Below the pieces are notes generated by a model. That model worked only from the letters and a program-made list of their open reading frames with translations, had not been told where the DNA came from and made no database searches. Both the position numbers and the translations under genes were made by a program. This document shows positions 1-64,000 of a DNA stretch of 64,000 nucleotides, one piece after another. Source of the stretch: Parapedobacter indicus (GTDB taxonomy: Bacteria > Bacteroidota > Bacteroidia > Sphingobacteriales > Sphingobacteriaceae); the NCBI RefSeq assembly GCF_900113765.1, contig NZ_FOQO01000001.1, forward strand, positions 124,001 through 188,000, read 5' to 3'. Numbering within the stretch: position 1 is the stretch's first letter; each line of letters begins with the position of its first letter.

Positions 1-3000
1 ATCTGGATTTCGAACTCCGAAAAACAGGTGGGCGCTTAGTCTTTGGAAATGACTATAGCAATAGCCAAACCGATATATTTTTGTATGAAGGCAGTTTGGT
101 GGCCAATGACGTTATTTTGAATCTTCATGCAGTGGATAATGACGAACGCAACAATAATCTTTCGGTTGATATTACAGGCAGCACCATCCTGACAGGCAAC
201 CTTTGGCGGTATAATGGCGGCACATCCAACCGTTCCCTCACTGCGGACGGTTCAATGATAAACACCCGCGTGTTTCTCGCCAATGGATTTGCCTATGATC
301 AGGTGTCAATCAGCGGCTACTGGACTCAGCATAGTGTGTTTTCCGGTGTCGCGGCCAGCAAAGTTGTTTTTACGGACACGAATGTTGCTTCTGACATCGG
401 TATCAATGGAACAAACAACCAATTGGATACCGTAGAATTTAAAGGCGGCGGTAAAATCTATGGGACAAACAATACCATCGGTACGTTGATTTTTTTCCCA
501 GGAAGCCGATATATCTTTAATGCCGGCACCAACACCATCATAACGGATAGCTGGTTTGGCAGTGGTACACCGTGCCGGTTGACGGAAATCATGAGCAGTG
601 GGGCGACGAGTGCGATCGTTACCAAAGCTACGGGTAATGTAAACTTTGATTATGTCCGTTTTCAGCAGATGACAGCTACCGGTGGGGCGGAGTTTACGGC
701 CGGCTCTCATAGCCAGGATCTGGGCGGCAGTAGCGGCTGGGACATCGCACCTTACGACGGCGCTTCGCCGATAATGGGCTTTGGCCCCGACCTTACGGTG
801 TGTGCGGATGGATTCCCCATCGTGCTGAACACAGATGGGTTCTTTGCCGGTCCTTCTGCTACGTATTTATGGAGCGATGGCAGCACCGGCAATACGCTGA
901 CCGTCACCGATGCCGGAACCTACAGCGTAACCGTAGAATATCCCGACGGGTGCAACATTTCCGATGAGATCGTCATCACCAAAAACACGGTAACCGTAGC
1001 GCCGATAACCGGCGCTGACGCGGTATGTGTTGACAATACCACCACGTTGCAGAGCGTCACCGAAGCGGGCGTTTGGAGCAGCAGCGATGCGGCCATCGCC
1101 ACGGTTGACGCGGCCACGGGAGAGGTAACGGGAATTGCCCCCGGAACGGCTACCATCACCTATACGGTAACCGCTGAAGAGGGTTGTACCGCCAGCCAGA
1201 CGGCGACGATTACGGTAAACCCACAGCCGGTGGTCGATGCCATCACGGGGACACTTACGTTATTTGAAGGGGAAACCACCACACTTTCCAGCACCACACC
1301 GGACGGTGTATGGTCGAGCAGCGATGCTGCCGTAGCCACCGTCGACGCCAGCGGCTTGGTAACCGGTGTATCCGGCGGCACGGCAGACATCACCTATACG
1401 GTGACCAACGCTGAGGGATGTGCGGAATCGGTGACCGCCACAGTTACGGTTGATGGATTCTCGGCTGCTAAACGCGAGGTTAGCGTTATCAAAACGGCGG
1501 ATGCCCAGGAACCCTATACCAACGGTAGCTTTATGATCAGCCTCCCTGCCGGCGTATTGGCCGTAGAGGATATCACGTTGAACTACAGCGTGAGCGGCAC
1601 CGCCACTCCGGGAACGGATTACACGGCGTTGACTGGCACAATCATCATAGCCGCAGGAACAAATGGCATTGCAGTGCCGGTTGACGTTATTGACAACGGT
1701 GTGGTAGAACCCAATGAAACTGTTATATTCAACTTGTCTGCGGCTACGTCGGCCAACTACACCTATACCATCCCAAGCGCGGGCAACAGCGCTACCGTGA
1801 ATATCGGCGACAATGATTTTACCGCCAGCAGCAACATCGTATTGCTCACCAAAGTATCCGATGCGATAGAAGGCGGCACTAACGGGCAATACCGGATAGC
1901 GTTGCCTGCAGGGGTTACCAGTTCTGAAGATGTGGTGATCAGCTTCAATCTTGCGGGCACTGCAGCAAATGTCTTTGACTATACGCTACTCGGATTGGAC
2001 GGTAGCAATATCGTAATACCGGCTGGTGCCAATGAAGTTTTTATAGACGTCGATGCCACAAACGATGGAATTATTGAAGGGCCCGAAAGTGTGCAGGTCA
2101 CATTAACGGCTGCTGCTTCGGCCAGTTATCCGTTCACAATTGATCCTTCCAGTAACAGCGGTACCGTGAACATTGTTGATGCCAATGCCGCCAGCAGTAC
2201 GCCTTTGCAGGTGATTGCCGGCACGAATGGCTCAGAGCCAAGTACCGGAGCAACGTTTACGGTTAAGCTTGCTGGTGTGGCCACATCTGCATGGCCTGTA
2301 ACAGTAGGGTATCGGGTATCCGGCACGGCGATGCCCGGCACAGATTACCAGGGCATCGGAACAATTACCATACCTGCCAACACCAACAGCGTCACCGTTA
2401 ACCTCGACGTACTCGACGACCAGGTAATCGAGCTTACAGAAACCATGATCTTTACACTGCTCTCCGGCAGCGCGACAGACGGGGGAGGGAATGCATTCAT
2501 TTTCCCACCGGATCCGGTCAATAGTGATATTACCGTCAATATAACGGATGATGACGCAATGGCGGCCAACCAGGTATTGTCGGTCGTCAAAAATACAGAC
2601 GCGGCAGAGCCGTCTTCGAATGGCAGCTATACCGTATCACTGCCTGCAGGTTACACTTCTTCGGCCAATACGACGCTCAGCTATACCATGACCGGTGGGG
2701 CAACGCGCAATACGGACTATACGGTTTTCACCATCACATTGCCAGCCTATCAGAACAGTGTAGCGCTAAGGGTTAACGTGCGGGACGACAAGATCATTGA
2801 AGGCACGGAAACCATGGTGTTGAACCTTATGGGTGGTACGGACGGTAACAGCTTTACGTACACTGCTGATGCCGCCGCGAACGCAGTGCCCCTGGATATT
2901 GTGGATGACGATCTTGATCCGGCTAATAGGGTGCTCACGGTTACGAATGATGGGGACGCGGCCGAGCCACTTACCAATGGTGCCTTTAACATCAGCCTGC

Positions 3001-6000
3001 CGGCAGGTATAACGGTATCCGAAGATGTAACGGTAGACTATACGATCAGCGGTACGGCCACCGCGGGCGACGACTACGCCGCGATTACGGGTGCAGTGGT
3101 GATCGCCGCGGGCCAGAACAGCGTAAGTGTACCGGTGACCGTAAGCGACGACCAGGCGATCGAGGCGACAGAAACCGTGATCATGACCCTGGCCGGCGGG
3201 GTCAGTACCAGCTTCACCTTCACCGGCACAGGTAGTGCAACGGTAGATATCGCAGATGATGAAAGCACAACCAGCCTGTCCCTGGCGATCAGCGATGGCG
3301 GTGACGGTGCGGAGCCGGGCACGGATGGCAACTTCACGATCAGCCTGCCCACCGGCGTGTCAGCTTCTGAAGACATCACTGTAAATTATACCGTTGGCGG
3401 CACTGCCACCGCAGGTGATGACTACGCGGCGATCACAGGAGCCGTTATGATTCCGGCCGGACAAAACAGTGCCACGGTTCCGGTAACGGTTGCAGACGAC
3501 CAGGTAATCGAGCTAACAGAAACCGTGAACATGACCCTGGCGGGCGGCAGCAGTGCCAGCTTCACCTTCACCGGCACCGGCAGCGCGGAAGTAAACATCG
3601 CTGATGATGATAATACGCCAGCGAACCGGGCATTGACCATCGCCAATAGTGGTGACGCGGCAGAGCCGGGCACCGATGGCATCTTTACCGTCAGCCTGCC
3701 TGCAGGCATCACGGCTTCTGAAGCCATTACGGTAAACTTCACCGTGGCAGGTACGGCCACCGCAGGTGATGATTACACCGCATTCACCGGTACGGCGGTA
3801 ATCCCCGCAGGGCAAAACAGTATACAGATACCGGTAGCTGTAATAGACGACCAGCTGATCGAAGGGGACGAAACCGTGGTTGTATCACTCAACGGCGGCA
3901 GCAGTGCCAGCTTTGCCTTTACCGGTTCGGGCAGCGCGATGGTGCACCTTGCGGACGACGAGCATACACCGGCCAATCTGGTGCTGAACGTGACCAAAAC
4001 CATCGACGGGGCAGAACCTGCTACCGATGGGGCATTCAATATTGCGCTTCCGGCGGATTTGACCGCTACGGAAGACATCACGGTAAATTATTCCGTCGCC
4101 GGTACGGCGACTAGCGGCCAGGATTATATACCGCTCTCCGGAGTAACGGTAATCCCAGCCGGTGATAACAGCGTAGATCTGCCGTTGATGATCACCGACG
4201 ATCAGGTGATCGAAAGTACGGAGACGGTGATTGTCGGCGTGACGGGCGGCAGCAGTGCGAGCTTTGCCTTTACCGGCGGCAGTAATGCAACGCTGGATAT
4301 CACAGACGATGACAATATACCGGAAAACCTAACCCTCAACATCGTAAAAACCGCCGATGCGGCGGAGCCGGGCACAGACGGTGGCTTCACGGTTAGCCTG
4401 CCCATAGGTGTGACGGTAGCGGAAGATATCACGGTAAATTATGCCGTCGGCGGCACCGCCACGGCCGGGGATGACTACGCCGCGATCACCGCTGCGGTTA
4501 CGATTCCAGCGGGTCAGAACAGTGTCGACATTCCGGTATCCGTTATGGACGACCAGGTGATCGAGGCAACGGAAACGGTAGTCATGACCCTGGCAGGCGG
4601 CAGCAGCACCAGCTTCACCTTTACGGGCACGGGCAGCGCCACCGTGGACATCGCCGACGATGAAAGTACGGATCCGGCCAGCCTGGAGCTTGCGATCAGC
4701 AAGGGTGCTGATGGCGCGGAACCGGGTACCGACGGCAGCTTCACGGTCAGCCTGCCTTCAGGAATAACGGCCACCGAAGCTATCACAGTAAATTATACCG
4801 TCGGCGGCACCGCGACGGCCGGGGATGACTACGCCGCGATCACCGCTTCGGTTACGATCCCTGCGGGACAAAGCAGTGCCGATATTCCGGTAACCGTCAT
4901 GGACGACCAGGTGATCGAGGCAACGGAAACAGTGATCATGACGCTGGCAGGCGGCAGCAGCGCCAGCTTTACCTTTACGGGCACGGGCAGCGCCACCGTG
5001 GACATCGCCGACGATGAAAGTACGGATCCGGCCAGCCTGGAGCTTGCAATCAGCAAGGGTGCTGATGGCGCGGAACCGGGTACCGATGGCAGCTTCACGG
5101 TCAGCCTGCCTTCGGGAATAACGGCCACCGAAGCTATCACGGTAAATTATGCCGTCGGCGGCACCGCCACGGCCGGGGATGACTATGCCGCGATCACCGC
5201 TGCGGTTACGATCCCTGCGGGGCAAAACAGTGCCGATATTCCGGTAACCGTCATGGACGACCAGGTGATCGAGGCAACGGAAACAGTGATCATGACGCTG
5301 GCAGGCGGCAGCAGCGCCAGCTTTACCTTTACGGGCACGGGCAGCGCCACCGTGGACATCGCCGACGATGAAAGTACGGATCCGGCCAGCCTGGAGCTTA
5401 CAATCAGCAAGGGAGCTGATGGCGCGGAACCGGGTACCGATGGCAGCTTCACGGTCAGCCTGCCTTCGGGAATAACGGCCACCGAAGCTATCACGGTAAA
5501 TTATGCCGTCGGCGGCACCGCCACGGCCGGGGATGACTATGCCGCGATCACCGCTGCGGTTACGATCCCTGCGGGGCAAAACAGTGCCGATATTCCGGTA
5601 ACCGTAATGGACGACCAGGCGATCGAGGCAACGGAAACGGTAGTCATGACCCTGGCAGGCGGCAGCAGCGCCAGCTTTACCTTTACGGGCGCGGGCAGTG
5701 CTACGGTAGACATCGCCGACGACGAAAGTACAACGAGCCGTTCGCTTGCGATCAGCAAAAGCGCTGACGGCGCGGAACCGGGTACCGACGGAGGCTTCAC
5801 GGTCAGCCTGCCTTCAGGAATAACGGCCACCGAAGCTATCACAGTAAATTATACCGTCGGCGGCACCGCCACGGCCGGGGATGACTATGCCGCGATTACC
5901 GCTGTGGTTACGATACCGGCAGGGCAAAACAGTGTAACCGTTCCGGTAATCGTTGCAGATGACCAGGTGATTGAGGCAACGGAAACGGTAGTTATGACCC

Positions 6001-7697
6001 TGGCAGGCGGCAGCAGCGCCAGCTTCACCTTCACAGGAACGGGCAGCGCCACCGTGGACATCGCCGACGACGAAAGCACCGTGCCGGCGAACCTGGAGCT
6101 TACGGTCAGCAAGGGTGCTGATGGCGCAGAACCGGGCACGGACGGCGGCTTCACGGTCGGCCTGCCTTCCGGTATCACGGCAGCCGAAGCCATTACGGTA
6201 AACTTTACCATGTCGGGTTCGGCCACCGCAGGCGATGACTACGTGGCGTTAACAGGCACGGCGGTCATTGCTACCGGTCAGAACAACATAACAGTTCCGG
6301 TCACCGTAATGGACGATGAGTTGATCGAGGCAACGGAGACCGTAATCATGACCCTGTCGGGCGGAAACAGTGCCACCTTCACCTTTGCCGGCACAGGCAG
6401 CGCGGCGGTAAACATTGCAGACGATGAAAGCCCCATGCCGGCAAACCTGGAGCTTGCCATCAGCAAAACAGCCGACGGCTCGGAACCGGACACGGACGGC
6501 GCCTTTACGATCAGCCTGCCTGCGGGCACGACGGTATCCGAAGACGTAACGGTTACTTATACGGTAGGCGGTACCGCCACCCCGGGCGATGACTACCTCG
6601 CTTTCACAGGTAGGGCAGTGATTCCCGCAGGTCAGCGCGGTGTTATGGTACCGGTACGCGTATTGAATGATGATTCCCGCGAACCCGTGGAAACCGTGAT
6701 CATGACTCTCACGGGTGGGTCTTCTCCCGGCGCCACGGTGTCTATAAGCACTGCAAACCGCGCCACGGTGGATATTGCCGATGATGATCATGCTACTCCG
6801 GACCTGTCGGTCACGACAGCGGTTGACAATGCCTCGCCACTTGCGGGAAGTACCGTGGTGTTTACCGTGGAGGTGACCAATCTGGGCCCCGACGATGCGA
6901 CGGGAGTTGAGGTAACGGATAAGCTTCCATCAGGCTATACCTTCCTGTCGGCTACAACATCGGCTGGGTCTTATGATGACATCTCCGGTATATGGACGCT
7001 CGGCGACCTGGCCAATGGCGCCACCGGGGTGTTGCGGATCACCGCAACGGTGAACGCCGAAGGGGAATACCTGAACAGCGCGGAAGTGAGCGGCAATGAG
7101 GATGATCCCGATGAAGGTAACAATCAGGACGAAATCTCGGTAGCCCCTGTACGCCCACCGCAGGCAAATGATGACGGGGTAACCGGTCATTCGAACAAAG
7201 CCCTGGTTATTTCGGTGCTGGGCAATGATACCGAGCGGACCTACCCGTTGGATGCGGCATCCGTGGAGGTCGTCGCCCAGCCGCAGCATGGCACGGTGAG
7301 CGTCGGCACGGATGGGACCGTTACCTATACCTCCGGCCCGGGTTATGTCGGTGAAGACCGGTTTGCGTACCGGGTAATGGACAGCGAAGGCAACTGGAGC
7401 GAGCCGGCCGAGGTGACCGTCGCCGTGTCCGCTAATCCATTGAGGATCACAAATATCTTTACGCCGAACGGCGACGGTCAGAACGATAAGTTCGAAATCC
7501 TGGGTATGGAAGGATTTGACCGCGCGGAGTTGGTGGTGTTCAACCGCTGGGGCAATGAAGTTTACCGCCACGACGATTATGATAATTCATGGGGGGGCGG
7601 GGATATCCCAGAGGGTACGTATTATTATATGCTGACGTTGCATAAGGGTAATGCCACGCAGGTAGAAAAAGGCTGGGTAGTCTTGAAGAAGCAATAA
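1..7697 (+). CDS. Giant T9SS-secreted adhesin with 15 Calx-beta repeats (5' end outside window)
   Basis: The reading frame is open from the first full codon at position 3, so the true start lies left of the window; about 2564 residues are visible. In order I see an unassigned N-terminal region, an Ig/PKD-like domain (about 800-990), two BIG2-type Ig domains (about 990-1450, each with an A-T-V-D-A core), 15 Calx-beta domains of about 118 residues (1470-6790) marked by AEPGTDG and a DD-Q-I-E-TETV stretch, one DUF11-type domain (6800-7140), a cadherin/Big_9-like domain ending YRVMDSEGNW, and a C-terminal gliding-motility domain with [18 protein letters not shown] and GTYYY. That last domain is the type B T9SS export signal family (TIGR04131). 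It is probably a cell-surface adhesin exported with the PorP/SprF protein encoded 35 bp downstream. Confident as to class; the ligand is unknown. Confidence 0.93.
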   Translation, partial: LDFELRKTGGRLVFGNDYSNSQTDIFLYEGSLVANDVILNLHAVDNDERNNNLSVDITGSTILTGNLWRYNGGTSNRSLTADGSMINTRVFLANGFAYDQVSISGYWTQHSVFSGVAASKVVFTDTNVASDIGINGTNNQLDTVEFKGGGKIYGTNNTIGTLIFFPGSRYIFNAGTNTIITDSWFGSGTPCRLTEIMSSGATSAIVTKATGNVNFDYVRFQQMTATGGAEFTAGSHSQDLGGSSGWDIAPYDGASPIMGFGPDLTVCADGFPIVLNTDGFFAGPSATYLWSDGSTGNTLTVTDAGTYSVTVEYPDGCNISDEIVITKNTVTVAPITGADAVCVDNTTTLQSVTEAGVWSSSDAAIATVDAATGEVTGIAPGTATITYTVTAEEGCTASQTATITVNPQPVVDAITGTLTLFEGETTTLSSTTPDGVWSSSDAAVATVDASGLVTGVSGGTADITYTVTNAEGCAESVTATVTVDGFSAAKREVSVIKTADAQEPYTNGSFMISLPAGVLAVEDITLNYSVSGTATPGTDYTALTGTIIIAAGTNGIAVPVDVIDNGVVEPNETVIFNLSAATSANYTYTIPSAGNSATVNIGDNDFTASSNIVLLTKVSDAIEGGTNGQYRIALPAGVTSSEDVVISFNLAGTAANVFDYTLLGLDGSNIVIPAGANEVFIDVDATNDGIIEGPESVQVTLTAAASASYPFTIDPSSNSGTVNIVDANAASSTPLQVIAGTNGSEPSTGATFTVKLAGVATSAWPVTVGYRVSGTAMPGTDYQGIGTITIPANTNSVTVNLDVLDDQVIELTETMIFTLLSGSATDGGGNAFIFPPDPVNSDITVNITDDDAMAANQVLSVVKNTDAAEPSSNGSYTVSLPAGYTSSANTTLSYTMTGGATRNTDYTVFTITLPAYQNSVALRVNVRDDKIIEGTETMVLNLMGGTDGNSFTYTADAAANAVPLDIVDDDLDPANRVLTVTNDGDAAEPLTNGAFNISLPAGITVSEDVTVDYTISGTATAGDDYAAITGAVVIAAGQNSVSVPVTVSDDQAIEATETVIMTLAGGVSTSFTFTGTGSATVDIADDESTTSLSLAISDGGDGAEPGTDGNFTISLPTGVSASEDITVNYTVGGTATAGDDYAAITGAVMIPAGQNSATVPVTVADDQVIELTETVNMTLAGGSSASFTFTGTGSAEVNIADDDNTPANRALTIANSGDAAEPGTDGIFTVSLPAGITASEAITVNFTVAGTATAGDDYTAFTGTAVIPAGQNSIQIPVAVIDDQLIEGDETVVVSLNGGSSASFAFTGSGSAMVHLADDEHTPANLVLNVTKTIDGAEPATDGAFNIALPADLTATEDITVNYSVAGTATSGQDYIPLSGVTVIPAGDNSVDLPLMITDDQVIESTETVIVGVTGGSSASFAFTGGSNATLDITDDDNIPENLTLNIVKTADAAEPGTDGGFTVSLPIGVTVAEDITVNYAVGGTATAGDDYAAITAAVTIPAGQNSVDIPVSVMDDQVIEATETVVMTLAGGSSTSFTFTGTGSATVDIADDESTDPASLELAISKGADGAEPGTDGSFTVSLPSGITATEAITVNYTVGGTATAGDDYAAITASVTIPAGQSSADIPVTVMDDQVIEATETVIMTLAGGSSASFTFTGTGSATVDIADDESTDPASLELAISKGADGAEPGTDGSFTVSLPSGITATEAITVNYAVGGTATAGDDYAAITAAVTIPAGQNSADIPVTVMDDQVIEATETVIMTLAGGSSASFTFTGTGSATVDIADDESTDPASLELTISKGADGAEPGTDGSFTVSLPSGITATEAITVNYAVGGTATAGDDYAAITAAVTIPAGQNSADIPVTVMDDQAIEATETVVMTLAGGSSASFTFTGAGSATVDIADDESTTSRSLAISKSADGAEPGTDGGFTVSLPSGITATEAITVNYTVGGTATAGDDYAAITAVVTIPAGQNSVTVPVIVADDQVIEATETVVMTLAGGSSASFTFTGTGSATVDIADDESTVPANLELTVSKGADGAEPGTDGGFTVGLPSGITAAEAITVNFTMSGSATAGDDYVALTGTAVIATGQNNITVPVTVMDDELIEATETVIMTLSGGNSATFTFAGTGSAAVNIADDESPMPANLELAISKTADGSEPDTDGAFTISLPAGTTVSEDVTVTYTVGGTATPGDDYLAFTGRAVIPAGQRGVMVPVRVLNDDSREPVETVIMTLTGGSSPGATVSISTANRATVDIADDDHATPDLSVTTAVDNASPLAGSTVVFTVEVTNLGPDDATGVEVTDKLPSGYTFLSATTSAGSYDDISGIWTLGDLANGATGVLRITATVNAEGEYLNSAEVSGNEDDPDEGNNQDEISVAPVRPPQANDDGVTGHSNKALVISVLGNDTERTYPLDAASVEVVAQPQHGTVSVGTDGTVTYTSGPGYVGEDRFAYRVMDSEGNWSEPAEVTVAVSANPLRITNIFTPNGDGQNDKFEILGMEGFDRAELVVFNRWGNEVYRHDDYDNSWGGGDIPEGTYYYMLTLHKGNATQVEKGWVVLKKQ
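4671..5732 (+). repeat. Three near-identical 354-bp tandem units within the Calx-beta array
   Basis: The landmark GATCCGGCCAGCCTGGAGCTT recurs at 4671, 5025 and 5379 (short form GATCCG), exactly 354 bp apart, which equals 118 codons or one Calx-beta domain. The three units differ by only a few bases. Flanking Calx-beta units keep the same length class but are much more diverged, so these three are recent duplications or have been homogenised. Confidence 0.92.
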
Positions 7698-7732
7698 AGG
7701 AACAAGCGAAATCATTCGGACTTATCAATACG

Positions 7733-8749
7733 ATGCAGATGAGGTATATCAAAATAATCCTATGGCTATTGGCAACAGGGGCGCCGTTCGGGCTCCATGC
7801 CCAGCAGAACATCCAGTTTACGCAGTACATTTTCAATTCGATGAGTATCAATCCGGCGTATGCGGGTTACAAGGAGGAGTGGTTCGGGCAGCTGGGGATG
7901 CGGAGTCAGTGGGTTGGCATCGACGGTGCACCACAGACCGCTTTGCTGTCGGTTGACGGCTTGCTGGACCCTGCGGCGGGCAATCGGCACGGGCTTGGGG
8001 TACAGCTGACCACGGACCGGCTGGGTCCGCAATCGGCTGGCTCGGCCTACCTCAATTACGCCTTCCGTTTACGGCTGGACGACGCGGACACGCAGCGGCT
8101 GAGCTTCGGCGTGGGTGCCGGGGTTACGCAGTACGGGCTGAACGGTGCGCTGCTTGCCCCGGTCAGTGCAGGGGATCCGGTTGTTCCGCCGAACCGGATC
8201 AACAACTTTGTGCCCGATGTGCGGTTTGGTGTGTATTATTACAATCCGACGTGGTATGCGGGCATCTCGGTGATGGACCTTTTGTCGGGGGACCAGAGCA
8301 ACAACATCTTCCGGTGGGATAACACGACGACGGATAATATCCGTCGTCGGCGTCACATCTATTTCATGGGCGGGGCGCTGATCAACCTGGGTGAGGGTAC
8401 GCGGCTGCGTCCGAGCCTTTTGCTGAAAGAGGACTTCAAGGGGCCGACGAGCCTGGATCTGAACGCGATGTTCGTTTTCGGCGACCGGTTCTGGATCGGC
8501 GGCGGTTGGCGCACGGGGGTGACGGTTTTCAAGAAGGATTTCCAGCGCGTCACGGGTAGTTCGCTGAGCAAGCAGAACTCGGTGTCGGCAATTGCCCAGC
8601 TGTACGTGACGCCGCAGCTACGGGTGGGGTATTCATACGATTACATCCTGAGCCAATTGAGCAGTGTGCAGAACGGATCGCACGAGGTGACACTGGGCAT
8701 TACCTTCGGCCGGAAAAACCGGCGTGTGTTAAGCCCCAGGTTTTTTTAG
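7733..8749 (+). CDS. PorP/SprF family type IX secretion membrane protein (module 1)
   Basis: This 338-aa outer-membrane protein has a signal peptide (about 22 residues ending HAQQ) followed by the family hallmark NIQFTQYIFN and NPAYAGYKEEW. The C-terminus ends in alternating strands and FFGRK-like residues typical of a beta-barrel. PorP/SprF proteins (TIGR03519) assist T9SS export, and SprF of Flavobacterium johnsoniae is needed for secretion of its neighbour SprB. Placed 35 bp after the giant adhesin, this one most likely serves that cargo (inference). The start is ATG 7733, with a second in-frame ATG at 7739 that would give an equally good signal peptide. It is clearly paralogous to the gene at 40591. 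Confidence 0.93.
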   Translation: MQMRYIKIILWLLATGAPFGLHAQQNIQFTQYIFNSMSINPAYAGYKEEWFGQLGMRSQWVGIDGAPQTALLSVDGLLDPAAGNRHGLGVQLTTDRLGPQSAGSAYLNYAFRLRLDDADTQRLSFGVGAGVTQYGLNGALLAPVSAGDPVVPPNRINNFVPDVRFGVYYYNPTWYAGISVMDLLSGDQSNNIFRWDNTTTDNIRRRRHIYFMGGALINLGEGTRLRPSLLLKEDFKGPTSLDLNAMFVFGDRFWIGGGWRTGVTVFKKDFQRVTGSSLSKQNSVSAIAQLYVTPQLRVGYSYDYILSQLSSVQNGSHEVTLGITFGRKNRRVLSPRFF

Positions 8750-8767
8750 GATATTCCGAGGTATGGT

Positions 8768-9058
8768 ATGATGGCCACGTTGTTTGAAAAACTTGCCCTG
8801 TTTCTGGACGGGACCCATGGATTCCGGTATATCCGGTATGCTCACCGGATTGAGGTCTGGCTGTCGGCCGGGGAAGAGCTGCCCATCGTTGTCTCGAACA
8901 TCGGGCCCGGCCGGTACATCATCTCCTCGGGTAACCTGACTTATGAGGTGACAGACGGGGCCAGGGCATACCGTTACCTTCTGCGGGTTTTTTTCAACAT
9001 GGATGGGACTTCAATTGATTATACATTTATAAGGCGGAGTCTGCACAGCTCCCGCTGA
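8768..9058 (+). CDS. Small protein of unknown function between porP and the OmpA gene
   Basis: A 96-aa frame begins with two consecutive ATG codons at 8768 and 8771, 18 bp after porP, and ends 17 bp before the OmpA-family gene. It has no signal peptide and no membrane segment; it carries an aromatic, Arg-rich stretch near residue 20 (FRYIRYAHRIEVW) and repeated FRYIR / AYRYLLR motifs. I do not recognise a family. It fills most of the space between two T9SS genes and its frame is free of interruption, which favours a real gene. The second module at 40-43 kb lacks it: only 53 bp separate porP and the OmpA gene there. Confidence 0.55.
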   Translation: MMATLFEKLALFLDGTHGFRYIRYAHRIEVWLSAGEELPIVVSNIGPGRYIISSGNLTYEVTDGARAYRYLLRVFFNMDGTSIDYTFIRRSLHSSR

Positions 9059-9075
9059 AGAGAAGCAAACGAGTT

Positions 9076-11049
9076 ATGAAAGATAAAGTACAAAAGGGCA
9101 TTCGTTTTTTTAGCACGGCATTTTCAGTAATCATGCTGGTAATGACCGGAGTAATCGTGTACGGCCAGGAACAGCTTTCGCTGCGGGACAGGGCGGATGA
9201 ATTGTACCGTACATATGAATACGCCAACGCGGCGGCTTTATATACCAGGCTGGCAGACAGCAAGCGGCCCAGACTGTCAGATCTGGAGCGGCTTGCAGAC
9301 TGCTACGCACGGATGAAGGATTACGAGGCCGCGGAGAACTGGTACGCCCGGGTGGTGGCCATGGAAGGCAGTGAAGCGGAAAACCTGCTGCGCTACGGGG
9401 AGGTGCTGAAGATGAACGCGAAATATGCCGAAGCGAAAAAGCAGCTGGAGGCCTATGCGGCGAAGACGGGTGACCGGGACGGGGTGGCAGTACAGCTGGC
9501 GGGCTGCGATTCGGCGCTGGTATGGATGGCCGATCCGACGGTGCACAGACTACGCAACGAAGGGGTAAACACATCGCTGTCGGAGTTTTCGGTTTTCCCG
9601 GCAGGGGATAAGGTCTATTACGCCGGTGAACCGGACGGGCATATGCGGGGTGCGGGGACGTATGGCTGGACGGGTAATTCGTTCCTGCGGGTGTACACGG
9701 CTGACCGTGGGGCGGACAACGGGCTTTCGAATGCGGTGATAGCGGATGAAGGGATCAACAATGTGCCGTACCATATCGGTCCGGTAGCTGCGGACGCAGC
9801 CGGTACCACGCTTTACGTAACACGCACCTACCCGGGGAAGGAGGGCAGCGTTACGCGGGAGGAACGGCGGAAGTACCGGACCCATAAGCTGGAATTATAC
9901 ATCTACACACAGGGGGACGGCGGTAGCTGGAAGGCTACACCGTTTCCCTATAACAAGGTGGAGGAATACTCGGTGGGCCATGCCGCATTGAGCAGGGACG
10001 GAAGCATCTTATACTTCGTGAGCGATATGCCCGGGGGACAGGGGGGCACGGACATCTGGTACAGCGAGCGGCAGGGGGACGGGAGCTGGGGCGCACCGGT
10101 AAACGCCGGGGAGCAGATCAACAGCTCCGGCAATGAGCTTTTCCCGAACATCGGGCCGGACGGCAGGCTGTATTATTCGAGCGACGGGTTTGCGGGCATG
10201 GGCGGACTGGACGTTTTTGAGGCCACGGGCAGCAACCAGCAATGGGCGGCACCGCGGAACCTGCGGTTTCCGGTGAATTCGCCGGGGGATGATTTTGCCT
10301 ACCTACTCACCTATGAGGGCGAAGAAGGCTTAGCCGGTTACCTGTCTTCCAACCGGAAAGGCGGCAGGGGCAGTGACGATATCTATTCGTTTACCTATGA
10401 GAAACCGAAGCTCATTATCCTGTTAAGGGGTACGGCCTCGGATAAAAATACAACCAACCGATTGGCGGATGTCTCGGTGACGCTGTACGACGGCACGCGT
10501 GAAATCGTAGCGAAGAAGCGCACGGATGAAAGCGGCACATTCGAATTCGTGCTGGATCGGGATAAATCCTACACGGTATTGGGCCAGAAGGAGAAGTACC
10601 ACGGCGATTCGGCAAAGGTAAGCACGTTGGGCATCACGGACTCGGATACGCTGGAGGTGGCGCTGCTGCTGGAGCCTGTATTCGAGGTGGGCAAAACCTT
10701 CGAGCTGGAGAATATTTACTACGACTTCGACCGGCACAACATCCGGCCGGACGCTGCGGCGATACTGGATGAGCTTGTGCGCACGCTGCGTGATAACCCG
10801 ACGCTGAAAATTGAGCTTTCGAGCCATACGGACAGCCGTGGCAGCGATGCCTACAACGAGGCGCTGTCGCAGCGGCGGGCCCAGTCGGCGGTGGATTACC
10901 TGGTGAGCCGTGGCATCGCACGCGACCGGATGGTTGCGAAGGGTTACGGGGAAACGCGGCTGGTGAACGACTGCGGCAACGGCGTGCCATGCTCCCGCGA
11001 GCAGCATCAGGCCAACCGGCGTACGGAAGTGACGGTATTGGAATATTAA
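9076..11049 (+). CDS. OmpA-family T9SS-associated protein, PorE-like (module 1)
   Basis: This 657-aa periplasmic or outer-membrane-associated protein has the PorE domain order: N-terminal hydrophobic export segment (about residues 12-32), TPR-like helices (35-130, LADCYARMKDYEAAENWY), a PD40/WD40-like propeller (about 160-450, repeated LYFVSD / LYYSSDG and GGTDIW motifs), a carboxypeptidase-regulatory-like domain (about 455-535) and a C-terminal OmpA peptidoglycan-binding domain (about 545-655; YYDFD, SSHTDSRGSD and RRAQSAVDYL). PorE anchors the T9SS to peptidoglycan in Porphyromonas gingivalis. The gene closes the module formed with the adhesin and porP. It is highly similar, at DNA level too, to 41670-43622. 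Whether it is the housekeeping PorE or a cargo-dedicated copy cannot be told from sequence. Confidence 0.9.
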   Translation: MKDKVQKGIRFFSTAFSVIMLVMTGVIVYGQEQLSLRDRADELYRTYEYANAAALYTRLADSKRPRLSDLERLADCYARMKDYEAAENWYARVVAMEGSEAENLLRYGEVLKMNAKYAEAKKQLEAYAAKTGDRDGVAVQLAGCDSALVWMADPTVHRLRNEGVNTSLSEFSVFPAGDKVYYAGEPDGHMRGAGTYGWTGNSFLRVYTADRGADNGLSNAVIADEGINNVPYHIGPVAADAAGTTLYVTRTYPGKEGSVTREERRKYRTHKLELYIYTQGDGGSWKATPFPYNKVEEYSVGHAALSRDGSILYFVSDMPGGQGGTDIWYSERQGDGSWGAPVNAGEQINSSGNELFPNIGPDGRLYYSSDGFAGMGGLDVFEATGSNQQWAAPRNLRFPVNSPGDDFAYLLTYEGEEGLAGYLSSNRKGGRGSDDIYSFTYEKPKLIILLRGTASDKNTTNRLADVSVTLYDGTREIVAKKRTDESGTFEFVLDRDKSYTVLGQKEKYHGDSAKVSTLGITDSDTLEVALLLEPVFEVGKTFELENIYYDFDRHNIRPDAAAILDELVRTLRDNPTLKIELSSHTDSRGSDAYNEALSQRRAQSAVDYLVSRGIARDRMVAKGYGETRLVNDCGNGVPCSREQHQANRRTEVTVLEY

Positions 11050-11063
11050 TATCAAACATCATC

Positions 11064-11165
11064 ATGACACAGATCATAACGGGCGTGCCGTCCTATGCCG
11101 ACGAAAGTAAGTTTATCATCGGCAGGCTTTTCAAGTTGCCCTTACGAAAATCCGCCTCAGGCTAA
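11064..11165 (+). pseudogene. Fossil 3' end of a sterol desaturase / fatty acid hydroxylase gene
   Basis: A 33-codon frame, ATG 11064 to TAA 11163-11165, begins 15 bp after the OmpA gene. Its peptide contains ITGVPSYADES and IGRLFKLP, which match the C-terminal tail of the intact hydroxylase at 21098-21958 (DNA there 21801-21885). By hand alignment I count about 12 mismatches and one single-base gap in about 85 positions. The gap turns the intact CCCTTTACG into CCCTTACG, so the frame is lost just where the conserved TKIRPW tail should follow. Only the last tenth of the gene survives and none of the histidine boxes does. It is best read as a decayed remnant of a second copy; translation of the short peptide cannot be excluded. 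Confidence 0.8.
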
Positions 11166-11253
11166 TACCGAAGCGCTGTTGAATCTGCCGTAGATTTCTC
11201 CACCTATTGCAGCAACAATTCCGGCGCGCTGTTGTTAAAAAAGAAAAACAATT

Positions 11254-11439
11254 ATGGCAGACGACAAAAGCAAAGTAGGCGGGCGTGACCGTGAACGGGT
11301 GGCGGGCAATCAGGATTACGAAATAGACTTTCTAGCAGGAAAGCTGGGGGTAAGCGCCGAAAAGGTAAGGCAGGCCATCCAGGCGGTTGGCAACGACCGT
11401 GCAAAAGTGGAGGTGTATCTTTCTAGCAATAAAAATTGA
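11254..11439 (+). CDS. DUF3606 family small protein
   Basis: The 61-aa product has the DUF3606 layout: a charged N-terminus (MADDKSKVGGRDRERV), a central D-Y-E-I-D-F segment, then a predicted helix-turn-helix-like stretch (LGVSAEKVRQAIQAVG) and a short tail. DUF3606 proteins are small, cytoplasmic and common in proteobacteria and Bacteroidota; their function is not established. ATG 11254 is the only reasonable start. It is followed 6 bp later by another small conserved gene at 11446, and the two are probably cotranscribed. Confidence 0.8.
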   Translation: MADDKSKVGGRDRERVAGNQDYEIDFLAGKLGVSAEKVRQAIQAVGNDRAKVEVYLSSNKN

Positions 11440-11445
11440 ATTGTT

Positions 11446-11625
11446 ATGCCTTGGTATCATGGCGATTATCCGCCTTCGTATAAGAACCAACCGGTTAAAC
11501 TGAGGGAAAAGGCCGTAGAAATAGCTAACGCGCTGCTTAAGGAAGGTGCGCAAGAAGGCGTTGCCATCGCAACCGGCCTAAAGCGTGCACGGGAATTTTT
11601 TCACGACCATGAACACAAAAAATAG
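11446..11625 (+). CDS. Small YdaT-N-like protein (MPW..DYPPSYKN motif)
   Basis: This 59-aa frame starts at ATG 11446, 6 bp after the DUF3606 gene, and stops with TAG at 11623-11625. The sequence MPWYHGDYPPSYKN followed by a helix rich in EKAVEIANALL and IATGLKRAREF matches a widespread family of tiny proteins that resembles the N-terminus of Bacillus subtilis YdaT, a general-stress protein (from memory of the family, not a search). It is too acidic/basic-mixed and short for a membrane protein. Function is unknown. Company with DUF3606 suggests a pair of stationary-phase or stress genes (inference). Confidence 0.72.
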   Translation: MPWYHGDYPPSYKNQPVKLREKAVEIANALLKEGAQEGVAIATGLKRAREFFHDHEHKK

Positions 11626-11751
11626 TTATTGTGGAATAGCAAACTTACCGTTCCCTTGCTGATCGTACAGGTTTAGGATGCACTGGCATTCAAAATAAAT
11701 CGGTGATCAAAGATTTTTCCCAAGATAAATTAATCGTATATGTAGACACTG

Positions 11752-12150
11752 TTACGGCACGGACATCCGAATTTCTTCTACCAATTGCTCGATACCGGCT
11801 TTGTCGTAATAGGTACAGGTCATTTTCTCCATAGATATCTGCCATTTCTCGATGCCGACTGCAGCGCACATTTTGATGAAGGTCAGAAAGTCCGTTTTGC
11901 CTTCTTGGTGTGCCTTTAGCTCAGCTTTGAACTGTTCACCATAAGCGGTGTCAGCGATCACCAATGGATCATATTTTGCCGGTATTTTTACGGTATGGTT
12001 TTCGCCGCCGTGATAGTCGATATGCCCATCTATTACATAGGCTTCGTAATGTGTGACTCCCAAAGCTTTAATTTCCTTGATGTACGCAGGAAAGTCCGCT
12101 CCAGATTTCACTTTGCGGTGTGCTGTCTTGATTTGTTCTACTGTAAACAT
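11752..12150 (-). CDS. DUF1398 family protein
   Basis: From ATG 12150 the product is 132 aa, MFTVEQIKTAHRKVKSGADF onward, and covers the DUF1398 (YbcV-like) domain end to end, including YIKEIKALGV, HYEAYVIDGH and CTYYDKAG. An upstream in-frame TTG at 12174 would add eight residues, but the family begins at MFTVEQI, so I prefer 12150. Biochemical function of the family is not known. The next gene upstream on the same strand is the AraC regulator at 12258, 108 bp away, which may or may not control it. Confidence 0.85.
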   Translation of the reverse strand: MFTVEQIKTAHRKVKSGADFPAYIKEIKALGVTHYEAYVIDGHIDYHGGENHTVKIPAKYDPLVIADTAYGEQFKAELKAHQEGKTDFLTFIKMCAAVGIEKWQISMEKMTCTYYDKAGIEQLVEEIRMSVP

Positions 12151-12257
12151 CGCATTTTCTTTTTTAACTGTCAAACGATTTGTTGAATCTTTGTATTAAG
12201 ATTACATTGCAAAGATGCACTGCCGAAAAATGCTGGAATTGTAAAAAATCGTTTTTC

Positions 12258-13049
12258 TTACAAGAAGCGTTTAAAATTTTCAGGCGTATCTCCCGTATAT
12301 TGCTTGAAGTCTTTAACGAAGTGTGCCTGATCGAAAAAGTTATGCTGATAGCATAGTTCGATGAGCGATTTTGTGTGATTCAAGTTGTCGAGTACTGCAT
12401 TGAAACGGATGATAGAGGCAAATTTTTTAGGCGTGGTTCCGACCATCTTTCTGAAACGCTTTTCGAGCGGGCTTTGACTGATACCCAGCTTTTCGTTTAA
12501 CTCCTTAATGCGGATGGCTCCTTTACTTTGGCGAATGAGCTTTACGGCTTCTGCTATAAGTTTATCCGTTTGTATATCTTTAAGTTGTGATGACAGAAAT
12601 TGTTCAACGATTTTTATCCGTTGATTGTCCGTGGCTGCACAGGTTAGTTTTTCTTCTACCTCGTTGATACTTCTTGCGTCGAAAACATCATTGAGTGGAA
12701 TGCTTAGATTAAATAATTCGTGGGAGGGGAGCATAGCAAAATTGGAAAATCCGGTTTCCGTAAAGTAAACCAAAATGGTTCCAATGTTTGCCGAACCCCT
12801 GAAAATTTTATAGCCGTCCGTAATCCCGGTTATGCCGGCAGAAGCAAGATGGTTTACCGCCCTGTCTTTTACTGTTGAAAGCTGACCGTTATATTGAAAT
12901 CCGACTACTAATCCCGATGAAGGAAAAACCTTGTATTCATTTTCGCATTCACTTTCCGACACCACGAAGTATTTGATGTAGGGCTTTAGTGCTTCTATCG
13001 GTATGTATTTGTCAAACCTCATTCGTTTTACGTTGGTTTTAACGGTCAT
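12258..13049 (-). CDS. AraC family transcriptional regulator
   Basis: The 263-aa product has an N-terminal ligand or dimerisation-type region that opens MRFDKYIPIEALKPYIKYF and runs to about residue 150. A C-terminal AraC double helix-turn-helix follows (about 170-260), with LNEKLGISQSPLEKRFRKM as the first HTH and CYQHNFFDQAHFVKDFKQY as the second, ending TPENFKRF. ATG 13049 and ATG 13022 are both possible; the conserved domain starts at the second. It should bind DNA directly; its effector and target are unknown. It lies between DUF1398 (downstream) and the cytochrome c gene (upstream), all on the minus strand. Confidence 0.88.
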   Translation of the reverse strand: MTVKTNVKRMRFDKYIPIEALKPYIKYFVVSESECENEYKVFPSSGLVVGFQYNGQLSTVKDRAVNHLASAGITGITDGYKIFRGSANIGTILVYFTETGFSNFAMLPSHELFNLSIPLNDVFDARSINEVEEKLTCAATDNQRIKIVEQFLSSQLKDIQTDKLIAEAVKLIRQSKGAIRIKELNEKLGISQSPLEKRFRKMVGTTPKKFASIIRFNAVLDNLNHTKSLIELCYQHNFFDQAHFVKDFKQYTGDTPENFKRFL

Positions 13050-13193
13050 TTCTTACCATACGATGTTGTCGTTCGTTGCCTTACCGTCAACGTTTAGTTA
13101 TTTCGTGGACGAAATTTAACAATTCGTTTTCAATCTGCCCAGTTAAATTTTTGGGGAGTGAAAGCGTTGCGGGGACTTTCTTGCAGGAGACAG

Positions 13194-14171
13194 TTACCTT
13201 TTTGCATAGCTTCTGACCAGAATAGGTACATTCTTCGGTTCCAGACTTTTTAAGTAGACGTAAATAGCTTCGAGATCTTGCTTGCTCATGCCGGCATACA
13301 TTGTCCACGGCATAGGCGAATTGAGCTCGTCCTTAGCCATTGGTTTGGGATGGTAACTGCTATCCGCATACGCCTTAAATTTATTTACAAAAAGCGCTTT
13401 CGTCCATGCTCCGATCCCAGTCTCCGGGTGCATGGTAATATTAGGAGCACGGATGACACCCGCAGGCTGACGAAATTCCATGCCGCCACCGAATTCACTA
13501 CCGGGCACTACCTGCCCTTTATCCTGTTTGCTATGACAGTCGACACAGCCTGCAACGTTAACCAAATACGCACCGTAGTTAGTCGTATCACTTGGCAATG
13601 GTTTCAATTGGTGGACCGCAGGCGACGGAGATAGCTTGTTCAGGAGATTGACCGGAAAATCCAATTCAGGTGCAGGAATATCATTCTTGACAGCCGGTAG
13701 TGTCCGTAAGTAGGCGATGATGCTGTACACATCTGCTTTGTCCATCTGCCCGAAACGGTGATAGCCCATGACTGGAAACAGGGCTCGACCGTCCTTGCCT
13801 ACCCCCGCGGTAACGGCACGGTAGATCTCACCGTCTGTCCAATCGGACAAGCCGTAGGGCGTCAGATTGGTGGAATAGATCGTGCCCGGAAATCCAGCTT
13901 CTTTTGCAAATAGCTCCCCACCGCTTCCTTCGGTTCCTTTTGTTATAGGGCCACTAAAGACGTGCCAGTTCCGTTGGCTGTGGCAGTCCATACATACCGC
14001 CACATGCATGGCTAAATATTCTCCTCTTTCTATGCTTGCACTATCGCTACTAACCTTAATATCCGGCGCATCGCCTACATTCGGCATCGCAAAATTTACA
14101 TACAAACCGGTGCCCAATGCCAGAAATATGACCACACCCATGACAATGCCGAAAACTTTTAAAAATTTCAT
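13194..14171 (-). CDS. Membrane-anchored diheme c-type cytochrome
   Basis: A 325-aa protein with one N-terminal membrane anchor (about residues 5-27) and two haem c sites, CMDCH at 60-64 and CVDCH at 209-213, each inside a cytochrome c fold of about 130 residues. Candidate distal Met ligands lie in MGYHRF (135-140) and in PMPWTMYAGM near residue 285. The arrangement resembles the cytochrome subunits of membrane dehydrogenases. No flavin or quinoprotein subunit lies beside it, so its electron donor is unknown. A candidate LytTR-type binding site lies at 14258-14286, 87-115 bp upstream of the start. Confidence 0.9.
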   Translation of the reverse strand: MKFLKVFGIVMGVVIFLALGTGLYVNFAMPNVGDAPDIKVSSDSASIERGEYLAMHVAVCMDCHSQRNWHVFSGPITKGTEGSGGELFAKEAGFPGTIYSTNLTPYGLSDWTDGEIYRAVTAGVGKDGRALFPVMGYHRFGQMDKADVYSIIAYLRTLPAVKNDIPAPELDFPVNLLNKLSPSPAVHQLKPLPSDTTNYGAYLVNVAGCVDCHSKQDKGQVVPGSEFGGGMEFRQPAGVIRAPNITMHPETGIGAWTKALFVNKFKAYADSSYHPKPMAKDELNSPMPWTMYAGMSKQDLEAIYVYLKSLEPKNVPILVRSYAKR

Positions 14172-14257
14172 GTTTTATTCGTTTATGTAAGTTGCATTCG
14201 AGAAAACAGATATTCATTTTTACAAATATCAACCGGTGTTAGTGGTTGTCCAATAAA

Positions 14258-14286
14258 GATCGACAGACAGCTTATTTATGACGACA
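14258..14286 (-). promoter_or_regulatory. Candidate LytTR-type site upstream of the cytochrome c gene
   Basis: Read on the minus strand, two half-sites TGTCGTC and TGTCGAT lie 21 bp apart, with a GC dinucleotide at spacer positions 9-10. The same half-site, the same 21-bp step and the same GC occur at 16224-16252 and 16323-16351. A two-turn spacing of direct repeats is the usual arrangement for LytTR regulators such as AgrA and ComE. This copy is less perfect than the others. Confidence 0.5.
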
Positions 14287-14309
14287 AACGGCAGAAATAT
14301 AGCGTAAAC

Positions 14310-15023
14310 TTATCTCAGCCGTTTACGGAGTTCATCTTTATAATTTCTGCCAATAGGTAGTTCCTTGCCTAAGATTTCAATAGCAAAGGAATGATAACTT
14401 TGGACTTTTTCAATAGAAACAATAAAGGAACGGTGTATCCGGACAAATTTTTCTTCGGGCAGTAGCTCCGCCAACACGCTGATTTTCTGCTTACTGATAT
14501 ACGTCTTGTCGGCTAGGACAACTTTAATATAGTCTTTTAGGCTTTCTACCCAATAAATATCGTCTACATTAAGCTTCACATTTTTGCGGTCGACACGGAG
14601 ATAAAGAAAACTTTCGTTCTTGACATTTGACGTTGAGCTGGATGCCCTAATGGGCAAGAAATCAGGTCGGTAACCATGGAATACCTTATCCATTGCCTTT
14701 AAAAAGCGATCGAAAGGAATGGGTTTGAGCAGGTAGTCCACGGCATTCAGGTCAAATCCTTCAAGGGCATAATCCTGATAAGCGGTAGTAAAGATAATCC
14801 GGGGTGGATTCTTTAGCGTTCTGACCAGGTCCGTACCGAGTAGTCCCGGCATCTTAATGTCGAGAAATAGCAGATCGATCTTGTTCTTCTGGAGAATCTG
14901 GAATGCCTGCACTGCATTGCTACATTTAGCCACCAGTTGCAAGTCCGGAAAGTTGGCTATATATTTTTCGATAATGTCGAGTGCATGAGGTTCGTCATCG
15001 ACAATGACTGTTTTTATTTCCAT
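14310..15023 (-). CDS. LytTR family response regulator
   Basis: The 237-aa product has a receiver domain at about 3-118, with acidic pocket D9/D10, phosphoacceptor D55 in LLFLDIKMPG, T79/T80 and K100 in DYLLKP. The LytTR DNA-binding domain spans about 137-235 (YLRVDRKNVKLNVDDIYWVE, then FVRIHRSFIVS and LPIGRNYKD). It overlaps the 3' end of the histidine kinase gene by 10 bp, so the two are translationally coupled and form one two-component system. Candidate targets are marked by the 21-bp-spaced GTCGAC sites in front of the kinase operon, the yceI gene and the cytochrome gene. Confidence 0.95.
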   Translation of the reverse strand: MEIKTVIVDDEPHALDIIEKYIANFPDLQLVAKCSNAVQAFQILQKNKIDLLFLDIKMPGLLGTDLVRTLKNPPRIIFTTAYQDYALEGFDLNAVDYLLKPIPFDRFLKAMDKVFHGYRPDFLPIRASSSTSNVKNESFLYLRVDRKNVKLNVDDIYWVESLKDYIKVVLADKTYISKQKISVLAELLPEEKFVRIHRSFIVSIEKVQSYHSFAIEILGKELPIGRNYKDELRKRLR

Positions 15024-16186
15024 GACCGACTGGTTTTGGTTTTCGAAAAAATAGTAGCCATATGACCTGAATCAAACGAAGCTTCTCTTTCCGTTGTTGT
15101 TGCCAAATAGGGGACTGTACCAAAGTTTATCTGTAGAATTGCCAGATACATATCTTCTTCATCATAGATGGTTAACCGATGGGTTTCAGGATACATCAAC
15201 TCGAGCCGCTTTTTTAAATTCTGAAGACCAATGTTGCCACAGGCCGCGTCCCGCTCGATCGGCTGACTCGGCTTGCTGTTAGATACTTTTAGTTTCAGCT
15301 GATAGGCATCCACATCGAGGTCTATATTAATCCAGGCCTCCTCGGTTATCTCGCTGGCTCCATGCTTAAAGGCATTTTCGATCAGCGGGATCATCAATAG
15401 GGGAGAGACGCGTTGATCCGCTATCGTTCCTTTTATACTGAAATTAAGATCTAAGCGGTCTCCATAGCGCAGTTGTTCCAACGTTAGGTAATTTTGTATA
15501 ATGACCACATCCCGCTTCAGCGATACGTAATCGGCATTGCACTCGTAAAGCATGTAACGCAGTATATCCGATAACCCCAATACCACCTCCGGTGATTTGG
15601 GCGATTGATTGAGCGTGAGCGCATATAGATTATTCAGGGTGTTAAAAAGGAAATGCGGATGGATCTGTGACTTCAAAAAATTGAGCTCGGCCTGTAACGC
15701 GACCTGCTTGCGCTCATACCACATGCGGAAAAACTTAATGACCAGCGCTATCCATACGACCGAATTGCTCTGCTCCAACCCATGAATCAGGTACTCCATG
15801 TTTGTAAGCTGCTCCAAAAAGGTACCCTTTATTTTCTGCCATTTCCAGTCAGGATTAAGTTTACGCATCTCCTTAAAAAAATAGGGATCCGCAAAAAGAA
15901 TCTCAATGATCCGGTACATCAGCACGCAACCGACAGCAAGGAGGACAAAGCACAGCGTCAACTGTAAAAATTTCCGGGTGTAGAGGTATTTGGGAATAAT
16001 TACATAGCTCAGGGTATAGAAATAGACAACATGTACGGGAAGCAACATCATGACGGTATTGAATGCTGCCTTAAATCCGGGCCCTTCCACCTCGAACAGC
16101 GTGGTTAGGAAGACGACAATACACAACCAAAAAGTCACGTGCATAAGCACACGACCGTTAGCCGTCCATCTGGTGTTCATTTCCAT
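15014..16186 (-). CDS. LytS/YehU-type sensor histidine kinase
   Basis: An integral-membrane kinase of 390 aa. Four hydrophobic helices occupy about residues 12-100, and a further hydrophobic segment lies near 140-152. A His_kinase domain follows, with the phosphoacceptor motif HPHFLFN (about residues 176-182) and NTLNNLYALTL after it, then a HATPase domain with PLIENAFKHG and GNIGLQNLKKRLELMYP. There is no large extracellular sensor domain. The frame extends upstream to a TTG at 16192, but ATG 16186 is a better start. It partners the overlapping LytTR regulator. A candidate binding site 39-66 bp before its start suggests autoregulation. Confidence 0.93.
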   Translation of the reverse strand: MEMNTRWTANGRVLMHVTFWLCIVVFLTTLFEVEGPGFKAAFNTVMMLLPVHVVYFYTLSYVIIPKYLYTRKFLQLTLCFVLLAVGCVLMYRIIEILFADPYFFKEMRKLNPDWKWQKIKGTFLEQLTNMEYLIHGLEQSNSVVWIALVIKFFRMWYERKQVALQAELNFLKSQIHPHFLFNTLNNLYALTLNQSPKSPEVVLGLSDILRYMLYECNADYVSLKRDVVIIQNYLTLEQLRYGDRLDLNFSIKGTIADQRVSPLLMIPLIENAFKHGASEITEEAWINIDLDVDAYQLKLKVSNSKPSQPIERDAACGNIGLQNLKKRLELMYPETHRLTIYDEEDMYLAILQINFGTVPYLATTTEREASFDSGHMATIFSKTKTSRSWK

Positions 16187-16223
16187 ATACAAAAGTATTT
16201 AATTTCCGAAGATTCCAAGCAAC

Positions 16224-16252
16224 GGTCGACAGTGTGCAATTATTTGTCGACC
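16224..16252 (-). promoter_or_regulatory. Candidate LytTR-type site facing the kinase operon
   Basis: Two GTCGAC cores at 16225 and 16246 are exactly 21 bp apart. With one more base on each side they form a perfect inverted repeat, GGTCGACA and TGTCGACC. On the minus strand the spacer carries GC at positions 9-10, as in the other two sites. It lies 39-66 bp before the kinase ATG. Confidence 0.62.
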
Positions 16253-16322
16253 AACGACATATCCTACGATTTACGACCTTTTCAATGGCAGGGTCGCATC
16301 GCGTAGTATATTTCCAGCTAAG

Positions 16323-16351
16323 TGTCGACGAAATCATGCATTCCGTCGACG
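16323..16351 (+). promoter_or_regulatory. Candidate LytTR-type site facing yceI
   Basis: GTCGAC cores at 16324 and 16345 are again 21 bp apart, with GC at spacer positions 9-10. The site lies 55-83 bp before the ATG of the YceI lipoprotein gene. It is 99 bp from the matching site that faces the kinase operon. Confidence 0.62.
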
Positions 16352-16405
16352 GCGTTATCAGTCAGCTATCAAAGTAAGGATACTTGCAGAAAAATTAATT
16401 GAAGC

Positions 16406-17029
16406 ATGAAAATGAAAAATGTAATGATTGCCATTTGCTTGTCTGTTGTATTTATGGCATGCAAAAAAGAAAATGGATCAGTAGCAGCGGGAGAAGAGGT
16501 ACTGGCTGTGGAAACAGGTTCCACTGCAGCTTGGAAGGGGTACCTTGAAACGGGCTATTTTAATTCGGGTACGATCGCACTGGAGGCGGAGGACTTCCTA
16601 TTAAAAGGCGAAGAGATCACGGGTGGGGAAATTAGTATTCCCATTTCTTCTATTGTCGTCACGAATGATCTGCCGGCGGATAAAAAGCTGGAACTGACAC
16701 ATCACCTGCAAAGCGCAGATTTTTTTAACCTGGCTCTTTATCCACAGGTGGTTTACACGGTACGTTCGGCGCAGAAAACCGCTGCAGTTGATCCCAAAGG
16801 CAATAATTATTTGATCAAAGGGGATTTCAAGCTGTTGGGTAAATCACTTCCGTTGGATATTCCTGCCAAGATTGCGATTTCTGCTACGGATGTGGAGATC
16901 GTTTCCAATTTCACGTTTGATCGTACCAAATGGGGGATGACCTATGCTTCTGACGTCAATCTACCGGCAGCGGACAAGATCAAGAATGAAATCGAAGTAG
17001 ATATAGACCTGAAAGCAATCCGATTTTAG
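16406..17029 (+). CDS. YceI family lipoprotein
   Basis: The 207-aa product has a short lipoprotein signal ending in FMAC, with the acylated Cys at residue 19, then a YceI lipocalin-like beta-barrel domain (about 35-205). Visible YceI features are ISIPISSIVV, LTHHLQSADFF, YLIKGDFKLLGKS and FDRTKWGM. YceI proteins bind polyisoprenoid-type lipids, including quinone precursors, in the envelope; the ligand here is unknown. The gene is transcribed divergently from the LytTR kinase operon and has its own copy of the candidate binding site, so it is probably a target of that system (inference). Confidence 0.9.
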   Translation: MKMKNVMIAICLSVVFMACKKENGSVAAGEEVLAVETGSTAAWKGYLETGYFNSGTIALEAEDFLLKGEEITGGEISIPISSIVVTNDLPADKKLELTHHLQSADFFNLALYPQVVYTVRSAQKTAAVDPKGNNYLIKGDFKLLGKSLPLDIPAKIAISATDVEIVSNFTFDRTKWGMTYASDVNLPAADKIKNEIEVDIDLKAIRF

Positions 17030-17124
17030 TGGGACGCGCCGATCCTGCAAATCAGCGGATTGATAAACGCACTGCTACGCACATTCTAAAACAACACAAG
17101 GTTTTAAATCACACTTAAAGAAAG

Positions 17125-17276
17125 ATGAACAGCGAAAAGCAATTGATTTTGGACTTTATCAATACGGTCTGGAATAGACGGGAGACGGATTCTTTCAGGA
17201 TAAGAAGGAAAGCTTAATCCCCCTTGAAAACATTGAAGGTTTTAGGCTGTTAATCATAGAGAATCAAAGGTATTGA
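17125..17276 (+). pseudogene. Remnant of a SnoaL/NTF2-like gene with the middle deleted
   Basis: The frame from ATG 17125 begins MNSEKQLILDFINTVWNRRETDS, like the first helix of SnoaL-like polyketide-cyclase-fold proteins, and then runs to a stop at 17215-17217. From about 17193, in another frame, the sequence reads sensibly again as IPLENIEGFRLLIIENQRY and a stop at 17274-17276, like a protein C-terminus. The simplest reading is a gene of usual size (about 120-140 codons) whose central part was lost. The family assignment rests on short ends only. Confidence 0.45.
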
Positions 17277-17302
17277 AGCTTATTTTAACCAAAAACAGCA
17301 CC

Positions 17303-17638
17303 ATGAGTGAACACTATTATGATGAAAAGGATCTAGCAAAGTTCGGTAACATCGGCGAATTTCAAAAAGAGTTGGGAGATCGCTTTTTCGCTTACTATGG
17401 GGAGGTATTTAAGGACAGCGAATTATCAGCGCGGGAAAAATCGCTGATTGCCCTGGCAGTAGCACATGCCGTGCAATGCCCGTACTGTATCGATGCCTAT
17501 AGTACGGATGCCTATGAAAAAGGATGGAGCGAAGCGCAGATGATGGAAGCGGTTCATGTTGCGGCGGCCATACGGGGAGGAGCTTCCCTGGTGCACGGGG
17601 TGCAAATGATGAATAAGGTAAAGAAAATAGCCATGTAA
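17303..17638 (+). CDS. Arsenosugar biosynthesis-associated peroxidase-like (AhpD/CMD fold) protein
   Basis: The 111-aa product belongs to the carboxymuconolactone decarboxylase / AhpD fold. It has the redox pair C59-x-x-C62 in QCPYCIDAY, preceded by H55, and the closing helix with MMEAVHVAAAIRGG. Members of this exact type accompany arsS in arsenosugar clusters. I start it at ATG 17303; the frame extends to a TTG at 17273, which only adds residues unlike the family. It ends 2 bp before arsS, so coupling is likely. The precise reaction is not established. Confidence 0.88.
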   Translation: MSEHYYDEKDLAKFGNIGEFQKELGDRFFAYYGEVFKDSELSAREKSLIALAVAHAVQCPYCIDAYSTDAYEKGWSEAQMMEAVHVAAAIRGGASLVHGVQMMNKVKKIAM

Positions 17639-17640
17639 CG

Positions 17641-18690
17641 ATGAAATCATTAAAGGCACAACATCATTCCCTTGCCGATGCCCGCGCGCAGTTAGCCATC
17701 CTGGTATATGGGCAAGATGGCTCTACCATCCCTATTTCCTTCCGGGATAAATTGGCACAATCCCAGTCGTATCCCCTCAAGCCCGGGCAAATTGACACCT
17801 TGCAGATCAATATTGGTAAGATGTGCAATCAAACATGTAAGCATTGCCACGTGGATGCCGGGCCGGATCGGAAAGAGATCATGACTGCGGAGACCATGCA
17901 ACAATGCCTTGACGTACTTCGACAGCATGAGCAGCTCACCGTTGTAGACATTACCGGCGGAGCCCCCGAGATGAATCCCAACTTCCGCTGGTTTGTGGAA
18001 CAACTGACCCGATTGGATAAGCAGGTTATCGTACGATGTAATCTCACCATCATCGTGGCGAATAAAAAATATGCCGACCTGCCAGACTTCTATCGGAAAC
18101 ATCGTGTTGAAGTCGTTTCCTCTCTTCCCTTCTATGCCCAGGACAGGACCGACAGGCAACGGGGCGACGGTGTATTTGACGCCAGCATCCGCGCACTTCA
18201 GCTGCTCAACCGTATCGGCTATGGAAAAGAGGGATCCGGATTAAAACTCAACCTGGTTTACAATCCTTCAGGCGCTTTTTTGCCATCCGGCCAGACCGCT
18301 TTGGAAAAAACTTTTAGAGAGGTACTGAGGCAGCGGTTTTCCATTGAATTCAACGAGTTGTTTGTCATTACGAATATGCCCATCAGCCGTTTTCTTGATT
18401 ATTTACTGATGAGCGGAAATTACGAAAACTATATGGAAAAGCTTATCCATGCATATAATCCGGCAGCAGCGGCGAACGTAATGTGCCGCAACACTCTTTC
18501 CGTAGGATGGGACGGCTATCTGTACGATTGCGATTTTAATCAGATGTTGGAATTGAAAGTCAACTGTCTGAGTCAACACATCCGCGAATTCAATGATCAG
18601 ATGTTAAAGGAAAGAGAAATCGTTGTAGACAACCATTGCTATGGGTGCACAGCTGGATCGGGATCAAGCTGTGGAGGTACGATTGCTTAA
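17641..18690 (+). CDS. arsS: Arsenosugar biosynthesis radical SAM protein ArsS
   Basis: A 349-aa radical SAM enzyme. The [4Fe-4S]/SAM motif is C62-x3-C66-x2-C69 in MCNQTCKHCH, followed by DITGGAPEMNP. The C-terminal cluster region has MCRNTLSVGWDG, CDFNQ and the ending CYGCTAGSGSSCGG. Related ArsS enzymes attach the 5'-deoxyadenosyl group of SAM to dimethylarsinite, giving the precursor of arsenosugars. In some relatives a C-terminal Cys is selenocysteine; here all positions are Cys codons and the frame ends normally at TAA 18690. It sits in an operon with the peroxidase-like protein and two glycosyltransferases. No arsM methyltransferase or ArsR regulator is visible nearby. Confidence 0.92.
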   Translation: MKSLKAQHHSLADARAQLAILVYGQDGSTIPISFRDKLAQSQSYPLKPGQIDTLQINIGKMCNQTCKHCHVDAGPDRKEIMTAETMQQCLDVLRQHEQLTVVDITGGAPEMNPNFRWFVEQLTRLDKQVIVRCNLTIIVANKKYADLPDFYRKHRVEVVSSLPFYAQDRTDRQRGDGVFDASIRALQLLNRIGYGKEGSGLKLNLVYNPSGAFLPSGQTALEKTFREVLRQRFSIEFNELFVITNMPISRFLDYLLMSGNYENYMEKLIHAYNPAAAANVMCRNTLSVGWDGYLYDCDFNQMLELKVNCLSQHIREFNDQMLKEREIVVDNHCYGCTAGSGSSCGGTIA

Positions 18691-18704
18691 CTAACGCAGC
18701 ATGT

Positions 18705-19310
18705 ATGGCGCAAACGGATATCCTAATCATATTTGCCAAGAGGCCTGTTTATGGCAAGGTAAAGACCCGTCTTGCCGTTTCCATCGGCCCTGCCGCGGCT
18801 TTGGAAATTTATCGGCAACTGTTGAACCATACCTTGGATATAGCGACGAAAGTAGAAGTCGAAAAAATTATTTTTTATTCCGATGAGACGGCGCCTGATA
18901 ATAGAACTGTCTCTGGTTTTCGAAGCACCACGCAGCATGGCGTCGACTTAGGGGAGCGAATGAAAAATGCATTTGCGGATGTGTTCAGGCAGGGGTATGC
19001 CAAAGCAGTAATTGTTGGTGCGGACTGCCCAGCTATCGATGAAACGATTGTAGCAGCCGCTTTCGATACACTGGACAAACGGGATGTTGTCATTGGTCCC
19101 GCATATGACGGTGGTTACTATTTGTTGGGAATGAAGCGAGTGCACCCAATGCTGTTCGAAAATATTCCGTGGAGTACAGCAACCGTTTTTGAGAAGACCG
19201 TAGCGATTTGCAAAAACGACGAACTTAGTTATTCGCTTTTGCCGCCGTTGCCCGATGTGGATGAAGAAAAAGACCTGCCGCATCTGGCAAAAATGAACCA
19301 ACATGGATAA
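18705..19310 (+). CDS. TIGR04282-type glycosyltransferase (DUF2064)
   Basis: From ATG 18705 the product is 201 aa with a nucleotide-diphospho-sugar transferase fold. It opens with DILIIFAKRPVYGKVKTRLA and has HGVDLGERM, the metal-binding-type GADCP and GPAYDGGYYLLGM. The family is known as rSAM/selenodomain-associated transferase 1 because it travels with arsS-like genes. The frame is open back to 18636, inside arsS, but family members start at the point chosen. It is expected to help add the sugar moiety in arsenosugar synthesis (inference). It overlaps the next gene by 8 bp. Confidence 0.88.
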   Translation: MAQTDILIIFAKRPVYGKVKTRLAVSIGPAAALEIYRQLLNHTLDIATKVEVEKIIFYSDETAPDNRTVSGFRSTTQHGVDLGERMKNAFADVFRQGYAKAVIVGADCPAIDETIVAAAFDTLDKRDVVIGPAYDGGYYLLGMKRVHPMLFENIPWSTATVFEKTVAICKNDELSYSLLPPLPDVDEEKDLPHLAKMNQHG

Positions 19311-20007
19311 TCGGCAAACCTTCCTAAGTATCATCATCCCGACATACAATGAGGCTGGGCATATCGTGCGTACACTCAACAAAATACATGCGGCGAATGA
19401 GACGCATCATACAGAAATAATTGTCGTAGACGGTGGCAGTACCGATGATACGGTCGCTTTGGCTGCCGCTGCGCGGGCAATCGTTGTGCAAAGCGAACGG
19501 AAGGGTAGAGCGGCTCAGATGAACAAAGGGGGTGCCCGGGCAACCGGAGAAATGCTTTATTTTCTTCATGCAGATAGCACCCCACCTACTAACTTTATGC
19601 ATGACATTCACGCGGCCCATTCACAGGGGGTAAAAAGCGGATGCTTCCGGCTTGCCTTTGACTGTCACCATTGGTTTTTGAGGGCGAATGCCTGGTTTAC
19701 CCGGTTTGATCTTAATGCCTTCCGCTTTGGCGATCAAAGTCTATTCGTTACCAAAGCGGTATTTCAGAAGTCGGGTGGATTCAGGGAAGATTTGTACATC
19801 ATGGAAGACCAAGAGATCATACACCGCTTAAAGAAGCACGGAAAATTTGCCGTGCTCAACGACAACGTTGTCACTTCCGCCAGGAAATACCTGGAAAATG
19901 GCATATACCGGATGCAAGGCATTTTTTATGCCACGTGGATTTTATACTACCTCGGATATTCACAGGCCCGTTTGGTCAAGTTGCATCGGAGATTTGTGAG
20001 GAGATAA
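19303..20007 (+). CDS. TIGR04283-type family 2 glycosyltransferase
   Basis: The 234-aa GT-A enzyme has LSIIIPTYNEAGHI, VVDGGSTDDT, the acceptor-side RAAQMNKGG and the metal-binding FLHADS. MEDQEIIHRLKKHG lies near residue 170, and a membrane-associated C-terminal helix contains GIFYATWILYYLGY. This is rSAM/selenodomain-associated transferase 2, the usual partner of the preceding gene. The ATG overlaps the previous stop (ATGGATAA), which indicates translational coupling. It probably works at the cytoplasmic face of the inner membrane. Confidence 0.9.
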   Translation: MDNRQTFLSIIIPTYNEAGHIVRTLNKIHAANETHHTEIIVVDGGSTDDTVALAAAARAIVVQSERKGRAAQMNKGGARATGEMLYFLHADSTPPTNFMHDIHAAHSQGVKSGCFRLAFDCHHWFLRANAWFTRFDLNAFRFGDQSLFVTKAVFQKSGGFREDLYIMEDQEIIHRLKKHGKFAVLNDNVVTSARKYLENGIYRMQGIFYATWILYYLGYSQARLVKLHRRFVRR

Positions 20008-20031
20008 TCATTGTTAATTGAGTTGATAACT

Positions 20032-21105
20032 ATGAAGCCCAATGATGAAAATGCAAAATTACCGCCGGCACAGCGGCCCTTTCGGGTGCTGATTATATCG
20101 GGCTCGCAAAGAAGGCAATATAATTGCCCGGGGGTTGATAGCAAATCCAGGACGCTGATGTTAAAGATGGCGGAAATGTTACCCAAGGAATGGGAAATCG
20201 ATTACGAAGACCTGGGCAACGTTTACGCAAGAGAAAGAATACAAAGTTGCAATGCCTGTGTGTCGACGGCAATGGCCCTTTGTGTATGGCCCTGCAATTG
20301 TTATGAAAAGGATAGTCGTAAAGAACCCGACCTGATGTGGAACCTAGATCTATACGCCCGGTTGGATATGGCGGATGCCTGGGCAATTATCGGCCCCATC
20401 AACTGGTATAGCTGCAGTAGCAACCTAAAATTGATGTTCGATCGGCTGGTGTGCATGAATGGTGGCAATCCGGATGAAAAAAGCATTGACCACAAGAATC
20501 CGGAAAAAGCAATGGCTTTGGAACACACCGCCCAGTGGGAAGCGATGAGCCTGAATCATTTGGAAGGACGGACCGCAGCCTTCTTTTGTTATGGAGACGA
20601 GGGAGGCGATGAACTAGACGAAGCCGGGCGCCCAAAAATCCTGCAGCATAAACATTATTTCGACCCCGTTGACGAACCTTTTGCGAATGAACGCAATGCG
20701 TATGCGCCATTGGTGTGGCAATGCCGGTATGGAGGCGTAGAAGTGCCTGATCATCTTTGGAAATGCGGCATTACCGGTAAAGACAAGAAATACAGCGATA
20801 ACCAAGCGGAACATATGGTTGATGAGAACGAATTTATGGCCTCATTTTCCGCTTGGGTGCGGGATTTCGAAAATTTTGTCCGGCAGAAAGGCAAAGTGCC
20901 GCCCAACCGGTACCGAGCCTTCGGTTATAAAGCACCAACGCATTTTTGGGGAAACGTAAAAGATGGCATACGGTACGTCCGCATGATGGTGGGCAAAGCG
21001 CCCAAAGGTTCTTCACCCCGGACACAGGAGGACCTCGGACTGAATAAAGATGCCACTTGGCACACCAAGAAAGGTGAGGGAGAAAAACTAAGGCGCCATG
21101 ATTAG
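20032..21105 (+). CDS. Flavodoxin-fold NAD(P)H-dependent oxidoreductase
   Basis: From ATG 20032 the product is 357 aa. The N-terminal half is a flavodoxin-like FMN reductase fold (FRVLIISGSQRR as the phosphate loop, AIIGPINWYSCSSNLKLMFDRL as the flavin-ring loop). It is longer than the usual 180-250 aa. It carries an unusual Cys-rich insertion (CNACVSTAMALCVWPCNCY, about residues 72-90) and a C-terminal extension of about 120 residues, with YRAFGYKAPTHFWGN near 295. It lies in the arsenosugar operon and overlaps the next gene by 8 bp, so it may reduce an arsenic or lipid intermediate (inference). A TTG at 20011 is a less likely start. Confidence 0.82.
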   Translation: MKPNDENAKLPPAQRPFRVLIISGSQRRQYNCPGVDSKSRTLMLKMAEMLPKEWEIDYEDLGNVYARERIQSCNACVSTAMALCVWPCNCYEKDSRKEPDLMWNLDLYARLDMADAWAIIGPINWYSCSSNLKLMFDRLVCMNGGNPDEKSIDHKNPEKAMALEHTAQWEAMSLNHLEGRTAAFFCYGDEGGDELDEAGRPKILQHKHYFDPVDEPFANERNAYAPLVWQCRYGGVEVPDHLWKCGITGKDKKYSDNQAEHMVDENEFMASFSAWVRDFENFVRQKGKVPPNRYRAFGYKAPTHFWGNVKDGIRYVRMMVGKAPKGSSPRTQEDLGLNKDATWHTKKGEGEKLRRHD

Positions 21106-21958
21106 GTCCATTTTCGATGTTTACGGCGCACCTGTACTGGTCATTTTCTTTGTCTTGCTTTTTTTCCTCGAAAGCAACTACCAGCTGCGCAAACGGGTAC
21201 AAGGCCGATGGAAGCGGATAATTATTAATTTTATTGTTTCGATACCGGCGTTTTTACTGCTCCGGCTGATGCTGATTCCGGCAATGGTTTGGCTGGCCGT
21301 GAAAAACCAGTCTTGGCACATCGGCCTCAACCAGCTATTTGACGCGGCTCCACTTATTGAGGGGGCAATCGCCTTTCTGCTACTTGATTATAGCAATTAT
21401 CTGTGGCACATTTTACTCCATAAGTTGCCGGTTCTTTGGCGCTTCCATTTGGTGCATCACTGCGATCTTGACTTGGATATCACGACCGCATTCCGTTTTC
21501 ATTTCGGGGAGCTGGTCGGGTCGGTGCTTTTCCGCGGCGCAGCCGTTGTTTTGATTGGCGCCAGTCCTGTCGCCGTGTTGATTTATGAAATTGCCTTTGA
21601 GGCCGCCACACAATTTCACCACAGCAACCTAAAAATGCCATTCCGGTTGGAAAAGACGTTGAATTTCCTGGTTGTTACCCCGCGTATGCATGGCATTCAC
21701 CATTCGGTTGTCAAGCGGGAAACCGATAGTAATTACGCGATTGTTTTTTCGGTTTGGGACCGGATACACCGCACGGTCCGTCTGAATGTCCCTCAAAACA
21801 GGATCATAACGGGCGTACCGTCCTATGCCGACGAAAGTGAATTGACTATTGGCCGGCTCTTCAAACTGCCCTTTACGAAAATCCGTCCCTGGCCAAGTGT
21901 AGGACACGGCGCTTCGGGCGACGAAAAGAAAGAAAACCGGAATCAATTGGAAAAATGA
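21098..21958 (+). CDS. Sterol desaturase / fatty acid hydroxylase family membrane protein
   Basis: The 286-aa protein has about four membrane helices in the first half. The diiron histidine boxes of the family are present: HILLH (about 107-111), HLVHH (120-124), HHSNLKMP (about 173) and HGIHH (about 200-204). Enzymes of this family hydroxylate or desaturate lipids at the membrane using O2. The start overlaps the stop of the flavodoxin-like gene (ATGATTAG), so the two are coupled, and the reductase could supply electrons (inference). The final ITGVPSYADES tail is duplicated as a fossil at 11064-11165. The substrate is unknown; a lipid carrying arsenosugar is one possibility. Confidence 0.88.
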   Translation: MIRSIFDVYGAPVLVIFFVLLFFLESNYQLRKRVQGRWKRIIINFIVSIPAFLLLRLMLIPAMVWLAVKNQSWHIGLNQLFDAAPLIEGAIAFLLLDYSNYLWHILLHKLPVLWRFHLVHHCDLDLDITTAFRFHFGELVGSVLFRGAAVVLIGASPVAVLIYEIAFEAATQFHHSNLKMPFRLEKTLNFLVVTPRMHGIHHSVVKRETDSNYAIVFSVWDRIHRTVRLNVPQNRIITGVPSYADESELTIGRLFKLPFTKIRPWPSVGHGASGDEKKENRNQLEK

Positions 21959-22099
21959 TATCTTTTTCGAAGGCGTTGCAATGCCGAGGGGGCTGCCGCG
22001 GTTTCTCATTGGCAAGAAACGCTACAGCTAAATTTGCCCTGGCTTTCAATTGCGAATTACAAAGGAAATTGAGAACTTACAACCCAAAATAAGAAAGAT

Positions 22100-23008
22100 A
22101 TGAACAGCACATCATGCAAATCCATCGCCACTATTTTCCTTTTCCTGTTATGCCAATTTGGCTTCGCTCAAGATAAGGCAACGCTAAGAAAGGATATTGA
22201 GCGGATTTTGGCTAACTATCAAGCCCGCATTGGAATCGCTGTTCACAACCAGGATTTTAGCGACAGCCTGATTGTAGCGGGCAACTATCACTTCCCTTTT
22301 CAAAGTGTTTACAAATTTCATCTAGGAATTGCGGTATTAAATCAAGTAGATAACGGGATTTTAAAATTGGACCAGCCAATTCGCGTGTCAAAGGCCGCGG
22401 TCACTACCGATCTATATAGTCCCATAAAAGACAAATATCCAGATGGAGTAACCCTGCCTTTGAGCGAAGTGATTAAGTATACCATTGCTGAGAGTGACAA
22501 TGTGGGTTGCGATATTCTCTTTGAACTACTAGGCGGGCCGGATGCCGTTCAGGCCTATTTTTCGGATAAAGGTTATGGCAATCTTTCTATCAAGTTAACG
22601 GAAGCGGTCCAGCAAAAAGAATGGGACCTACAATTTGCCAATTGGACAACCGTTGGATCGTGCAACCATATTTTATACGACTATTATACCAATCGTAAAA
22701 GGCTATTATCGCCTACATCGCATCAATTTCTGTGGGATACGATGCGTGGAACGAAGACAGGCGTTAATCGCATTAAGGGAGACCTGCCAACAGGAACCGT
22801 CGTTGCCCATAAAACGGGATATTCGGGACAAAACAAACAAACGGGAATTACTGCCGCGGTAAATGATATCGGCGTGGTCAGTTTACCGAATGGCGATGTT
22901 TTTTATATGACGGTTCTAGTAACGGATAGCAAAGAGGAAGAATCCGTAAGTGCTAAAGCGATCGCCGAGGTCTCTAAAGCCGCGTACGATTATTTCACAG
23001 CAAGGTAA
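22100..23008 (+). CDS. Class A beta-lactamase, subclass A2 type
   Basis: The 302-aa product has a signal peptide (cleavage after GFAQ, about residue 24). It has the class A active-site motifs S69-V-Y-K72, S132-D-N134 and K238-T-G240, the last in HKTGYSG. The omega-loop segment around E168 (TEAVQQKEWDLQFANW) resembles the PER/VEB/CfxA branch, in which that region is rearranged and spaced differently from TEM. It hydrolyses beta-lactams in the periplasm; spectrum cannot be predicted. No ampR-like regulator is adjacent. The 3' end overlaps the convergent gene at 22990 by 19 bp. Confidence 0.93.
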   Translation: MNSTSCKSIATIFLFLLCQFGFAQDKATLRKDIERILANYQARIGIAVHNQDFSDSLIVAGNYHFPFQSVYKFHLGIAVLNQVDNGILKLDQPIRVSKAAVTTDLYSPIKDKYPDGVTLPLSEVIKYTIAESDNVGCDILFELLGGPDAVQAYFSDKGYGNLSIKLTEAVQQKEWDLQFANWTTVGSCNHILYDYYTNRKRLLSPTSHQFLWDTMRGTKTGVNRIKGDLPTGTVVAHKTGYSGQNKQTGITAAVNDIGVVSLPNGDVFYMTVLVTDSKEEESVSAKAIAEVSKAAYDYFTAR

Positions 23009-23847
23009 TCTTCACTGGTTATGTTAGCAACGCTTCGAAATCGCCGCTGTTTTTCAGGGGTGAATACGAAAGGCACAGCAAAAATTTTTGGGAGGAAGCG
23101 GCCGCGTTTATAGATAATCGGTAGACGATGCGTTACCAAGCCCAATACCCGCACTGCCTCCCGATTGAAGGGGTCGGATTCCGATCGTTCAAAGTGGATC
23201 GAATCCAGGCGTCCCTGTTCGTCCGTTTCTACCCATAACACCACTTTCAATTCTTCCTCGACGGGTGGAAGCGTCGACCAGTTGATGAGCGAGTCAATCA
23301 TGGGGATTAGGTCATGACCGTCCCACATAATCACTGGGGTATTCTTGGATAAAGAATTGTCAAAATACTTCTCGCTTATCTTGTGCCCTTCGGCAAATAC
23401 AAGTTCCCACTCATGCTCGTAGATCGCGGAAAACCCCGAGTGTTCGTAATAGATCAATTCCCCGTTATAAGTGGTCACCGTGTCCGAAAACCAATCGGCA
23501 TACACACGGTTGTCCTGTACTTTTCCCGGAAATAGCACATCCAGTTCCGTCTTGGCGCTCCGGTCGCAATTGTAAATATCTGTCAGGTACAGCCGGTTAT
23601 CTATCACCTCCCAATACGCAATGTATCCGCGCCAGCAGCCGGTGTTTATTTCAAGAAGTGAATCAGGAAAAAACGGTTTGTCCCATTGGTTTCGTTCTTT
23701 CCATTGTTCGAGCGGCAATGCATGTAGAAGCAACGTGTCTCCACCGATAACCAACCGATCTGGAGCCTGTTCGGTGGCATAACCTGGAAATGAGGCCGTG
23801 ATCATGCATAACACAAACGATAAGCCGCCGATAACTGTAAACTTCAT
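22990..23847 (-). CDS. Exported protein with a TonB-C-like end
   Basis: From ATG 23847 the product is 285 aa with a signal peptide (about 25 residues). A central region of unknown family follows (NTGCWRGYIAYWEV, TDIYNCDRSAKTELD). The C-terminal 90 residues read VVLWVETDEQGRLDSIHFERS, then FNREAVRVLG and FLPKIFAVPFVF, which follows the pattern of the TonB C-terminal fold. No membrane-spanning TonB anchor or Pro-rich linker is present, so it is not a classical TonB; related stand-alone domains occur widely in Bacteroidota. The upstream TTG 23853 is a poorer start. It converges with, and overlaps, the beta-lactamase gene. Confidence 0.75.
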   Translation of the reverse strand: MKFTVIGGLSFVLCMITASFPGYATEQAPDRLVIGGDTLLLHALPLEQWKERNQWDKPFFPDSLLEINTGCWRGYIAYWEVIDNRLYLTDIYNCDRSAKTELDVLFPGKVQDNRVYADWFSDTVTTYNGELIYYEHSGFSAIYEHEWELVFAEGHKISEKYFDNSLSKNTPVIMWDGHDLIPMIDSLINWSTLPPVEEELKVVLWVETDEQGRLDSIHFERSESDPFNREAVRVLGLVTHRLPIIYKRGRFLPKIFAVPFVFTPEKQRRFRSVANITSEDYLAVK

Positions 23848-24037
23848 ACCCAATACTCATTTATTTATTGATGAATATTACTCGGAAATTCCATATGTCG
23901 ACTTATGCCCCCTTTCTTGCTGAGTTCAGCAGGCTTCGACAGGAATTAAAAGTAAAACAAGTTTGAACCCCAACTGTTAATCAATTTCCGGCGGGCTTGG
24001 TACTTGACTGCTTTACTGATAATCTAACTATTAGGAT

Positions 24038-24742
24038 ATGAAAAAGATACTGATGATACTCACTTCGCATTCGGCTATGGAAAATACCGATAGCAAAACC
24101 GGTGTCTGGCTGGGCGAATTTACAGATCCATACTATGAACTGCTAGACCAGGGATATGAAATTACGCTGGCTTCTCCCCAAGGCGGTCAGCCGCCGATAG
24201 ACCCAATAAGCAAGCTTACCGAAAACCTCACGGCATCCAACCGCAGGTTTAATGATGATCCTGCTGCTCAAACCGCCTTTGGCACGACACGCAAACTGGA
24301 CGCTGTCAATCCGGAAGAATACGATGCATTGTTTTTGCCGGGGGGGCACGGACCGCTGTGGGACTTGGCGAACGATGAAACATGCGCCAGGATCATCCTT
24401 GATTTCTATAATTCCGGCAAACCGGTGGCAGCGGTATGCCACGGTCCGGCGGCTTTAATCAAAGCAGTGGAACTGCAACCCGAATTGCTGAATGGTAAAA
24501 GGGTGACTGCTTTCTCCAACGCAGAGGAAGCACTGGTGATGAAGAGCGACAACATCCCTTATAAGTTGGAAACACGGCTCAAAGAATTGGGCGCTGATTT
24601 TCATGCTGCACTTATTCCGATGACTTCCCACGTGGAGGTAGACGGGCTACTGATCACCGGGCAAAACCCGTTATCAGCCGGACCAACGGCGAAAGCACTG
24701 ATTGAACGGCTGCAGACGAATGAAGTGCCGGAAACTAACTGA
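24038..24742 (+). CDS. DJ-1/PfpI family protein (Hsp31-like glyoxalase III / protease fold)
   Basis: A 234-aa cytoplasmic protein with the class I glutamine-amidotransferase-like fold. The nucleophile elbow is AAVC134-H-G, with C134 and H135; the supporting acid is E27 in TGVWLGEFTDPYY, and LFLPGGHGPLWDL lies before the elbow. The layout matches the Hsp31/glyoxalase III-like branch, whose members detoxify methylglyoxal or act as chaperones. It is monocistronic and faces the iclR remnant tail to tail. The exact reaction is not certain. Confidence 0.9.
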   Translation: MKKILMILTSHSAMENTDSKTGVWLGEFTDPYYELLDQGYEITLASPQGGQPPIDPISKLTENLTASNRRFNDDPAAQTAFGTTRKLDAVNPEEYDALFLPGGHGPLWDLANDETCARIILDFYNSGKPVAAVCHGPAALIKAVELQPELLNGKRVTAFSNAEEALVMKSDNIPYKLETRLKELGADFHAALIPMTSHVEVDGLLITGQNPLSAGPTAKALIERLQTNEVPETN

Positions 24743-24809
24743 CGGTATTCTGTTCTTCCAGCAAATTCGTATGGTTGCCAACGGTTTTATGTCCGGCTTA
24801 TCCAAACAC

Positions 24810-25514
24810 TTAGCCAATCTTATGGTTCAAATCACGGTTAATACGTTCGGCGGTCTGTTTGAGCGCGGCGATAATCGCTTCTTTTTTTTCATTTTTAAAC
24901 CTACTTATCGGTAAATAGACGCCAATACTACCTTGGGGCTTCCCTTGCTGGAAAACAGGGACAGCCACACCGGCAATATCCGACTCCGCGTGATGCAAGG
25001 CCATCTGATCATTCTTTATTTTTTCAAGTAGCCCGAGTAGGTCGGTATGATGCTTCGCTTCGGACCACATGTCGCCAGGCATTCCATATTGCTGAATAAA
25101 TGCTTCCCTTTCTTGGACGGACATGGTGGCAATGAGTACGCGGCCCGTAGCCGTCAAATATGCATGTTTTTCATCACGTGTATTTGCTTGCAACTCGTGT
25201 TCGCTGGTCTCTTTGTGGATAGTTACCCGCAGGTTATCTTTAAGGATTGCTAAGATGCAACTTTCGTTGATTTCGGTTTGCAATGCCTTTAAATGAGGTT
25301 TTGCCGCTTCCAGTAGGCTGCGCTTGTTAGAGAAATTATGCGTTAAGTAGTACGCCTTTGGACCAAGCTGGTAGTTGCCATCTTCTTTTTCGACGTAACC
25401 GCGTAGGATCAATGTTTTAAGAATGTTGGCACACGTGCTATGATTAAGTTTCAACTGGTCCGCAATCTGGCGCAATCCGATTTCCTGGTCTGTATTTAGG
25501 GAGAGCACCTCCAA
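24810..25514 (-). pseudogene. IclR family regulator truncated at its 5' end
   Basis: The frame holds most of an IclR protein: winged HTH (LRQIADQLKLNHSTCANILKTL), LGPKAYYLTHNF, then the effector domain with ATGRVLIATM, HAESDIAGVAVPVF and GSIGVYLP. Family members start about 15-25 residues earlier, ahead of the VLEVLSLN helix. Here there is no in-frame ATG or GTG at that place; only TTG 25514 is available, and the frame then runs straight into transporter coding sequence on the other strand. I infer loss of the start and promoter. A product from TTG would keep most of the HTH, so residual function is not excluded. Confidence 0.72.
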
Positions 25515-25706
25515 AACATCATGCTCTCTTTTGCATTCGTTGTGGGCGCGACGGCGCCGTTCCTCCTTGGGCTGATCAAGCCCGTCATCGGTTTAGCTGA
25601 GGGCATCTCGCTGCTTTCTATCGGCTTATTGGTAGCCGCGGTATTTGTTTTTGTAGCTGTTAAGGTCTTTTTGAAAAAGGATCGAATCCAAGGAGATAGC
25701 ATTTAA
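25515..25706 (+). pseudogene. 3' remnant of an MFS transporter gene
   Basis: The frame that includes ATG 25521 encodes about 61 residues forming the last two helices of a major facilitator transporter: FAFVVGATAPFLLGLIKPVIGL, then ISLLSIGLLVAAVFVFVAVKVFLKKD. The first ten helices are missing, and the sequence immediately left is the 5' part of iclR on the opposite strand. This is what remains of a gene that was divergent from iclR before a deletion. It cannot encode a working transporter. Confidence 0.8.
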
Positions 25707-25853
25707 GTGGTACGGTACGAAACGGTTGCCTCGGTGCAACGGTCTTACTGTGATGGGTTCAAACGATCTCTTCCGTTTATTGGATACGCTTAAAATGGTA
25801 TTTATCAGCATTTCCTTGCACGCGTAATCAAATAAGGCTAAATTCGCAGATTA

Positions 25854-26255
25854 GTGAGAGAGACGTTATCCAATAGGCTGCACGATTGTCAGCGATACTT
25901 TCTGGTATTCGCTGCATTGCTTTTGGTGCAGCTCACTTCCTGCCCCATCAAAAGCAGTATCAAAACGCTAATCGGCATTCCCATCCACACAGAACAGCAA
26001 ACCGCTAAAGGCAATCTTATTTTTCAGGGAAGCGGGTTGGAGAAATGTGGCAATGGTAAAACCGTGGATACGCAAGTATTCCGAATCAGGTTTTCCACCG
26101 TAAATAATCTATTGCCGGTCGCCCTGCTTACGGCGGATTTTCTTCGTTCGTTCGGTGATCCGCGCTTCAAGGAACAGCCTCATCCCTTTTATGGGAACCT
26201 GAGAATTTCTGGAACGTTACCGATATTCCTTCAATACCGAAAGCTCATCATTTAG
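25854..26255 (+). CDS. Small exported or lipoprotein-like protein of unknown function
   Basis: This 133-aa frame uses GTG 25854. It has a hydrophobic segment LVFAALLLVQLTSC (a lipobox-like LTSC at about residues 26-29), then PIKSSIKTLIGIP, a second hydrophobic stretch VALLTADFLRSFG and a C-terminus HPFYGNL and PIFLQYRKLII. I believe I have seen this end pattern in small Bacteroidota proteins near metal and redox genes, but cannot name a family. Base composition and codon use match the neighbours. The next gene, a TlpA-like thioredoxin, begins 99 bp downstream. Confidence 0.6.
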   Translation: MRETLSNRLHDCQRYFLVFAALLLVQLTSCPIKSSIKTLIGIPIHTEQQTAKGNLIFQGSGLEKCGNGKTVDTQVFRIRFSTVNNLLPVALLTADFLRSFGDPRFKEQPHPFYGNLRISGTLPIFLQYRKLII

Positions 26256-26354
26256 TACCTTCTGATTTTTTTCGCGGAACAACTATCCACGGCGGAACGG
26301 TTCGCCGTTGAATATACGATATATACAATGCTACACAATTAAAATACTTATCAT

Positions 26355-26930
26355 ATGCAGATGCAATTCAAGAATTTGGCAATTTGTTGGGGATTTTTCA
26401 TACTGGCAACTATTTCATTCGTGGCATGTGGAAATGCTGACGAGAATAAAGGAAGTAATTCAGAAAACCGAAATACCTCGAAGGAGGAAGTGGCAGGGGT
26501 TGGAACCGGGGCGACCGCCGGTGTTTCATTTACCGATCAAAACGGAAAAACCGTATCGCTGAGCTCACTAAAAGGTAAGGTCGTTTTTATTAATTTCTGG
26601 GCGACGTGGTGTCCTCCGTGTATCCATGAAATGCCATCCATCAACAAGCTGAAGCATACTTTCAAGGGCAGCCAAGACATCGTGTTTCTGATGGTGGATG
26701 TGGACAACAAAATAGCGCAATCCACTGCGTTTATGGAAGAGAATAAGTACGATTTGCCAGTATACGTTCCCGCCAGCAACATCCCGTCTGACTATCTGGG
26801 AGGCGCGATCCCGACTACGGTCATTTTGGATAAAAATGGTGAAATGGTAGGCCGAATGGAGGGTGGCAGGGATTATACCGACCCACGGATAATAGAAGCG
26901 CTGAACGAACTGGTGGAAGCTGATCAATAG
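26355..26930 (+). CDS. TlpA/ResA-like thioredoxin lipoprotein
   Basis: The 191-aa protein has a lipoprotein signal with lipobox SFVAC (Cys 25), a Ser/Asn/Glu-rich linker (26-55), then a thioredoxin fold. The redox motif is WC86-P-P-C89 in NFWATWCPPC, and the cis-Pro loop is IPTTVILDKNG. Such proteins are periplasmic, membrane-tethered thiol:disulfide reductases used in cytochrome c maturation or extracytoplasmic redox repair. No cytochrome maturation gene is adjacent, so the partner is open. Confidence 0.92.
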   Translation: MQMQFKNLAICWGFFILATISFVACGNADENKGSNSENRNTSKEEVAGVGTGATAGVSFTDQNGKTVSLSSLKGKVVFINFWATWCPPCIHEMPSINKLKHTFKGSQDIVFLMVDVDNKIAQSTAFMEENKYDLPVYVPASNIPSDYLGGAIPTTVILDKNGEMVGRMEGGRDYTDPRIIEALNELVEADQ

Positions 26931-27123
26931 GTAATCGTACATTCTTCGCGTGGGGAGCGGATGGGTAGCAGCCATTATTTTTTCCGACTGCTATTTGGTA
27001 ACAAAAGCTGTGCTATTTTCAATCGGGGCTAAAAAGCCGGTAAAAAATCACCATCTTTGTGAACGAAATGAACAACGTGTAAACGCATGTGTTAATCGAC
27101 GGACCGGCTTGCTTTAACCTGAA

Positions 27124-28707
27124 ATGAAAAGACTTTTATCCTATTTTCTTGTATTCTTAGTTTCGGCCAATTGGCTCCTTGCTCAGACTTCAGCAAACGA
27201 AAGCTTTAACCGTTCCTTTCTGCATATCTATATGCACACAGCCAGTGAAGACGTTAACCTGGCCCTAAAGTCAGCGGATTCCCTTTATCAAACGGCTGTA
27301 AGTGATATTCACAAAATCCGTTCGTTGATGTTGATCTCCGATATGTACCACCGGATGGCAAATCGCGATTCATCCATTCACTACGCCGTAAAAGCGGAGC
27401 GGATAGCGGAGCAGGCGGATAACTACGTTTGGCAGGCACGTATATGTGGGGTATTGTCTACGCAGCATCGCGAAACGGGTTTGTATAACGCGGGTAGGCG
27501 GTATATAGAAAAGGGATTGAAAGTCATTGAGAAGGTAGCGAATCCGGAGGCTGCAAATCAATTCAAGGGTCAATGTTTCCAGGAATTGGGCTTTTATGAT
27601 GTGGAAGAAGGGCGGTACGAAGAGGCGATATCCAACTTCAGGAGAGCCGAACCGTTTTTTGTTGATCTGCCAGATACCGTGGTTCGGTATTTTGCCCTTG
27701 CACAAAACGACGAACGGATCGGCTTGTGCCATCTCGAATTGGAGGCTTTAGATTCTGCTGCATTCTACTACAACCGTGCGTTAGCGCTAGAACAGAAGGC
27801 ATCGAAAGCAGGTACGCCGGTTAAAGGATTTATTTATAATGGATTAGGTCGTGTGCATTTGGCAGATAAGCACTATGAACAGGCGGACTCCTGTTTCCAC
27901 CAAGCACTGGCCATTGCAGAAGCAACCGGATTACCAAACCTAAAAATCAGTGTATATAAGGATCTGGCGAGGTATTACAGGCTAACGGGCAACGACGAAA
28001 AGCATCGGCGATACAACGATAAATACCTGAAAGAAATAGAGGAAAATACGATCAAACATAAACGATATGCCGACCATGTCATTGCACGCATCGAGCGCCG
28101 GCTTGAGAACATGACCGCTTCCAATAAAGTGTTAAGTCTAACGGCGTCCGTACTGATCGTATTCATGGGAGTGGGGATGGGGCTTTACGTCCGTAGGCAG
28201 CGGAAAAATTACCAGCGATACCAAGCCATTATCAGGGCGCTTAAAAACCAGGGCACGGAGGTGTTGGTAAATGAGCAGACAGCAACCAACGGAGAGATGG
28301 ATCGGGAGAAGAACATCATGCCCGAAAATACCAAACAGGAGCTGCTGAAGAAACTGGAACGCTTTGAATCTTCCCAGCAATTTACAGACCGGAATATTTC
28401 CATTGCGGTGCTGGCGGGGAAGATGAAGACGAATACCAAATACCTTTCTTATATTATCAACAATTACCGAAACAAGGATTTCAATGGCTATGTCAATGAA
28501 CTCCGCGTCAACTACATCATCGCGAAGATGGAAACGGACAGCCGATACCTCAATTACAAGATCAGTTACCTGGCGGAAGAATGTGGGTTTGCTACGCACA
28601 GCCAATTTACCACCGTTTTCAGAAATATCACGGGTTTGTCGCCCTCTACGTTTATAACGTATCTGCGGAAGGATGGACAAATGGAAGATAAGGTACTATT
28701 GAATTGA
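27124..28707 (+). CDS. TPR-containing membrane AraC-type regulator
   Basis: The 527-aa protein has a signal or anchor (1-20, ending LLAQ), then a periplasmic block of TPR repeats (about 45-310, for example YNGLGRVHLADKHYEQADSCFHQAL). One membrane helix follows (about 340-358, LIVFMGVGMGLYV), then a cytoplasmic linker and an AraC HTH (about 410-515, with ISIAVLAGKMKTNTKYLSYIINN and ISYLAEECGFATHSQFTTVFRN). The layout suits one-component sensing across the inner membrane. It stands alone on its strand and is followed by two more membrane AraC genes after 159 bp. Signal and targets are unknown. Confidence 0.9.
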   Translation: MKRLLSYFLVFLVSANWLLAQTSANESFNRSFLHIYMHTASEDVNLALKSADSLYQTAVSDIHKIRSLMLISDMYHRMANRDSSIHYAVKAERIAEQADNYVWQARICGVLSTQHRETGLYNAGRRYIEKGLKVIEKVANPEAANQFKGQCFQELGFYDVEEGRYEEAISNFRRAEPFFVDLPDTVVRYFALAQNDERIGLCHLELEALDSAAFYYNRALALEQKASKAGTPVKGFIYNGLGRVHLADKHYEQADSCFHQALAIAEATGLPNLKISVYKDLARYYRLTGNDEKHRRYNDKYLKEIEENTIKHKRYADHVIARIERRLENMTASNKVLSLTASVLIVFMGVGMGLYVRRQRKNYQRYQAIIRALKNQGTEVLVNEQTATNGEMDREKNIMPENTKQELLKKLERFESSQQFTDRNISIAVLAGKMKTNTKYLSYIINNYRNKDFNGYVNELRVNYIIAKMETDSRYLNYKISYLAEECGFATHSQFTTVFRNITGLSPSTFITYLRKDGQMEDKVLLN

Positions 28708-28811
28708 TAAATTCAGGTATATGTTGTGGATTTATTGTAATGTGTTGTTATTTAATTAGTTACTGGGTTTATTTTCTTGCTATATTCCGTAATCTGATAA
28801 GCTAAATAGTT

Positions 28812-28840
28812 TTGAGTTTAAACATCACTATGTAGCTTTG
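28812..28840 (+). promoter_or_regulatory. Bacteroidota-type promoter for the membrane AraC pair
   Basis: TTG at 28812-28814 and TAGCTTTG at 28833-28840 fit the -33 TTG and -7 TAnnTTTG consensus of the Bacteroidota primary sigma factor, with an 18-bp spacer. The -7 element ends 26 bp before ATG 28867. The region 28708-28866 is otherwise AT-rich and empty. Confidence 0.55.
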
Positions 28841-28866
28841 AAGTATATACGACCGTACAATCTACC

Positions 28867-29970
28867 ATGGAAGGACTCTTTGTCAGCGTTACACTGGTTT
28901 ACACATTATTATCATGCGGCCTCTTATTAGCTGCCTTTTTCAACTTCCGTAGCCAACCTAATCGTTACCTGATCGTTGGTTTTTGGGCGGTCTGTTTGCA
29001 CATTGTTTATAAACTGATATGGGTGGGCTGGGGCAATCCCAGCCAATACGAGATTCCCCTTCCGTTCGGACTGATGTATCCAGTGTTGCTTTACCTGTTT
29101 GCCCGTGCATATTACCGGCCGGAAATAGCCGGTTCTTACCGGCAGTTGATGTTCCTATCGTTGCCATTTTTTCTGCACCTTGTGTTATTTGTAGCTGCCT
29201 GTCTGCAGCCCACGGAGAGCGGTTGGATAGCTGGATACGCAAAAATCTACTATGTTTCCTGCATGTTATCGCTGTTGACCTTTTCCACGCTGACTGCAAA
29301 GATGTATACGAATTCCAAAAAGCCATCTACCCCAACGGATATCCTGATCCGCCAGTTGACCATGATGTGTTTTGGATTGGTTTTGCTCGGCTACATGGTA
29401 CTGTATCAAGTAAGTGTGCCAGATGATGACGTTGGGTTTGAGGTCCGACCGATGGTTTACCTGTTCTTAGCCCTCGGATTTGGCTTGATGATACGCTATA
29501 TTATTACCCTTGGCATCCCTATTTTCCATGGTTTCAATGAAGGAGAAGCAGTGTTGTCTAAAGCCGGGGGCGAGCCAAACAGCACGGTTCAGCCTTCGGT
29601 GGTAGCCGAATGGGCAGTAGTCATTGAACAGGAACTGATTCGCACCCAGCTGTATCTTAATCCGTCGGTCTCCTTGGATATGCTGGCGCAGGAAGCCGCC
29701 ATACCCCGCCATCAGCTGACGCAGGTTTTTAATGGTTATTACAAAAAGTCATTTTATCAGTTTATCGCTGCAATGCGGATCGAATATGCCGTTCGCCGGA
29801 TTTCGGAATTAGGCGATAAAGTCACGCTGGATTCTTTATCGTATGAATGCGGGTTTAATTCCAAGACATCATTCAATCGGTATTTTAAAGCGTATACCGG
29901 TATGACTCCTTCCGAATACCGAACCGCGCGGCAATCGATCACTAATCAAACGCTATCGATTCCACAGTGA
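28867..29970 (+). CDS. Seven-helix membrane AraC-type regulator A
   Basis: The first 215 or so of 367 residues form about seven hydrophobic helices (for example LVYTLLSCGLLLAAFF, LPFFLHLVLFVAACL, LVLLGYMVLYQV, MVYLFLALGFGLMIRYII). A short linker and an AraC HTH follow (about 255-355; LDMLAQEAAIPRHQLTQVFN and YECGFNSKTSFNRYFKAYTG). The membrane half probably senses a signal within or across the inner membrane. The stop overlaps the GTG of the next, homologous gene by 4 bp, so the two are coupled and may form a hetero-oligomer (inference). Confidence 0.88.
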   Translation: MEGLFVSVTLVYTLLSCGLLLAAFFNFRSQPNRYLIVGFWAVCLHIVYKLIWVGWGNPSQYEIPLPFGLMYPVLLYLFARAYYRPEIAGSYRQLMFLSLPFFLHLVLFVAACLQPTESGWIAGYAKIYYVSCMLSLLTFSTLTAKMYTNSKKPSTPTDILIRQLTMMCFGLVLLGYMVLYQVSVPDDDVGFEVRPMVYLFLALGFGLMIRYIITLGIPIFHGFNEGEAVLSKAGGEPNSTVQPSVVAEWAVVIEQELIRTQLYLNPSVSLDMLAQEAAIPRHQLTQVFNGYYKKSFYQFIAAMRIEYAVRRISELGDKVTLDSLSYECGFNSKTSFNRYFKAYTGMTPSEYRTARQSITNQTLSIPQ

Positions 29971-31082
29971 TAGCTACCTACCTCCTTGTGGCAGTTATCA
30001 GTGTATCGCTGCTGGCCATATGCGTGAGTATATTGGGTAGGCGGCGAACAGTGATGGATCGATACGTACGATGTTTTCTACTATTTTTGACAATCCACGC
30101 GCTACACGCCTTGGTGGTACGTACGTATTTTGCTGACCAGATGCGACTGGATTATTTCGCACCTTACGGGTTGCTGTATGGGCCTTTTCTTTATTATGCC
30201 TATTGGTTGGCGGGAGGCAACCGATTGGACGTAAAGAAGGCGTTGATACATGTATTTCCTTTCTTTATTTTTCTGCTTGGCTATTTACTTTGGCTGGCAG
30301 CTCCGTGGATTTTCAGTGGCTACGAGCGCCTTTTCGGATTAAGCCTTTATGGCGTACTTGCACTCTCCCTGTTCTCGTATACCATATGGGCTTTGTTTTT
30401 CCGGCCGACCGGCAGTGATGCAAGCCGTATCAATGAATCGCGTATGTTGGCAATGATGGCCATGGTACTGGCTTTTGCAGCCGTACTGTTTCTGGTGTTT
30501 GCTTATTCCAATATGGTTTCAGGCCCCGTTCGCTCGCAATTTAACGGATCCATTGTCTTCTTATGCATGTTAAGTGCTTCTCTTAGTTTATTTTTCCATA
30601 TCGTTCGGCAGACCGCCAGCGGTATGCAGGTTACGGCTAAAGCAGGTTCGCCGCAGGTTGTTGAGCGCGCACCGGCCGAAAGCCCTGTAGATCATCCTCC
30701 GGAGAGTGGTCCCTATCAAAAATCGGCAATTTCTCCAGACCAGTTAAACGTTTACGAGACATCGGTACGCCAAATGGTGGAGGAAAAGCAGATTTACCTC
30801 GATGATGGCCTCTCACTGGCCTCACTGGCCCAGCAGCTGAGAATTCCGAAGCACCACCTATCGCAGGTATTTTCATTGCGCATTGGTAAAAATTTCAACA
30901 CTTACGTCAACGAACTCCGGATAAACCATGCCATTGCATTGATGCGTACCCGTCCTGAATGGACAATTACGGAGATTTTTCTGGCCAGTGGTTTTAACGC
31001 CAAAGCATCCTTTAACCGGTATTTCAAGCAGTTTCATGGAACAACGCCCACGGAGTACCGGAGCGGGATTGCAGGTAACTAA
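29967..31082 (+). CDS. Seven-helix membrane AraC-type regulator B
   Basis: The 371-aa product starts at GTG 29967 in a GTGA overlap with the preceding stop. Its layout is the same: about seven membrane helices (about 4-22, 32-50, 65-82, 93-112, 120-138, 160-182, 190-210), a Pro-rich linker (about 230-252), and an AraC HTH (about 262-365; LASLAQQLRIPKHHLSQVFSL and FLASGFNAKASFNRYFKQFHG). It is a diverged paralogue of the gene before it. The stop at 31080-31082 overlaps the end of the toxin remnant on the other strand. Confidence 0.88.
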   Translation: MIATYLLVAVISVSLLAICVSILGRRRTVMDRYVRCFLLFLTIHALHALVVRTYFADQMRLDYFAPYGLLYGPFLYYAYWLAGGNRLDVKKALIHVFPFFIFLLGYLLWLAAPWIFSGYERLFGLSLYGVLALSLFSYTIWALFFRPTGSDASRINESRMLAMMAMVLAFAAVLFLVFAYSNMVSGPVRSQFNGSIVFLCMLSASLSLFFHIVRQTASGMQVTAKAGSPQVVERAPAESPVDHPPESGPYQKSAISPDQLNVYETSVRQMVEEKQIYLDDGLSLASLAQQLRIPKHHLSQVFSLRIGKNFNTYVNELRINHAIALMRTRPEWTITEIFLASGFNAKASFNRYFKQFHGTTPTEYRSGIAGN

Positions 31083-31265
31083 TCGTAACCAAGGCTTGAT
31101 CTTTCAGGGTCTCGGCATGACCGGTAGCCTTCTTTGTCGCCTAGTTTGGCAATGAAGTCATAGGCTTCATCGGTAAATTTTTCCGCTGTTGCCAAAAGGC
31201 TTCCGATTCCAGATACCAAGAGATTTCGGCTATGCTTGTGGCAGTAGACTCACGAATGCTTACTT
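31079..31265 (-). pseudogene. Frameshifted RelE/ParE-like toxin remnant
   Basis: Read on the minus strand, one frame gives SIRESTATSIAEISWYLESEAF, and a second frame, after a slip at the A-run 31194-31197, continues LATAEKFTDEAYDFIAKLGD and CRDPERSSLGYD with a stop at 31079-31081. Together these follow the N-terminal two thirds of a RelE/ParE-type toxin, including the SIAEISWYLES helix. The catalytic C-terminal strand is missing. It lies directly downstream of an intact antitoxin-like gene, the usual order for such pairs. Confidence 0.65.
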
Positions 31266-31430
31266 TTCGGAAGCCCATTTATGGATAAGCTTTTTGCTAT
31301 GAGTGCACGCTTCTTCAATCGAAAAAGTTTTGTCCGGTTTCCACTTGAGGGCAGCTTGTTTTTGTAATTCCTGATAGCTGGCTTCAGGAATGATGACGTA
31401 CTTCTTATTGTCAATAGTTACGTGTGTCAT
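31260..31430 (-). CDS. Small antitoxin-like protein
   Basis: The frame runs from ATG 31430 to TAA 31260-31262 and gives 56 aa. It begins MTHVTIDNKKYVIIPEASYQEL and ends IEEACTHSKKLIHKWASEK. A beta-strand N-terminus with VIIPEASY-EL and a basic helical end fits Phd-like antitoxins of RelE/ParE modules. It lies immediately upstream of the broken toxin. Its frame is intact although the toxin is dead. Divergent to it, 63 bp away, is the small gene at 31494. Confidence 0.68.
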   Translation of the reverse strand: MTHVTIDNKKYVIIPEASYQELQKQAALKWKPDKTFSIEEACTHSKKLIHKWASEK

Positions 31431-31493
31431 GATATTTTATATATCACAAACAAATGTAACAAAACGGTTGTGGAATAACAATAGCTACAATTT

Positions 31494-31697
31494 ATGGCCG
31501 CCCAAAACAAGCTTACCCAGGAAATTCTTGATGAATTGCTGGCAACGGATGAGAAGTCGGCGCTGGACGAGGGATACATCGACGCAAAAACTGGCGAGGA
31601 ATTGTCGGATTTCCAAAATTACCTTCTTGACGGTCCGATAATGGACGCCGACCAATACTCACAATTTAAAGAAAACAGAAAGCATTTAAGTACATAG
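31494..31697 (+). CDS. Small conserved acidic protein of unknown function
   Basis: The 67-aa product from ATG 31494 is acidic and helical (TQEILDELLATDEKSALDEGYIDAKTG is its helical core, shown here in part as ILDELLATDEKSALDEGY) and ends QFKENRKHLS. I recognise no named family. Its low-repeat, charged sequence and position beside a toxin-antitoxin locus leave antitoxin or orphan small protein as options. It is divergent from the antitoxin-like gene, so the 63 bp between them should hold both promoters. Confidence 0.58.
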   Translation: MAAQNKLTQEILDELLATDEKSALDEGYIDAKTGEELSDFQNYLLDGPIMDADQYSQFKENRKHLST

Positions 31698-32210
31698 GTT
31701 TGCATATATCTAGCAATAAGCTTATCTTAGTACTTCCTCCAAATCTAGCCTTAATTTTCGTTGCTATACTTTCGTACCGGCTGAGTCCCGTATTGCGACT
31801 TGTTCAGACCGTCTTCTCCATGACAAAATAGTAATTTCATTAATGATCCGTAATGGGTCCATGAAATCACTGCAAATAATGGATTCATTATGGACGGATT
31901 ATGGATTCATTGTGGACTCATCTCGAAGAGGGTCCCGTTTGGTTCCCCGCTGGTACGGATACCTGTCTTATCCTGTTTCATATAAACCTGATGAAAAGAA
32001 AGGTATTGGTTTTGATTGATAGGACAAATATACGGATTCTCGGCGAGGTTACAAAAAAATCTCCAAAATCGTTGCTGCCTTACGTCTCAAATCGTTGGGA
32101 TCACTGACATCCCAAGCATTTGAGACGTTTTTTTTCGTCGTTCTCTACATGTTTGCGGCATGAAAAACAGCGCCGTTGTACCAGATGGTTGAGCGGTACC
32201 GTATGTATCT
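31698..32210. other. 513-bp gap without a convincing gene
   Basis: No frame here looks like a protein; the longest, at 31901-32107, ends within a hairpin and shows no domain. The gap holds a 22-bp direct repeat (two copies of ATGGATTCATTxTGGAC at 31879-31923) and, near its right end, a long hairpin followed by eight T at 32083-32135. It separates the toxin-antitoxin locus from the second T9SS module and may include the leader of that module. Confidence 0.7.
32083..32135 (+). terminator. Long hairpin plus T-tract before the second T9SS module
   Basis: Two 19-base arms (from CGTCTCAAAT, and ending ATTTGAGACG) pair with only a two-base mismatch around a 7-base loop and are followed by T8 at 32128-32135. 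This is the shape of a strong intrinsic terminator on the plus strand. No gene ends just before it; the nearest plus-strand gene ends at 31697. It may therefore insulate or attenuate the operon that starts at 32211. Confidence 0.7.
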
Positions 32211-32861
32211 ATGAAAAATTACTACCGATTTTTTTGCTTACTCTTTTGCATTGTTCTTTCGTCTACTTGCCTTGCCAAACGCAGTAGTGAATACATTGTG
32301 TTGGCAGTAGGCACATCATTTAGTTACCGATTCGACCAGACCGTGAAATGGCGTATTACAGAATTAGCGGGTGGTAAAGTCTTGAAGAATGGATTCGGTC
32401 CGATCCGTAAGTTGGTTTTCGAAATTCCAGGTGCCTATCAGATTGATGTGGAGGAGGAGTTGAATTATGATCCTGCTACATGCAATCATCCCCAGTATCC
32501 AAATGAAATCACTATCGAGGTCAGTCCTTACAGAATGGAGTTTGACTTTGCCACGGTCCGCCTATCCGATGAAATTGCCGGCGGGCAACCTGCCGACGGG
32601 CGGACACTTTCCGTGGATGTGAATTTTAGTGTCTATGGAAAAGATACAGTGGTTTATGAGGTTCCGCCGGTAAGGACAGCTGGAGCAGGGACTTCGATAA
32701 CCGGCTTACCTATAGACAAGCAGATACTACTGAAGCCGGGTGTCAATACGTTTGTTTATCTACTCAGCGGACAGGTGCATAGCAACAGTTACATCATGTT
32801 CGATTTTTTGGATATCAATAACCAAGTTCAAGTCTACAGCCTGCCTCAAAAAATTAAATAG
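32211..32861 (+). CDS. Secreted protein of unknown function preceding adhesin 2
   Basis: The 216-aa protein has a clear signal peptide (MKNYYRFFCLLFCIVLSS, cleavage near residue 22) and then a region that looks all-beta (YIVLAVGTSFSYRF, GAYQIDVEEELNYDPATC, NTFVYLLSGQVHSNSYIMF). It has no lipobox and no T9SS C-terminal signal. I do not recognise a family. It starts 13 bp before the giant adhesin gene and is surely cotranscribed with it, so a role as a periplasmic or surface helper is possible (inference). Confidence 0.7.
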   Translation: MKNYYRFFCLLFCIVLSSTCLAKRSSEYIVLAVGTSFSYRFDQTVKWRITELAGGKVLKNGFGPIRKLVFEIPGAYQIDVEEELNYDPATCNHPQYPNEITIEVSPYRMEFDFATVRLSDEIAGGQPADGRTLSVDVNFSVYGKDTVVYEVPPVRTAGAGTSITGLPIDKQILLKPGVNTFVYLLSGQVHSNSYIMFDFLDINNQVQVYSLPQKIK

Positions 32862-32874
32862 CAATATATAGCAT

Positions 32875-35800
32875 ATGACTACAATCAATACATTTCGTGT
32901 TAATTCGGTTTGGACTTCGCTATTGGCTACACTATTTCTATTGGTGTTGAGTCATACAGCGGCTGCACAGGGATGCGGTTTTGTGGCGGGGATGGGTTGC
33001 CCCGGTACGGATTATAGCAATTTCGGCTGGAATTCCCGGGCGGCCAATGCTAGTGACATTGCTTCAATCGAATACGACAACTTCATTGGCGGATACCATG
33101 CTACGATGGTTCGCACAAACGACGGCTCTTTTCAGGTATGGGGTGCGAATATGGCAGCCAATGGCACCAGTAATGTGCTCTCTCCACTCGAAATTAATAG
33201 TACAAATTATCCTGGTTTATCGGGTACTGTGCTTAAAGCAGCTTTAGGAGATCGGCAAGCGAATAGCCAGCGTGTCGTTTTGACAACGGAAGGGTTGTAT
33301 ATATGGGGGTATTCAGGAAGTTTGATAAGTACCTCCGTAGTTAACAGTACGGATTTTCAAAAACTAGAGATCGGTAGTAATCCCACTGGTTTGCCCATTG
33401 GCGTTGCCCCAACCGATGTCAAAATGCTTTTCGGTACGTATCAAACGCTCGCGATAGTGACCTGCGACGGTCACGTATGGGTAATATCACAACATGGTGC
33501 CAATACCGGTAGTGGGAATACTTCAGCGAGCGCTACGGTTTGGCACCAGGTAATTGACGATGCTGATAATCCACTTTCGGATATAAAAGCGGTTAGGGGT
33601 ACGCCCCAGGGGTTGGTGGCCTTGAAGTATGATGGTGACTATACCTTGTGGACGTGGGGAAGAAATACGTTTTTGGGGGATAACACGCCGGTCGCAGCGC
33701 GGACAAAGGCGACCCAGATGACTTTGCCAAGTACAGAAACGGATGAGCCGATTAAAATGATCGGGATGTCTGGGTTAGAAGACCGCGCAGCAAGCTATTA
33801 CGTATTATATGCAAACGGACATTTATACGCGCTGGGCGACAACTATCGAAGACAATTAGGAGATTGGTCGACGACGACTCGGACAGGCTGGGTACAACCA
33901 CAATATAGCAATACCCCCGGGGACGTCATGAACGACATCCGCTGGATATCCCCTCAAGAACATGATGAATTATATGCAACTGTCAATGTGCTAACCAATG
34001 ATGCAACGCTATATAACTGGGGAAGTGGTAGTTACGGTATGCTTGGCCAGGGTTCAGGTACATCTTATGATCCTGGAGTTCCTAATGGCATAGTTGCGGG
34101 CGATAAAATTATCGCGGTGGAATCGGGAGGGCATACCACCATGGTAGTCAAGATGTGCGAAGTTAAGTTTGGGTATGTAGGGCACCGCGTTGATGGAAGT
34201 ATGGGGGATGGTACTTCAGGTGATACAAATGAAACAGCGTTTACCTTTGAAACTGCCGAAGTGCAGATTTGTGGTGCAGCATCGGTTCCTACAATTGATG
34301 CGGTTGAAATCGGTGGCGGAACATTTTATTTTGGTCCGAACGATCGTTATTGTAATGGGTCTTCCATTGTGCTTTTGCCCTCCGATACGGATGAAGACGG
34401 AGATTTTGGAGGCGTATTTACTATTGTCGCTGGATCTGCATCAGCGACCCTGACCGGAGCGGAGAATAATATATTAACGTTTACGGGTACAGGCAATACG
34501 TCAGTAACCATTCGTTATACCGTAACGACTGCTGAGTGCGGTATCGAAGTAACATCCGAACGAACTTTCCTCACCGAAGACTGTGGAGCGGAACTCACAC
34601 TAGAGAAATCAGCAATATTCAATGATAATGGTGTCGGAGACAATGCAGGTGACAACGCCGCCCAACCCGAAGAAACAATAACTTACACCTTTACCTTAAC
34701 GAATACCGGTGATTATTGGATTGATAATTTAGAAATTTCTGATCCGCTATTTCAAGCACCGAATCCTGTTGTCGCTATAACATTAGATTTCAGCGAAGCG
34801 GAACAAAATGGCGTACTGCAACCTGGTGAATTTGCAACTGCTATAGCGACCTACACCGTTACACAATCTGATATTGACAATGGAGGTGTGTATAACCGAG
34901 CAACAGTAACAGGTGATTATATACGTGCAGACGGTGATGAGTTGCAAGTGACTGATGAATCAAGCGATCCAGACCCTCTTGTTCCAGGGGATCCTGGTTA
35001 TGATGCAATTCGTCCAGATCATACCTATACCGGCCTTCCGATGAACTCGGTGCTTGCGCTGGTGAAGTCGGGCGTGTTCAACGACGAGAACGAGGACACG
35101 TACGGGCAGCCTGGCGAGACGATCACCTACACGTTCACGGTGAGCAACGGGGGTAACGTCACGGTTGACGGCATATCGGTCAGCGACGTGCTCCTTGAAG
35201 CACCGAACCCTGTTGTCGCGGTCACTGCTGTTGCGGACAGCTATACGGGCACGGGCCCCTACGGGGGTTCGCTTGCCCCGGGGGAGTCGGTGGAGTACAC
35301 GGCGGACTATGTGCTGACGCAGGGTGATGTCGACAATGGCGGTGTTACGAACGCTGCCGTTGTCACGGGCGATGACCCGGAGGGCGATCCGGTGACCGAC
35401 GACTCGGGCACGGCCGCGGACAACGACGATGGCACGGAGACGGGCCTTCCGATGAACCCGGTGCTTGCGCTGGTGAAGTCGGGCGTGTTCAATGACGAGA
35501 ACGAGGACACGTACGGGCAGCCTGGCGAGACGATCACCTACACGTTCACGGTGAGCAACGGGGGTAACGTCACGGTTGACGGCATATCGGTCAGCGACGT
35601 GCTCCTTGAAGCACCGAACCCTGTTGTCGTGGTCACTGCTGTTGCGGACAGCTACACGGGCACGGGCCCCTACGGGGGTTCGCTTGCCCCGGGGGAGTCG
35701 GTGGAGTACACGGCGGACTATGTGCTGACGCAGGGTGATGTCGACAATGGCGGTGTTACGAACGCTGCCGTTGTCACGGGCGATGACCCGGAGGGCGATC

Positions 35801-38800
35801 CGGTGACCGACGACTCGGGCACGGCCGCGGACAACGACGATGACACGGAGACGGGCCTTCCGATGAACCCGGTGCTTGCGCTTGTGAAGACCTTCGTTGT
35901 TGACAACAGCTCCGGCACTGCCGGGCGCGTTGACGCTGGCGACGAGATTACCTACACGTTCGAGGTGACCAACACGGGCAACGTGACGCTGACGGATGTC
36001 GGTCTTTCGGAGATCGCCTTCAGCGGCACGGGGGACTACGAGCTTCCGGCTGACGCGGTGTTCGTACCGGCACCGGGCGGCAGTGCCGCGGGCACGCTTT
36101 TGCCGGGCGAGACGGCGACGTATACACTGACCTACATACTTACGCAGGATGACATCGATGCGGGCGAGCTGACCAACAGTACGCTTGCCACGGGCACGCC
36201 TCCGGCGGGTGCGGACGTGACGGATGTCTCGGACGCGGCTACGGATGCCGACGGCAGCACCATCACGGATCCGGAAACCACGGACAGCGACGAAGACGGG
36301 GAAGACGGGAACGATCCGGTGGTTACGGACCTTCCGTCCGTTCCTTCTATCGATCTGGTGAAGACCTTCGTTGTTGACAACAGCTCCGGCACTGCCGGGC
36401 GCGTTGACGCTGGCGACGAGATTACCTACACGTTCGAGGTGACCAACACGGGCAACGTGACGCTGACGGATGTCGGTCTTTCGGAGATCGCCTTCAGCGG
36501 CACGGGGGACTACGAGCTTCCGGCTGACGCGGTGTTCGTACCGGCACCGGGCGGCAGTGCCGCGGGCACGCTTTTGCCGGGCGAGACGGCGACGTATACA
36601 CTGACCTATACGCTTACGCAGGACGACATCGATGCGGGCGAGCTGACGAACAGTACGCTGGCGACGGGTACGCCGCCTGTTGGCGCTGACGTAACGGATG
36701 AGTCCGACACGGCCACGGGCGCCGACGGGACAGCGATAACGGGTCCGGAAACCACGGACAGCGACGGGGATGGCGAAGATGGCAACGACCCCACGGATAC
36801 CACGCTTCCATCTGCACCGTCAATCGACTTGGTCAAGACGTTCACGGTTGACAACACCTCCGGCACGGCGGGCCGTGTCGATGTGGGCGACAAGGTCACC
36901 TTCACGTTCGAGGTGACCAACACGGGTAACGTGACGCTGACGGATGTCGGTCTTTCGGAGATCGCCTTCAGCGGCACGGGCGACTACGAGCTTCCTACGG
37001 ATGCGGTGTTCGGTTCGGCTTCTGAAAACAGCTCGGAGGGCACATTGGTCCCCGGGGAGACGGCGACGTATACACTGACCTACATTCTTACGCAGGATGA
37101 TATCGATGCGGGTAAATTGACGAACAGTACGCTTGCGACGGGTACGCCTCCGGCGGGTGCTGACGTTACGGACGAGTCTGATACTGGCACGGATGCCGAT
37201 GGCATTGCCATTACTGATCCTTTGGATACGGACAGTGACGGCGACGGTGATAATAACAACGATCCGACAGAGACAACGCTTCCTGCAACGGCAGGCATTG
37301 ACCTTGTCAAGGCGTTTGTGATTGACCAAAGCACGGGTAATACCAATCGCGTTGACGCGGGCGACCAGATTACCTATACGTTTGAGGTAACCAACACGGG
37401 CAACGTTACGCTTACGGGGGTTGCGCTTTCGGAGCTTGCCTTCAGCGGCACGGGCGACTACGAGCTTCCGGCTGATGCGGTGTTCGTATCCTCGACGGAA
37501 GGCAGCGACGCGGGCACACTAGTGCCCGGGGAGAAAGCGACCTACACCTTGACGTATACACTTACGCAGGATGATATCGACGCGGGCGAGTTGACAAACA
37601 ACTCCCGGGCCACGGGCACACCGCCGAGCGGCGCAGCTGATAACGTGACGGATGATTCCGACACGGCCACGGGTGCGGACGGTGCCGCAATCGGCGACCC
37701 TTCCGATACGGATAGCGACGGTGACGGCGACAACGGCAACGATCCGACGGAGACGGCGCTTCCTGCCTCCCCAGGTATCGATCTGGTGAAGACGTTCACG
37801 GTCGACAACACGTCCGGTACATCCGACCGCGTTGACGCGGGCGATAAGGTCACCTACACGTTCAACGTAACCAACACGGGCAACGTGACACTGACCGGTG
37901 TGGAACTGACCGAGATTACATTCAGCGGTACGGGCGACTACGAGCTTCCCGCGGATGCGGCATTCGGTTCGGCTTCTGAAGGTAGTACAGTGGGCACGCT
38001 TTTGCCCGGCGAGACGGCTACCTACATACTGACCTATACACTTACGCAAGAAGATATCGATGCGGGCACGCTGAACAACAGCTCGCGTGCAACGGGTACA
38101 TCTCCGGCAAGCACCAAGGTGACTGACGAGTCCGACACGGCCACGGGTGCAAACGGCAGCGCCATCACAGACCCGGGCAATGAGGACAGCGACGGAGACG
38201 GTGACAACGGCAACGACCCCACGGATACGGAATTGCCACACACGCCATCATTGGCAGTTACTAAAACAATTACGAGCGAAGGCCCGTACGATAGCACGGA
38301 CGACGTGATCACCTATGATATCGTGGTCACCAATACGGGTAACGTCACCATAGACGGCATCGTGCTGACAGATGCCAACGCGGTTATCCCTACGGGAGAA
38401 GAGAAAATTGGCACATTAGCGCCGGGCGCAAGTAAGACCATCCCCGTCACGCACGACATCACATTGATAGACCTGAATAACGGCAGTGTGAGCAACCAAG
38501 CCCAGGTAAGCGGCAAAGCACCGAACGGAGACCCAGTTACCGACGACTCGGATGACCCCGGCACGGGCGATCCCGACGACGCTACAGTTATCGACGTAAC
38601 GCAGGCACCCGAGCTTACGGTAACCAAAGTCATCACGAGCGAAGGCCCGTACGACAGCACGGACGACGTAATTACTTACGACATCACGGTGACCAACACG
38701 GGTAACGTGACGGTGAAAGACATCGTGTTGACCGATGGCAATGCCGTGATTGCCGAAGGTGAAGAGAATATCGGCACATTGGAGCCGACGAAAAGCGCTA

Positions 38801-40575
38801 CCGTAACGGTAACCCATGCCATCACGCAGGACGATCTGGACAATGGCAGCGTAAGCAACAAAGCAACGGCTACGGGCATAGACCCGAAAGGGAATACGGT
38901 GACAGATGATTCGGACAACCCGGGAACGCCGGATGATCCGGACGATGCGACGGATATTTCCGTAACGCAGCAGCCAGAACTGATCGTCACCAAAACCGCA
39001 AGGGAAGGTGAGCATGCCCTCATCGGCGATGTAATTACCTATGACATTACCGTAACGAACGCGGGTAACGTAAGCTTAACGAATATAGTAATAACGGATG
39101 CCAACGCGGACGCAGGAAGTATAACCCCTGCAACAATCACCACTTTGGCGCCGGAAGAATCAAGAAACGCAACGGCTACACACACGATCACACAAGCTGA
39201 CATCGACGCGGGTTATGTATACAACATCGCCCAAGTAACCGGTGAGGCCCCGAATGGGGATGAAGTGAGCGACGAGTCGCACGACCCCGATCCGCTGGAT
39301 CCAGATGCACCGACCGTCGGCGATTGTACGGACTGTACGATCACGCCGATCGAAATCAGACCTGCTGTTGCCTTGGTGGCGGTGGCTACCAACACAGGGT
39401 CGGGCCGCAACGGCGCCTTTATCGTTGGTGATAAGATCGAATACCGGTTTACCGTAACCAACAGAGGCAACACCACACTCGCTGGCTTTGTGCTGAACGA
39501 CACGAAACTGGGACTGAAGGATGTCGTGGTGGACGAAACACTGGCACCGGGCGAAAGCTTTGTACGCATGTTCCGCTATACGATCACACAAGAAGATATC
39601 TTGGCAAAACAGGTGGTGACCAGCGCGACCGTGAATGCGGAAAGCCCGACAGGTACGGCAACGGCCGACGTATCGGGCGACGAAGTGACCAACGACGTTC
39701 CGACACTGGTTCCGGTGGCTGAAGGCCCTGAATCGTCGAACGACGAAGGGGAGACGCCGCAGAACACACCGGTGACCGTCAACGTCGTGGACAACGACGA
39801 GGAGGGCAGCAGTGAGCTGGATCCGGCTACAGTACGCCTGATCGATCCGGAAACGGGTGAACCAAGCGAAGCGGTGACCATTCCCGGTGAAGGTACCTAT
39901 ACGGTGGGGGCCGACGGCACCATTACATTCACGCCGATCCGCGAGTTTTACGGGGAAAGCACCATCCAATATGTGGTGCGCGACGTGAACGGCCTGGAGG
40001 CCGATCCGGCAGCCATTACGGTTGCTGTCGCCCAAAGCCAGCCCGCCGCATCGGATGATACGCAGCAGGGTTCATTCAACGGGCCGGTACAGATCCAATT
40101 GGTAAGCAACGACCAGCCGGATACGGCTCCATTGGATCCCTCAACCATCGAGATTACCAGCCAACCGCAGCATGGTACGCTGGAAATCGGCGCGGATGGT
40201 ATTGTGACCTACTCGCCGAACCAGTACTATACGGGGCCGGACGAATTCAGCTACCGGGTAATGGATGCCAACGGCAACTGGACAAACGTGGCCACGGTAC
40301 AAATAACGGTTTCCGGATTTAACATCCCGAACATCATCACGCCGAACGGCGACGGGCAGAACGACCGCTTTGTCATCGTAGGCCTGGCCGACTATGACAA
40401 TGCGGAGGTGCTGATCTTCAACCGCTGGGGCAATGAGGTTTACAGAAGCAATAGCTACAAGCAGGACTGGGATGCACAGGGGATAAGTGAGGGCACCTAC
40501 TACTACCTCATTACGCTGCGGAAGGATGGCAAGGAAACCGTCCACAAAGGTTGGCTGGTCATCAAACGGAAATAG
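32875..40575 (+). CDS. Giant T9SS-secreted protein with RCC1-like propeller and DUF7507 repeats
   Basis: The 2566-aa protein has a signal peptide ending AAAQG (about residue 32). An RCC1-like region follows (about 40-430, with [24 protein letters not shown] and [14 protein letters not shown]), then a short Ig-like linker. Twelve DUF7507/DUF11-type domains span 34580-39700, most with a [14 protein letters not shown] core. Two cadherin/Big_9-like domains and a C-terminal gliding-type T9SS signal ([29 protein letters not shown]) end it. It is a surface or released adhesin, probably exported with the PorP/SprF encoded 15 bp downstream. Base composition and codon use change sharply near 35040, where the homogeneous repeats begin. 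Confidence 0.94.
35050..35871 (+). repeat. Two near-identical 411-bp DUF7507 units
   Basis: The landmark GTGCTTGCGCTGGTGAAG occurs at 35050 and 35461, and the first bases recur at 35872, which gives a 411-bp period (137 codons). The two units differ by only a few bases, including GTCGCGG to GTCGTGG near 35215 and 35626. They are recent duplicates within the adhesin gene. Confidence 0.92.
35887..38240 (+). repeat. Five tandem DUF7507 units of 474-480 bp
   Basis: The GTxAAGxC landmark followed by TTC/TTT recurs at 35887, 36361, 36835, 37309 and 37789. The steps are 474, 474, 474 and 480 bp (158-160 codons). The first two units are identical over most of their first 280 bases; later units drift. 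Each unit ends with an Asp-rich [11 protein letters not shown]-type linker that resembles calcium-binding acidic loops. Confidence 0.9.
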
Positions 40576-40590
40576 GGAAGGCGCTTAGCA

Positions 40591-41616
40591 ATGAACAAGT
40601 ATAACATGAAAAACATCATAAAAACGTCAACGCTGTTATTCCTTTCCTGCATGGGAATGGTAGCCAAAGGACAGCAGAATATCCAGTTTACGCAGTACAT
40701 CTTCAATTCGATGAGCGTCAACCCGGCTTATACCGGATACAAGGAAGAATGGTTCGGGCAGCTGGGGCTGCGCAGCCAGTGGGTGGGCATCGAAGGGGCT
40801 CCGGAAACGGGCACCGTTTCCATCGACGGTGTCGTGGATCCCTATCAGAAACGGCACGGACTCGGTTTTCAGGCTACGGCCGACCGGCTCGGTCCGCAAT
40901 CGGCCACCTCGGTGTATGCCAACTATGCGTTCCGCCTGCAACTCAATGACGAAGATACCCAGCGGCTGAGCTTCGGTGTGGGTGTGGGCGTGACGCAATA
41001 CAGCCTGGATGGTGCCAAATTGCGTCCCAACGATCAGGTGGACGGCATCGTCCCCCCGGGGCGGATCAGCAACTTTATCCCCGATGTGCGGTTTGGCGTG
41101 TATTATTACAATCCGAACTGGTATGCGGGCGTTTCGGTGATGGACCTGCTGTCGGGCGACCAGAGCAACAACATCTTCCGCTGGGACAATACCACCACGG
41201 ATAACATCCGCCGCAGACGGCACCTGTATTTCATCGGCGGTGCACTGGTTAACTTTGACAGCGGACTGAAGCTGCGCCCGAGCGTGTTGGTGAAAGAGGA
41301 TTTCAAAGGGCCGACGAGCGTGGACGTGAACGCGATGTTCATCTTCGACAACCGGTTCTGGATCGGCGGCGGCTGGCGTACGGGTGTAACCGTATTTAAG
41401 CGGGATTACGCGCGGTTCACCGGCGATAAACTGAGCAGGCAGAACTCGGTTTCGGCGATCGCCCAGCTGTACGTGACACCCAAGTTCCGGATTGGTTATT
41501 CCTATGACTACATCCTGAGCCAGTTAAGTAGCGTACAGAACGGTTCGCACGAAATAACATTGGGGATCACCTTCGGGCGCAAGGATCAACGTCTGCTGAG
41601 CCCGAGGTTTTTTTAA
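40591..41616 (+). CDS. PorP/SprF family type IX secretion membrane protein (module 2)
   Basis: The 341-aa outer-membrane protein has a signal peptide (about 27 residues ending VAKGQ), then the NIQFTQYIFN and NPAYTGYKEEW hallmark and a barrel ending in LSPRFF. It is strongly similar to the module 1 protein at 7733 along its whole length, including identical stretches such as SVMDLLSGDQSNNIFRW. The differences concentrate in loops (for example around residues 60-75 and 135-150), as expected if loops match different cargo. It follows the giant adhesin by 15 bp and probably serves it. Confidence 0.93.
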   Translation: MNKYNMKNIIKTSTLLFLSCMGMVAKGQQNIQFTQYIFNSMSVNPAYTGYKEEWFGQLGLRSQWVGIEGAPETGTVSIDGVVDPYQKRHGLGFQATADRLGPQSATSVYANYAFRLQLNDEDTQRLSFGVGVGVTQYSLDGAKLRPNDQVDGIVPPGRISNFIPDVRFGVYYYNPNWYAGVSVMDLLSGDQSNNIFRWDNTTTDNIRRRRHLYFIGGALVNFDSGLKLRPSVLVKEDFKGPTSVDVNAMFIFDNRFWIGGGWRTGVTVFKRDYARFTGDKLSRQNSVSAIAQLYVTPKFRIGYSYDYILSQLSSVQNGSHEITLGITFGRKDQRLLSPRFF

Positions 41617-41621
41617 TAGAT

Positions 41622-41662
41622 ACGAGACACTAGACACCGGACACCGGATATAGACATCAGAT
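41622..41662. repeat. Degenerate 7-bp-period array between porP and the OmpA gene
   Basis: The short gap reads as successive heptamers ACGAGAC, ACTAGAC, ACCGGAC, ACCGGAT, then ATAGAC (one base short) and ATCAGAT. The phase is kept although bases vary. It fills nearly all of the 53 bp between the two genes. A matching heptamer array lies at 62470-62518. Confidence 0.7.
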
Positions 41663-41669
41663 AACTACC

Positions 41670-43622
41670 ATGAGATATCAGTTGCAACAACTCTTTTTTT
41701 TAGCGGCGCTGCTTTGCATGAGCGGGGTTGCGGTTTCACAGGAACAGCCATCGCTGCGCGACCGGGCGGATGAATTGTACCGTAAATACGAATACGCCAA
41801 TGCGGCGGCTTTATACACCAGGCTGGCAGACAGCAGGCGGCCCAGACTGTTGGATCTGGAACGGCTTGCGGACTGCTATGCACAGATGAAGGATTACGAG
41901 GCCGCGGAGAACTGGTACGCCCGGGTGGTGGCCATGGAGGGCAGTGAAGCGGAAAACCTGCTGCGCTACGGGGAGGTGCTGAAGATGAACACGAAATACG
42001 CGGAGGCGAAAAAGCAGCTGGAGGCGTATGCGGCGAAGACGGGAGACCGGAGCCGGGTGTCGGTACAGCTTGCGGGGTGCGATTCGGCACTGGTATGGAT
42101 GGCCGCTCCGACGGTGCACCGGCTGCGCAATGAAGGGGTAAATACCTCGCTGTCGGAGTTTTCGGTTTTTCCGGTAGGGGATAAGGCCTATTACGCCGGA
42201 GAGCCTGACGGGCAGATGCGGGGTGTGGGGACGTACGGCTGGACGGGTAATTCGTTCCTTCGGGTGTACACGGCTGACCGTGGGGCGGACAACGGGCTTT
42301 CGGATGCGGTGATAGCGGTTGAAGATATCAATAACACGCCGTACCACATGGGTCCGGTGGCTGCGTCTGCAGACGGTACCACGCTTTACGTAACACGCAC
42401 CTACCCAGGGAAGAAGGGTGCCGTGACGCGTGAGGAACGGCAGAAGTACCGGACCCATAAGCTGGAATTATACATCTACACACAGGGAGAGGGCGGTAGT
42501 TGGAAGGCTACCCCGTTTCCCTATAACAACGTGGAGGAATATTCGGTTGGCCATGCCGCATTGAGCGTGGACGGAGGTATCCTGTACTTCGTGAGCGACA
42601 TGCCCGGGGGACAGGGGGGCACGGACATCTGGTACAGTGAACGGCAGGGGGACGGGAGCTGGGGTACCCCTGTGAATGCGGGAGCCACCGTCAACAGCGC
42701 GGGTGATGAGCTGTTTCCGAACGTCGGACCGGACGGCACGCTGTATTATTCGAGCGACGGGTTTGCGGGAATGGGCGGACTGGATATATTCCGTTCCACG
42801 GGCAGCAGGGCAGGGTGGACCCGGCCTGTCAACCTTCGGTTTCCGGTTAATTCGCCGGGGGATGACTTCGCATACATCACCACCTATGAAGGCGAAGAAG
42901 GCTTAGCCGGCTACCTTTCCTCGAACCGGAAAGGCGGCCGTGGCAGTGACGATATCTATTCGTTTACGTTTGAGAAACCGAAGATCATCATCATCCTGAA
43001 AGGCACGGCTTCGGATAAAAATACGAACGACCGGTTGGCGGATGTCTCGGTGACGCTGTACGACGGCATGCGTGAAATCGTAGCGAGGAAGCGCACGGAC
43101 GGCAGCGGGACGTTTGAGTTCGTGCTTGACAGGGACAAATCCTACACGGTATTGGGCCAGAAGGAGAAGTACCACGGCGATTCGGCCAAGGTAACCACGG
43201 TGGGCATCACGGAATCGGATACGCTGGAGGTGACGCTGCTGCTGGAGCCTGTATTCGAGGTGGGCAAAACCTTTGAGCTGGAGAATATCTATTACGACTT
43301 TGACAAGCACAACATCCGGCCGGATGCTGCTGCGGTACTGGATGAGCTGGTGCGTACGCTGCGTGACAACCCGACGCTGCGGATTGAGCTGTCGAGCCAT
43401 ACGGACAGCCGCGGCAGCGATGCCTACAACCTGGCGCTATCACAGCGGCGGGCCCAGTCGGCGGTGGATTACCTGGTGAGCCGTGGAATCGCGCGCGACC
43501 GGATGGTGGCCAGGGGCTACGGGGAGACGCGGCTGGTGAACGACTGCGGCAACGGCGTGCCCTGCACGCGCGAACAGCATCAGGCCAACCGGCGCACGGA
43601 AGTCACCGTGTTAGCCTATTAG
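41670..43622 (+). CDS. OmpA-family T9SS-associated protein, PorE-like (module 2)
   Basis: The 650-aa protein has the same order as the module 1 copy: signal peptide (about 23 residues, ending VSQEQ), TPR helices, PD40-like propeller, carboxypeptidase-regulatory-like domain and a C-terminal OmpA domain (YYDFDKHNIRPDA, SHTDSRGSD, QANRRTEVTV). The two genes share long identical DNA runs, for example 53 bases from 9313 matched in the TPR region, so they arose by duplication and may exchange sequence. The signal peptide differs completely, which suggests that only the mature part is held constant. Confidence 0.9.
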   Translation: MRYQLQQLFFLAALLCMSGVAVSQEQPSLRDRADELYRKYEYANAAALYTRLADSRRPRLLDLERLADCYAQMKDYEAAENWYARVVAMEGSEAENLLRYGEVLKMNTKYAEAKKQLEAYAAKTGDRSRVSVQLAGCDSALVWMAAPTVHRLRNEGVNTSLSEFSVFPVGDKAYYAGEPDGQMRGVGTYGWTGNSFLRVYTADRGADNGLSDAVIAVEDINNTPYHMGPVAASADGTTLYVTRTYPGKKGAVTREERQKYRTHKLELYIYTQGEGGSWKATPFPYNNVEEYSVGHAALSVDGGILYFVSDMPGGQGGTDIWYSERQGDGSWGTPVNAGATVNSAGDELFPNVGPDGTLYYSSDGFAGMGGLDIFRSTGSRAGWTRPVNLRFPVNSPGDDFAYITTYEGEEGLAGYLSSNRKGGRGSDDIYSFTFEKPKIIIILKGTASDKNTNDRLADVSVTLYDGMREIVARKRTDGSGTFEFVLDRDKSYTVLGQKEKYHGDSAKVTTVGITESDTLEVTLLLEPVFEVGKTFELENIYYDFDKHNIRPDAAAVLDELVRTLRDNPTLRIELSSHTDSRGSDAYNLALSQRRAQSAVDYLVSRGIARDRMVARGYGETRLVNDCGNGVPCTREQHQANRRTEVTVLAY

Positions 43623-43665
43623 GAGTAACGCTATCAACTAACCGGATCGATCATCGATTAGATCC

Positions 43666-43699
43666 AAAGGCCAATCCCTGTTGCTGGATTGGCCTTTTT
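43666..43699. terminator. Intrinsic terminator between T9SS module 2 and the efflux operon
   Basis: A perfect 12-base stem, AAAGGCCAATCC paired with GGATTGGCCTTT, around an 8-base loop ends in five T. It lies 43 bp after the OmpA stop and 6 bp from the end of the convergent efflux gene. The A-run at the left edge makes it likely to serve both strands. Confidence 0.85.
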
Positions 43700-43705
43700 G
43701 TTACG

Positions 43706-45160
43706 CTATTTCCAACCGCCCCCCAATGCCCTGTAAAGCGTGACCTTGGCATTCAATTGTTCCTGTTTTATACTCACCAAATCCAGTTCGCTGTTGAGCG
43801 CGTTACTTTGCGCGGTAATAACTTCTAAATAGGTTGCCTCACCGCTTTTAAAGAGCAGGTTGGCGTTTTTGACGCCAAGTTGCGCTGTGACAACGCGCTG
43901 TTCACTGATTGCATATTGGTCATTAAGTTTTTCAATCATCACCAGCGCATTGGTTACTTCGTGTACGGCATCCATGACCGTTTGCTGAAAGCTGATTTCT
44001 GCTTTATCACGCTCCAGTTTCGCAATCTCATGCTGCGTTTTCAGTCTTCTCCCAGCAAAAATGGGTTGAGTGACGCCGCTGATGATGCCACCGAACAACG
44101 CCCCGGGGATGTTGAACCAATTTTGGGGTAACATGGCATTGAGCCCCCCCGAAGCCTCGATGGTAAGTGTGGGATACCGGTATGCTTGTGCAACGCCCAC
44201 ATCGGCGTTAGCTGCGCGCAAAGCGAGCTCGGCTTCGCGAACATCGGGCCGGTTGACAAGCAGCTGCAAGGGTACACCTGCATCGTAGGTGTCCTGTATA
44301 CGCCAATCCATCAATGCAGACGAGCGATATACGCTGTCCGGCATCTGTCCGGTCAATGCCCGCAAGGTATTTTCCTGGATGGCAATTTCCTGTTCCAATT
44401 GGGGAATAAGGGAGGCCGCAACCAACATTTGTGATTGGGTTTGCTGGATAGCCAATGAACTGACTTCGCCCGCATCCCGTTGCAGCTTGACGATCTGGAG
44501 GGTACTGTCGTTGAGTTTAAGGTTGCGCTGTGCAACCTCCAGTTGTGCATCCAGCATAAGCAGGTTATAATACCCTTCGGCGATGGCAGCCACCAAACTG
44601 GTCTGTATCGCTTTCCTGGCTTCAAACGTTTGAAGATACCCGGCCAGGGCACTTTCTTTTTGCCTGCGCAATTTTCCCCAGATATCCAGTTCCCAGCTCA
44701 GGCCGACAGACGAAAAATATTGCGACTGATACAAGAACAAGTTCTCGGGAGGATCAGACTGTCCCTCTTGATCATACCAGCCCGATGATGGAGAACCGTA
44801 GAAGTCACGCGACCGCCACTGGTGGTTGGTGCCGCCCAGTTGAGCGTCGATTTCGGGCAGAAAGGCTGCACGGGATTGCCGCAACGATTGATTGGCTATT
44901 TCGATGTTCTTCAGTGCCGTTTGCATGTCGTAATTGTTGACGATGGCACTGTCAATAAGTATCATCAGCATGCTATCGGTGAAGAAATCATTCCATGGAA
45001 TGTCGGCAATCGTCGCGGAATCTGCCGCCGTGCCGACTCCCCGGAAGGTGTCTGCAGTCGGTAGCTCAGGACGGACGTAATCTTTTCCTACTTTGCACGA
45101 TGATAACAAAAGGCAGCCGGAAATGAGAATTAACCCGGTATATCGAATGATAGTGTTCAT
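43706..45160 (-). CDS. Outer-membrane efflux lipoprotein (TolC/NodT family)
   Basis: From ATG 45160 the product is 484 aa with a lipoprotein signal (lipobox LLSSC, Cys at about residue 22), the NodT opening KVGKDYVRPELP and two outer-membrane-efflux-protein repeats. Typical motifs are WELDIWGKLRRQKESA, NRPDVREAELALRAANADVGVA and FKSGEATYLEVITAQ. It forms the outer-membrane channel of the tripartite RND pump encoded just upstream, whose stop lies 2 bp before this start. TTG 45166 is a poorer alternative. Confidence 0.94.
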   Translation of the reverse strand: MNTIIRYTGLILISGCLLLSSCKVGKDYVRPELPTADTFRGVGTAADSATIADIPWNDFFTDSMLMILIDSAIVNNYDMQTALKNIEIANQSLRQSRAAFLPEIDAQLGGTNHQWRSRDFYGSPSSGWYDQEGQSDPPENLFLYQSQYFSSVGLSWELDIWGKLRRQKESALAGYLQTFEARKAIQTSLVAAIAEGYYNLLMLDAQLEVAQRNLKLNDSTLQIVKLQRDAGEVSSLAIQQTQSQMLVAASLIPQLEQEIAIQENTLRALTGQMPDSVYRSSALMDWRIQDTYDAGVPLQLLVNRPDVREAELALRAANADVGVAQAYRYPTLTIEASGGLNAMLPQNWFNIPGALFGGIISGVTQPIFAGRRLKTQHEIAKLERDKAEISFQQTVMDAVHEVTNALVMIEKLNDQYAISEQRVVTAQLGVKNANLLFKSGEATYLEVITAQSNALNSELDLVSIKQEQLNAKVTLYRALGGGWK

Positions 45161-45162
45161 GA

Positions 45163-48100
45163 TCAATCTTCTTCTGTTGTTGTCAATTTAGTTTTTACCT
45201 GTTCATCGAGGTATTTGAAAATTACGTACAATACCGGGATGATAAAGATGCCGAGCGTAACGCCGATTAACATACCTCCCGCAGCCCCGAAACTGATGGA
45301 ATGATTGCCCTGAGCAGACGGACCTACCGTCCACATTAGCGGAATCAGACCGGCTACAAACGCCAGGGAGGTCATCAGAATTGGCCGAAGTCGCATACGC
45401 GCACCTTCGAGGGCAGATTCATAAATACTCAACCCTGCCTGTCGTTGTTGCACGGCGAATTCGACAATAAGGATGGCGTTTTTTGCCAACAACCCAATGA
45501 GCATAATAAGCCCCACTTGCACGTAAATGTTATTCTCCAATCCGACAAGATTGACGAGTGTATATACGCCGATCAATCCTACGGGAACGGAGAGCATCAC
45601 CGCTAAGGGTAAGATGTAACTTTCATATTGAGCTGCCAATAGAAAGTAAACAAAGAGGATACTCAATGCAAAAATTAATACAGTCTCGTTGCCCGATTGG
45701 CTTTCTTCCAGACTCATGCCCGTCCACTCATAGCTGTAGTTGCCGGGCAGGTATGCGGCGGCTGTCTCTTCCATCGCCTTCATTGCTTCGCCGGTACTGT
45801 ACCCTTCAGACGGTATCGCATTGATGGCAATGGCGTTATATAAATTGTAACGGTTTACAATTTCAGGTCCCATTACTTTTTTAAGGGTTACAATGGTATT
45901 TACGGGCACCATTTCGTCCGCACTGTTGCGCACAAAAATGGATTTGAAGGATTCGGGTTCTGCACGGTATTCAAAGTCTGCCTGCATATATAGACGGTAC
46001 TGTCTGCCGAAACGGTTGAAATCGCTCACCATGACTCTTCCGTAATATCCTTGTATGGTTCGCATCATCTCGTTGATACTCACACCCAGGGCTTTCGCTT
46101 TTACGGGGTCTACCTCCAATAGGTACTGTGGGAAGTTGGCGTTGAATGTGGTGTAGGCAGACGCCACTTCCGGCCGTTTTTCCAGCTCGCGCATGAAGGT
46201 ATCTGCCACCATGCCAAAATCCCACATCGAGCCACCCATGCGATCCTGTAATACGAATTCAAGGCCGGAGAAGTCGCCGAATCCTTGAATGGTGGGGCGT
46301 GGGAATACGCTGAACGATGCTTCGGTAATCTTGGACAAATCCTGACGTATGGTGTCCATGAGGACGTTGATGTTCCGGATCTCCCCACGTTCTTTCGCAG
46401 GCTTGAGGTTAATGTAGCCGACGGCAAACGCTGAACTCGCGCTGGCATCAATGGCGTTATATCCGGAAACGGTGGTCATTCCCTCGATGGCTTCCCGTTT
46501 TTTCAAGATACTGTCCGCTTTGGATAGTGCGGCAGTGGTACGGGCCAGCGACGCCCCCGGGGGCATGGAAAGTGAGTAGGTGATAAAGCTGTCGTCTTCT
46601 GTAGGAATAAAACTCGGTGGGGTGCGGTTCATCAGCCATACGCCAATGGCAGTAACAAGTGCGAGTCCGCCCAGCGCTAACCATTTGCGTGCAGTTAGAA
46701 AGCGCAGCGAACCAATATACTTGTTTGTGACAGTTGCAAAGCCGGTATTAAATGCACTGAAAAACCGGGATTTAAACCCGCTAAAGCCAGGTTTCTTTTC
46801 CGTAGTGGTATCAGCCATCGTATCGGCCACCGTCGTAGGCGTCGGATGTGCATCCGACTTTCTGAGCAGCAATGCGCAAAGTGCAGGGGTAAGTGTCAAC
46901 GCATTCAGGGCTGAAATCAGAATAGCCGTAGCCAGGGTATAGGCAAATTGCTGGAAAAATACGCCTGAAGGACCGCCCATGAATCCGACGGGAAAAAATA
47001 CGGCGGACATAATGAGGGTGATGGATACGATGGCACGTGTGATTTCGCCCATCGTAGAGAGGGTCGCTTTCCGGGGCCCGAGGTTTGTCGAGTGCATCTT
47101 CTGATGCACAGCCTCGACCACCACGATAGCGTCATCTACCACGATGCCGATGGCCAGTACGAGGGCAAACATGGTCAGTACGTTAATGGAAAATCCGAAT
47201 AGCTGAAGGAAGAAAAACGTGCCCACCAGCGAAACCGGGATGGCGATGGCCGGAATGAGTGTCGATCGGAAATCCTGCAGAAAAATGAATACAATGATAA
47301 ACACCAAAATGAACGCTTCGAAAATCGTGTGCTGCACTTGATTAATGGATTCATCAATCTGATCGCGTACACTGTAAGAAATTTCATATTGGATGCCATC
47401 GGGAAAGTCTTTGGAGAGCCGTTCCAATACATCACGTATTTGGATGTCGATTTCCCGTGCATTGGAACCACTGGTCTGAAGAATGTTCAGGGTGAGCCCC
47501 GGGTGTCCGTTTACCTTGTTATCGCTTCCGAGGTTAGTGGCGCCGAGTTCGACCCGGGCAATGTCTTTCAGGTAAAGTACGGAACCGTCTTCGTTGGTTT
47601 TAATGACAATTTGCTCGAACTCTTCTGGCGTGGTAAACCGCCCTTGGTGCCGTAAGATGGTCTCGAAAGCCTCATCGGAAGTTTCCCCGAATTTCCCGGG
47701 CGCAATTTCAAAGTTCTGGTCCCGGATAGCTGCCCGGACGTCCTGCGGAATCAACCCATATACGGCCATCTTTTCCGGATTCAACCAGGTACGTATTGAA
47801 TAATCACGGGCTCCTACACGCCGTACCTCGCCCACACCACTTACCCGTGCCAATTCGCGCATCAGGTTAATCTGTGCGTAGGCTTGCAGGAATGTTTCAT
47901 CATATAGGGTATCGGGGCGGTTGCTGAAAATGTTGATGGTCATGATGATCCCGCTTTGGCGGGGCTCGACCGTGATCCCCGATTCGATAACTTCGGCGGG
48001 GATACGGGCATTCGCTTTTGAAACCCGGGTTTGTACGTTTACCGACGCCTGGTTTGGATCGGTACCTGTTTTAAAAAAAACGGTAATATTTCCGGATCCG

Positions 48101-48354
48101 GAGTTGGTGGCCGACGAGCGTATATAGGTCATGTTGGGAACGCCATTAATTGCTTCTTCGATGGGAAGCAATACGGCACCGGCTACAGTTTCCGCATTGG
48201 CTCCTGGATAGGACGTCGAAACGGTGACACTCGGCGGTGCGATTTCCGGAAACCGGGTGATGGGTAATTGCCACATCGATACCAATCCAAGAATTACCAG
48301 CAAGGTGGAAATTACGGTGGCTAATACGGGTCTATTGATGAATGTTTTGAGCAT
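45163..48354 (-). CDS. RND efflux transporter, HAE1 (AcrB/MexB) family
   Basis: A full-length 1063-aa inner-membrane drug:proton antiporter with 12 helices and two large periplasmic loops. Recognisable motifs are FINRPVLATVISTLLVILG at the N-terminus, the porter-domain SYPGANAETV, the TM4 proton-relay motif GIVVDDAIVVVEAV, and the C-terminal YFLLAAQYESY and LIGLLAKNAILIVEFA. The substrate cannot be predicted. It lies in the operon order adaptor, pump, channel and is separated from the adaptor by 88 bp. Confidence 0.96.
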   Translation of the reverse strand: MLKTFINRPVLATVISTLLVILGLVSMWQLPITRFPEIAPPSVTVSTSYPGANAETVAGAVLLPIEEAINGVPNMTYIRSSATNSGSGNITVFFKTGTDPNQASVNVQTRVSKANARIPAEVIESGITVEPRQSGIIMTINIFSNRPDTLYDETFLQAYAQINLMRELARVSGVGEVRRVGARDYSIRTWLNPEKMAVYGLIPQDVRAAIRDQNFEIAPGKFGETSDEAFETILRHQGRFTTPEEFEQIVIKTNEDGSVLYLKDIARVELGATNLGSDNKVNGHPGLTLNILQTSGSNAREIDIQIRDVLERLSKDFPDGIQYEISYSVRDQIDESINQVQHTIFEAFILVFIIVFIFLQDFRSTLIPAIAIPVSLVGTFFFLQLFGFSINVLTMFALVLAIGIVVDDAIVVVEAVHQKMHSTNLGPRKATLSTMGEITRAIVSITLIMSAVFFPVGFMGGPSGVFFQQFAYTLATAILISALNALTLTPALCALLLRKSDAHPTPTTVADTMADTTTEKKPGFSGFKSRFFSAFNTGFATVTNKYIGSLRFLTARKWLALGGLALVTAIGVWLMNRTPPSFIPTEDDSFITYSLSMPPGASLARTTAALSKADSILKKREAIEGMTTVSGYNAIDASASSAFAVGYINLKPAKERGEIRNINVLMDTIRQDLSKITEASFSVFPRPTIQGFGDFSGLEFVLQDRMGGSMWDFGMVADTFMRELEKRPEVASAYTTFNANFPQYLLEVDPVKAKALGVSINEMMRTIQGYYGRVMVSDFNRFGRQYRLYMQADFEYRAEPESFKSIFVRNSADEMVPVNTIVTLKKVMGPEIVNRYNLYNAIAINAIPSEGYSTGEAMKAMEETAAAYLPGNYSYEWTGMSLEESQSGNETVLIFALSILFVYFLLAAQYESYILPLAVMLSVPVGLIGVYTLVNLVGLENNIYVQVGLIMLIGLLAKNAILIVEFAVQQRQAGLSIYESALEGARMRLRPILMTSLAFVAGLIPLMWTVGPSAQGNHSISFGAAGGMLIGVTLGIFIIPVLYVIFKYLDEQVKTKLTTTEED

Positions 48355-48442
48355 TACATTTCGTTTAAAACGTGTGCCAGCAGCGGACAGGAATCGCCGC
48401 CGATAGCATCAAGCGTTAGCTGGGAATAAATGAGAAAGATGT

Positions 48443-49618
48443 TTACTCTGCAGATGCTGAGGGAACAGTTAGGGGTTTGATCTCCATTCCGTTCTCGAGT
48501 TTATCAAGCCCGGACAACACAATCCGGTCGCCCGGTTTGATTCCGTTCTTTACGATATACTGCTTTCCGCTTTTGCCGGTCACTTCGATCGCTTGTTGCT
48601 TTACCCGATTATCTGGTTGGAGTGTATATACAAAGATCTTGTCCTGCAATTCGGTGGTAGCGACTTGGGGTACCGTCAGTACGCTGCGCTGGCGTTCTTC
48701 CATTTTGAGTGTGCCGGTATTGCCCGAACGGAGCACATGGTCTTTGTTGGGAAATGTAGCCCGCAGGCTGATGGATCCGGTCGTACGGTTTACCTGGCCA
48801 TTGATGGCGTCTACCACCCCCTTTTCGGGATAAACGGTGCCGTCGGCCATTACCAAGGACACATTAGGAATCAACTGTGCCGTGTCGGCAGAACCGGTTG
48901 ATGTTGAATCCGATTTGCCATATTTTTTACGGAAATAAAGAAAATCCGACTCACTCATTGCAAAGTAAACATATACCTCGCTGATATCGGAAAGTTCGGT
49001 CAGCGGATCGCTGCTGCTTACTAGGTTACCCACACGTTTCGGTATACGTCCGATAAAACCACTTACGGGCGCCTTGATGGTGGTGAATCCCAGGTTAATG
49101 CGCGCACTTGCGACAGCTGCCGACGCTTGGGCGAGCGATGCTTTGGCAACGTCGTAATCAGACAGCGCGGCCCGAAGCCTTACATCCGAGATCACGTCGT
49201 TCTCAACCAACGGCTTCAGCCGATCTACTTCCAGCTTCGCATTCTCCAATTTTGCCTTTTCGACATTTTCGTTTGCGATGGCATTGTTCAATTGTTCCTG
49301 ATAGGGCTGTGGATTGATCTTGAAGAGTTTTTGACCTTCTTTCACAACGGCGCCTTCATCGACGTATATTTCTTCCAAAATCCCCTCAACCTGTGGACGT
49401 ATTTCCACATTTACCTTGCCTTCTATGGTTCCCAAATAGTCTTTTACGGTAATAGCGGTTGCCGTGTCTATTTGCTGCACGGGCAAGGCAATTGCATTGC
49501 TTTCTGCATCGTTGGTTTTTGAAGATCCCGTGGAGCAGCTGAAAATTACAAAGAGTGATAATGTGATTAAGCCTATGATTATGAGTGTTTTGCTATTTAA
49601 TTTAATTGAAATGTTCAT
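48443..49618 (-). CDS. RND efflux periplasmic adaptor (MFP) lipoprotein
   Basis: The 391-aa protein has a lipoprotein-type signal (LFVIFSCSTG, Cys at about residue 28), a lipoyl-like hairpin (VNVEIRPQVEGILEEIYVDEG and INLGFTTIKAPVSGFIG), an alpha-hairpin between them and a C-terminal beta-barrel (VTGKSGKQYIVKNGIKPGD). It is the first gene of the efflux operon. Its upstream region (49619-49759) is shared with the divergent amidohydrolase gene. No TetR or AraC regulator adjoins the operon, so control is unclear. Confidence 0.94.
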   Translation of the reverse strand: MNISIKLNSKTLIIIGLITLSLFVIFSCSTGSSKTNDAESNAIALPVQQIDTATAITVKDYLGTIEGKVNVEIRPQVEGILEEIYVDEGAVVKEGQKLFKINPQPYQEQLNNAIANENVEKAKLENAKLEVDRLKPLVENDVISDVRLRAALSDYDVAKASLAQASAAVASARINLGFTTIKAPVSGFIGRIPKRVGNLVSSSDPLTELSDISEVYVYFAMSESDFLYFRKKYGKSDSTSTGSADTAQLIPNVSLVMADGTVYPEKGVVDAINGQVNRTTGSISLRATFPNKDHVLRSGNTGTLKMEERQRSVLTVPQVATTELQDKIFVYTLQPDNRVKQQAIEVTGKSGKQYIVKNGIKPGDRIVLSGLDKLENGMEIKPLTVPSASAE

Positions 49619-49759
49619 GTTCTTTCTGTTTATTGTTCCGGTACCTGCGTATTGTTTGTTCTGTGATAAATGATCGATGGTTTTTACGCCAGTCGGTTTA
49701 CGGGATAGGGGTCAGATAGTGTGCCAAACATTTCCTGTAATACCGTGTTATGATTCCAA

Positions 49760-50560
49760 ATGGATTTGGTTTATACACTACACAAAGAGCAGATTCCTGT
49801 CATTGTAACCGCAATTCATCAGGGACATAGGGTAGCAGCCCCTTTAATGGAATATATGCATTTGCAGGAACACGAGCGTTTTCGCGAGGAAGATCCTTAC
49901 ACGGGCTATATGGCAAACCTGCCTGTCAACCGGATTGTCGTAGAAACTTCAAGATTTCAGGTCGATCTTAATCGCCGACGGGAACAAGCCGTATACCGTA
50001 GACCGAAAGATGCTTGGGGGTTAACTGTTTGGGAACCCGCTTTACCCGAACTGATGGTTGATCGGCTGCTGGAAGGGTACGATCGGTTTTATGCAGAAAT
50101 GGATCAGCTGCTGCAATGGGTCCTGGCGCTATTTGGAAAATTTGTGGTATTGGACATCCACAGTTACAATCACAGGCGCACACGTCCCGACGAATCAGCC
50201 AGTATCGGAGAAAATCCGGAACTTAATATTGGAACCGGTCACAACCATGAAAAATGGAAACCGCTGGGGCATTGCCTGGCCAGTTTTCTGGCACATCACC
50301 GCTTCGAAGACCGGTTTCTGGACGTCAGAGAGAATGTTAAATTCAAAGGGGGAGGTTTTTCGGAATGGATTAATCGGAATTATGGTGCGTACGGTTGCGT
50401 GTTTTCGCTGGAGTTCAAAAAAACATTTATGGACGAATGGACCGGTTGGGTGGATATCTCCCACCTAAATCGCATTCATGCCATGCTCGGTGGATGCATT
50501 CCGTTTCTGTTGCATATGCTTGATACACCCGTTAAACCTTCTTTTTTGCATGGACATTGA
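49760..50560 (+). CDS. N-formylglutamate amidohydrolase family protein
   Basis: The 266-aa protein follows the N-formylglutamate deformylase / amidohydrolase fold. It has a zinc-type IHQGH near residues 19-23, the NRIVVETSRFQVDLNR block with Arg and Asp, and VVLDIHSYNHRR (about 126-137). FKGGGFSEWINRNYGAYGCVFSLEFKK carries the second half of the metal and substrate site. The fold cleaves amide bonds of N-acyl acidic amino acids or similar. It is the first gene of a trio with a DUF1704 metallopeptidase and an ATP-grasp enzyme; no histidine-degradation gene is nearby, so the classical hut role is unlikely. Confidence 0.88.
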   Translation: MDLVYTLHKEQIPVIVTAIHQGHRVAAPLMEYMHLQEHERFREEDPYTGYMANLPVNRIVVETSRFQVDLNRRREQAVYRRPKDAWGLTVWEPALPELMVDRLLEGYDRFYAEMDQLLQWVLALFGKFVVLDIHSYNHRRTRPDESASIGENPELNIGTGHNHEKWKPLGHCLASFLAHHRFEDRFLDVRENVKFKGGGFSEWINRNYGAYGCVFSLEFKKTFMDEWTGWVDISHLNRIHAMLGGCIPFLLHMLDTPVKPSFLHGH

Positions 50561-52397
50561 TGATAAGAAACATATCCAGCGTATTCTTGATAAGCTGAAG
50601 AAAAGCAAACCTGTGTTTATGAGCTTGCCCTGTGGCGGTGAACTCCGGATCGAAAGGCCGCTTCCCTACCTATTGGTGTACCGCGTTCCTCCCGATGGAG
50701 AAGATGCATTTACATCGACCCTGGGGAAAACCGAGTCGGCTTACCTGGTGGCTCCAGATACAGAGGAATGCCCCATAAATCCGATTATTTACGCAATAGC
50801 CGGTGCGATGGCCGACAAGTTCGGCGGGTTTATGCTGTTGGAAGTCTGGCTGTCAAATCGTGCTGATTCGCCTACATTCAGCATCCATATCAGCCAGAAA
50901 AGCGCGTTACCGATCGCTGAAAAATTACAGTCGGAGTTGCAACGCATTCATCTCATCCAAGTGCCCGGTGTACACACCACACTGGAAAAAGACAAGAAGA
51001 TGCCTTCACCGCCTTATTACCAAGCGCTGTACGGCGCGGAAGAGGCACGGAAAAACGAGATCATCTTGATTGGATTGGAAATCAGACCCGTTTACATTAA
51101 TCAACAGACGGGAGCACCCTATCCACTGTTCTTGCGGGAACTGCGTGAAAATTTTGTAAAAGCATTGCGCAAAAGTTTTTTTGAGTTCGTGCGTATGAAG
51201 ACCTCCTACAGCGCGGCGAATTTCCAAATGCTGGGCACGACGGAATTGCACGAATCCGTATGGGAAATCGACGAGAAGCTGGCGGAATACAGCAATCAAT
51301 TTGATTTTCTGCTATTGGTGACGCCAATTAACGCACAGGAAGCCTGGCGGAGCTTTTCCCGGACCAAATACCGAAAAAATCCGGCGTTTCACTATCGGCC
51401 CATGCCAATCGATCCCGAACTCATTAAAAGGAAGCTGTATAACCTGCCCATAGAAGCGATTTCGGACCCGACCATCGCTTATCTTTTCCGTGATAAACGA
51501 AAGGAAATCGACCGGATGCTCAACATGCTGAGTGAACGGGAAAAGCCAGATTTCCTATATAGCAGTCAGCAGCTTTTTGGCAATGTCGAGGAAAATTTGC
51601 TGGAAATTGCGCGCGCCATACTGGTGGCCTCGGAGCCTCAACAAGTACCTGCAGAGCGTGAGATGCTAGATGCCAATGCTTTTGCAGCGTTGGCAAAGGC
51701 AGAATTGGAATACTTGAAACAGCAGTACAATACGGTGTCTACCGCTGTGAGGGTACGGGACGACGTGGAGGGAGTCATGGTATCCCGCGGAACGCTCAAT
51801 ATCAGTAGCCGATACCGCATATCCCAAGAGCGTGCTTTTGCCTTGTTGCAACACGAGGTGGGTACCCATGTAGCCACCTACTACAACGGCATGGCCCAAC
51901 CCTTTAAGCTTTTTTATGTGGGGGTACCCGGTTACGAACAATTGCAGGAGGGGCTCGCGGTACTCAGCGAGTACATGACCGGAGGGTTAACCAACCAACG
52001 GATGCGCACCTTGGCGGCACGCGTACTGGCCGTCCATCACATGTTGGCTGGCAATCCGTTTACCGATACGTTTGATATGCTGGTAGAAAAGTACAGCTTT
52101 AATCCCGAAACGGCTTTTTATATTACGATGCGAGTATATCGCGGCGGGGGACTCACAAAAGATTCGGTATACCTAAAAGGACTACTGAATGTGATTGAAT
52201 ACGTGAAGGAAGGAAATGATATCTCACAACTGCTCGTTGGAAAAATAAGACAAGACTACCTTCCGATCATCCAGGAGCTGCTGCATAGAGGACTGCTGAA
52301 GCCTTCGCCGCTGCGTCCTAAATACCTCGAAAAACCATATGTAGCGAAGATCGACGAAATAAAAAAGGGGGGCAGTGTGTTTAAAATGATTGGGTGA
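50550..52397 (+). CDS. DUF1704 / QEGLA-motif metallocarboxypeptidase-like protein
   Basis: From ATG 50550 the product is 615 aa and overlaps the previous gene by 11 bp. It belongs to the TIGR02421 'flavohemoglobin expression-modulating QEGLA motif' family, which is DUF1704. The metal motif HEVGTH sits at residues 435-440 and YEQLQEGLAVLSEY (QEGLA at 466-470) follows. Established knowledge: the eukaryotic DUF1704 proteins MATCAP/TMCP are HExxxH metallocarboxypeptidases that remove C-terminal tyrosine from tubulin. The bacterial function is not known. An N-terminal domain of about 300 residues contains LPCGGELRIERPLPYL. A frame start at 50478 is possible but lies well inside the previous gene. 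Confidence 0.88.
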   Translation: MDIDDKKHIQRILDKLKKSKPVFMSLPCGGELRIERPLPYLLVYRVPPDGEDAFTSTLGKTESAYLVAPDTEECPINPIIYAIAGAMADKFGGFMLLEVWLSNRADSPTFSIHISQKSALPIAEKLQSELQRIHLIQVPGVHTTLEKDKKMPSPPYYQALYGAEEARKNEIILIGLEIRPVYINQQTGAPYPLFLRELRENFVKALRKSFFEFVRMKTSYSAANFQMLGTTELHESVWEIDEKLAEYSNQFDFLLLVTPINAQEAWRSFSRTKYRKNPAFHYRPMPIDPELIKRKLYNLPIEAISDPTIAYLFRDKRKEIDRMLNMLSEREKPDFLYSSQQLFGNVEENLLEIARAILVASEPQQVPAEREMLDANAFAALAKAELEYLKQQYNTVSTAVRVRDDVEGVMVSRGTLNISSRYRISQERAFALLQHEVGTHVATYYNGMAQPFKLFYVGVPGYEQLQEGLAVLSEYMTGGLTNQRMRTLAARVLAVHHMLAGNPFTDTFDMLVEKYSFNPETAFYITMRVYRGGGLTKDSVYLKGLLNVIEYVKEGNDISQLLVGKIRQDYLPIIQELLHRGLLKPSPLRPKYLEKPYVAKIDEIKKGGSVFKMIG

Positions 52398-52404
52398 TTA
52401 TTTT

Positions 52405-52560
52405 GCGAAGCTGCAAAGACGCGAAGTTGCAGAACCGCGACTTCGCAAAACCGCGACTTCGCAAAACCGCGACTTCGCAGAACCGCGACTTCGCAAAACC
52501 GCGACTTCGCAAAACCGCGACTTCGCAAAACCGCGACTTCGCAAAACCGCGACTTCGCAA
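52405..52560. repeat. 16-bp minisatellite between the DUF1704 and ATP-grasp genes
   Basis: The motif CTTCGC recurs at 52441, 52457, 52473, 52489, 52505, 52521, 52537 and 52553, exactly 16 bp apart, with the unit CTTCGCAAAACCGCGA. The unit is itself two octamers, CGCAAAAC and CGCGACTT. A degenerate inverted start (GCGAAG at 52405 and 52421) can fold against it. The period is not a multiple of three, so the frames across it are not genes. Confidence 0.92.
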
Positions 52561-52587
52561 ACTGCAAAAAGATAAAAAACAATAAAT

Positions 52588-53586
52588 ATGACCATTACAT
52601 TTGTCGTGAATCAAGTACGGAAAGAATTGGCAGGCTATACGACTACGGCGCTGGCCCTGGAAGCGCATCGACGTGGACACACTGTGTATTATGCAGGAGT
52701 CGGAGACCTGGTTTACCTATCGGATGGACGAGTAGGGGCCCATAGTCGGAAGGTGCCTGACCGCGAATTCCGGTCGCGACACACCTTCCTGGAAGCTGTG
52801 GTGGCCGAGGAGAAGCAATTGACGAATTCCAAAGATTGGGATGTTATATGGCTGCGTAATGATCCGGCGGCAGATCTGGAGAAAAGGCCATGGGCACAAG
52901 ATGCAGGCGTCCTGTTCGGGCAGTTGGCACAACAACAGGGAATTTTAGTGCTCAACAATCCGGACGGCCTGATTAAAGCTTCGAATAAAATGTATTTGCA
53001 GTATTTTCCAGAGTCAGTGCGGCCGCAAACCATCATCACGCGTAATATGGCAGATGTCGAAGCTTTTTACCGCGATCAGCATCACCGGATTATTCTTAAG
53101 CCCCTGAAGGGGTCTGGCGGAAAGAATGTCTTTCTCATCGATAAAAAGGACGATAAAAATCGGAAACAGATCGTTGAGGCAATCTGCAGGGATGGGTTTG
53201 CGATTGCGCAGGAATACCTGCCCGCTGCAAAGAAAGGTGATATCCGTTTATTTTTGATGGATGGAGAACCGTTGCTGAAGGAAGGAAAAGTCGCGGCCAT
53301 CAAACGTGTGCAGCAGGTTGGCGAAATCCGGAGCAACATCCATCAGGGAGCGAAAGCTAAAAAGGCCGCTATGAATACCGAGATGACGCGCATCGTCGCA
53401 TCGGTGGGCCCACTGCTTAGGCAGGATGGAATATTTTTGGCTGGGTTAGATATTGTCGGCGACAAGCTAATGGAAATCAATGTTTTTAGTCCGGGTGGAC
53501 TGATCCACGCCTCCGAATTTCAGCGTGTGGATTTTATGGATGAGGTCATCTCGGCCATCGAAAAGAAAGTGGCAGATAACAGGTAA
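52588..53586 (+). CDS. ATP-grasp ligase, glutathione synthetase-like
   Basis: The 332-aa protein has a GshB-like N-terminal domain (MTITFVVNQVRKELAGYTT, then WDVIWLRNDPAAD and VLNNPDGLIKASNKMY) and an ATP-grasp domain with IILKPLKGSGGKNVFLI. The DIRLFLMDGEPL loop, a basic glycine-poor loop near IRSNIHQGAKA and the metal-binding end MEINVFSPGGL follow. Such enzymes join an acyl phosphate to an amine. True glutathione synthesis is doubtful because no gamma-glutamylcysteine ligase is near. Genomic company with the amidohydrolase and DUF1704 proteins points to a peptide or amino-acid conjugate (inference). Confidence 0.88.
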   Translation: MTITFVVNQVRKELAGYTTTALALEAHRRGHTVYYAGVGDLVYLSDGRVGAHSRKVPDREFRSRHTFLEAVVAEEKQLTNSKDWDVIWLRNDPAADLEKRPWAQDAGVLFGQLAQQQGILVLNNPDGLIKASNKMYLQYFPESVRPQTIITRNMADVEAFYRDQHHRIILKPLKGSGGKNVFLIDKKDDKNRKQIVEAICRDGFAIAQEYLPAAKKGDIRLFLMDGEPLLKEGKVAAIKRVQQVGEIRSNIHQGAKAKKAAMNTEMTRIVASVGPLLRQDGIFLAGLDIVGDKLMEINVFSPGGLIHASEFQRVDFMDEVISAIEKKVADNR

Positions 53587-53618
53587 AATGTGTAGATTTG
53601 GTGATACGTTCGTTGCGC

Positions 53619-55097
53619 ATGGCCGGTATCGTGCAGACACTTCACCAAATCGGGACTTTTATCTACCAGTGGTATTGGATACCGCTGTTGTTGGTGTATA
53701 TTGCCATCATCCTGACCATCTTGATCGAAAACCGCAATCCTACCAAAACAATCGCCTGGATTATGGTGATTGTCTTTGTTCCGGTGATCGGCATCGTAAT
53801 TTATTATTTTTTTGGTCAGAAATTTAAAAAGATCAAGATATTCCGGATGCAAAACCGGGAAAAGCATGTTCGGCTGTTGAACGTGTGGGATCGGCTAACT
53901 CCCATTATGGACCACAACCTAGTTGTGTTGAAGCAATCTATGGGGCCGCTCAGTAGGGTTTTTGTCTTCTTGAAAAACCAGCGGATTGCACCTCCTTCAC
54001 TGCATAACCGTGTGGAACTTTTAATCAATGGCGAACAAAAATTTCCCGAATTGTTCCGGGTAATCCGTGGGGCGACCCACCATGTCCATTTGGAATATTA
54101 TATTTTTGAGCTGGATGAAATCGGTCTTGCACTGATTGCATTACTGGAAGAAAAAGCATCGGCAGGCATCACTGTGCGGATCATTGCCGATGCATTCGGA
54201 TCGCCAAAGCTTAGGCGTCGGCAAAAACGTTTTGCTAAAGCCGGAATTCAGTTTATTCCGTTTATGCCGGTTACCTTTACTTCGCTGGCAAATGGAAATT
54301 ATCGAAACCACCGCAAAATAGCTGTTATTGACGGACATACTGCTTTTGTAGGTGGTATCAACATCAGCGATCGGTATATCAACAGGGGGCGCCATTCCCC
54401 GTATTGGCGGGATACTGCTGTAAAAATCCAGGGCGACGCGGTAAACGTGCTGCAAACGCATTTTTGGATGAATTGGCACCTGGCCGGAGGTGAGTCTTTT
54501 AGCCTCCGGGATGGTTATTTCCACACGACACCGGCCCGGCCTGTTGGAGGTGCGGCCGTGAGTTTCGCCTTCAGCGATCCGGGTTCCAATGCGCCCTATA
54601 ACATGGAAGCCATGTTGATTGGCATTGCTGAGGCAGCACATACGGTACGGATATGCACACCCTATTTTATTCCGAGTGAAGAGTTGAGTACGGCATTACA
54701 ACTGGCCGCGGCTTCGGGCGTTCGCGTCGAATTGATGCTACCAGCCCGTTCAGATTCATTTATCGTGCAGCATGCTTCATTCTCTTTTTTGAAGCCCTTA
54801 TTGGAACGGGGTGTGATCGTGTATTTGTACGAAAAAGGCTTTATCCATGCAAAAACCATTTGCGTTGATGGAAGATTGGCCTATATCGGGACAGTCAATC
54901 TGGATATCCGCAGCTTTTATATCAATTTTGAAGTCAGCGCCGTTATTAACGACTTGGGTCTATGTGCTCAATTGGATGCGCAATTTGAAGATGATAAAGC
55001 CGATAGTACGTTGTTGACGCGCGATGTTTGGATGCGGCGGCCGCGGTGGAAACGTGGAGTGGATTCGCTATGCAGGCTGTTAACGCCCTTGCTCTAA
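53619..55097 (+). CDS. cls: Cardiolipin synthase (phospholipase D superfamily)
   Basis: From ATG 53619 the product is 492 aa. Two N-terminal membrane helices (about 12-30 and 40-62, LLLVYIAIILTILIE and IVFVPVIGIVIYYFFG) precede two PLD domains. Their HxKxxxxD catalytic motifs are HRKIAVID, followed by GHTAFVGGINISD (about 228-245), and HAKTICVD, followed by GRLAYIGTVNLD (about 410-428). It makes cardiolipin from two phosphatidylglycerols in the inner membrane. TTG 53598 is an alternative start without merit. The gene is 32 bp from the ATP-grasp gene and may be read through from it. Confidence 0.94.
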   Translation: MAGIVQTLHQIGTFIYQWYWIPLLLVYIAIILTILIENRNPTKTIAWIMVIVFVPVIGIVIYYFFGQKFKKIKIFRMQNREKHVRLLNVWDRLTPIMDHNLVVLKQSMGPLSRVFVFLKNQRIAPPSLHNRVELLINGEQKFPELFRVIRGATHHVHLEYYIFELDEIGLALIALLEEKASAGITVRIIADAFGSPKLRRRQKRFAKAGIQFIPFMPVTFTSLANGNYRNHRKIAVIDGHTAFVGGINISDRYINRGRHSPYWRDTAVKIQGDAVNVLQTHFWMNWHLAGGESFSLRDGYFHTTPARPVGGAAVSFAFSDPGSNAPYNMEAMLIGIAEAAHTVRICTPYFIPSEELSTALQLAAASGVRVELMLPARSDSFIVQHASFSFLKPLLERGVIVYLYEKGFIHAKTICVDGRLAYIGTVNLDIRSFYINFEVSAVINDLGLCAQLDAQFEDDKADSTLLTRDVWMRRPRWKRGVDSLCRLLTPLL

Positions 55098-55118
55098 ATG
55101 TTAAAATTAACCCGACTT

Positions 55119-55149
55119 TTGGCATAAACCGCCAAAAAGAATATCTTAG
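55119..55149 (+). promoter_or_regulatory. Candidate Bacteroidota promoter before the plug-domain gene
   Basis: TTG at 55119-55121 and TATCTTAG at 55142-55149 (consensus TAnnTTTG, one mismatch) are separated by 20 bp. The -7 element ends 29 bp before ATG 55179. The -33 element lies within a perfect 7-bp inverted repeat, TTTTGGC and GCCAAAA (55117-55137), which could be an operator. Confidence 0.42.
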
Positions 55150-55178
55150 CCATTTGTTGCATCTAAGTATTGTTTTGA

Positions 55179-57908
55179 ATGAACCGTATCGTTAAACTAG
55201 TCTGTTATTCCCTTTTTGTCTGTTGCCTAGCTATCGAATCCTATGCCCAACAGGATAGTGTTACTGTCAATACCGTAGTTGAAAAAACACAGAAGTTACT
55301 GGAAGCGTATCCCGTGGAAAAAGTGCACTTGCATTTTGACAAACCTTACTACGCAGTAGGGGATACGCTGTGGTTCAAAGCGTACCTGACCAGCAATATG
55401 TACAACTATGACCTGAGCAAAGTGGTTTACGTGGAGGTGATGAACGGAAAAGATTCGCTGATGCAGACCATGCGGATTCCGTTGACCCATAACGTGGGCG
55501 ACGGTCATCTGGTGCTTGATCAGGAATGGTACGGCCAGGGTAACTACCGATTCCGTGCGTATACCAAATGGATGGTGAATTTCGACCCTGCTTATTTTTT
55601 TAACAAAATTGTACCCGTGGGTGACGTGCTGAACAATGCCCTTCACTATACTGTTACATTCAATGACCAAGGAAAAGGCAAAAGCGCCCGTGCACAGGCC
55701 GTCATCCAATTTAAGGATCGAGAAGGAAAACCGTTGAGCAATCGAAAGTTGAATTGGTCAGCACAGGTGGGATGGGAACCCATTGATGATGGCAAAGGTC
55801 AAACGGACGCTGTGGGTAACGTGATGATTAACATCAACGGGAAAGACCGGGATCGCCTGCAAAAAGGGAAATTGTACGTATCGGTTGAGTCGGGTGGCAG
55901 CGCTCCACCGCTACTGGGTACCATTCCGTTGCAGACGGCACTTTGGGATGCCGATGTCCAGTTTTTTCCGGAGGGGGGCGATCTCATTGCAGGATTATCC
56001 AAGAAAGTTGCCTTCAAAGCGATCGGAAGCGATGGGCGTGGATTGCCTATGAAAGGTAGCGTTGTGGACCAAAAGGGGACGGAAGTGGCTGCGCTGTCGG
56101 ACCTACATAAAGGAATGGGATCTTTCACATTTATACCGGAAGCAGGGAATGCGTATACGGCCAATGTGACGTTTGAAAACGGTGAAAACCGAAGTTTTCC
56201 CTTACCTCCGGTGGTTGAACAGGGAATCAGTGTGACGGTGGTGAAATCCGACACATCACAGCTGCAATTGGCAATTGTGGCCAACGACCCATTTTTTGCT
56301 GCCCATAAGGGCAAGGCGTTTTACCTCATCGCGCAAACAAATGGGATTCTTTGTTATGCGGCACAGGCAGCTTTGCGCAATAATTCCGTAGTGGTAAACC
56401 TTCCCAAAGACCGCTTTCCAACGGGTATTGCGCAACTGACGCTATTCACGTCATCCGGCGCGCCGGTGAGTGAACGATTGGTTTTTGTGGAGAATATTAA
56501 ACCGTTATCAATAACCATCAGCAGCGACAAAACAGCGTATACCACGAAGGAATTAGTCAAGTTAGGCATACAGGTTGCCAACAACGATACCATGACCGTT
56601 GGCAATTATTCGGTAGCCGTAGTAGACGAATCCAAGGTGCCATATGAGGAAAATAAAGAGACAACCATATTGAGCAACCTGTTGCTTACGTCCGATTTGA
56701 AGGGCTATGTGGAGGAACCGAATTATTATTTCAATCAGCCGGATGACCACAAACGGGAAGCGCTGGATGTGCTGTTGCTTACGCAGGGATACCGGCGATT
56801 TTCGTATACGGATATTTTGGCAGACCGCTATCCGGAAGTGCATTTTTTTCCAGAACAAGGCATTGAAATATCCGGCGTATTGCGTTTAAACAATGGAAAG
56901 CCTGTGGTCAACGGCGGATTATTGTTGTCTATTCCCGATAGAAGCTTCCGTAAAGATACCTATACGGATGAAAACGGACGCTTTGTATTTAACGACTTGG
57001 TGTTTACCGACTCGTCACGCGTAACGATCAATGCCCGCGGTAATGACAATTACCGGAATATGGTCATTAATGTGGACCCTACGCGATATCCCGGAATTGA
57101 TACCACGGCTTATCGGGCGGATGACGTGTTGAATATCGATGGTGTGTTTGCACCTTACCTGACCAACAGCCGTAACGAATACCGGACATCCATCTTGTTG
57201 GAAGAGGTGGAAGTGACGGCTTCCTCGCGACCGAGTTTTTCACACAAAGATTATCCGGCCATTTCGGGGCTGGGTATGGCCGATCACCAAATCAGCGCCG
57301 ATCGGCTAAAGGGATGCAACAACCTCATTATGTGCCTGCAAACGGCTCTTACCGGCATTACTTATGACAGTCAAAGTCAGCTTTTCTTCATTACCCGTGA
57401 TTACAACGCGGGAGGACGTATTCCGGTGCAGTTTTTTGTAAATGGAATGGCTATGGACGTCCCTTCGCTCAACGGGATTATGCCGGCAGAAGTGGAGGGG
57501 ATTGAAATCTTTCTGCGCGATGAACTGGGTACGGTAAGCCGAATGTATCAAAACAACGGGGTGGTGTCTATTTATACCACGAAAAAGCAGGAAAAGGGTC
57601 CCCGCATGTCACTCAGCCAGATCGAAGCGTTATTGCCGAAAAGCAATATCATTGATCTTACGCCGCTGGGGTACGTGGAAGAGCGTAAGTTTTACACGCC
57701 CAAATACGACACGCCCGAACGCCGTGCGGTGAACGATATCCGGACAACGGTGTATTGGAACCCCGAAGTGAAGACGACCGAAGATGGTACGGCGCAATTG
57801 AATTTTTATAATGCGGATGGGATAGGCAGCTATCGTGTCGTCGTGGAAGGGGTAGATGCTACGGGGAACATCGGCCGTGCCATATACCGGTATACGGTGA
57901 AGCAGTGA
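55179..57908 (+). CDS. Exported protein with MG2-like, CNA-like and TonB-plug-like domains
   Basis: The 909-aa protein has a signal peptide (cleavage after SYAQ, about residue 24). A macroglobulin MG2-like N-terminal domain (EKVHLHFDKPYYAVGDTLWFKAYL) is followed by several all-beta domains. A carboxypeptidase-regulatory-like domain lies at about 565-640 (TDENGRFVFNDLVF). A plug-like domain (about 700-810) has IPVQFFVNGMAMDV and VEGIEIFLRDELGTV, and the end GIGSYRVVVEGVD is alpha-2-macroglobulin-like. No outer-membrane barrel follows the plug, so it is not a TonB-dependent transporter. Proteins of this type occur in Bacteroidota; their role is not established. Confidence 0.82.
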   Translation: MNRIVKLVCYSLFVCCLAIESYAQQDSVTVNTVVEKTQKLLEAYPVEKVHLHFDKPYYAVGDTLWFKAYLTSNMYNYDLSKVVYVEVMNGKDSLMQTMRIPLTHNVGDGHLVLDQEWYGQGNYRFRAYTKWMVNFDPAYFFNKIVPVGDVLNNALHYTVTFNDQGKGKSARAQAVIQFKDREGKPLSNRKLNWSAQVGWEPIDDGKGQTDAVGNVMININGKDRDRLQKGKLYVSVESGGSAPPLLGTIPLQTALWDADVQFFPEGGDLIAGLSKKVAFKAIGSDGRGLPMKGSVVDQKGTEVAALSDLHKGMGSFTFIPEAGNAYTANVTFENGENRSFPLPPVVEQGISVTVVKSDTSQLQLAIVANDPFFAAHKGKAFYLIAQTNGILCYAAQAALRNNSVVVNLPKDRFPTGIAQLTLFTSSGAPVSERLVFVENIKPLSITISSDKTAYTTKELVKLGIQVANNDTMTVGNYSVAVVDESKVPYEENKETTILSNLLLTSDLKGYVEEPNYYFNQPDDHKREALDVLLLTQGYRRFSYTDILADRYPEVHFFPEQGIEISGVLRLNNGKPVVNGGLLLSIPDRSFRKDTYTDENGRFVFNDLVFTDSSRVTINARGNDNYRNMVINVDPTRYPGIDTTAYRADDVLNIDGVFAPYLTNSRNEYRTSILLEEVEVTASSRPSFSHKDYPAISGLGMADHQISADRLKGCNNLIMCLQTALTGITYDSQSQLFFITRDYNAGGRIPVQFFVNGMAMDVPSLNGIMPAEVEGIEIFLRDELGTVSRMYQNNGVVSIYTTKKQEKGPRMSLSQIEALLPKSNIIDLTPLGYVEERKFYTPKYDTPERRAVNDIRTTVYWNPEVKTTEDGTAQLNFYNADGIGSYRVVVEGVDATGNIGRAIYRYTVKQ

Positions 57909-57923
57909 TTCAATAGGTAACAT

Positions 57924-58988
57924 ATGCGGAAAATCATCCATATTGACATGGATGCGTTTTATGCTTCGGTAGAACAGCGGGATTTTCCGGAATACCGGGG
58001 TGTTCCGTTGGTGGTGGGCGGTCCACCCAATAGTAGGGGTGTGGTGGCGACCGCCAGTTACGAAGCCCGCAAGTATGGGGTCCGCTCGGCTATGCCATGC
58101 AGCCAGGCTGCCAGACTGTGTCCACACGCTGTATTCGTGCCGCCCCGGTTTGACGCTTACAAAGCCGTTTCGGCTAAAATCCGTGAGATCTTTCGACGTT
58201 ATACCGATGTGATAGAACCCCTTTCGTTGGATGAAGCGTATCTGGATGTGACAACTGATAAGCGGGCGATTGGGTCGGCCATGGAAATTGCACGGCAGAT
58301 TAAAGCGGCCATCCGCTCAGAGCTTGGTCTCACCGCATCGGCGGGGATTTCGGTCAATAAGTTCGTGGCCAAAATTGCGTCGGACATGCAAAAGCCCGAT
58401 GGACTGACATTTATCGGCCCGTCACGCATTGAGCGGTTCATGGAAAATCTACCGGTGGAGAAGTTTTTCGGGGTGGGGAAAGTAACGGCGGCAAAAATGA
58501 AGCAGATGCAATTATTTACCGGCGCCGATCTTAAACGCCTGTCGGAAGTGGAGCTGGTGCGGTTATTTGGAAAAAGCGGACGTTTTTATTACCACATTGT
58601 ACGGGGAGTCGATGATCGCCCTGTGCAGCCTGACCGCGAGCTGAAATCGATTGCTGTGGAAGATACGTTTGGCGAGGACCTGCACCGGGTAGCCGCCATG
58701 GAGGAGGAACTTGAAAAAATTGCCACTAAATTAGCTGGGCGGATGCAAAGCCGCAAATTGAAAGGGCGTACCATTACGCTGAAAATCCGATTTGCTGATT
58801 TCCGATTGATAACCCGCAGCCATTCCCTGCCTTATTACACGGATGCAGGGGAAGAAATTTTGTCTGCTGCCCGTAATTCCCTTCAATTGGTGATGGCGCC
58901 AGAACCCATCGCGGTTCGCTTGCTGGGGATATCGGTTAGCAATTTCGATCGCATCAACCTGGCCTCCAATCAGCTTTCCTTGTTTTGA
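57924..58988 (+). CDS. dinB: DNA polymerase IV (Y family)
   Basis: The 354-aa translesion polymerase has the catalytic acidic residues D8 and D10 in IHIDMDAFYASVEQ, D103-E104 in SLDEAYLDVT, TASYEARKYGVRSAMP in the fingers, and the helix-hairpin-helix and little-finger region after residue 170. The C-terminus ends QLSLF, a textbook sliding-clamp-binding peptide. No LexA-like operator is evident in the 15 bp before it, so it probably shares transcription with the gene upstream. The last 19 bp overlap the convergent brkB-type gene. Confidence 0.96.
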   Translation: MRKIIHIDMDAFYASVEQRDFPEYRGVPLVVGGPPNSRGVVATASYEARKYGVRSAMPCSQAARLCPHAVFVPPRFDAYKAVSAKIREIFRRYTDVIEPLSLDEAYLDVTTDKRAIGSAMEIARQIKAAIRSELGLTASAGISVNKFVAKIASDMQKPDGLTFIGPSRIERFMENLPVEKFFGVGKVTAAKMKQMQLFTGADLKRLSEVELVRLFGKSGRFYYHIVRGVDDRPVQPDRELKSIAVEDTFGEDLHRVAAMEEELEKIATKLAGRMQSRKLKGRTITLKIRFADFRLITRSHSLPYYTDAGEEILSAARNSLQLVMAPEPIAVRLLGISVSNFDRINLASNQLSLF

Positions 58989-59956
58989 CCGGTGTTTGGA
59001 CGGGAGGGTAGTTCGAGGGGCTCGTCCTCCACTTCCTCTTCTTTCATCACGACTTTCACCGCATAGGATGACGGCCATACGCCCCGACCGTAACGGAGTG
59101 CGTAAACTTTTGTAAATTCAGCGCCAAAGTAAAGAATAGCTGCTGAATAATATACCCAGAGCAGCAAAATGATAATGGCGCCCGCGGCTCCATAAGCGGA
59201 GGCTGGTGCACTGTATTGCATGTAAAGTGAAATCAGGTACCTGCCCAGCATGAAAAGGGCGGCCGTGAAGATAGCACCACCGGCTACATCCCGGAAACGC
59301 ATCCGTGCATCGGGCAGAAAGCGGAAGATAAAAGCAAACAGGGACGTAATGACGATAAACGTGAGTCCAATGTTTACCCATTCGACCAAATAGACGGAAA
59401 TTTCGGGGAAAAAGCGTGTAATCTGCGAACTGAGTGCCACAATGATTCCATTGGCAATGAGGGAAACAATCAGCAGGAAGCCAAGTCCCAGTACCATGGA
59501 AAAGGAGATGGCGCGGTTTAGGAGCATCTTTAACCATCCCTTTTTCGGCTTAGGTCGCACACCCCATATCCGATTCAGCGAATCCTGTATTTCAGTGAAG
59601 ATGGTCGTAGAACCCAGGATCAAGGTGCCGATGCCCACCGCAATTCCAATTCCCGATTTATTGGATAAACCGATGTTCTGGATGATTTGCTGGATCTGTG
59701 CGGCCGTTGCCGGCCCGAAGATCGCTGCAAATTCCTCAAAGACCGCTGATTGAGCGTCGTGTTCGCCGGCTAGGATCTGGCCGTAAAAAAAGCCGACCAG
59801 CCAAATGACGATGAGCAGCAGGGGTGCGATGGAAAAGATGGTGTAGTAGGCGAGTGACGCACTCATCTTCATGGCATTGTCGTTGGAAAATTCCGAAAAT
59901 GTGTTGCTCAGCAACTGGAAGATGTCTTTATAGAAGGATTTTTTAAAAAGCCTCAT
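58970..59956 (-). CDS. YihY/BrkB family inner-membrane protein
   Basis: The 328-aa protein has six membrane helices with the family signatures SASLAYYTIFSIAPLLLIVI, IFTEIQDSLNRIWGV, RFLPDARMRFRDV, and AAIIILLLWVYYSA followed by ILYFGAEFTKVYA. A charged C-terminal tail contains a run of Glu. The family was once called ribonuclease BN, a name now dropped; its function is not settled. It lies 47 bp downstream of the acyl-CoA ligase gene on the same strand, so cotranscription is likely. Confidence 0.9.
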   Translation of the reverse strand: MRLFKKSFYKDIFQLLSNTFSEFSNDNAMKMSASLAYYTIFSIAPLLLIVIWLVGFFYGQILAGEHDAQSAVFEEFAAIFGPATAAQIQQIIQNIGLSNKSGIGIAVGIGTLILGSTTIFTEIQDSLNRIWGVRPKPKKGWLKMLLNRAISFSMVLGLGFLLIVSLIANGIIVALSSQITRFFPEISVYLVEWVNIGLTFIVITSLFAFIFRFLPDARMRFRDVAGGAIFTAALFMLGRYLISLYMQYSAPASAYGAAGAIIILLLWVYYSAAILYFGAEFTKVYALRYGRGVWPSSYAVKVVMKEEEVEDEPLELPSRPNTGQNKES

Positions 59957-60003
59957 ACATACATGCTTGATGTATTTAATAAACGAGAAACGGGTAAGGT
60001 TGT

Positions 60004-61764
60004 TTATTCGCGGTAGATATCTTCGATTTCTTTTTCGTAGCGCTGTAAAATAACTTTACGTTTTAAACTGAGCTTGGGGGTAAGTTCTCCGGCATCGATT
60101 GTCCAGTCGGTTGCGAGCAGCGTAAATTTTTTAACCTGTTCCCAATGTCCGAAACCTTGGTTCAGCCGATTGATTTCACGTTGGTATTTATCAATGACTT
60201 CCGGTTTTTGAATCACCTTTTCCCTGGAATCGAAGGAAATTCCTTTGATTTTACACCAGTTTTCCAGCACATCAAAGGCGGGAACGATCAACGCCCCGGG
60301 GAATTTCCGGTTTTCACCGACGACCATTACTTGCGCGATCAATGTCGATTCCATGTACTTGTTTTCGAGCGCCTGGGGTGCCACATATTTACCGCCCGCT
60401 GTTTTGAACATTTCTTTCTTCCGATCGGTAATGCGTAGGAAACCCTCGGCATCCAACTCGCCGATGTCGCCCGTATGGAAATACCCTTCGCTATCGATGG
60501 CTTCCGACGTTGCCACTTCATTTTTGTAGTAACCCGCTGAAATGCTCGGGCCTTTGCACAGTATTTCGCCATCGGCGGCAATCTTTACGTCTACATGTTT
60601 CAATACTTTTCCCACTGTTCCGAATTTAACGCCACCTTTCTCCAGGCTGTTGACGGCGATAACCGGCGAGGTTTCCGTAAGGCCGTATCCTTCCAACACC
60701 GGTATGCCCGCCGCCCAGAATACCCGTGATAACCGGGGTTGCAGTGCAGCTCCACCCGAGACAATCAGTTTGATGTTGCCACCGAGCGCTGCCTGCCATT
60801 TGGAGAATACCAGCTTCCGAGCGACGGCCAGACGCATGTTGAACCAGGCGCCGTTCTTTTCGGGTTCCTTATTGTTGAGGCCGAGATTAAGCGCCCAGAA
60901 GAAAATGTGCCGTTTTACACCGCTGAGTTCCTTGCCTTTGGCTACAATGCGGTCGTATACCTTCTCCAATACGCGGGGCACGGTGGTAAACCCGTCGGGT
61001 TTTACATCGTTAATGTCGGCTACAATGGTGTCCAGGCTTTCTGCATAATGGATTTCTACACCTTTGGCAAAATATAAGTATACGACCATCCGTTCAAAGA
61101 TGTGGCACAAGGGCAGAAAGCTGAGTGCCTTCCGGAAGTAGTCGGGCAGCAAATGATAGCAATCGTATACATTGGTGATGACATTTTTATGGGAGAGATG
61201 CACACCCTTTGGTTTGCCGGTAGTACCGGAAGTGTAAATGAGTGTGAGTAGATCGTCGGCATGTACGGCGTCCCGGTAGGGTGTCAGGTCCGTATCCTGT
61301 GTCGCACCTTCATCCACCAGCTGTTGCCAGGACGGCACGCCGTCCACGGGGTCGAACGAATAAATGGGGACATCCAGGTTGTTTGCTTGCAACGCTTCCG
61401 TTATCTTTTCGTGCAATTCGGTAGTGCTTACAAAAATAAGTTTAACGGCAGCGTCATCGATGATAAACGAGAGGTCCTGGCCCGAAAGGGTAGGGTATAG
61501 GGGGACAATCGCCGCACCAAGCTGGTTGATGGCAAAATCGCAAAAGTTCCATTCTGGTCGATTGGCAGACATCAGTGCAATTTTGTCGCCCTTCTGTATT
61601 CCTTTTGCTAGTAATCCCTTGCTGAGGTTGTCTACTAAGGATATAAAGGTTTCCGTTGGGTAGTTCGTCCAAATGCCTTCTGCTTTTCCTGCCACCATGA
61701 CCGGTTTGGAATAGTGGGCTTCATAGTTTGTCAGAATGTCAAAAATGCGGGTTGCCGGTGTCAT
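60004..61764 (-). CDS. Long-chain fatty acid--CoA ligase (AMP-forming)
   Basis: The 586-aa adenylate-forming enzyme has the P-loop LIYTSGTTGKPKGV (about 173-186), the GYGLTETSPV motif (about 347-356), the hinge and A8 region GYFHTGDIGELDAEGFLRITDRKK, and the C-terminal lysine region LTPKLSLKRKVI. It activates fatty acids to acyl-CoA for degradation or lipid synthesis. The length fits the bacterial FadD15-like branch. It is the first gene of a short operon with the BrkB-type gene. Confidence 0.94.
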   Translation of the reverse strand: MTPATRIFDILTNYEAHYSKPVMVAGKAEGIWTNYPTETFISLVDNLSKGLLAKGIQKGDKIALMSANRPEWNFCDFAINQLGAAIVPLYPTLSGQDLSFIIDDAAVKLIFVSTTELHEKITEALQANNLDVPIYSFDPVDGVPSWQQLVDEGATQDTDLTPYRDAVHADDLLTLIYTSGTTGKPKGVHLSHKNVITNVYDCYHLLPDYFRKALSFLPLCHIFERMVVYLYFAKGVEIHYAESLDTIVADINDVKPDGFTTVPRVLEKVYDRIVAKGKELSGVKRHIFFWALNLGLNNKEPEKNGAWFNMRLAVARKLVFSKWQAALGGNIKLIVSGGAALQPRLSRVFWAAGIPVLEGYGLTETSPVIAVNSLEKGGVKFGTVGKVLKHVDVKIAADGEILCKGPSISAGYYKNEVATSEAIDSEGYFHTGDIGELDAEGFLRITDRKKEMFKTAGGKYVAPQALENKYMESTLIAQVMVVGENRKFPGALIVPAFDVLENWCKIKGISFDSREKVIQKPEVIDKYQREINRLNQGFGHWEQVKKFTLLATDWTIDAGELTPKLSLKRKVILQRYEKEIEDIYRE

Positions 61765-61848
61765 ATATCCTACGTTGGTCTATAATCTATTTGTCGTTCA
61801 CGCAGTAGCGCATTTAAAAGTACTAATTATTTAGAATAAACCCAACTG

Positions 61849-61888
61849 CGAAACCGCGAAACCACGAATTTACGAAACGTCGATTTTG
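61849..61888. repeat. Degenerate 8-bp-period array before the barrel-like gene
   Basis: CGA recurs at 61849, 61857, 61865, 61873 and 61881, precisely 8 bp apart, as octamers CGAAACCG, CGAAACCA, CGAATTTA, CGAAACGT and CGATTTTG. Only the phase and the leading CGA are kept. It recalls the octamer substructure of the 52.4-kb minisatellite. Confidence 0.7.
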
Positions 61889-61894
61889 CAATTT

Positions 61895-61924
61895 AACAAA
61901 TGTTGGCATTTGTTTTGCGCAAAA
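61895..61924 (+). promoter_or_regulatory. Two adjacent palindromes before a start codon
   Basis: AACAAATG-TTGG-CATTTGTT (61895-61914) is a perfect 8-bp inverted repeat, and TTTTGCGCAAAA (61913-61924) is a perfect 12-bp palindrome. The second ends 6 bp before ATG 61931. They could be operators or a translation-controlling hairpin. Confidence 0.45.
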
Positions 61925-61930
61925 AGGGAC

Positions 61931-62482
61931 ATGAAAGAAAATCGTTTCGCCGCGTTCATCGTTGTCTTTTTAGTAGGAATTTTTGCTTGTAAAGAAGCCG
62001 CCGCTCAGGAGAGCAATGCGTATACGGAGAGCAGTGCGTATACAAGCGGAATCGGGGGGCGCTTTGGGGTGGCAAACGGTATCACCTACAAACATTTCAT
62101 CAACGAAAGTCATGCCATTGACGGAATTTTGAATTTTCAGGGAAACCGGAATTTTACGATATTTAAACTGCTGGGTCTATATGAGATCCATCAACCTGTC
62201 AATTTTGTTGACGTCGAAGGTCTCCGGTGGTATTACGGCTTCGGGGGAGGCCTGGGTGCTTATAAATATAAAGATACAGACGACAGTGGCATGGCATGGA
62301 GCTTTGACGGAGTTGTGGGCTTGGATTATAAAATACCGACTGCACCCATTAATCTATCGTTGGATTGGAAACCCACGATGGAACTGACGCCCGAATCGGG
62401 TGTGCGGTTTGACGGTATTGGATTATCAATACGGTTTGTGTTGCCATCAGCATTTGGTCGGCAGCTGACTTCTGGTTCCTAG
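61931..62482 (+). CDS. Small exported outer-membrane barrel-like protein
   Basis: From ATG 61931 the product is 183 aa with a signal peptide (about 25 residues, ending KEAAAQ) and a series of amphipathic strands (GIGGRFGVANGITYKHFI, GLRWYYGFGGGLGAY, LSLDWKPTMELTPESGVRF) that end near FVLPSAFG. This fits a small eight-strand barrel, though no named family is certain. TTG/ATG-like positions upstream (61886) would destroy the signal peptide. The last codons (SGS and stop) lie inside a heptamer array at 62470-62518. Confidence 0.75.
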   Translation: MKENRFAAFIVVFLVGIFACKEAAAQESNAYTESSAYTSGIGGRFGVANGITYKHFINESHAIDGILNFQGNRNFTIFKLLGLYEIHQPVNFVDVEGLRWYYGFGGGLGAYKYKDTDDSGMAWSFDGVVGLDYKIPTAPINLSLDWKPTMELTPESGVRFDGIGLSIRFVLPSAFGRQLTSGS

Positions 62483-62518
62483 TTTTTGATTTCCAGTTCC
62501 TAGTTCCCGATCCCCGAT
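62470..62518. repeat. Degenerate 7-bp-period array joining two convergent stop codons
   Basis: Seven heptamers follow in phase: TTCTGGT, TCCTAGT, TTTTGAT, TTCCAGT, TCCTAGT, TCCCGAT, CCCCGAT. The array starts in the last codons of the barrel-like gene, supplies its TAG stop at 62480-62482, and ends at 62518 where the convergent peptidase gene ends. The same period occurs at 41622-41662. Confidence 0.75.
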
Positions 62519-64000
62519 TACTCCTGCGAAAGCCAGATTTTTCCGAGGCGCTGCTGTTCGACCGTTGCGTCAGCCAACGGAATAATGCCAAACGACCCCC
62601 TGGTATCTTTTAGAAGTGTTACACGAAGCTGTTGTATTTTCCCGTCCCTTGCAATCAATACGTGCAGCACGTCGCCAATGGCCGCCGTTTGCAATACGCG
62701 GTTTAATTCTTTGCCATGCGCATCCAGCCGTTCCCCGTTGATGGCAATGATTTCATCCCGCACGTTGATGCCAGAATCCCATGCTGCGGTGCCCCTACCC
62801 ACGCCGGTAACTAGTACACGACCGTCAGAAACCGAAGTTGAGATACCCAGGTCAGGTAATTCCCGTCCGTCGTTGTAATCAATCACTTCATAGCCTACCG
62901 CGTTGAGGTAGCGATTATAATCTAACGATCCGGTAGTATGTGCCGCATCGAAAATATCTGCTACCGATATACCGGTTACTTGTTCAATCAGTGTTTGTAA
63001 TTCGAGTTCCTCAAACCCTCTTTTTTTCTGAACGTAAAACGTTTCATAAGCAGCTTTTAATACATCATCCAGTCGCTTTTCACCATTCGTTCCGGCAAGT
63101 AGCTTAAGGTCGAGCATCATGGCAAGCAAGGCCCCTTTATTGTAATAGGAAATACTCGTATTTGCCGAGTTTTCATCCGGGCGGTAGTATTTGATCCAGG
63201 CATCGAAGCTGGCCGAAGCGGCAGATTGCACTTGGTTGCCCGGCCGATTTTCAATGGTGTTGATGTCGCTGCTTAATGCCTGTAGATAGCTGGTTTCAGT
63301 AAGAAAGCCACAGCGCCTGAGCAAGAGGTTGTCGAAGTAGGCAGTGAAGCCTTCCATGATCCACAATGCGGTTGTATAGTTTTCGGCATCGTAATCAAAC
63401 GGGCCGAGTTCAAGGGGACGTAGTCGCTTAACATGCCACAGATGGAAATATTCATGTGCCACCAATCCCAGAAATCCGACATACGACCGTTCATTCTGAT
63501 AACCGTTGCGGCTGGCTCCCAGTACGGTTGAATTGAGATGTTCCAGGCCGCCCCCGCCCGACTGGTAGTTGTGCACGATGAATACATAGCGCTTGTTGGG
63601 ATTTACGCCGAAGATGGCGGTGGCTTCCTCCACAATGGCGATACAATCCTTTGTTAAGCGCTCTTTATCGTAGTTACCCCCGCCTACCATGGCTATTTCG
63701 TGGAGTACACCCGCTGCTTCAAACGTAAACACGTCTTGATTCCCGACTTCGATCGGCGAATCGAACAGGATGTCAAAGTCGGCGGCTTGATAGGTTCCGG
63801 GTTTCCCGGCTACGGGCTCAAGCCCTGTGGAGATTTTGGACCAAGAAGCATGGGGAAGGATGGTGACCTCGGCAGGAAGCTCAAGGAAGCCATCGACGAA
63901 TAAAAAAGTACCCGCAGGGGATAAGAAAGCATGACTGTCGTCAATGAAATTGGTTCGTACCGATACTTCAAAGCCGTAGACGCGGTATTGGACAGTCAGC
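62518..64000 (-). CDS. M61 family metallopeptidase with PDZ domain (5' end outside window)
   Basis: The frame is open to the window edge; 494 residues are visible. Upstream of the internal GTG at 63732 it still reads as family sequence (GTYQAADFDILFDSPIEVG), so that codon is not the start. The zinc motif is HEYFH in VAHEYFHLWHVKRLRP, with the third ligand in ALWIMEGFTAYFDN, where M61 enzymes keep a Glu. A C-terminal PDZ domain (GRGTAAWDSGINVRDEIIAI) follows. M61 enzymes are glycyl-type aminopeptidases, usually periplasmic or exported. It ends at the heptamer array. Confidence 0.92.
   Translation of the reverse strand, partial: LTVQYRVYGFEVSVRTNFIDDSHAFLSPAGTFLFVDGFLELPAEVTILPHASWSKISTGLEPVAGKPGTYQAADFDILFDSPIEVGNQDVFTFEAAGVLHEIAMVGGGNYDKERLTKDCIAIVEEATAIFGVNPNKRYVFIVHNYQSGGGGLEHLNSTVLGASRNGYQNERSYVGFLGLVAHEYFHLWHVKRLRPLELGPFDYDAENYTTALWIMEGFTAYFDNLLLRRCGFLTETSYLQALSSDINTIENRPGNQVQSAASASFDAWIKYYRPDENSANTSISYYNKGALLAMMLDLKLLAGTNGEKRLDDVLKAAYETFYVQKKRGFEELELQTLIEQVTGISVADIFDAAHTTGSLDYNRYLNAVGYEVIDYNDGRELPDLGISTSVSDGRVLVTGVGRGTAAWDSGINVRDEIIAINGERLDAHGKELNRVLQTAAIGDVLHVLIARDGKIQQLRVTLLKDTRGSFGIIPLADATVEQQRLGKIWLSQE

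What the first reader, a model, noticed from the sequence alone, without database searches (positions are those of the whole stretch)
14258..16351. Three matching 21-bp-spaced GTCGAC sites define a candidate LytTR regulon
Pairs of GTCGA(C)-type half-sites exactly 21 bp apart occur before the kinase operon (16225/16246), before yceI (16324/16345) and before the cytochrome c gene (14259/14280). Read toward each gene, all three align without gaps and also share GC at spacer positions 9-10 and C at position 14. Known LytTR regulators bind paired direct repeats about two helical turns apart, and the system's own LytTR regulator is encoded here. This predicts an envelope regulon of a YceI lipoprotein, a diheme cytochrome and the kinase-regulator pair. 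The cytochrome site is the weakest match.
Basis: partly seen in the sequence, partly recalled or inferred. Interest (0 to 1): 0.72.

Follow-up and report, generated by a model that had tools for sequence, protein, structure and literature searches.

The report
Shared binding sites of a LytTR regulator
Three short paired DNA repeats in front of a sensor-kinase operon, a YceI lipoprotein gene and a cytochrome gene are almost certainly the landing sites of the LytTR gene regulator encoded between them; the kind of site is known, but this regulatory circuit, kept across a bacterial family, appears undescribed.

Summary
All three paired sites are present at the stated coordinates. The GTCGAC pair is the core of a longer 21-bp direct repeat, roughly C-N-GTTT-GTC[G/T]AC-N-AAA. 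It lies about 80 bp before the kinase gene in 62 of 69 examined loci, mostly Sphingobacteriaceae. A Bacteroidetes -7 box sits at one of two fixed distances downstream, one helical turn apart. The same genome carries a second copy of the system (LytTR 92% identical) with equivalent sites. Relatives have the motif before cytochrome genes and, less often, YceI genes. This matches the known LytTR operator architecture. A related LytTR paralogue uses a sister motif before small secreted proteins, so not every hit belongs to this regulator. Binding, sign of regulation and signal are untested. Verdict: a well-supported, probably undescribed LytTR regulon; a new member of a known kind.

The parts
14253..14291 (-). 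LytTR operator of the cytochrome gene (core 14259-14285): ccgtttGTCGTCataaataagctgtctGTCGATctttat
   Evidence: Best match in the window to the matrix from other genomes, 32.3 bits; profile R1 E=1.2e-5 in window, E=0.0012 genome-wide. Conserved in the C29 copy, 33.7 bits.
16219..16257 (-). LytTR operator of the kinase-LytTR operon (core 16225-16251): tcgttgGTCGACaaataattgcacactGTCGACcgttgc
   Evidence: 16.3 bits; conserved in the C29 copy, 20.0 bits; the same position before the kinase carries the motif in 62 of 69 loci.
16318..16356 (+). LytTR operator of yceI (core 16324-16350): ctaagtGTCGACgaaatcatgcattccGTCGACggcgtt
   Evidence: 18.6 bits, rank 2 in window; genome-wide E=0.035; conserved in the C29 copy, 17.4 bits.
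14310..15023 (-). LytTR response regulator (receiver + LytTR DNA-binding domain), the predicted binder
   Evidence: Pfam PF00072 E=1.4e-20 and PF04397 E=9.6e-19.
15014..16192 (-). Sensor kinase with PF06580 domain. The listed TTG start (16192-16190) lies inside the predicted -7 box, so the real start is more likely ATG at 16186 or 16180.
   Evidence: PF06580 E=3.1e-24; ORF; -7 box.
16190..16197 (-). Predicted -7 box TACTTTTG of the kinase promoter, 27 bp after the operator core
   Evidence: Exact TAnnTTTG at offset 27; same register in relatives.
14223..14230 (-). -7-like box GATATTTG of the cytochrome promoter, 28 bp after the operator core (one mismatch to TAnnTTTG)
   Evidence: Read from sequence; the C29 copy has GATTTTTG at the same place.
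13194..14171 (-). c-type cytochrome with two CxxCH haem motifs, predicted target
   Evidence: PF00034 E=1e-8; translation shows CMDCH and CVDCH.
16406..17029 (+). YceI-family lipoprotein, predicted target
   Evidence: PF04264 E=1.1e-17; MACKK lipobox-like start.

Best explanation
The three sites are operators of the LytTR response regulator encoded at 14310-15023. Each operator is two direct ~10-bp half-sites (consensus GTTTGTC[G/T]AC) with an 11-bp spacer, a 21-bp period that puts both half-sites on one face of the helix. The membrane kinase (PF06580) phosphorylates the regulator. Two LytTR domains then bind side by side just upstream of the sigma-ABfr promoter, at a fixed helical phase to the -7 box, and recruit polymerase. 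This switches on the kinase-regulator operon itself (positive feedback), the YceI lipoprotein and the diheme cytochrome c. Shown here: the motif, its conservation, its direct-repeat form, its promoter geometry, its presence at all three genes and in a second copy of the system. Inferred: binding by this particular protein, phosphorylation dependence, activation rather than repression, and the signal.
For: The matrix from 60 sites (43 clusters) in other genomes places the three sites at ranks 1-3 of the window in the expected orientation. Leave-genus-out test: 64 of 69 kinase promoters p<0.05, 58 at the floor of 1/201. Spacing N15 is singled out. Direct-repeat similarity of the two halves 0.93 against 0.81 for the best inverted register; the nearly invariant T, T, C of half one recur at +21 in half two. 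The site start is a median 79 bp before the kinase start. A -7 box TAnnTT[T/A]G lies 27-29 or 38-40 bp downstream in 52 of 62 promoters (shuffles mean 0.64, max 5); with strict TAnnTTTG, 24 of 26 boxes fall there. The paralogous C29 copy keeps all three sites. Cytochrome promoters in G293, G314, G306, G097, G132, G140 and G192 and YceI promoters in G026 and G192 carry it. Literature: LytTR sites are two repeats of 9-11 nt separated by 11-13 nt (PMC4847170); Bacteroides LytTR-type operons have direct repeats 11 bp apart upstream of a TATCTTTG box (PMC6193735).
Against: No binding or expression data. The genome has many LytTR-like regulators (39 matches to the regulator, some only in the receiver part), and one paralogue (contig C16, L007) has a related motif at its own kinase (19.0 bits), so cross-binding is possible. 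Some genomes with a linked cytochrome lack a clear cytochrome site (G009, G409, G066, G125), and most linked YceI genes in relatives lack one. The kinase and yceI sites of the window have weak GTTT flanks (16-19 bits). Sign of regulation is inferred from promoter position only.
Confidence: 0.87

Rival explanations
1. The sites are bound by the paralogous LytTR regulator (contig C16 type, or the C29 copy), or jointly by several LytTR regulators, rather than by the window's own regulator alone.
For: The C29 regulator is 92% identical with very few differences in the LytTR domain and its promoters carry the same sites, so cross-binding by C29 is expected. The C16 paralogue has a 21-bp-spaced site at its own kinase. 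In genus members lacking the window-type regulator, hits remain upstream of C16-type kinases and small secreted proteins.
Against: The C16-type sites mostly end in GTCTAA or GTCTAT in the second half, unlike the GTCGAC/GTCGAT of the window. In the sampled genomes from other genera that lack the window-type regulator, only 5 hits in 9 genomes, all with E>0.1, were found, against 50 hits in 16 genomes that have it.
Confidence: 0.25
2. The 21-bp-spaced repeats are sites of an AraC-family regulator, such as the AraC-type gene at 12258-13049; AraC half-sites are also direct repeats 21 bp apart (from general knowledge).
For: Spacing alone fits, and an AraC-family gene (PF12833) lies just downstream of the cytochrome gene.
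Against: The motif follows the kinase-LytTR operon across the family, whereas a relative of this AraC gene was found in only two of the other neighbourhoods, at 28-32% identity. The kinase promoter, not the AraC promoter, carries the site.
Confidence: 0.03
3. The regulator represses these promoters (negative autoregulation) instead of activating them.
For: No expression data exist; an upstream operator does not exclude repression.
Against: The operator ends 27-29 or 38-40 bp before the -7 box and so does not cover it, and it keeps helical phase with the promoter, which is activator geometry; characterised LytTR autoregulation with similar geometry is positive (PMC6193735).
Confidence: 0.12
4. 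Chance: GTCGAC pairs coincide by accident in three promoters.
For: The loose pattern with 3 mismatches is common in the window (34 matches against 23 expected).
Against: Cross-genome conservation, spacing specificity and the held-out ranking.
Confidence: 0.01

Closest known systems
LytS/LytTR two-component systems such as E. coli YpdA/YpdB and BtsS/BtsR
   Same: PF06580-type kinase with receiver-LytTR regulator; operator of two direct repeats of about 10 nt with an 11-nt spacer (YpdB: GGCATTTCAT twice, PMC4847170)
   Different: Half-site sequence GTTTGTC[G/T]AC; YceI, cytochrome and self as targets; sigma-ABfr promoter; the best NCBIfam match (BtsR) is far below its cut-off (130 against 246 bits)
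LytTR Regulatory Systems (LRS), incl. LRS-like operons of Bacteroides thetaiotaomicron and B. ovatus (PMC6193735)
   Same: Direct repeats about two helical turns apart immediately upstream of the operon's own promoter, interpreted there as positive autoregulation; Bacteroides examples use an 11-bp spacer and a TATCTTTG -7 box
   Different: Here the regulator is a receiver-LytTR protein with a histidine kinase, not a one-component regulator with an inhibitory membrane protein; repeat sequence differs
AgrA, ComE, AlgR, VirR operators (from general knowledge)
   Same: LytTR domain, paired repeats about 21 bp apart
   Different: Different phyla, sequences and targets

Membership tests
LytTR-family response regulator | Receiver domain plus LytTR DNA-binding domain | tested here: met
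   PF00072 and PF04397 well above cut-offs
LytTR-family response regulator | Operator of two repeats of 9-11 nt separated by 11-13 nt | tested here: met
   GTTTGTCGAC direct repeat, 21-bp period, 11-bp spacer; definition from PMC4847170
LytTR-family response regulator | Direct protein-DNA binding to that operator | not testable with these tools
   Needs footprint, EMSA or DAP-seq
LytS-type (PF06580) two-component system | Cognate PF06580 kinase in the same operon | tested here: met
   PF06580 E=3.1e-24, adjacent and overlapping gene; kinase next to the regulator in nearly all relatives
LRS (LytTR Regulatory System) | One-component LytTR regulator held off by a membrane inhibitor protein | tested here: not met
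   The regulator has a receiver domain and the partner is a histidine kinase
LRS (LytTR Regulatory System) | Direct repeats just upstream of its own promoter | tested here: met
   Operator followed by a -7 box at fixed distance
AraC-family regulon (rival) | AraC gene co-occurs with the sites | tested here: not met
   Only two distant AraC hits among the other neighbourhoods examined

The most novel reading that the evidence does not exclude
The sites define an undescribed envelope or redox response of Sphingobacteriaceae: a LytS/LytTR pair without an obvious extracytoplasmic sensor domain that co-controls a diheme cytochrome c and a YceI lipoprotein. A diverged sister regulator controls a family of small secreted helical proteins through tandem operators 41 bp apart, so that two duplicated LytTR circuits and their operators can be followed as they separate.
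Probability: 0.5. Interest if true: 0.55.

Novelty: new member of a known kind. Interest (0 to 1): 0.45.

Why it matters
LytTR/PF06580 pairs are abundant in Bacteroidetes (39 regulator-like matches in this genome alone, many of them only in the receiver part), but the literature searches run here found no experimentally defined operator or regulon for a kinase-linked LytTR regulator in this phylum. A concrete operator with promoter geometry makes targets predictable and testable, ties a YceI protein and a cytochrome to one signal, and gives a pair of recently duplicated systems plus a diverged paralogue for studying how regulators and their sites part ways.

Tried and rejected
my first degenerate genome pattern was out of register with the spacer, so its three hits mean nothing. 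Inverted-repeat reading: rejected (0.81 against 0.93), although the TTTGTCGACAAA core is itself nearly palindromic and partly explains the high inverted score. DNA looping between the kinase and yceI operators: not supported, since their distance is 99 bp in the window and 136 bp in the C29 copy, a difference that is not a whole number of turns. AraC rival: rejected on co-occurrence. Targets on C15 and C8 first looked like extra members of this regulon, but their GTCTAA/GTCTAT second half and the presence of the same arrangement in genomes lacking the window-type regulator point to the C16-type paralogue.

Full report
What was claimed and what is there. The window holds, on the minus strand, a c-type cytochrome with two CxxCH motifs (13194-14171), a LytTR response regulator (14310-15023) and a PF06580 sensor kinase (15014-16192), and divergently a YceI lipoprotein (16406-17029). 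The shared spacer letters (GC at 9-10, C at 14) are also correct.

Chance. The loose pattern is only mildly enriched in the window. The exact pattern, however, occurs at only four places in the 6.16-Mb genome: the two window sites and the two equivalent promoters of a second copy of the whole module on contig C29 (cytochrome 93%, LytTR 92%, kinase 89%, YceI 89% identical). In the alignment of the two kinase-yceI intergenic regions both operators and their surroundings are kept, while the DNA between them has diverged and differs by 37 bp in length. The cytochrome site of the C29 copy has changed letters (GTCGTT...GTCTAC) but still matches the family motif (see below).

Conservation in relatives. 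The regulator has close orthologues (E up to 1e-85) in 72 of 400 genomes of the family; named relatives include Pedobacter, Sphingobacterium and bacterium A37T11. Seventy-seven neighbourhoods were examined, including the window, the C29 copy and several more distant homologues. Scanning 93 upstream regions with GTCGAC-Nx-GTCGAC for x from 5 to 40, spacing 15 stands alone: 27 regions with 2 or fewer mismatches, against 0 to 9 at other spacings. Some regions are the two readings of one divergent intergenic region, so these counts are not fully independent.

The refined motif. Iterative matrix refinement on 69 kinase promoters gives a direct repeat, C-N-GTTT-GTC[G/T]AC-N-AAA, twice at a 21-bp period; the T, T and C that are nearly invariant in half one recur exactly 21 bp on. 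With matrices that exclude the genus under test, 64 of 69 kinase promoters contain a site at p<0.05 against mononucleotide shuffles. Site choice used all genera in the first round, so this is a strong but not perfectly blind test. The site start is a median 79 bp before the kinase start. The two halves resemble each other best as direct repeats (0.93; best inverted 0.81).

The held-out prediction. In the C29 copy the three equivalents score 33.7, 17.4 and 20.0. A profile (R1) built from the same kind of data gives the same top three in the window, and its best four hits in the whole genome are the two cytochrome and two yceI sites.

Promoter geometry. A Bacteroidetes -7 box follows the operator at 27-29 or 38-40 bp, one helical turn apart, in 52 of 62 promoters (shuffles mean 0.64, max 5). 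The TTAG variant was admitted after seeing the sequences; with strict TAnnTTTG, 24 of 26 boxes are in these registers. The consensus TTTG/TAnnTTTG is the published one for the phylum's primary sigma factor (PMC6847099). In the window the kinase promoter has TACTTTTG at 27 and the cytochrome promoter GATATTTG at 28 (one mismatch); the yceI promoter has only a poor match there. A site upstream of the core promoter at fixed helical phase is activator geometry.

Other targets and the sister regulator. Cytochrome promoters of seven relatives and YceI promoters of two carry sites; others do not, so the regulon varies. In the own genome two further promoters (C15, C8) match; they precede two related small secreted proteins, with two operators 41 bp apart. 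The same arrangement occurs in other members of the genus that lack the window-type regulator, together with sites at kinases of a paralogous LytTR system, whose copy in the own genome (contig C16) also has a 21-bp-spaced site at its kinase. Those sites mostly end in GTCTAA or GTCTAT. I assign them to the C16-type paralogue. In nine sampled genomes of other genera without the window-type regulator there were five hits, all with E>0.1, against 50 hits in 16 genomes that have it.

Comparison with what is known. LytTR regulators bind two repeats of 9-11 nt separated by 11-13 nt, without a shared consensus (PMC4847170). Predicted LytTR-type operons of Bacteroides have direct repeats with an 11-bp spacer just upstream of a TATCTTTG promoter (PMC6193735). 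The present sites have this architecture. The system is not an LRS, because it has a receiver domain and a kinase. No paper found in the searched library describes this regulon; the library is incomplete.

Mechanism. Most likely the kinase, which by its sequence has several membrane helices and no obvious extracytoplasmic domain (reading), phosphorylates the regulator; two regulator molecules bind the repeat and activate the promoter, with positive feedback on their own operon. The signal is unknown; the targets (a cytochrome c and a YceI protein, a family known from general knowledge to bind isoprenoids) suggest the redox or lipid-quinone state of the envelope, which is speculation.

Noticed in passing
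window 17273-20007 (+): Arsenosugar biosynthesis cluster directly downstream of yceI: peroxidase-like TIGR04169, radical SAM ArsS TIGR04167, glycosyltransferases TIGR04282 and TIGR04283, all above NCBIfam cut-offs. In the C29 copy none of the tested cluster proteins matched next to yceI.
   Followed up: partly
window 17125-17220 (+): Apparent remnant (MNSEKQLILDFINTVWN...) of a 143-aa gene that is intact in the C29 copy (L035:7185-7616), between yceI and the arsenosugar cluster; suggests a deletion or insertion scar.
   Followed up: no
L161:779-1366 (-) and L163:1629-2090 (+): Two related small secreted, probably helical proteins of unknown family (no Pfam hit above cut-off), each preceded by two LytTR-type operators 41 bp apart; widespread in the genus.
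   Followed up: partly
window 16180-16197 (-): The kinase promoter's -7 box TACTTTTG ends directly before the first ATG region, so the transcript is probably leaderless or nearly so; similar spacing in several relatives.
   Followed up: partly
G000 contig C29:11184-15054 (L035:3185-7055): Second, nearly complete copy of the cytochrome-LytTR-kinase/yceI module in the same genome, with 89-93% protein identity.
   Followed up: yes
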